Virus record (IMG/VR): IMGVR_UViG_3300033981_001727
Coordinates: 1 to 20,228 of that record
DNA: 20,228 nucleotides
From: a virus
Reading direction: 5' to 3' (one strand)
The translations under genes were made by a program, and so were the position numbers. Below are positions 1 to 20,228 of this stretch, one piece after another (position 1 is the stretch's first letter; every line of letters starts with the position of its first letter). The notes beneath the pieces were generated by a model, which had not been told where the DNA came from, did not search any database, and saw only the letters and a list, made by a program, of their open reading frames with translations.

Positions 1-69
1 CTCACTTACAAAGCTGTTCGTTTTGAGCGAGCTTTATGGCATTTCGCTCCACAAATTGATCGAGGGGAT

Positions 70-273
70 CTAGGCGTTGTAGACCTCGGTGTGCCAAACG
101 ATGGCGCCCTCGGAGAGGAGGCGTTGGCGGATGTCAGCGGCCTCGTGGACGGGGCAGAGCAGGGTTTGGGCCCCGGCGAGGTTCCAGAACCAGATGCGGG
201 TGTAGGCGTGCTCGGGTGGTCGGGCCGGTTTCACGTCGCTGTCCTGCACACGAGCTCGGGGAACTGAGCTCAT
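70..273 (-). CDS. hypothetical protein, 67 aa, end of the structural block
   Basis: I do not recognise this protein. The frame is open further upstream, but that part runs inside the previous gene in another register and is Thr/Pro/Ser-rich like a shadow, so I use the ATG at 271-273, ten bases after the TGA of the preceding gene. The product is soluble-looking, with an aromatic patch (TRIWFWNLAG) and one Cys (LLCPVHEA). It would be co-transcribed with the head genes. No Shine-Dalgarno sequence is visible, as for most genes here. The gene is probably real because of its spacing and codon use, but no function can be given. Confidence 0.5.
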   Translation of the reverse strand: MSSVPRARVQDSDVKPARPPEHAYTRIWFWNLAGAQTLLCPVHEAADIRQRLLSEGAIVWHTEVYNA

Positions 274-283
274 TGTGTGGAGG

Positions 284-1138
284 TCAGCCCAGCGGTGTTC
301 CGAATGGGCGTTGGCGGGCGGGATCGATGTAGGTCGTGGCGTACTGGTGGATGTAGTTGTCGCGCCGATCAGGGAAGCGAGGCTTGCGGTAGCCGGGCTC
401 GTGTTTGCGGCGGAGCGCTTCAAGGGTCAGGTTGTGCCGGCGGATGCCACCGGGGATGCCGGTGTTCTTGAGAGCTTTCTTGGCCTCGTTGAACGCCTTG
501 GGGGTCAGGCGCATCGAGGGGTCGGGGGCGGTGGCTTTGTGGACGGCCTCGGTGACGGCGCGTTGCGCTGTGCGGCGAAGTGCAGCGGGGCTACCAAGGA
601 TCGCCTTGCGACTGCCCTTGAAGGTCAAGGCTGCAACGGCACCGGCGGTCAGGCCAGCGGCGATGGCTTTACCGGTGGGGAAGGCGCCGCGTTTGTGGCA
701 GGTCTTGCCTCGGGCGATGTGGCCCTGGCCGCAGGCTTGGCCATCGGCATCGCGGCGGCTGGTCTTGCCGGAGCACTTCCACTTCGCCCGGGACAAGCAG
801 AGCGGGGTGTTCTTCTCAGCGCCGGAGCAGTCGTAGCCCTCGGATTTCATGTCACCGAAGCTGCGGGCGCAGTAGCGGTCGCCTTTGTCAGTGCCAGGAG
901 CGATGCGGTAGCCCTTGGCGCCATAGCGGACCTTGTTCTTGCGGCCGGTCTCGGGGTTGGTGACGACCTTGGTGTACTTCTTGTCGTCCTCGGTGTCCTT
1001 CTGAGCGCGGGGCTTGGCTACGCCCGAGGAGGCGGGAACGCAGTTGGGCACCTCACGCTTGCCCTTGCGCTTCATCCCGACCTGGACGTAGCCCTTCCAG
1101 CAGGCGTCGATGCGGACGGTGGCCGGAGTCAGGGCCAT
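284..1138 (-). CDS. Cys-rich putative virion protein (CWKGY / C-x10-C module), 284 aa
   Basis: Probable minor structural protein. The N-terminus has a C-W-K-G-Y-V-Q-V-G motif followed by P-N-C-V-P (Cys 13 and 33), a pattern I remember from many marine phage and cyanophage virion proteins. A second Cys-bearing region at residues 85-125 contains Y-C-A-R-S and C-L-S-R-A-K-W-K-C-S-G. A third module at 136-147 has the form C-G-x-G-x-I-x2-G-x2-C. A small-residue hydrophobic stretch at about 157-174 could be a membrane-seeking helix, and the C-terminal half is basic. Start ATG at 1136-1138, three bases after the upstream stop (TGAGCCATG), so it is tightly coupled to the next Cys-module gene. Virion location is inferred from motifs and neighbours; the exact role is unknown. 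Confidence 0.6.
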   Translation of the reverse strand: MALTPATVRIDACWKGYVQVGMKRKGKREVPNCVPASSGVAKPRAQKDTEDDKKYTKVVTNPETGRKNKVRYGAKGYRIAPGTDKGDRYCARSFGDMKSEGYDCSGAEKNTPLCLSRAKWKCSGKTSRRDADGQACGQGHIARGKTCHKRGAFPTGKAIAAGLTAGAVAALTFKGSRKAILGSPAALRRTAQRAVTEAVHKATAPDPSMRLTPKAFNEAKKALKNTGIPGGIRRHNLTLEALRRKHEPGYRKPRFPDRRDNYIHQYATTYIDPARQRPFGTPLG

Positions 1139-1141
1139 GGC

Positions 1142-2131
1142 TCAGATGGCGAGTTGGTCGAGCTCGGGGGAGAAGCCGGCGGCGTAGACCGAGTCGCGGC
1201 GGCCGGGGCGGTTGTACATCCGCTCGAACTGTGATTTGGCTGTGCGATAGGTGACGTTGCTCTTGGCAGCGGCGGCGCGACCTACCAAATTTGAGACTCC
1301 CCGTTTAAGTCCTGCGGTCGATGGTTTAGGGACGCTGAGTCCTTTGGTGTAGCCACCCCCAAGCAGATGACCGGCTCCTATAGCTGTTGCTCCAGCTCCG
1401 ATTGTCTTCAGTCCTTCTTGTTGAAGCACCTTGTTTTTGGTTCGTGCTCCTTTTGCCGCAATACCCGCACCGGCTAAAGACGCAAATGCACCTTCGCGTT
1501 GCAGGGCTTTAGAGGCCCCGGCAAAGTTCCCACGCAGTGCATTGACTGCCACTTGTCCGTAGCTGAATGCAGTGCCAGCACCGCCGGCGATGATTGCTGC
1601 ATTCTCAAGCGCGCCACGGACGCGGCCACCTTTACCTTGAGGTGCTTGAGCTTTCTGCGCCGTGCCCTTGGTGCATTTTTCGCCCTCGGAGATCGAGCCG
1701 GCACCGCACTTGAGGTCCAGGCGCTCAGCGGCGTCGAGCCGAGAACGGATGTAGGCGCGGGAGCGGTGCTGGATGCCAAGATCGCAGGCCGCGAGGTACT
1801 CCTGCGGGCTCAGGGCATCGTTGCAGTCCATCTTTTTGGCGTAGCTGCCGTCCTTCATGGACTTGCCGCAGCTGCCGTCGCAGGAGGCTTTGCCCTTACG
1901 GCCCTTGCCCATGCATCCGCACTCGGCATCCATCGGGGCTTTGGTGTTCTTCGCGCCTTTGGCACTGCGCTTGCGGGAGTGAGGCTTGGCGCCGTCCATC
2001 TCTTCGGTGCCCATCTCCTCTTCCTCTTCGCCCTCGGGGTTGATTTCGATCTCGATGGAGGGCTTGCTCTTGTCGGCGCGGCCTTCGCGCAGACCCTTTT
2101 CGTAGGCGGCGGACTTCTTGGTGGCAGGCAT
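1142..2131 (-). CDS. Cys-rich putative virion protein with acidic N-terminus and glycine-rich hydrophobic core, 329 aa
   Basis: Probable minor structural protein, related in design to its downstream neighbour. Order: basic/acidic N-terminus with a Glu run at about 33-45; Cys cluster at 71-88 (C-G-C-M and C-D-G-S-C-G); a segment at 103-142 with three Cys; then a C-G-x-G-x-I-x2-G-x2-C-x-K-G module at 142-155. A long Gly/Ala-rich hydrophobic region follows (about 176-260) and could form one or more membrane-active helices. The bases coding for the Gly/Ala half (about 1260-1660) use more A/T-ending codons than the flanks, which suggests module exchange. The ATG at 2129-2131 is clear. Follows the head-morphogenesis gene after 52 bases. 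A virion or DNA-ejection role is inference only. Confidence 0.6.
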   Translation of the reverse strand: MPATKKSAAYEKGLREGRADKSKPSIEIEINPEGEEEEEMGTEEMDGAKPHSRKRSAKGAKNTKAPMDAECGCMGKGRKGKASCDGSCGKSMKDGSYAKKMDCNDALSPQEYLAACDLGIQHRSRAYIRSRLDAAERLDLKCGAGSISEGEKCTKGTAQKAQAPQGKGGRVRGALENAAIIAGGAGTAFSYGQVAVNALRGNFAGASKALQREGAFASLAGAGIAAKGARTKNKVLQQEGLKTIGAGATAIGAGHLLGGGYTKGLSVPKPSTAGLKRGVSNLVGRAAAAKSNVTYRTAKSQFERMYNRPGRRDSVYAAGFSPELDQLAI

Positions 2132-2183
2132 AGCGAGCAGGGCGCGTCCGCCCAGGCTGTATAAGCCAGGCTATGGAGGGCCG

Positions 2184-3083
2184 TTAGAGCGGAACCGGCG
2201 CGATCTGCTCGAAGACGGCGGCCTTGTTCAGGGCAACAGGCTCGATGCGCGTTGCTTCCAAAGCACGGGCTACATCGCGCTGATGCGATTTCTGCATAGC
2301 TGCGTAGTCCGGGTCGAGGCTGTCGGCCTCGTTTGTCCAAGGGGCGAGGTAACAGCGGCAGCGCGGGTGCAGGGGGACGCGGATCTCTGGGCGGCGATAG
2401 ATCTGGCCCGCTCTCGGGGCGCAATAGGCGCAGCTGCGGTCATCCGCCGTGGCGTAGTACATCACCAGATCGATGCCCTGGGCGGCGTAGTACGTGTTGG
2501 AGGCGTCGTTGTAGGCCCGCAGGCTTTCGGTGCGGACGATGACGTCGGCGCGGGATTTCACAACGCCGAGGCGAGAGCGCATGTCGTGGACGATGGCGTC
2601 GGTAGCGCGGCCTTCGACGATGCCCTGGGTGACGATCTCGGCAGCGCTGCTGGCGAAGGTCTCACCGTGTTTGCGTAGGAAGCCCCGGGCCTGGGCGGCG
2701 GAGGCGAAGGCGGCTTCGATGGGGATGGTTGCGTCGACGCGGGGGCCGGTTTGCACCAGGCCGGTGAGCTCGTCGGCGACGGTCAGGCCGTAGCGGCTCG
2801 CTGTTTGGACAAGGTTGCGGAAGATCCGGTCGTAGGCGTCGACGCGGTCGGGGCGGTAGGCCGGGACCAGTTGCCGGAACTCTTGGAGAAGGGCCAGGTT
2901 GCGCTGCGTGGGGTCAGCGGCTCCGGTACGCATGTGGATGCAAGCGCGGCGGACGAGGTTGTTGAAGCTGGTGTCGAGGACGCGGTTGAGCAGGCGCAGC
3001 GTGCCGTCCTCGGCTGTGCGCAGGGCCTGGTTGTAGCGCTCAACGACGTCCACGATTGCGCCCTGCGCTGCTGCCCCGAGCAC
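2184..3083 (-). CDS. phage head morphogenesis protein, SPP1 gp7 / Mu F family
   Basis: Minor head protein of the Phage_Mu_F (PF04233) family, which acts at the portal vertex during head assembly. The diagnostic C-terminal block is intact: V-R-T-E-S at about 183-187, a D-D-R-S-C-x2-C centre (Cys 218 and 221), a G-x-x-Y, then P-L-H-P-R-C-R-C (about 237-244). The N-terminal 140 residues are helical-looking, as usual. The longest start is a GTG at 3081-3083, overlapping the upstream gene by 44 bases; a GTG at 3051-3053 would reduce this to 14. The order portal, then one gene, then this protein fits the common portal/gp7 arrangement. Product assignment is firm, start less so. Confidence 0.88.
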   Translation of the reverse strand: MLGAAAQGAIVDVVERYNQALRTAEDGTLRLLNRVLDTSFNNLVRRACIHMRTGAADPTQRNLALLQEFRQLVPAYRPDRVDAYDRIFRNLVQTASRYGLTVADELTGLVQTGPRVDATIPIEAAFASAAQARGFLRKHGETFASSAAEIVTQGIVEGRATDAIVHDMRSRLGVVKSRADVIVRTESLRAYNDASNTYYAAQGIDLVMYYATADDRSCAYCAPRAGQIYRRPEIRVPLHPRCRCYLAPWTNEADSLDPDYAAMQKSHQRDVARALEATRIEPVALNKAAVFEQIAPVPL

Positions 3084-4635
3084 GACGAATGCCGGTGAAG
3101 CCGAACTCGGTGCGGAGCACCTCGAACGCTTCGGCAGGACCGATGCGGCGTCCAGTCAACTCAGTGGCCGCCTGAGTTGCGAGGCGGTCGGTTACGGAGT
3201 AGGTGCTGCCCCGCGTGCCGACAACACGGGTGGCGTAGAAAGCGCTGCTGATCAGTTCGCTATGCCCCTCGCCAGCGATGCGGGCGCCGAGGCCCAGTTG
3301 ATTGGAGAGGTAGCGTCCACGAACGGTATCGGCAGTTTTGATCAGCTCACTAAGCCCAGCAGCTCGCTGCTCTTTGGTGATGGTGGGAGCACCAGCACTG
3401 TTGGAGAAAATACTTCCAAGCTCCTTGTAATAGGAGTCAAAGCCTTTGACGGTGGCGCTGTAGAGCCGATCAGTGGTGCCCTTGGGCGTACTTTTCATGA
3501 CGGCGCTCAGGTGTTTCTGCACGTCCTCGGTCATTTGAGTGCCATAGCCACCTGCCCGAGCCAGGCGCGTTGTGAAATCAGTGATTTCGTCATCGGTCAG
3601 GGCCTTTTTACCAATCCCGAAGCCCTGTTGTTTGGCCAGAGCGGTCAGGCTCTGCTTCTCCTCGGTGAAGTAATTCGTTAGCGCCCTTTTGATCGAGGAC
3701 GTGTCCTTGGCATCGGCAGTCGAAAAACTGAACTGACGCTGGAGAAAGCTCTGAGCTGAGGCTTCAGCGAAGACGTTTTCCTTGTTCCGGCCGACATTGG
3801 CATTCCAGAAAGCAGCGCGATGTCGTGCTGCCCACTCAGCGTGGTTATTGGAAGGGCTGTTGTTGACGGTGTTGAGCGCGCTCGAAAGGGCGCTGTGGGC
3901 ATTGCGGTGCGTTGAGGTCAGGGGTGTATCCGCCAGCCCTGCGGGGTTGAGATCTCGAAGCCGCTCGACCTGAGAAGTCGGTCCCCAGTTGGTGGAACGC
4001 GCAATCTGGAAGGCGTTTTGATCGCGGAAACCCGAGGCCGCAGCTTGAACTGCTTGGCGGCGAGGACCGAGGATGGGAACGGCGCCCAAAACGCGCTCGA
4101 CGCCATCGTCAATGGCGGTTTTGACGTTTCGGCCAAACGTGGTGCGCAGGAACGTGGGGTTGTTGATGCCTTTTCGGAAGGCGTAGCCAAGGCTTGCGAC
4201 ACCGAGCACAGCGCCAATCGCAGCACCATGCTTTTCCAGGTTTTGGCGCAACTGTTTTTTCTGCTCCAGATTGTTGCCGGGCACGAGCTTTACGACACCG
4301 CGCTCGATGGCGCCACGGCCTCGCTGAACTCGGGCTGGATTGCCCTGCAACACACCACGACGAACTTCGGTCAGGCCGCGTTGGACAGAGGCGGCACCCT
4401 TCAGAGGGTCAAAGCTGTGAACACGGAGTTCTGAATTGGTGCCCTGCCCTTTGAGACGGCAATCCCAGTTCGGAGGGATGCAGCGCCCACCACATTTGAC
4501 ATTGGGAGGCAAGCACTGAACATTGCGGCGATTGGTTTTGCCAGTGCCAGTCGCTGCAAACCCTCGCAGGTCGTTGCGCTGCTGCGCTGCCAGGTAAGCC
4601 GCGGTGCGGATGGTGGATTGCTCTTGGCTGTCCAT
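3040..4635 (-). CDS. large putative virion protein with duplicated C-x-P-P-N-x-x-C module, 531 aa
   Basis: Not recognised as a named family. A TTG lies slightly upstream, but the ATG at 4633-4635 forms TGATG with the portal stop, so I take it as the start. Near the N-terminus (residues 41-59) two near-identical octets, CLPPNVKC and CIPPNWDC, are separated by three residues, giving four Cys likely to bind metal or form disulfides. A Gly/Ala-rich hydrophobic stretch (about 137-152) follows, then about 370 residues of mixed, largely helical sequence and a very basic C-terminal tail. Codon use is less GC-biased than in the portal gene. Its place between portal and the gp7-like protein suggests a head-vertex or ejected protein; this is inference. 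Confidence 0.6.
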   Translation of the reverse strand: MDSQEQSTIRTAAYLAAQQRNDLRGFAATGTGKTNRRNVQCLPPNVKCGGRCIPPNWDCRLKGQGTNSELRVHSFDPLKGAASVQRGLTEVRRGVLQGNPARVQRGRGAIERGVVKLVPGNNLEQKKQLRQNLEKHGAAIGAVLGVASLGYAFRKGINNPTFLRTTFGRNVKTAIDDGVERVLGAVPILGPRRQAVQAAASGFRDQNAFQIARSTNWGPTSQVERLRDLNPAGLADTPLTSTHRNAHSALSSALNTVNNSPSNNHAEWAARHRAAFWNANVGRNKENVFAEASAQSFLQRQFSFSTADAKDTSSIKRALTNYFTEEKQSLTALAKQQGFGIGKKALTDDEITDFTTRLARAGGYGTQMTEDVQKHLSAVMKSTPKGTTDRLYSATVKGFDSYYKELGSIFSNSAGAPTITKEQRAAGLSELIKTADTVRGRYLSNQLGLGARIAGEGHSELISSAFYATRVVGTRGSTYSVTDRLATQAATELTGRRIGPAEAFEVLRTEFGFTGIRRARGSSAGRNRGRR

Positions 4636-6467
4636 CAGTACGCCTCCCAACCGGCACGAAGTGCTTCGAGTTCGCCCTCGGGGACAGGGGAGAGCCCTGC
4701 CACAGTCTGCCGAGGGAAGAAAGTCGCCACGGCGCTGCGGGCGGCGCGCATTGAGGCGAAGCCGGTGGCGTAGGGCCCGTCGACGAGGGCGCCGTCGCAG
4801 GCGAAGCGGGCTCGGTAGAGCTTGTAGGCCCGGGTGCGATTGGGCCCGAAGATCATCAGCGGGGCCGAGCTGCTGGCATCGGTGCGCTGGCCATCGGGAC
4901 CGACGAGGTAACCAGCGCGGATGTCACCGCTGCGGTGCGTTACGTGGATACGTAGGCCCTGGGCTTCGTAGCGGTCGAAGGCGTCGGTCTTGGCGGTTGG
5001 GCTGGGTTGCGGGGCGTCGTCCTCGGGTTCTTCGGGGTCTTCCTGTTCAGCAGCGGGCTGCTCGGGCGGGACGAGAGCGGCCTGAGCCTGCGCCTCGTAG
5101 CCCATCATCTGGCTCTGGAACTGGGCGTCCGTGGTCGCGATCAGCTGCTCGGTGACCGCCGGGTTGAGCGTCGTCTCCAGGGTGTATTCGGTACCGCCGA
5201 AACGGGCTTCGCGCACTTCCAGCGGGTTCAGCACACCGAGGTTGATGTACTGGGCGTCGACCTGGGCCATTTGCAGGCGCAGGGCGGCGTCCTCGGCTTC
5301 GGTCTGCGTGAAGACGTTGGGGAAGTGGACCGTCCAGGAACGCGGGGCACGGCCTCGGGTGGGACCTTCCTTGGAGAGGAAGATGTACTGGAAGACTTCG
5401 GTGATCGGGGTGCGGCAGTAGACCTCCTGCCACTGCTCGACCAGGGAGGCCCAGACCCGCTCCTCGAAGCGACCCTCTTTGCCGAGGCCACCGGGGGAGT
5501 CGCCCATCAGGATCGAGGCCGGCCAGCCAGTGGCGGCTTGGAGGTCCTTGATGAAGGGATCCGTGGCGGAGGCGATGTTGCTCAGGGCGCGGTTGAGGAA
5601 CTGCAGGTCCTCTTCCACGTCGACGACCATGCCGCCGTAGACGGAGCGGCTGAGGCTGTTGGCTTCGAGGCGTTTGCGCAGATCGCCCTCGTTGCCGGAA
5701 GCGATGCGCTGGAACAGACCGGGGATCTTGTGGACGAACAGGTCGGCGTCCGTCGTCATCGACTCCAGGCCGGCCATTGCCGACTCGTAGCGCTTGTACG
5801 CCTCCCAGATCAGCTGGAGGACGGATTGGCCCCAGCCGGTGTTGCGGACGCGGACGTTCCAGGGCAGGTACAGGCCGTCGAAGCGGGCGATCCGGCTGCT
5901 GTGGATGCGGACGTTGACGTAGGAGCCCTGCTGGTCGGGGGTCAGGCGCTGGCTGGTGGTGATCCGGTAGTGCGAGGGCTTCGAGTAATCGGTGATCGAG
6001 AAGTCCTCGGGGATCAGCTCGTGACGGGATAGGGGCACGTAGCCACGGATGGCGCGGATGCGCTCAGGCTCGACAGGCTCGGCTGGGTCAAGGCCGTCGT
6101 CGATCAGCAGGACCAGGCCGGCGCCACCGTAGAGACGCTGGAGCTTGACGACCTCGGCCAGGGCGTGGTGAAACTGCGTCGCCTTCAGGAACTCTTCGAA
6201 CCCGGCGATCAGATCGTTGGCGTTGGCCTCGTCATCGGTGCCGAGGGTGATCGTGGGGTGGTGCCGGAGGATCTCGTCGCCGATGGCGTCGACGTAGCGG
6301 CGAGGGATTCCGTGGCTGTAGAGAGCTTCAAGTTCTGCTTCTCCAAGGAAAGCCTTTGCGCCTATAGCCGTAGAAACTGTCTTGTCTCTCGAAGGAACTC
6401 CCATTCCAGTGAGAATGTTTACGAGTGCCCCGTCGTTCCGGAACTCTTCAGTAGCTGCGTTGGCCAC
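4635..6467 (-). CDS. phage portal protein, DUF1073 family, with C-terminal extension
   Basis: Portal: the dodecameric ring through which TerL pumps DNA into the head. The first roughly 440 residues match what I know of the DUF1073 portal family (PF06381): a D-E-x-L-R-x-H-P segment near the start, Y-G-G-A-G-L-V-L-L at about 114-122, the W-G-Q-S-V-L core, and the long T-G-W-P-A-S-I-L-M-G-D-S-P-G-G block followed by the E-R-V-W stem region. A Pro/Glu/Asp-rich linker (about 465-490) leads to an extra C-terminal domain of about 115 residues that I do not recognise. The start is a GTG at 6465-6467 without a good ribosome site. The first 50 or so codons are noticeably richer in A/T than the rest. 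Stop overlaps the next ATG (TGATG). Confidence 0.88.
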   Translation of the reverse strand: MANAATEEFRNDGALVNILTGMGVPSRDKTVSTAIGAKAFLGEAELEALYSHGIPRRYVDAIGDEILRHHPTITLGTDDEANANDLIAGFEEFLKATQFHHALAEVVKLQRLYGGAGLVLLIDDGLDPAEPVEPERIRAIRGYVPLSRHELIPEDFSITDYSKPSHYRITTSQRLTPDQQGSYVNVRIHSSRIARFDGLYLPWNVRVRNTGWGQSVLQLIWEAYKRYESAMAGLESMTTDADLFVHKIPGLFQRIASGNEGDLRKRLEANSLSRSVYGGMVVDVEEDLQFLNRALSNIASATDPFIKDLQAATGWPASILMGDSPGGLGKEGRFEERVWASLVEQWQEVYCRTPITEVFQYIFLSKEGPTRGRAPRSWTVHFPNVFTQTEAEDAALRLQMAQVDAQYINLGVLNPLEVREARFGGTEYTLETTLNPAVTEQLIATTDAQFQSQMMGYEAQAQAALVPPEQPAAEQEDPEEPEDDAPQPSPTAKTDAFDRYEAQGLRIHVTHRSGDIRAGYLVGPDGQRTDASSSAPLMIFGPNRTRAYKLYRARFACDGALVDGPYATGFASMRAARSAVATFFPRQTVAGLSPVPEGELEALRAGWEAY

Positions 6468-6701
6468 GACGGTGAAAGCGTGGGAGTTCAGTTCAAATTT
6501 TATGGAGGGAAATCTAAACCTTTTCGAATTGGCGAAGATTCAGCTTTTTGGAGCAAGAATTTAGATTGGCAAGGCGACAATTTGATGTTTTGGCCCAACA
6601 ATTTAGAATTTCTGCCGATAATTCAGCTTTTAGGCGCAAAGTCTGCGGGGTAAGGGTCCGCGCTCGGGGGTTCGTAGCCTGGGATAGCAGCCTTGCGCGG
6701 C
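6468..6701. other. AT-rich intergenic region between portal start and HNH gene
   Basis: About 230 bases between the start of the leftward portal gene and the start of the rightward HNH gene. It is much richer in A/T than its surroundings and carries the 21-bp repeat array described separately. Frames remain partly open through it because the repeat length is a multiple of three, but neither strand gives a convincing protein. Promoters for both flanking genes probably lie here; I could not fix their positions. Confidence 0.5.
6537..6640. repeat. iteron-like array, about five 21-bp direct repeats
   Basis: The core AATTYAG-like heptamer starts at 6537 (GATTCAG), 6558 (AATTTAG), 6579 (AATTTGA), 6600 (AATTTAG) and 6620 (AATTCAG), a spacing of 21, 21, 21 and 20. 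Between cores lies a degenerate TTTTGGCNCAA block. Two helical turns per unit places all copies on one face of the DNA. The position beside the packaging genes and an HNH nuclease allows a terminase recognition/cos-pac site, a replication origin or an activator site; the sequence alone does not decide. Confidence 0.6.
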
Positions 6702-7028
6702 ATGTTGGACCATCACATCGATGGATCCCTCCTTTGCTCAAAGCGCACGGCCAAGCTGAGATTTCGACAGGGGATCCTGGATTCCTGGGGTGGGGCGTGC
6801 GCGTATTGCGGCGCTCCGGCTGGGACGTTGGATCATGTCCGTGCTCGGAGGCGCGGGGGCGCTTCGGTGCAGCGGAATCTCGTCGCGGCATGCGCCTGCT
6901 GTAACCGGGCCAAGGGCTCGGAGGAGTGGACTTGCTGGTTCCGCAGTCAGGTGTTTTGGGACAGCACGCGGGAACAGCGGATCTGGTGGTGGACGCAGGG
7001 GCCGATGGAGTTACCCGTCAGCGCTTAG
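6702..7028 (+). CDS. HNH endonuclease
   Basis: Small HNH nuclease and the only confident plus-strand gene. Zinc-binding Cys pairs sit at 33/36 (C-A-Y-C-G) and 64/67 (C-A-C-C-N); between them are the catalytic D-H (44-45) and the N of N-L-V at about 59, followed by N-R-A-K-G-S. The C-terminus is rich in Trp. Start ATG at 6702-6704; an in-frame TTG at 6693 would add three residues. At 108 aa it is typical of free-standing phage HNH proteins, which in cos-type phages are often next to terminase and assist cleavage of packaged DNA. It could instead be a selfish homing-type nuclease, since it interrupts an otherwise one-directional block. Confidence 0.85.
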   Translation: MLDHHIDGSLLCSKRTAKLRFRQGILDSWGGACAYCGAPAGTLDHVRARRRGGASVQRNLVAACACCNRAKGSEEWTCWFRSQVFWDSTREQRIWWWTQGPMELPVSA

Positions 7029-7105
7029 GTCGTTGAGCAACGCGAAGTTACCGATGATCCGCACCGCGGCCTCTTTGTAGGCGCTTGCGGTAGTAGCTCG
7101 GCATC

Positions 7106-8587
7106 TCAGATGTGTGCGAAGAAGCCGGCGGTGTTGGGTACCTCTGGGATAAGGTGGCAGGCGAAAGCTAGGGCCATCACCGTGTCGTCGTGGGCGCCGG
7201 AGGCGGCTTCGCGGTTGCCGGATTCCTTTTGCTGGAAGGCGCGGAGCTCGTCGCTAATTACGCCCTCGGGGAAGATCAGCTCGTCGTGCTCCATCAGGAA
7301 CAGGATCCGATCCGTCGCCACGATCTTGCTGGGGCGACTGGTGTTAAAAGTTTCGATAGCGTAGTTGGGCAGGATGTTGGACAGCGCCTCTGCGATTACG
7401 GCGCCCATTGCCTGCTTCTCCACGATTACCCGCTCCGGAAGGTAATCCTCGATGAGGCTTTTGACGTGCTTCAAGCTGTACTCGGTGCTGCGACCGTTCT
7501 CGCGGTACATGCCCACGACCTCGTAGGGCTTTTCGGTGATGTCCAGGACGACCGCTGTGAAGTAGTCGTTGCCGCCGGCGTTGGGGTCCACGCCAATCAC
7601 GTAGGTGCGACCGATGGAGCCACACTCGCGCCAGTGGCCTCGGGCGGCGCGGCGCACCAGATCCGAGGGGAACACCTGGGTGTCGGTGGCGCCGAACGCC
7701 AGCTCGTACTCGGAGTCCCATGCGGCCTGGGTCATCCGGCGCGACTCGCGGGTGTTGCGCGCCCAGTTCGGGTCGTGGCCGTAGAGCGGATGCTGGCTGT
7801 AGTGGATCGCGACGCGGTTCCAGGAGTCCTTGACCTGGGCGAGGCGGGCGTTGAGCTCCTCGATGCGCCGGCGCCGGACGTACTCGTACCAGTCAGCTGG
7901 CGTGCCCTGGTGCCAGAGCTGGCCGAACCAGTCGAGCTCGGTGTCGGGCGTCGAGGTGACGATCACCTTGGCGTTCTCGCCCACCATGGACAAGGTGGGC
8001 ATGGCGCCCCGGTAGATCTCGGCGGCACCGTCGAGGAAGGCGCCTTCGTCCATGAACAGGACGGAGCAGCTGGGGATCCCCCGCGCTGCGCGCGGTGAAG
8101 CAGGTAGGAAGTACAGGGTGCCCCGGCCTTCGATGGCGATCTGGGTGTTGCTGTCTGTCAGGTAGCGGATGGATTCGCCCTCGATGCTGTTGGCCATAGC
8201 GCGGACGCGGCGGCCGAGCTCGGAGGCGTCCTGCTGGGTCTTGGAGAAGACCACGGCAGCGAAGCCGCGCTCGGTGAGGGCACGGCAGAGCAGATAGGAG
8301 CACACCGTCTCGGAGGCGCCCATCTGGCGGGACTTGTTGATGATCGTGTTCGGGTGCTCGTTGATTGAGCGCACGAGCTCGACTTGGTAGGGGTAGGGGT
8401 CGAAGGGGGCGACGGTGCCACCGGTGCGGATCCAGGTGCGTCGTGCGAACGACGGCCAGTCCTCGACGCCGGGGAGCTTGGTGACGCGCACGCCCGGGTC
8501 GAAGTTGGCGGAGCGGGCTTTGCGCTTGGCCAGTTCGAGCCGGAGCTTGTCGGCGCGGCGTTGGAGCTGGGCGAGGGAGGCGGTCAC
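7106..8587 (-). CDS. terL: terminase large subunit
   Basis: ATP-driven DNA-packaging motor with headful/cos nuclease. Visible motifs: adenine-binding region P-Y-Q at 65-68, a deviant Walker A K-S-R-Q-M-G-A-S at 85-92, Walker B V-L-F-M-D-E at 176-181, coupling motif T-S-T-P-D at 211-215, and the RNase H-fold nuclease triad at D334 (I-G-V-D-P), E390 (V-I-V-E-K) and D467/D468 (G-A-H-D-D-T). At 493 aa it is full length. The GTG start at 8585-8587 overlaps the TerS stop as GTGA, a normal translational coupling. All essential residues are present, so the protein should be active. Confidence 0.95.
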   Translation of the reverse strand: MTASLAQLQRRADKLRLELAKRKARSANFDPGVRVTKLPGVEDWPSFARRTWIRTGGTVAPFDPYPYQVELVRSINEHPNTIINKSRQMGASETVCSYLLCRALTERGFAAVVFSKTQQDASELGRRVRAMANSIEGESIRYLTDSNTQIAIEGRGTLYFLPASPRAARGIPSCSVLFMDEGAFLDGAAEIYRGAMPTLSMVGENAKVIVTSTPDTELDWFGQLWHQGTPADWYEYVRRRRIEELNARLAQVKDSWNRVAIHYSQHPLYGHDPNWARNTRESRRMTQAAWDSEYELAFGATDTQVFPSDLVRRAARGHWRECGSIGRTYVIGVDPNAGGNDYFTAVVLDITEKPYEVVGMYRENGRSTEYSLKHVKSLIEDYLPERVIVEKQAMGAVIAEALSNILPNYAIETFNTSRPSKIVATDRILFLMEHDELIFPEGVISDELRAFQQKESGNREAASGAHDDTVMALAFACHLIPEVPNTAGFFAHI

Positions 8588-9057
8588 TCGTCCTCGGGAT
8601 CAGCGGATTTCAGGAGATCCAGGTCCTCGCCGTCGGGCTCGGGGACGGGCTCGGCAGGGATCTGGAGCAGGCCGTAGATCTGGTGCTCCAGGTCGGACAC
8701 CGTGCGCTCGAGGAGCTTGCGCTCTTGGTAGGCGGCGGCGCCGTTGAGCAGGGCGCGGGAGGCGGCGATGCGGTCGCTGGCGCGGGCGTTTTCGTCGTTC
8801 ATGATCGACGTCAAGGTCGCGATGGCCTCGGGCATCAGGGCGACGTTGCGCGACTGGGAGCTGTCGATCAGCTCCTGCTGCATGTTGTAGATGGCGCGCT
8901 GGACGGCGGGCCGCTTGCGCCAGTTGTAGAGGGTCTTTTCGGCGATGCCGAGGGCGCGGGCGACCTCGCGGCAGGTCTTGCCGCGTGCCAGGAGGTCGGC
9001 AGCGAGGCGCTCGTTCTCGCGGAGGCCGTCGACGATGTTGGGATTGCGCGCAACCAT
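8584..9057 (-). CDS. terS: terminase small subunit
   Basis: DNA-recognition subunit of the packaging terminase, 157 aa. An N-terminal helix-turn-helix spans about residues 20-52 (L-L-A-R-G-K-T through L-Y-N-W-R-K-R-P), followed by the helical oligomerisation segment (A-I-A-T-L-T-S-I-M-N-D-E-N-A-R-A-S-D-R-I-A) and an acidic tail ending P-E-D-E. It is directly upstream of and coupled to TerL. The ATG at 9055-9057 is clear; the open frame before it is a shadow. It begins a transcription unit: 81 bases separate it from the previous stop and hold two of the recurrent regulatory motifs. Confidence 0.85.
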   Translation of the reverse strand: MVARNPNIVDGLRENERLAADLLARGKTCREVARALGIAEKTLYNWRKRPAVQRAIYNMQQELIDSSQSRNVALMPEAIATLTSIMNDENARASDRIAASRALLNGAAAYQERKLLERTVSDLEHQIYGLLQIPAEPVPEPDGEDLDLLKSADPEDE

Positions 9058-9081
9058 GGCCGGATCGTTACTGACGGGAAC

Positions 9082-9094
9082 GGGTAGTTACCGC
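9082..9094. promoter_or_regulatory. GGGNAGTTACCGC motif, copy 1 (upstream of terS)
   Basis: GGGTAGTTACCGC lies 25-37 bases before the terS start. A copy with 12 of 13 identities lies just upstream of the HTH/RHH regulator gene at 19343-19355. It could be an operator shared by the two units. Confidence 0.35.
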
Positions 9095-9109
9095 CTCTGG
9101 GCACAGCGT

Positions 9110-9122
9110 AACCAGTTCAGGA
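9110..9122 (+). promoter_or_regulatory. dispersed 13-bp motif AACCNRTTCAGGA, copy 1
   Basis: AACCAGTTCAGGA in the gap before terS, followed by CAGG exactly as in copy 2 at 13843, so similarity extends to 15 of 17 bases. All five copies lie between genes or touch a stop codon. Confidence 0.45.
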
Positions 9123-9138
9123 CAGGTTGGAAAAGGGC

Positions 9139-9378
9139 CTAGGGGTCGGGGCGCTGGAGCTTGGTGGCGTAGTCCAGGGCGGCGGCGAACTCGTACAGGG
9201 AGCGGTGGTCGTAGCGGTCGAGGTTGGACGCGATGGCGCGCCGCGCTTCATCGGCGATGTGGGCGAGGACAGCGCTGACGCCGGCGTGCTCGGGGGAGGG
9301 GTGCGCGTCGGCAGCGTGGGTGGCACGGGTGTAGGTGGCGACCAGCGCGTTGAGGTCGTAGCGCGGCTCAATCGTCAT
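9139..9378 (-). CDS. hypothetical protein, 79 aa
   Basis: I do not recognise it. The product is helical, with an Arg/Ala-rich middle (A-D-E-A-R-R-A-I-A-S-N-L-D) and Y-E-F-A-A-A-L-D-Y near the end. The longer open frame upstream lies within the zinc-ribbon gene in another register and is rejected. The ATG at 9376-9378 overlaps the zinc-ribbon gene by 11 bases. It is last in a five-gene coupled run (9139-10007) and is followed by the terS promoter region. Confidence 0.6.
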   Translation of the reverse strand: MTIEPRYDLNALVATYTRATHAADAHPSPEHAGVSAVLAHIADEARRAIASNLDRYDHRSLYEFAAALDYATKLQRPDP

Positions 9379-9631
9379 GGGGTTGCGCGACCAACTGGGT
9401 GAAGTGATTGCGGAAATTTGCCCATTTGATCTGGACCGTGCGGTAGCGCCAGCTGACCGTGCCGCGGGGGGCGACGATCTCGGCGTGCTGCACTGTTTGG
9501 AAGTGGTGTCCGCAACTGGGGCAGTCGCGGCGGCGCCAGAAGTGGCCCTCGGCGCTGCGGTTTGTGCGAGTGATGTCACTGACCAGGCAACCGCACTCGG
9601 GGCAGGGCGGGCCCATCCGATTGACGGCCAT
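9368..9631 (-). CDS. small zinc-ribbon protein (NrdR-like ribbon only)
   Basis: 87 aa with two Cys pairs, C-P-E-C-G at 10-13 and C-P-S-C-G at 37-40, separated by an Arg-rich linker (F-W-R-R-R) and followed by H-F-Q-T. This spacing and the R-R-R-x-C-x2-C-G-x2-F-x-T signature resemble the N-terminal zinc ribbon of NrdR and of small phage transcription factors such as Ogr, but no ATP-cone follows. It probably binds nucleic acid or a host protein. Its ATG overlaps the stop of the 39-aa membrane protein (TAATG). It might be a late-gene activator, as Ogr/Delta proteins are; that is speculation. Confidence 0.72.
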   Translation of the reverse strand: MAVNRMGPPCPECGCLVSDITRTNRSAEGHFWRRRDCPSCGHHFQTVQHAEIVAPRGTVSWRYRTVQIKWANFRNHFTQLVAQPHDD

Positions 9632-9750
9632 TACTCGTGCCAGACGTCAGGGGCGTAGGGGGAAGCCGTCGGTGCCAGAGGGCTGGTGGCCCAGCGGGCG
9701 GCGGCGCCGAGGGCGAGGCCCAGGGCTAAGAGCAGGAGGGTGCGCTTCAT
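9631..9750 (-). CDS. 39-aa single-pass membrane or secreted peptide
   Basis: It starts M-K-R-T followed by a Leu/Ala/Gly hydrophobic stretch (about residues 5-20), then a Pro/Thr/Ser-rich tail. This is a type of sequence seen in signal anchors and small inner-membrane proteins, with no lipobox Cys. The ATG at 9748-9750 forms ATGA with the stop of the 26-aa ORF and its own stop forms TAATG with the zinc-ribbon gene, so it sits in a fully coupled chain. Function unknown; membrane placement is predicted from the sequence by eye. Confidence 0.55.
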   Translation of the reverse strand: MKRTLLLLALGLALGAAARWATSPLAPTASPYAPDVWHE

Positions 9751-9827
9751 CGGAGCTGGGTGAGGTAGATGGTGGCGGCGAGCATTCCCACCAGCCAGGT
9801 CAGACCGAAGACGATTACGGGAGGCAT
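9747..9827 (-). CDS. 26-aa transmembrane micro-ORF
   Basis: A very short frame, ATG at 9825-9827 to TGA at 9747-9749, encodes 26 residues that are almost entirely one hydrophobic helix (M-P-P-V-I-V-F-G-L-T-W-L-V-G-M-L), ending Q-L-R. It begins three bases after the stop of the 58-aa gene (TGACCCATG, a junction repeated elsewhere in this genome) and ends in an ATGA overlap with the 39-aa membrane peptide. That exact packing on both sides is the main reason to believe it is translated. Most gene finders would skip it. Confidence 0.5.
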   Translation of the reverse strand: MPPVIVFGLTWLVGMLAATIYLTQLR

Positions 9828-9830
9828 GGG

Positions 9831-10007
9831 TCAAGGGCCGGGCTCGTAGAGGAGGTGGTTCCACCGCAGGAGCTGGGTCTTGCGCTCATCGATCAGATGG
9901 GCAGAGCTGACGGTCGAGCAGGGGCCGCCTTTGGGGAGGCAGATGCGATAGCAGTCGTGGCCGTGGGAGTCGACGTAGTACTCGACAGAAAGGTCGTCGG
10001 GGCTCAT
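9831..10007 (-). CDS. hypothetical protein, 58 aa
   Basis: Not recognised. It contains Y-Y-V-D-S-H-G-H-D-C-Y-R-I-C-L-P-K-G-G-P-C near the N-terminus: three Cys and two His in a compact beta-like segment that could bind metal. A basic segment follows (D-E-R-K-T-Q-L-L-R-W). The ATG at 10005-10007 overlaps the upstream stop (ATGA); the longer frame above it is His/Pro/Arg-rich shadow. Confidence 0.55.
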   Translation of the reverse strand: MSPDDLSVEYYVDSHGHDCYRICLPKGGPCSTVSSAHLIDERKTQLLRWNHLLYEPGP

Positions 10008-10342
10008 CGCACTCGGGTGTAGGAGGCGCGGCGCACTCGGGTGCGGAAGAAGTCGCGGAGCTCTGGCTCGTTCGCCATGAGCATGCGGGCGTAGAGCGCG
10101 GTGTAGTTGTTGTTGAGCTTCCACTCGGAGCACTTGTCCTGCGTTTGGAGGGCGCGGTGGAAGCGGACGACCTCGAACAGGGCTTTGATGCCGTAATGGC
10201 TGCGACCTCGGCGGCGGAGCTCCAGGGCGTGGTTCCGGAGCTCTTCGTAGACGCGAGGGTTGGAAACGTGGAACGCCCAGAAGTCGTGCTCGATGCGGTC
10301 GGGCTGCGTGCCCAGGAAGTCGCTGGTGGGGGCGAGGGTCAT
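10004..10342 (-). CDS. conserved small phage protein (FWxFHxxNPxVY family)
   Basis: 112 aa resembling a small protein I have seen in many tailed-phage genomes, with F-W-A-F-H-V-S-N-P-R-V-Y-E-E-L, a Gly-Arg-rich turn and G-I-K-A-L-F-E-V-V-R-F-H, then N-N-N-Y-T-A-L-Y-A-R-M-L-M and N-E-P-E-L-R-D-F-F at the end. The function of that family is not known to me. ATG at 10340-10342, coupled on both sides by ATGA overlaps. Confidence 0.7.
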   Translation of the reverse strand: MTLAPTSDFLGTQPDRIEHDFWAFHVSNPRVYEELRNHALELRRRGRSHYGIKALFEVVRFHRALQTQDKCSEWKLNNNYTALYARMLMANEPELRDFFRTRVRRASYTRVR

Positions 10343-10539
10343 GGCAGCGGTGCCTCGTCTGTGCAGGGCTCGTTGCCGTACTTGGCCCAGAGGCCGGTGT
10401 AGGTCTGATGCGCGGGGTGCGCGGGGTCGTGGCGCCCGTCTCGCTCGTAGAGCGCGTCGAGGCGGTCCTGCCGGGCTTGCTGGACCAGGGGGTTGCAGCC
10501 GGGCATGAAGCGGTGGGGTTGGGTGGCTGTCGCGTTCAT
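10339..10539 (-). CDS. hypothetical protein, 66 aa
   Basis: Not recognised. It is hydrophilic and ends with L-W-A-K-Y-G-N-E-P-C-T-D-E; a similar W-A-K-Y-G occurs in the 128-aa protein at 16260-16646. I use the ATG at 10537-10539 instead of a TTG 21 bases upstream because a promoter-like site ends just before it (10561-10589), leaving a leader of about 15 bases. It would be the first gene of the run that ends at 9139. Confidence 0.5.
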   Translation of the reverse strand: MNATATQPHRFMPGCNPLVQQARQDRLDALYERDGRHDPAHPAHQTYTGLWAKYGNEPCTDEAPLP

Positions 10540-10560
10540 GAATGGGATAGAGCGGGGCAA

Positions 10561-10589
10561 ACGATAAGGGTGATGGGCGGGGTTGTCAG
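10561..10589 (-). promoter_or_regulatory. sigma-70-type promoter for the 10539-9139 operon
   Basis: Minus-strand CTGACA (10584-10589), a 17-base spacer and TATCGT (10561-10566). It lies in the only gap between 10849 and 9139 and overlaps the last codons of the upstream gene. Hexamers match the consensus at 5 and 4 of 6 positions. Confidence 0.45.
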
Positions 10590-10849
10590 CACTCCGCGGG
10601 GTCGCGGAGGAGGCGCTTGAGCCTGCGGTTGAAGGCTTTGGCGCGGGCTCGGTCGTAGCTGGTGTGGTGCCAGTGGCCGCACCAGGGACAGAGGTAGGGG
10701 GTCACGGTGTAGCCGCGGCGTTTGGCGAGGGCCATGGCTTCGGGGCGGGTGGTGAAGGCCGCCTTGGTGGAGCACATGGCCTCGGCTTTGGCGAGGAAGG
10801 CGTCGTCGTCGAGATCGAGGGGGTTGATGTGATCGGGGGTGTGGGTCAC
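10586..10849 (-). CDS. small Cys/His phage protein (CPWCGxWHHTS)
   Basis: 87 aa. A lone Cys at 26 (M-C-S-T-K), an Ala/Arg helix, then Y-L-C-P-W-C-G-H-W-H-H-T-S at about 52-64 and a basic C-terminal helix. The arrangement C-(about 27)-C-x2-C-x3-H looks like a small zinc-binding protein common in phages, where the last part reads C-x2-C-g-x-W-H-x-[TS]. Function not established. The GTG start overlaps the upstream TGA (GTGA). Confidence 0.65.
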   Translation of the reverse strand: MTHTPDHINPLDLDDDAFLAKAEAMCSTKAAFTTRPEAMALAKRRGYTVTPYLCPWCGHWHHTSYDRARAKAFNRRLKRLLRDPAEC

Positions 10850-11013
10850 TCGTCCTCGGGGCTTTGCAGGGCGGCTCGCTCCATGCGGAGATTGTCGGAC
10901 GCGGTGGCAAGGCTTTGGGCGAGGTTGCCGAGGGCTTCGAGGAAGGGGCCCACGACTGGGGCCAGGGCGAAGCTGTAGGTCTCGGTGAGGCGGAGGGGGT
11001 CAGGTCGGGTCAT
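10846..11013 (-). CDS. hypothetical protein, 55 aa
   Basis: Not recognised. Predicted helical, with an amphipathic centre (V-V-G-P-F-L-E-A-L-G-N-L-A-Q-S-L) and an acidic tail S-P-E-D-E. The ATG at 11011-11013 lies inside the 3' end of the 63-aa gene. Size and shape fit a small dimerising or inhibitor-type phage protein, but nothing more can be said. Confidence 0.5.
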   Translation of the reverse strand: MTRPDPLRLTETYSFALAPVVGPFLEALGNLAQSLATASDNLRMERAALQSPEDE

Positions 11014-11191
11014 GGAGGGAGGGCATGTGGAAGGTGCCTGCGGGGATGAAACGGAAGCTGAAGCCCCGTTCACGCAGGTTGTTGTTGGCACGGAGGATCT
11101 CTTGCTCCGTGGCGCAGGTGGTGTAGAGGGGGATCCCTGTTTCGACTTGCATGAGTTGGTACGCAGCAAAACCAGCCATGGAGATGTCCAT
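11000..11191 (-). CDS. hypothetical protein, 63 aa
   Basis: Not recognised. Reads like a small alpha/beta protein: Y-Q-L-M-Q-V-E-T-G-I-P-L-Y at the start, then E-Q-E-I-L-R-A-N-N-N-L-R-E-R-G-F-S-F-R-F-I. ATG at 11189-11191; a second ATG four codons on is possible. It overlaps the next gene by 14 bases. Upstream are 106 bases in which I could not identify a promoter. Confidence 0.55.
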   Translation of the reverse strand: MDISMAGFAAYQLMQVETGIPLYTTCATEQEILRANNNLRERGFSFRFIPAGTFHMPSLHDPT

Positions 11192-11297
11192 GTCGAAACG
11201 GCTGCCGGAACGGCGCGGGTCGGGTTGGGAAGAAGGGCGACGCTTCTACCGGCTCAGGCGGGGGAGGCGGACGCTGTTTCCAGTTTGTCGGGGGTGG

Positions 11298-11708
11298 TTA
11301 GCCCCTATCCCTGAGCAGGTAGCGGAGGGTCGTGGGATCCCTGTCGTCGTCTGAATCGCCCTCGGGGAGAGACTCGAGGGCGACGAGGAGGTTGAGCAGG
11401 TACTGGTCCATGCGGGCCAGGTGGGTGGCGGTGTCCACCCATTCGGTGTCGATCTCGTCCTCGGAGTCGATCAGGTTCGCGTTGTGGAGCAGGACGCTGG
11501 TGTTGAAGCTGCGCCAGAGGATGAGGACGAAGCCGACGAATTGCTGGAAGGTGCGGTCACTGAGCTCACCTTTGGTGAGTTCGGTGTGGAGCAGGCGGAC
11601 CAGCTTTTGGTTTCGGGGTTCGAGCTCGTCGTAGCGGGGGTAGAGCTCGCGGATGGAGGAGTCCGCGAGCGCTTCGAACAGGGCCTCGGGAGAGTCGGGG
11701 ATTTGCAT
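11298..11708 (-). CDS. hypothetical protein, 136 aa, acidic helical
   Basis: Not recognised. Mostly helical and acidic: E-A-L-F-E-A-L-A-D-S-S at the N-terminus, a central hydrophobic stretch (Q-Q-F-V-G-F-V-L-I-L-W) and an Asp-rich segment near the end (G-D-S-D-D-D-R-D). The ATG at 11706-11708 is preferred; the longer frame upstream is Pro/His/Arg-rich and looks non-coding. It is flanked by gaps of 106 and 169 bases, so it may be its own unit. Confidence 0.6.
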   Translation of the reverse strand: MQIPDSPEALFEALADSSIRELYPRYDELEPRNQKLVRLLHTELTKGELSDRTFQQFVGFVLILWRSFNTSVLLHNANLIDSEDEIDTEWVDTATHLARMDQYLLNLLVALESLPEGDSDDDRDPTTLRYLLRDRG

Positions 11709-11838
11709 CGGACTGGCCCGGCTACTCCAGCGTATGGGGGCGTGCTCGGGGCGGGGATGGGGGTGCCCGGAGCTGGGAGGGCGTGGGAGAATGGCGTTGC
11801 ATGGGCAGAGATTCACAGCGCTGTCCGTGTGGATGAGC

Positions 11839-11873
11839 GGACCTGGGGGTGAGATCCCAGGTCCTTTTTGTTT
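11839..11873 (+). terminator. strong Rho-independent terminator on the plus strand
   Basis: A perfect 9-bp stem, GGACCTGGG (11839-11847) with CCCAGGTCC (11856-11864), an 8-base loop, then TTTTTGTTT. The T-tract is only on the plus strand, so it stops rightward transcripts, yet no rightward gene lies upstream. It sits between two leftward genes. See findings for the possible antisense RNA. Confidence 0.7.
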
Positions 11874-11877
11874 GGGC

Positions 11878-12081
11878 TCAGTTCAGGTGCGCGGCAATGC
11901 GTGATCGCAGATGTTCGGTGCGTTGGCGAAAAGTGGAATAGTCCACGGTTTCGCACAGCCACTGTCGAGTGGCTTCGTCCTCGCTGTCGAGAACGATGTC
12001 GAGCGCGTCAAAGAGAAGGCAAAGATCTTCGTCCCCTAAATACAGGTTGAAAGTCTGCGATGGGCGTTGAGCGGACAACAT
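11878..12081 (-). CDS. acidic hypothetical protein, 67 aa, partner of the Csx16-like gene
   Basis: Not recognised. Strongly acidic middle (G-D-E-D-L-C-L-L-F-D-A-L-D-I-V-L-D-S-E-D-E) followed by a mixed helix and a basic end. It begins 11 bases after the Csx16-like stop, so the two are probably co-transcribed. A small acidic helical protein next to an anti-defence candidate is the profile of many inhibitors and nucleic-acid mimics, but this is position and composition only. ATG at 12079-12081. Confidence 0.6.
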   Translation of the reverse strand: MLSAQRPSQTFNLYLGDEDLCLLFDALDIVLDSEDEATRQWLCETVDYSTFRQRTEHLRSRIAAHLN

Positions 12082-12092
12082 TGAAGGACTAA

Positions 12093-12386
12093 TCAGACAG
12101 GGCGGACTCGGTAGGTGACGAGCTCGGCGCCCGCAGCGTCCATCTCCTGGATGGTGATGTCGCCGCGGAGGAAGCGCTCGCGGGAGGGGCGATCTAAGCC
12201 GGGGATGTTGACCTCAGTGATGCAATCGGCGAAGGCTGCAAGCCAATAGGGAACCGTTCCGTAGACGTGCTTGTGGGCGACGTCCAACGGGACTACGTGC
12301 TCGAGGACGGGGGCGTGAATGCCTTTGTCATTGAGCCAGTCGATGACAGCAGGGTTCTTCGAGATGATTACGGCGTTTGAGGTCAT
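12093..12386 (-). CDS. csx16: Csx16-like protein (VVA1548 family), putative ring nuclease / anti-type III CRISPR
   Basis: 97 aa, matching in length and order of motifs what I remember of the Csx16 family (PF09652/TIGR02620): a first beta strand A-V-I-I-S followed by N-P-A-V-I-D-W-L (family: R-H-P-G-A-x-x-W-L) at 5-18; G-T-V-P-Y-W-L-A-A (family: G-T-L-P-x-x-L-A) at 43-51; and R-G-D-I-T-I-Q-E-M-D-A-A-G-A-E-L-V-T-Y-R-V (family: R-G-x-x-L-x-x-E-M-D-x-x-G-A-x-L-x-x-Y-x-V) at 74-94. Csx16 proteins accompany type III CRISPR loci and have been reported to degrade cyclic oligoadenylate signals. No cas gene or array is here, so in this phage-like setting it may disarm host type III immunity. The Arg-His of the family's first motif is Lys-Asn here. 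ATG at 12384-12386. Confidence 0.65.
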   Translation of the reverse strand: MTSNAVIISKNPAVIDWLNDKGIHAPVLEHVVPLDVAHKHVYGTVPYWLAAFADCITEVNIPGLDRPSRERFLRGDITIQEMDAAGAELVTYRVRPV

Positions 12387-12517
12387 TTCAGGGGGAAAAG
12401 AGCCCGTGTGCCTGGTGTGCCATGCACAGCGGGATGAGCAGTATGCAGCACTAAAGCTGCGTATTGGTGCAATGCGTGCAATATGCAGCAGATTGCTGAA
12501 TAATGCTGAACCGGATA

Positions 12518-12538
12518 GCTATGCAGATCGTGCATAGC
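12518..12538. promoter_or_regulatory. perfect palindromic operator-like site
   Basis: GCTATGCA, five bases, TGCATAGC: perfect 8-bp arms, 21 bp in all, about 130 bases upstream of the Csx16-like start. The geometry is typical of a dimeric repressor site. Confidence 0.5.
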
Positions 12539-12549
12539 GCCTTTGGGAG

Positions 12550-12595
12550 TGCCTTAGGCGACAGATATGCGAGGGGACATGTGATACCTAAGGCA
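12550..12595. repeat. 9-bp inverted repeat with 28-base loop
   Basis: TGCCTTAGG (12550-12558) and CCTAAGGCA (12587-12595) are exact inverse complements. It could be a large hairpin in the leader of the Csx16-like transcript or paired protein sites. Confidence 0.45.
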
Positions 12596-12602
12596 TCAAA
12601 TC

Positions 12603-12629
12603 GCGCGCTAGATGTAGAAACTAGCGCGC
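12603..12629 (-). terminator. hairpin behind the DUF932 gene, terminator-like
   Basis: GCGCGCTAG and CTAGCGCGC form a perfect 9-bp stem with a 9-base loop, nine bases after the DUF932 stop. The following bases on the minus strand (GATTTGATG) give only a weak U-tract, so it may slow or stabilise the transcript instead of ending it. Confidence 0.45.
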
Positions 12630-12637
12630 ATAATTGA

Positions 12638-13714
12638 TCACACCAGAGCGAGGCAGGCTTCGCGGGCACGGGCGATTCGGCGAGAGGCGTCGCCACCCCA
12701 GAGGGATTCGAGGCGGGCGCGGGCGCGCTCGGTTTCGTCCTTGGCGCGGCCGGCGTCGTGGGTCTCGAACTGGGTGATGGCGTTGAACAGGCCGTAGGCC
12801 GTGCCGGTGATGCCAGGGATAGAGCTGATGCCCAGGCCCGTGTCACCGGTGTAGTGGCTGCGGATCATGCCGATCTCGGGGAGGTCGTTGAGGGTGCGAT
12901 CTCGCTTGTCGCCGGTGACCTTGTCCTTGATGGGGATGGCGAGCTTGTCGGCGTAGGTGGCTTCGAGAACGCGGCGGGCGACCTCGGCTGTGAGCTTGGT
13001 GTGGGCCAGGTCGCGGAGTTCGTCGATGGAGCGCCGGAAGGATTGGCGTTCGAGGTCGATGAGGTGGGGAAGGCGCTCAGCGAAGGCGGTGACAGAGGTG
13101 GTGTGCTTCATGCGCAGGCCGTGGCCTTCGTTGGAAGCGCGCGTCGCTGCTTTGCCGGTGAGGTAACTGAGCTGGTTGGCGCAGGCCAGGCGGACGTCGG
13201 AGAAGAAGACGCCGAAGGAGCTGGAGCCGTCGAAGGAGTTGAAGGCGTGGAGGTAGCGGCGGACGCGGTCACCGGGGACGACTTCGTCCTCGACGTGGAT
13301 TGAGGCGGTGGCGAAGACTTTGCGGCCGTCCCGGATTGAGAGGACGTTCTCGATCTCGATGTCCTCGCGCAGGTAGTCGAGGAGGTTGATCAGCGAGGAG
13401 TTCTGGACCGGGGTGTAGCCCGAGCCGTGGATGCCCAGGAGCTGGTTGGTGTCGCTGCGGACGATGGAGCAGTGCTCGGGGGATTGCATCGGGCCGTCGG
13501 GGCCCATGAAGAAGGCGGGGCGCTTGTCGGCTGACCAGTCCAGGCCGGCGATGGCGAAGGCTTCGGAGGCCGAGGCGTTCTCGGTGATCATCGTGCCGAC
13601 GCGGCCGATCAGCGGGTTGACGGCGTAGCCGCGGTCTCGGTAGCGGCCGTAGACCATGGGGCCCTTGCCGTCGGCGGCGTAGGCGGTGGTGACGCGGTTT
13701 GCGGTGAAAGTCAT
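12638..13714 (-). CDS. DUF932 domain phage/plasmid-like protein
   Basis: 358 aa, length and sequence style of the DUF932 family (PF06067; phage/plasmid-like protein TIGR03299), which is common on cyanobacterial plasmids and phages and has no agreed biochemical role. Recognisable segments: Y-T-P-V-Q-N-S-S-L at about 118-126, the A-S-I-H-V conserved strand, a D-V-R-L-A-C-A-N-Q-L core near the middle and a helical C-terminus (G-L-F-N-A-I-T-Q-F-E-T-H). I take the ATG at 13712-13714 and not a GTG 66 bases upstream, because a promoter-like site at 13816-13844 and the composition fit an untranslated leader. An AUG-CAA-UGA micro-frame overlaps the start. It forms its own unit between two RNA-hairpin regions. 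Confidence 0.85.
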   Translation of the reverse strand: MTFTANRVTTAYAADGKGPMVYGRYRDRGYAVNPLIGRVGTMITENASASEAFAIAGLDWSADKRPAFFMGPDGPMQSPEHCSIVRSDTNQLLGIHGSGYTPVQNSSLINLLDYLREDIEIENVLSIRDGRKVFATASIHVEDEVVPGDRVRRYLHAFNSFDGSSSFGVFFSDVRLACANQLSYLTGKAATRASNEGHGLRMKHTTSVTAFAERLPHLIDLERQSFRRSIDELRDLAHTKLTAEVARRVLEATYADKLAIPIKDKVTGDKRDRTLNDLPEIGMIRSHYTGDTGLGISSIPGITGTAYGLFNAITQFETHDAGRAKDETERARARLESLWGGDASRRIARAREACLALV

Positions 13715-13815
13715 TGCATGGGGTGAGAGATCAGCGGCGAGCGCTGGGTGGATGAGGGCGCGTTGATGACCGAGGCGCACCCCTCGGGAGGACGGGCGTG
13801 CGGCCCACCTAGGAG

Positions 13816-13844
13816 AAGGTAGAGCGGATGGGATGAATGGTCAA
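13816..13844 (-). promoter_or_regulatory. sigma-70-type promoter for the DUF932 gene
   Basis: Minus-strand TTGACC (13839-13844), a 17-base spacer, TACCTT (13816-13821). The -35 runs straight into the dispersed 13-bp motif (13843-13855), as an activator site would. The -10 resembles those of the tandem promoters at 18587-18843. Confidence 0.55.
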
Positions 13845-13855
13845 CCCATTCAGGA
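13843..13855 (+). promoter_or_regulatory. dispersed 13-bp motif, copy 2
   Basis: AACCCATTCAGGA, abutting the -35 of the DUF932 promoter and covering the stop codon of the ribbon-helix-helix gene. Confidence 0.5.
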
Positions 13856-14050
13856 CAGGAGGCCAGAAGATCCAGAAACGGAATCCATGCCGCGCTCCAG
13901 GTAGTAGGCGGCGCAGTTCGAGAACGAGCGCCCCTGCTTGTGGGCGAGGTCGTTGAGGCGGTTGAACACCGAGTAGGGGACGGTGATCGTGATGCGTTGG
14001 CTGGCGCGGAATTGCATGGGGATGTCGCGCTTACGTGGGAGCTGGGTCAT
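13850..14050 (-). CDS. ribbon-helix-helix (CopG/Arc-like) DNA-binding protein, 66 aa
   Basis: A basic N-terminus, then the ribbon strand R-I-T-I-T-V-P (19-25), helix A (S-V-F-N-R-L-N-D-L-A-H-K-Q-G) and helix B starting R-S-F-S-N-C-A-A-Y-Y-L-E-R-G: the standard RHH fold, which dimerises and inserts the ribbon in the major groove. The ATG at 14048-14050 is chosen; ATG codons 18 bases upstream and 33 bases downstream are alternatives. It lies directly upstream of the DUF932 promoter and may regulate that promoter or itself. Confidence 0.7.
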   Translation of the reverse strand: MTQLPRKRDIPMQFRASQRITITVPYSVFNRLNDLAHKQGRSFSNCAAYYLERGMDSVSGSSGLLS

Positions 14051-14089
14051 GGGGAGATGCGGGAACAAAGGTCGAGAGCACGGCTCTGG

Positions 14090-14393
14090 TCATGGGGTGG
14101 GGGAGTTGTCGAGGTGTTCGTAGTGCCAGTAGGCATCGGCCCAGTTGAGGTAACCGTCGTCCTCGGGGAAGGGGTTGCCTTCGAGCGCCCAGTCGGCGGC
14201 AGTGGTGCCGTCGGGGGCGATCCAGACCCCGGAGTCATGGGTCCAGCCGGCTTGCCAGCGGGCGTGGGCGTAGGGCTCGGGGCGTTGTCCAGGTGTTGTC
14301 GCCGGGAATGGGCTCGGTGCCGTAGGTCCAGGTGTCGAAGTCGGGGTCATTGCGTGGATCAGGCCGCTTGGCAGTAGGTGTTGGTGCCGTCAT
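14090..14393 (-). CDS. hypothetical protein with an apparent one-base frame break, about 100 aa if restored
   Basis: Two frames join here. From an ATG at 14391-14393 one frame gives a sensible N-terminus (N-D-P-D-F-D-T-W-T-Y-G-T-E-P-I-P-G-D-N-T-W) but then stops at 14238-14240. The frame ending at 14090 has a sensible C-terminus (P-Y-A-H-A-R-W-Q-A-G-W through Y-W-H-Y-E-H-L-D) but a low-complexity Thr/Pro start. Removing one base from the four C's (GGGG on the plus strand, 14279-14282) gives one continuous 100-aa product. It is therefore a sequencing error, a recent mutation or +1 frameshifting. Without the shift, the ATG at 14348-14350 would give an 86-aa protein. Function unknown. Confidence 0.55.
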
Positions 14394-14550
14394 GCGTGGG
14401 GCGGTCGTGCAGGTACTCGATACGGACGTTGTATCGAGACCCGCTGAGGCTGGTGAAGGCGCTACGCCACTCGGGGTCCTCGGTGGCGTAGACGCGGTTG
14501 TGCCAGGTGCCGTCGAAGCGGTACCAGAGGCGGAGGTAGCTGGTGGTCAT
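14359..14550 (-). CDS. hypothetical protein, 63 aa
   Basis: Not recognised. Aromatic and Arg-rich (Y-L-R-L-W-Y-R-F-D-G-T-W) with a predicted beta-rich fold, ending N-T-Y-C-Q-A-A. ATG at 14548-14550, three bases after the previous stop (TAACCCATG). Its 3' end overlaps the ATG at 14393 of the next, frame-broken gene by 35 bases. Confidence 0.6.
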   Translation of the reverse strand: MTTSYLRLWYRFDGTWHNRVYATEDPEWRSAFTSLSGSRYNVRIEYLHDRPTHDGTNTYCQAA

Positions 14551-14553
14551 GGG

Positions 14554-14754
14554 TTAGTACTCGTCCTCGTAGAAGCCGGAGCCGGGGGAGTAGTCGGCGA
14601 GGAGGTGGGCGAAGGCAGCCTCGATGCGGGCCTTGTTGTTGCGGTCCGCGAGGTACCAGGCGCCAGCGAGGGCGCGGCAGAAGCCACCGCCGTGGCGCTC
14701 CATGGAGGCGACGGTGCGGTGCAGCTGGGTTGGGGATAGCTGGGTAACAGTCAT
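14554..14754 (-). CDS. conserved small phage protein, 66 aa
   Basis: Helical protein with G-G-G-F-C-R-A-L-A-G-A-W-Y-L-A-D-R-N-N-K-A-R-I then A-A-F-A-H-L-L-A-D-Y. This F-x2-A-L-A-x-A-W-x2-A-D-x2-N pattern is one I remember from small proteins in many tailed phages; no role is known to me. The ATG at 14752-14754 overlaps the upstream stop as ATGA. The longer frame above it is a shadow. Confidence 0.65.
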   Translation of the reverse strand: MTVTQLSPTQLHRTVASMERHGGGFCRALAGAWYLADRNNKARIEAAFAHLLADYSPGSGFYEDEY

Positions 14755-15116
14755 GACTCGCTGTGGGTGAGGGCGACGTAGTAGGTGGGGTCGTTCTGCG
14801 CGATGCCTTGCTTCTGCTCCCACTTCTGGGTGACGGCGATGGCCTGCATGTCGCGCTGGGTTTCGGGGCTGTAGGTCCAGCGGCTGCGGGATTTGAGGGT
14901 GCAGCGGATTGGGCCGAGCTCGAGGGTTGCGAGGGATTGGCCGGCCATGTGGGTGCGGAGCCAGTCGCGCTCGGTGTCGTAGAGGGCGGTGAGCTCAGCG
15001 ATTTGGGCTTGGAGTTCGGCGGCGCGGGAGAGGTGGCGGCCGACGTCGCCGGTTGGGACGTAGGCGCGTTTGCGCCGGACGCTGGGCGCGGGGGCCCGGG
15101 TGATGGTGGTTGTCAC
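14751..15116 (-). CDS. hypothetical protein with N-terminal coiled coil, 121 aa
   Basis: A basic N-terminus, a coiled-coil-like helix (A-A-E-L-Q-A-Q-I-A-E-L-T-A-L-Y, about 32-50), then a beta segment (L-A-T-L-E-L-G-P-I-R-C-T-L-K-S-R-S-R-W-T-Y-S) and a second helix ending G-I-A-Q-N-D. Coiled coil followed by W-x-Y resembles small phage proteins of the Gp157/Gam-like type, which interact with DNA or nucleases; this is a loose resemblance. GTG start at 15114-15116, as no ATG fits. Coupled to the next gene by ATGA. Confidence 0.6.
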   Translation of the reverse strand: MTTTITRAPAPSVRRKRAYVPTGDVGRHLSRAAELQAQIAELTALYDTERDWLRTHMAGQSLATLELGPIRCTLKSRSRWTYSPETQRDMQAIAVTQKWEQKQGIAQNDPTYYVALTHSES

Positions 15117-15146
15117 AGCAGTGAGGGATGAGAGGGATGGAGGCGC

Positions 15147-15350
15147 TCAGTCCTCGATGAGGAGCTGGCGCAGGGTGAAGGGAGCGCCGCGCTCGGCGTA
15201 GGCGGCGAGGTAGTCGTCGACCTCGGTGGGGTCGTCGACCCAGTGCTCGTGCTCCAAGTCGTCGGAGAGGAAGTGCCAGACGGGGTGAGGTGGGGAGCAG
15301 GGGAGCTCGTCCGGGGGATCGAGGGTGCGGGGGTCAGGGCAGTAGGTCAT
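15147..15350 (-). CDS. hypothetical acidic protein, 67 aa
   Basis: Not recognised. Pro/Asp-rich start (C-P-D-P-R-T-L-D-P-P-D), aromatic-acidic middle (W-H-F-L-S-D-D-L-E-H-E-H-W-V-D-D) and a helical end. Net charge strongly negative. The ATG at 15348-15350 overlaps the stop of the membrane protein gene (ATGA); the frame upstream is His/Pro/Arg shadow. Confidence 0.55.
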   Translation of the reverse strand: MTYCPDPRTLDPPDELPCSPPHPVWHFLSDDLEHEHWVDDPTEVDDYLAAYAERGAPFTLRQLLIED

Positions 15351-15532
15351 GGGCCCGGGTAGGTGGTGGGGACAGGGCTGGGCAGCGTGTTGGTGGGGTG
15401 CTGCATTCCGTGGTCGATGGCCATGGCGGCGAGGGCCAGGCCAAGGACGAAGCCGGCGAGGTGCTCGGCGGCAAGCCAGGGGGGCATGGGGGCGCGGGGG
15501 CGACGTTGAGATCTTGGGCGGAGGCTGGTCAT
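15347..15532 (-). CDS. 61-aa predicted single-pass membrane protein
   Basis: Arg-rich N-terminus (L-R-P-R-S-Q-R-R-P-R), one hydrophobic segment at about 20-38 (L-A-A-E-H-L-A-G-F-V-L-G-L-A-L-A-A-M), then a Pro-rich tail. The positive-inside rule predicts an N-in, C-out inner-membrane protein. In a block of host-takeover genes, superinfection exclusion or a membrane anchor are options, without direct evidence. ATG at 15530-15532, with the 13-bp motif a few bases upstream. Confidence 0.55.
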   Translation of the reverse strand: MTSLRPRSQRRPRAPMPPWLAAEHLAGFVLGLALAAMAIDHGMQHPTNTLPSPVPTTYPGP

Positions 15533-15537
15533 GAGTC

Positions 15538-15550
15538 AACCAATTCAGGA
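15538..15550 (+). promoter_or_regulatory. dispersed 13-bp motif, copy 3
   Basis: AACCAATTCAGGA fills the gap between the stop at 15552 and the start at 15532, and, as at copy 2, is preceded on the plus strand by GTC so that the minus strand reads ...GGTTGAC. Confidence 0.45.
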
Positions 15551-15551
15551 A

Positions 15552-16256
15552 TCAGTTACGGAGGGCCACGCGGGAGGCGCGGGAGCCGTGGGCGTGGATT
15601 ACGACGTTGGTGGTGGCGCCGTCGCAGAGGGTGCAGGCAGCGCAGGTGGTTTTGTGGCCGCGCTCGGCAGAGGCGGCGCAGTGGACGGTGCCGGCCGGGG
15701 CGGGCGCATCCGGAGGGGTCACGAGGAAGGTGGCCCAGCCGTGGGCGGTGGCGTCGAGGTAGTCGGCGAAGCCGTCGCAGCTGGCTTGAAGCACGCCCCG
15801 GGCCCAGGCAGCGACGGGGTTGCGCCATTGGTGGGTGTACCCGGTGTGGGCCGCTACGCGGCTGATCAGTGGAAGCCAGACGTGCTCGGGCACAGCGCAT
15901 GGGTCACCACCGGAGCCGATGCGAAGGAGCACGTCGTCGAAGTCAGCCGGAGAAGCCGGGGCGTAGCCGGCGCCGTGGTGCCAGCAGTTCCAGACGGCGA
16001 GCGGGGCCTGCCACCAGGAGACGTAGCAGGTGTCATTGAGGCGGTGGGAGCAGTCGCCGCAGACCGAGCCGCCCTCGGGGCCGCGGAAGGCGTGGTGAGG
16101 GGGGATGTCCTGGCGGAGGATCCAGGTTTGGATCATCGAGCCGGTCTTGGCGTTGCCTGAGCGCTCGGCGAAGCCGGTGGCGATGACGACGATGGGGGCG
16201 CCATCGAGCAGGGACGGGCCCTCGTAGAGGACTCGACCGTTGGGGTTGGTGGGCAT
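15552..16256 (-). CDS. conserved Cys-rich phage/plasmid protein (GPSxLDGxPIVVIATG family), 234 aa
   Basis: The largest gene of this array. It resembles a protein seen in many phages and plasmids, recognisable by G-P-S-L-L-D-G-A-P-I-V-V-I-A-T-G (13-28), K-T-G-S-M-I-Q-T-W-I-L, a C-G-D-C cluster (66/69 with Cys 77), Q-A-P-L-A-V-W, H-T-G-Y-T-H-Q-W-R and a closing T-T-C-A-A-C-x2-C-D-G cluster (205, 208, 211). I believe this is what databases now call DUF7227, but I am unsure of the number. Seven or more conserved Cys suggest a metal or iron-sulfur site; no reaction is known to me. ATG at 16254-16256, three bases after the upstream stop (TGACCCATG). Confidence 0.72.
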   Translation of the reverse strand: MPTNPNGRVLYEGPSLLDGAPIVVIATGFAERSGNAKTGSMIQTWILRQDIPPHHAFRGPEGGSVCGDCSHRLNDTCYVSWWQAPLAVWNCWHHGAGYAPASPADFDDVLLRIGSGGDPCAVPEHVWLPLISRVAAHTGYTHQWRNPVAAWARGVLQASCDGFADYLDATAHGWATFLVTPPDAPAPAGTVHCAASAERGHKTTCAACTLCDGATTNVVIHAHGSRASRVALRN

Positions 16257-16259
16257 GGG

Positions 16260-16646
16260 TCAGAGCTCGTAGTGGAACCAGCCGTAGCCGGGGCGGAAGA
16301 TGTAGAGGTGCTCGCAGCCGTACTTGGCCCAGTGGGAGGGGGCGTCGGCATCGGGCACGGAGAACGGGGGGTCGCCGTAGCCGCCGTCACCGGCGGACCA
16401 GGGGCCGGCACCGCGCTCGTGGTGGTAGAGGGGTTGGGGGTCGCGGGTGGCTTCGGACTCCCAGATTTGGGAGGTGCGGAGCGCGGACATTGAGCCCGGG
16501 CGGATGAGCTCGCGCACCTTGGACAAGGTGGGGTAGTGCTCTTCGAGGATGGGCAGCTGGTGGGCGGGGTAGCCATCCCAGTGGCAGTAGACGGCGCGCA
16601 CCTTGCCGGAGGGCAGGGCGTAGCCGATGGCGGAGCGGGTAGCCAT
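16260..16646 (-). CDS. conserved phage protein (YCHWDGYP family), 128 aa
   Basis: N-terminus M-A-T-R-S-A-I-G-Y-A-L-P-S-G-K-V-R-A-V-Y-C-H-W-D-G-Y-P is the hallmark of a small protein widely found in phages, including cyanophages (M-x-T-R-S-x-I, then S-I-Y-C-H-W-D-G-Y). Further on it has L-E-E-H-Y-P-T and K-V-R-E-L-I, then a Gly/Asp-rich middle and an aromatic end (Y-I-F-R-P-G-Y-G-W-F-H-Y). Function unknown. ATG at 16644-16646. Confidence 0.75.
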   Translation of the reverse strand: MATRSAIGYALPSGKVRAVYCHWDGYPAHQLPILEEHYPTLSKVRELIRPGSMSALRTSQIWESEATRDPQPLYHHERGAGPWSAGDGGYGDPPFSVPDADAPSHWAKYGCEHLYIFRPGYGWFHYEL

Positions 16647-16651
16647 GGCGG

Positions 16652-16852
16652 TTAGGCGGCGTGATCGAGGATGAGGAAGTCGGCGGCGAGGCGCTTGGCG
16701 TCCTGCAACGTGGGGGCGCTGGCGCAGTCGCCGTGCTCGGTGAGGATGCGCCAGTCCTGTTCGTGGGGGCGCGGCGCCAGCAGTAGGCCGATCAGGTTGC
16801 GGTCGAGGCGGACGACATAGCCGCCGTGGGATCGGGAGAAGGTGATGGTCAT
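16652..16852 (-). CDS. hypothetical protein, 66 aa
   Basis: Not recognised. Short alpha/beta protein: F-S-R-S-H-G-G-Y-V-V-R-L-D-R-N, then W-R-I-L-T-E-H and a helix A-K-R-L-A-A-D-F-L-I. ATG at 16850-16852, overlapping the upstream stop (ATGA), five bases before the next start. Confidence 0.55.
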   Translation of the reverse strand: MTITFSRSHGGYVVRLDRNLIGLLLAPRPHEQDWRILTEHGDCASAPTLQDAKRLAADFLILDHAA

Positions 16853-17133
16853 GGCAGGTCGGCGATGGTGCGGCCTGTGGCGCGGACCGTGTCAGCTACT
16901 GCTTCGATGTATTCGGAGGACCAGTCCTCACCGGACAAGAACTCCGCGACAGCGTCGAGGGCTTGAGTGTCCGGAAGGATTGGCCGGCCACGCTCTCGGG
17001 CGAGGGCGGACACTTCGCTGTCGGACATGGCGTCGAGGGCGTCCCATTCGGCCTCGGTGAGGGCGGCGTCAGGCACGAGGACGCAGTACTCGGCGGCGAG
17101 GACGGTGCCGGAGCAGGTGTCGATGATGAGCAT
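16849..17133 (-). CDS. hypothetical acidic protein, 94 aa
   Basis: Starts M-L-I-I-D-T-C-S-G-T-V-L-A-A-E-Y-C-V-L-V-P, a beta hairpin with two Cys, followed by Asp/Glu-rich helices (E-A-E-W-D-A-L-D-A-M-S-D-S-E). This style of start occurs in small phage proteins, but I cannot name a family. ATG at 17131-17133; the 41-residue extension above it is Arg/Pro/His shadow. Confidence 0.55.
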   Translation of the reverse strand: MLIIDTCSGTVLAAEYCVLVPDAALTEAEWDALDAMSDSEVSALARERGRPILPDTQALDAVAEFLSGEDWSSEYIEAVADTVRATGRTIADLP

Positions 17134-17138
17134 GGTTG

Positions 17139-17342
17139 TCAGGCGCGGGGGTCGGGGGTGAGGCCGAGCTCGTGGAGGATCTGGCCGGTGGAGAAGTAAG
17201 GGGAGCGGCTGGCAGTGGCGCCAGCGAAGCGCCACGAGCGGAACGTGCCGGACCAATAGAGGTCGGTGGGGTCCACACCTACGGAGCGCAGTTGCTCGGG
17301 AGTGACAGGTGGTTGGGCCGGATCGTGGAAGTGGGTTTTCAT
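17139..17342 (-). CDS. hypothetical protein, 67 aa
   Basis: Not recognised. Contains P-V-T-P-E-Q-L-R-S-V-G-V-D-P and a Ser/Arg/Trp-rich middle (G-T-F-R-S-W-R-F-A-G-A-T-A-S-R). ATG at 17340-17342, ATGA-coupled to the 55-aa gene above and five bases before the next start. Confidence 0.55.
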   Translation of the reverse strand: MKTHFHDPAQPPVTPEQLRSVGVDPTDLYWSGTFRSWRFAGATASRSPYFSTGQILHELGLTPDPRA

Positions 17343-17506
17343 TGGCGGTAGTTCAGGGCGAGGTCTTTGATCTGGTCGATGTAGTCCTGCACGGTGTTGA
17401 ACTCGTCCTCGGTGCAGTAGCCGTCGTAATGGAGCTGGTTTGCGCGAGCGAAGTATTTGAGGAGGGCGTCGAAGTCCTCCGGATGGATGTGGAGCGTTGC
17501 GGTCAT
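17339..17506 (-). CDS. hypothetical protein, 55 aa
   Basis: Not recognised. Helical, acidic: E-D-F-D-A-L-L-K-Y-F-A-R-A-N-Q-L-H-Y-D-G-Y, then D-E-F-N-T-V-Q-D-Y-I-D-Q-I. The start ATG at 17504-17506 follows a 23-base gap that contains copy 4 of the dispersed motif. The frame above it is low-complexity shadow. Confidence 0.55.
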   Translation of the reverse strand: MTATLHIHPEDFDALLKYFARANQLHYDGYCTEDEFNTVQDYIDQIKDLALNYRQ

Positions 17507-17518
17507 GGCGTGTGCAGT

Positions 17519-17531
17519 TCCTGAATCGGTT
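17519..17531 (-). promoter_or_regulatory. dispersed 13-bp motif, copy 4 (opposite orientation)
   Basis: AACCGATTCAGGA on the minus strand, overlapping the TAA stop of the 76-aa gene and 12 bases before the next ATG. Confidence 0.45.
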
Positions 17532-17760
17532 AGCGGTGGCGCAAGGCGGGCGGGAGCTGGCGGTTGCGGCGCGTCAGTTCCATGCCGTAGGTGGCGGCTT
17601 GGTCGAGGTAGTAGCCCTCGCGGGAAGGATTCCACCCGAACATGCCGGCTGCAGCTTGCTTGCAGTCGGAGATGACGTAGCGGAGGGAGTAGGCGTCGAG
17701 GGTTTTGGCGTGAGCTTCCCAACGGGAGAAGTCGTGCTCGGTGGCGTGGGTGGTGATCAT
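17530..17760 (-). CDS. small conserved-looking phage protein, 76 aa
   Basis: Helical protein with L-R-Y-V-I-S-D-C-K-Q-A-A-A-G-M then Y-Y-L-D-Q-A-A-T-Y-G-M-E-L-T-R-R. The L-x-Y-x-I-x-D-x2-x-A-A ... Y-x-D-x ... E-L-x-R-R pattern recurs in small phage proteins as I remember them; no function known. ATG at 17758-17760, ATGA overlap with the gene above. Confidence 0.6.
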   Translation of the reverse strand: MITTHATEHDFSRWEAHAKTLDAYSLRYVISDCKQAAAGMFGWNPSREGYYLDQAATYGMELTRRNRQLPPALRHR

Positions 17761-17990
17761 TGGCCGGCTTCGATCAGGGCGAACAGCTCGGACTTGACGG
17801 AGGCGATGGAGGCGCCTTCGACGACGTGGATGCCGTAGACACCGCAGAACCAGGGCTTGCGCGGGGTGCTGTAGGTGTCGGTGATGTAGGCGATGGCTTG
17901 TGGGTTGGCGCCCTCGGGGAGGGGGGTGTCGGTGCGCCAGATGAACTCCAGGTAGCCGGGGCAGGTGGCCCGGCGTGAGTCGAATTGCAT
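17757..17990 (-). CDS. hypothetical protein, 77 aa, first gene of the small-gene array
   Basis: Not recognised. Mixed alpha/beta: C-P-G-Y-L-E-F-I-W-R-T near the start, then P-W-F-C-G-V-Y-G-I-H-V-V and a C-terminal helix. The ATG at 17988-17990 is used; twelve extra residues from an upstream ATG at 18026 are possible but look unlike protein. It is the first clear gene after the three tandem promoters. Confidence 0.55.
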   Translation of the reverse strand: MQFDSRRATCPGYLEFIWRTDTPLPEGANPQAIAYITDTYSTPRKPWFCGVYGIHVVEGASIASVKSELFALIEAGQ

Positions 17991-18032
17991 GGCTGAACTC
18001 ACAGCTTGAGAGGGATGGAGATGCAAAGCACC

Positions 18033-18335
18033 TCAGCCAAAAGACCCCCGGACGCAGTGCGCCAGGGGGAACTTCTGGGGGAGATGTTTTGTGCGTGCTG
18101 AGCAGAGCCGAGTGCTCGTTGCCACGGTGGGCACGCGGCCACCGTTGTCAGTCAGCGGGACGGACACCGGGTGGATCAGAACCACCATGCCTGCAGGCCG
18201 GGCGTTAAGGGGCCGGCGCACCACGCCCTCGGTTAGGAGGACGCCGGGAGCCCTGCAGGAGCGCTCCCTAAACAAACACCGGTGGCAGCACCCCTCTGCA
18301 GGAGGTTCCGCGTTCGCCATGAGCACCCCAACCAT
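18033..18335 (-). CDS. doubtful ORF, 100 aa, Cys/Arg-rich
   Basis: Open frame from ATG at 18333-18335 (or 18318-18320) to TGA at 18033. Third codon positions are about three-quarters G or C, which fits coding, and the middle (G-M-V-V-L-I-H-P-V-S-V-P-L-T-D) reads like protein. The N-terminal part, E-G-C-C-H-R-C-L-F-R-E-R-S-C-R, has four Cys. Against it: weaker codon bias than in neighbours, 42-base gap to the next gene and no family resemblance. The stretch may instead be a structured leader RNA. Confidence 0.3.
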   Translation of the reverse strand: MVGVLMANAEPPAEGCCHRCLFRERSCRAPGVLLTEGVVRRPLNARPAGMVVLIHPVSVPLTDNGGRVPTVATSTRLCSARTKHLPQKFPLAHCVRGSFG

Positions 18336-18565
18336 CGGCTACTGAGCACCTCACCCGCTATCGCCCGTCGTTATGGCGTTTGGGTATGTCGGTGCCGGTC
18401 GTCGTGCTCGGTGTGATCCGAGCAGGTCGTACGTGAGGCCGGCATGAAAGCCGTTGCCCACAGCTAGCGCCCAGTCAGTCCGGACGCTGCCACAGCTATC
18501 GCTCCTGGGATCCGCCAGGCCGGCCGCGCTTGTTCGGTTGCGCTATGGGTCAGTGCATGTTCGCT

Positions 18566-18578
18566 TCCTGAATCGGTT
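18566..18578 (-). promoter_or_regulatory. dispersed 13-bp motif, copy 5 (opposite orientation)
   Basis: AACCGATTCAGGA on the minus strand, just downstream of the -10 of the nearest tandem promoter. A partial second copy (ACCATTCAGAGG) overlaps that -10. Confidence 0.45.
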
Positions 18579-18586
18579 GCCTCTGA

Positions 18587-18616
18587 ATGGTAAGGGTTAA
18601 TCGGGCGATCCGTCAA
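18587..18616 (-). promoter_or_regulatory. tandem promoter P1
   Basis: Minus-strand TTGACG (18611-18616), 18-base spacer, TACCAT (18587-18592). The -35 and spacer are within a 32-bp repeat shared with P2. Confidence 0.5.
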
Positions 18617-18620
18617 CCCC
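18589..18620. repeat. 32-bp direct repeat, copy A
   Basis: 31 of 32 bases identical to 18717-18748 (one T/G difference at the ninth base). Starts with GGTAAGGG and ends with CCGTCAACCCC; contains a whole -35 to -10 span. Confidence 0.8.
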
Positions 18621-18714
18621 CTGGGTTTGGCGGCTGCCGGGCGAGCCGGTGGCCTGGGAGCGAGAGCGGAGAACCGGGCGCGACGGCCGCGGGTGCTTTC
18701 GATCCGTTGAAACC

Positions 18715-18744
18715 AAGGTAAGGGGTAATCGGGCGATCCGTCAA
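18715..18744 (-). promoter_or_regulatory. tandem promoter P2
   Basis: Minus-strand TTGACG (18739-18744), 18-base spacer, TACCTT (18715-18720); duplicate of P1, 128 bases upstream of it. Confidence 0.5.
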
Positions 18745-18748
18745 CCCC
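18717..18748. repeat. 32-bp direct repeat, copy B
   Basis: Partner of 18589-18620, one mismatch. Confidence 0.8.
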
Positions 18749-18814
18749 TGCAGAGCGAGCCCGTGGGGATGCTCGGGCAGAGATAGAACGCGCGGCGCGT
18801 GCGCGCGTGAGAGC

Positions 18815-18843
18815 ATCCTACGGCAACTCGGCGCACCCGTCAA
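18815..18843 (-). promoter_or_regulatory. tandem promoter P3
   Basis: Minus-strand TTGACG (18838-18843), 17-base spacer, TAGGAT (18815-18820). It shares the GCAGGGG-TTGACG upstream context with P2 and nearly so with P1, but not the spacer. Confidence 0.5.
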
Positions 18844-18863
18844 CCCCCTGCGGAAAACCCTGG

Positions 18864-18888
18864 GTCTCACTGAGTCTTGCCGTGAGAC
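18864..18888. promoter_or_regulatory. palindromic operator-like site upstream of P3
   Basis: GTCTCAC, 11 bases, GTGAGAC: perfect 7-bp arms, 25 bp overall, ending 20 bases upstream of the P3 -35. Typical of a dimeric repressor or activator; also able to fold as a hairpin behind the regulator gene. Confidence 0.45.
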
Positions 18889-18953
18889 ATGGGGGCGAGT
18901 GATTGCACATCGCCGGGCCAGTAAAAATTTAATATGTATGTGTTGGTATTCGC

Positions 18954-19331
18954 CTATTTGATTCGGGCTCCGTTAATAAGTTCGTTTATTAAATCGCCCG
19001 ACCGAATGTGGCGTCGTGCGCATTCGTTGGTTACCCAGTCGTGGTTCTCTGGGGTTAATAAGGTCGCGATTGTGCGTCTTTTCTTCTCCTGGCGTTCGGC
19101 CTCGCGCTCGGTGGAGAACACCTCTCTGGCCTTGGTTCCAGCCCAGCGCTTGTAGTCATCTTCCGACAGGTGGCCATTCCGTACTGCCTTCTCAAGGCGC
19201 ACGGCTACTGCTTGGCGGGTCACGCCGAGTTGTTCCGCGACTGCAGCCCACTTCACGAAGCCGTCCCGCCGGTAATGGTCCTCGCAGATGGCGAAGAATT
19301 CGGCTCTGGGGACAGGCTTCTTGGCGGGCAC
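18954..19331 (-). CDS. putative transcription regulator, HTH-like N-terminus and RHH-like C-terminus, 125 aa
   Basis: Residues about 10-50 read as a helix-turn-helix (F-A-I-C-E-D-H-Y ... W-A-A-V-A-E-Q-L-G-V-T-R-Q-A-V-A-V-R-L-E-K-A). A basic linker (R-E-A-E-R-Q-E-K-K-R-R) leads to T-I-A-T-L-L-T-P-E-N-H-D-W-V-T-N-E-C-A-R-R-H-I-R-S-G-D-L-I-N-E-L-I, which has the strand-helix-helix form of ribbon-helix-helix proteins. The GTG start at 19329-19331 has no competing ATG. A palindrome lies just upstream, pointing to autoregulation. Between the sigma factor and the tandem promoters, it is the natural candidate for the early/late switch. Confidence 0.65.
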   Translation of the reverse strand: MPAKKPVPRAEFFAICEDHYRRDGFVKWAAVAEQLGVTRQAVAVRLEKAVRNGHLSEDDYKRWAGTKAREVFSTEREAERQEKKRRTIATLLTPENHDWVTNECARRHIRSGDLINELINGARIK

Positions 19332-19342
19332 TTGACGTTCTA

Positions 19343-19360
19343 GGGGAGTTACCGCAACTC
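19343..19360. promoter_or_regulatory. GGGNAGTTACCGC motif, copy 2, with GAGTT-N5-AACTC palindrome
   Basis: GGGGAGTTACCGC (19343-19355) matches the terS-upstream copy at 9082 in 12 of 13 bases. It also forms the inverted pair GAGTT/AACTC (19346-19360), 15 bases before the regulator start. Confidence 0.4.
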
Positions 19361-19545
19361 TACCGCTGGGCTGGGGGGCCCTCGTACAGGGATTCGAGCT
19401 GCTCCACGAGGTCGGGTTGGGCCGGGGCGACGGGCTCGAGGCTGGCCTGCCAAATCGTGATGCGTTGGATGCGGGGGCTGCGGGAGAGGAAGCGGAGCAT
19501 CCAGAGTTCGTACCAGCGCAGGGGAACGATGGGGGAGGGGCTCAT
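19360..19545 (-). CDS. hypothetical protein, 61 aa, coupled to the sigma factor
   Basis: Not recognised. N-terminal half basic and aromatic ([17 protein letters not shown]), C-terminal half acidic helix ([11 protein letters not shown]). ATG at 19543-19545 overlaps the sigma stop (ATGA). The constant coupling makes an anti-sigma or sigma-assisting role worth testing; there is no sequence evidence for it. Confidence 0.55.
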
Positions 19546-20228
19546 GGGGTGGGGGCGTGGCCAGCGAGGGACAGGGTGATGCGGAGTTTGCGGATGGCGG
19601 TTTTTTGGATTTGGCCGGCGCGGCAGCGGCTGAAACCGAACTCGGTGGCGATGTCTTTGAGCGTGCGGCCCTGGAAGAAGGAGGCTTGGATGATCCGGAA
19701 TTCGGTGGGGTTCAGGGCCGCGAGGGCTGCTTGGACGGCTTCTTTGTTGGCGTCGAGGGCGAGGACTTCGTCCGGTTCGCTTTCGTTGGATTCGGTGGGG
19801 GAGGGGATGAGGTCGATGATTGTGGTGCCGCCCTCGGTGGTGATGGCGTCGAGGGAGGAGCAGGCGGTCAGCGTGTGGGTTTGGAGGACTTGGGCGATGC
19901 GCTCAGGGCTGGTGTCGGTGTATTCGGCGATTTGGAGCACGGTGGGGGCGGTGCCGTAGAGGCTGGTGTGCTCGGTGGTGAAGCGCTGGATGCGGGCGAG
20001 CAGTTCGTGGGTGTTGATTGGCAGGCGGATCGAGCGGGCGTGGGTGTGGAGGGCCCGGGTGATGGCTTGGCGGATCCACCAGTAGGCGTAGGTGGAGACG
20101 GCGTAGCCGCGGGTCGGGTCGTAGAGCTCGAGGCCGCGGATCAGGCCCAGGTTGCCTTCTTGGATGAGGTCGGCGAGGTCCAGGCCCCGGCCCTGGTAGC
20201 GCTTGGCGATGGAGACGACCAGGCGGAG
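19542..20228 (-). CDS. sigma-70 family RNA polymerase sigma factor, 5' end outside the window
   Basis: 228 codons are visible and the frame runs off the right edge. Region 2 is excellent: [24 protein letters not shown] (2.1-2.2), Y-D-P-T-R-G-Y and [15 protein letters not shown] (2.3-2.4), then A-R-S-I-R-L-P. Region 3 is recognisable. Region 4.2 near the end ([25 protein letters not shown]) has the -35-reading helix-turn-helix. It is like cyanobacterial group 1/2 sigma factors, not ECF or T4 gp55 types. It presumably directs host RNA polymerase to the element's own promoters. A GTG at 19940 is internal and not the start. Confidence 0.93.

Follow-up and report, generated by a model that had tools for sequence, protein, structure and literature searches.

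What might a protein related to the ring nuclease Csx16 do in a phage, when residues that mark the family have been replaced? The question is raised by a gene in a 20,228-nucleotide stretch of viral DNA (IMG/VR record IMGVR_UViG_3300033981_001727, positions 1 to 20,228; the window), for which a reading of the sequence alone had proposed a viral ring nuclease directed against type III CRISPR. Bacteria employ Csx16 to turn off an alarm molecule of CRISPR. One Csx16 is known to be a cA4-specific ring nuclease, which degrades cA4 in vitro (PMC12409355).

Identification of a divergent PF09652 protein

The Csx16-like gene is an open reading frame at 12093..12386 on the minus strand, exactly as first delineated: it starts with ATG and encodes 97 aa, with N11 at the canonical histidine position. 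The three motifs reported for the protein, NPAVIDWL, GTVPYWLAA and RGDITIQEMDAAGAELVTYRV, were found verbatim.

The protein had been assigned to the Csx16/VVA1548 family. Profile search gave a significant match: PF09652 (Pfam) scored 28.4 bits (E 2e-6), passing the gathering cut-off of 25, and covered residues 7-94, nearly the whole profile. The PADLOC Csx16 models matched at E values from 6e-8 to 4e-5. TIGR02620, the NCBI Csx16 model, yielded 19.3 bits and missed its curated cut-off of 46.35 by 27 bits. As PF09652 matched and TIGR02620 failed, the protein was filed under the PF09652 superfamily and not as a Csx16 ring nuclease.

A Pfam scan up to E 10 returned PF09652 alone and no match to AcrIII-1/Crn2 (DUF1874). 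The PHROGs search found no family for the protein, the PDB sequence search produced chance hits only, and a promoter scan upstream of the gene returned nothing.

Genomic context of the gene

The portal protein encoded in the window (4635..6467, minus strand; phrog_146, E 2e-85) shares 40.5% identity with its counterpart in Synechococcus phage S-CBS4. The terminase large subunit, TerL (7106..8587, minus strand; phrog_2, E 1.4e-43), has cyanophages as its nearest named relatives. An identical Csx16-like gene was present in G405, a 70.8-kb record of the same phage, whose major capsid protein matches the S-CBS4 one with 56% identity across the full length and which also encodes portal, protease, exonuclease and endolysin homologues. 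Judged by these proteins, the window belongs to an S-CBS4-like cyanosiphovirus.

TerL and the terminase small subunit, TerS (8584..9057, minus strand; phrog_2538, E 3.9e-10), are located 3.0-5.0 kb from the gene and on the same strand, which agrees with the packaging genes noticed at 3-5 kb in the sequence-only reading. The same reading had found no CRISPR array with the gene; a search in which the positive control worked detected none, either in the window or in the larger 70.8-kb record. The gene is not located beside type III CRISPR-Cas genes.

Its slot is bounded upstream by a DUF932 protein (12638..13780, minus strand; PF06067, E 1.7e-27; phrog_1221), which is 75-99% conserved in relatives, and downstream by a 172-aa conserved phage protein (11298..11816, minus strand), also conserved in relatives. 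Directly downstream from the gene lies a 67-aa ORF (11878..12081, minus strand), found in the closest relatives only and with no family match.

Elsewhere in the window, a NrdR-type zinc-ribbon protein (9368-9631, minus strand), conserved in relatives, reached 26.1 bits where the cut-off is 27.2, and an HNH endonuclease (6693-7028) is encoded on the plus strand amid the minus-strand portal and terminase genes.

A cyanophage family maintained in an exchangeable slot

Phage homologues, a survey of which had been suggested with the original reading, were found in S-CBS4-like cyanosiphoviruses of ~70 kb and in one divergent phage. Scans of IMG/VR gave 24 loci of the family, and TerL-anchored retrieval added more (e.g. 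L098, L057); identity to the window protein ranged from 100% down to 48%. PF09652 was matched individually by all 14 aligned members (E<=0.1). The family profile aligned with cellular and viral Csx16, type III-associated sequences included, with a probability of 97.7 and an E value of 1.4e-12 (hhalign), and the reverse search with the phage profile recovered canonical viral Csx16 (e.g. L047, i-Evalue 6.6e-11). When the phage proteins were placed in a tree together with 18 further sequences of PF09652 type, they were monophyletic with a support of 100/98.

Of the pairs in which dS was usable, nearly all had a dN/dS of ~0.06-0.42, and one saturated pair was lower. The family is under purifying selection and actively maintained. 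The Csx16-like proteins diverge more between relatives (~52-67% identity) than the corresponding TerL proteins (87-96%).

In these phages the slot lies downstream of the DUF932 gene and before the gene for a conserved 138-172-aa protein. The Csx16-like gene occupied it in 14 of 22 TerL-selected contigs with a readable slot, a set that was not dereplicated and in which the DUF932 gene was in some cases cut by the contig end. In the other eight (L073, L074, L081, L091, L106, L116, L120 and L124) the gene was absent from the slot, and longer records of this kind (e.g. 66.4 kb and 66.2 kb) lacked it over the whole record too. An unrelated ORF of 82-109 aa filled the slot in three contigs (L073:6184-6435, L074:4570-4899 and L081:3140-3388), and it is possible that this ORF is an alternative counter-defence gene.

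A homologue 52% identical to the window protein was found in L029, a contig without a DUF932 match and with a TerL of only 44% identity. This occurrence, together with presence and absence in the slot, indicates that the gene behaves like mobile accessory cargo, and the slot distribution fits what is expected of accessory counter-defence cargo. An apparent DUF932-Csx16 fusion in L021 was rejected, being the result of a one-base deletion relative to L023.

Replacement of signature residues

A reference set of 18 sequences was used for comparison; it comprised type III-associated Csx16 as well as Csx16 from plasmids, archaeal viruses and other viruses. In the first motif, arginine was present in 16 of these and histidine in 17. 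The change from R-H to K-N noticed in the window protein was confirmed, and it extends to the family: asparagine stands at the histidine position in 14/14 members, and the residue before it varies (K, R, T and others). To judge from its conservation, the R-H pair probably takes part in the chemistry of Csx16.

The E-x-R-G-x-[ED]-L loop of canonical Csx16 is not present in the family; in its place stands an R-x-R-F-N-[RA]-G helix, longer by four residues, with one arginine aligned. In the column of the R-G dipeptide, R69 is thus kept and the glycine lost. H38, W48, E58, R66, R71 and F72 are invariant in the family and absent from canonical Csx16. Retained in common with canonical Csx16 are G-x-[LV]-P, the aligned R69, E81-M82 and G86-A87; the core ligand-loop motif G43-x-x-P46 and N11 are invariant in the family. 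With its signature residues replaced, the protein may consequently block the CRISPR alarm in a different way.

Predicted structure

Comparison of a predicted structure with Csx16 was another check that had been suggested. AlphaFold2 models were produced in parallel for the window protein and for a canonical viral Csx16 (mean pLDDT 90 and 95, respectively). Both were predicted to form a parallel sheet with flanking helices, in which the order of strands and helices was identical, so that the window protein displayed the Csx16-like order of elements. Residues 66-73 form a helix in its model, where the canonical protein has a three-residue turn followed by the R-G-x-D/E-L loop.

A Foldseek search of the window-protein model against the PDB and viral models returned nothing at E<=0.001. 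The control search with the canonical Csx16 model against the PDB likewise gave no significant match, and for this reason the absent fold matches are not evidence against the Csx16 assignment. The cA4-bound CARF deaminase Cad1 was among the best sub-threshold matches of both models, which is a hint only.

Hosts and type III CRISPR

The host of S-CBS4 is Synechococcus sp. CB0101, which points to Cyanobiaceae as the expected hosts; this assignment, based on phage relatedness, is likely. A Cas10/Cmr2 match was obtained in 9 of 400 Cyanobiaceae genomes, one of them above the curated cut-off. Cas10 being this scarce, the selective pressure for an antagonist is not obvious. Type III-B loci are present in a few genomes of the family. 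In two of the loci, L223 and L226, arrays and Cmr genes accompany a Cas10 with the GGDD motif, and L226 additionally encodes a TIGR02710 CARF effector. The literature describes CRISPR as rare among picocyanobacteria, with types I-E, I-G and III-B present in strains from freshwater (PMC11316352).

The 140 spacers of the Cas10-bearing Cyanobiaceae loci gave no match to these phages better than reversed controls. Csx16 was not detected with PF09652, a model that does match the window, in 386 cyanobacterial genomes. There is thus no sign in these genomes of a Csx16-regulated system, and the result argues against recent capture of the gene from such hosts. A scan of genome contigs with the protein as query found no cellular relative, and the A4 profile had no match in the 400 Cyanobiaceae genomes, a set without a positive control.

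The Cyanobiaceae loci L223-L232 have a compact Cas10, with open frames of 530-690 aa, and CRISPR repeats such as GTTTCCAATCAATAGGTGTCACCAGCGAGTGGTGAC. Most score below the Cmr2 cut-off and appear to be a divergent III-B group.

Proposed function and alternatives

The proposal of a viral ring nuclease held as far as Csx16 homology and residence in a phage are concerned. Its enzymatic part gained no support beyond homology, given the missed TIGR02620 cut-off, the lost R-H pair and the remodelled loop. The first two of these make even the binding of cyclic oligoadenylate a property that we infer.

The simplest account is that viruses turn Csx16 on type III CRISPR and that the cyanophage branch changed the way in which this is done. 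The protein is a diverged, virus-adapted branch of the PF09652 superfamily, and we consider it, with moderate confidence, most likely to be a phage-encoded antagonist of a cyclic-oligoadenylate signal acting by non-canonical chemistry. It would dimerise like other Csx16/CARF-type proteins; the dimer would bind cyclic oligoadenylate, most likely cA4, produced by a host type III-B Cas10, and would withhold it from CARF effectors during infection. A putative role in inhibiting type III immunity is indirectly supported by the accessory phage slot and by the III-B loci of the likely host family. Since histidine was exchanged for asparagine and the loop rebuilt as an arginine-rich helix (R66, R69, R71 and F72 invariant), we expect the action to be mainly tight binding, sponge-like as in Csx15, or else slow cleavage at a site that has been rewired, and not the canonical chemistry of Csx16; we regard a sponge and a rewired nuclease as roughly equally probable. 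More tentatively, cyanophages may have captured a ring nuclease family and converted it into a viral anti-signalling protein, either a sponge without catalysis or an enzyme whose active site or nucleotide target is new, the fold of Csx16 being kept and its chemistry not.

The main rival to such an antagonist is a repurposed fold, directed at another nucleotide signal, such as those of CBASS and Thoeris or that of a decoy system, or at a non-signal target, with type III CRISPR irrelevant. The new invariant residues H38, W48, E58, R66, R71 and F72 would be accounted for by such a change of target, as would the rarity of Cas10 in sampled Cyanobiaceae and the failure to detect Csx16 in sampled cyanobacteria. 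We consider it less likely, however, because neither G43-x-x-P46 nor N11, which stands at the motif-1 position, varies in the family, the accessory-slot distribution fits counter-defence, and positive evidence pointed to no other target.

It is less probable still that the protein is an ordinary, fully active Csx16 that cleaves cA4 like the host enzyme, the R-H change being immaterial. The PF09652 match, the same predicted secondary structure, the occurrence of canonical R-H Csx16 on other viral contigs (see below) and the retention of G-x-[LV]-P, R69, E81-M82 and G86-A87 are in agreement with full activity, but the nearly universal arginine of the references is now variable, their histidine is asparagine in every member, the glycine of the R-G column is gone and the NCBI cut-off was missed by a wide margin. 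Finally, a decaying, non-functional relic of an acquired Csx16, to which loss of the signature R-H pair might point, is hardly credible and was rejected, since it is contradicted by the purifying selection described above, by the many invariant columns and by ORFs intact in many contigs.

Viral ring nucleases besides AcrIII-1 are thinly documented, and type III systems of picocyanobacteria have scarcely been studied. A conserved clade of cyanophage proteins in which the motif is swapped would carry cyclic-oligoadenylate counter-defence to picocyanobacterial phages and would offer a natural test of the catalytic residues of Csx16. Should the protein bind but not cut, it would be the second Csx16-like fold acting as a sponge after Csx15, here in a virus.

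Relation to other Csx16 proteins and cA4 antagonists

With canonical Csx16 the cyanophage protein shares a PF09652 score above gathering, the length, the order of secondary structure elements, the G-x-[LV]-P loop and the C-terminal E-M-[DE]-x-A-G-A. It differs in having K/R/T-N for R-H, a longer helix (66-73) where canonical Csx16 has the R-G-x-E/D-L loop, and the new, invariant H38, W48 and E58, in failing TIGR02620 and in lacking adjacent cas genes. Three Csx16 of proteobacteria, encoded in plasmid regions with CRISPR annotation, share 25-28% identity with the window protein.

Csx16 in phages is as such already known, having been reported in two phage genomes (Hoikkala et al. 2025, PMC12409355), and a published survey counts it in two of 28,114 phages; new are the cyanophage clade and its altered motif. 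Named viruses with an annotated Csx16 in the collection searched are the methanogen viruses Drs3 and PhiF3, and canonical R-H Csx16 was found in the IMG/VR contigs L045, L046, L047, L048, L272, L274, L275, L278, L279 and L280. Four of the contigs checked carry phage genes for packaging, recombination or replication: TerL in L045, RecT in L048, a replication initiator in L274 and a helicase in L278. Viral Csx16 therefore looks more widespread than the two reported phages. Like the window protein, these are orphan homologues in a virus or viral contig, and that of L272 is 42% identical to it; in contrast, they keep R-H and mostly R-G, and the cyanophage clade is separate from them in the tree.

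With AcrIII-1/Crn2 (DUF1874) the cyanophage protein would share the proposed role only, that of a small viral protein removing cA4; the two are without a sequence match, and the literature treats AcrIII-1/Crn2 as a distinct family. Csx15, a related small protein of another family that is reported absent from phage genomes, binds cA4 well and cleaves it slowly, and is a precedent for sponge-like action (PMC13148439). The same study holds that sponging may be futile, given how much cyclic oligoadenylate type III systems make (PMC13148439).

Csx16-like domains also occur on plasmids. On the Paenibacillus polymyxa megaplasmid pSC2 (L016:7728-8276), a protein of 182 aa ends in an orphan Csx16 domain, preceded by an N-terminal part that looks unrelated. 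On the Allomeiothermus silvanus plasmid pMESIL02 (L017:7638-8423), two Csx16-like domains stand in tandem within a single protein of 261 aa, whose annotated neighbours include no cas gene.
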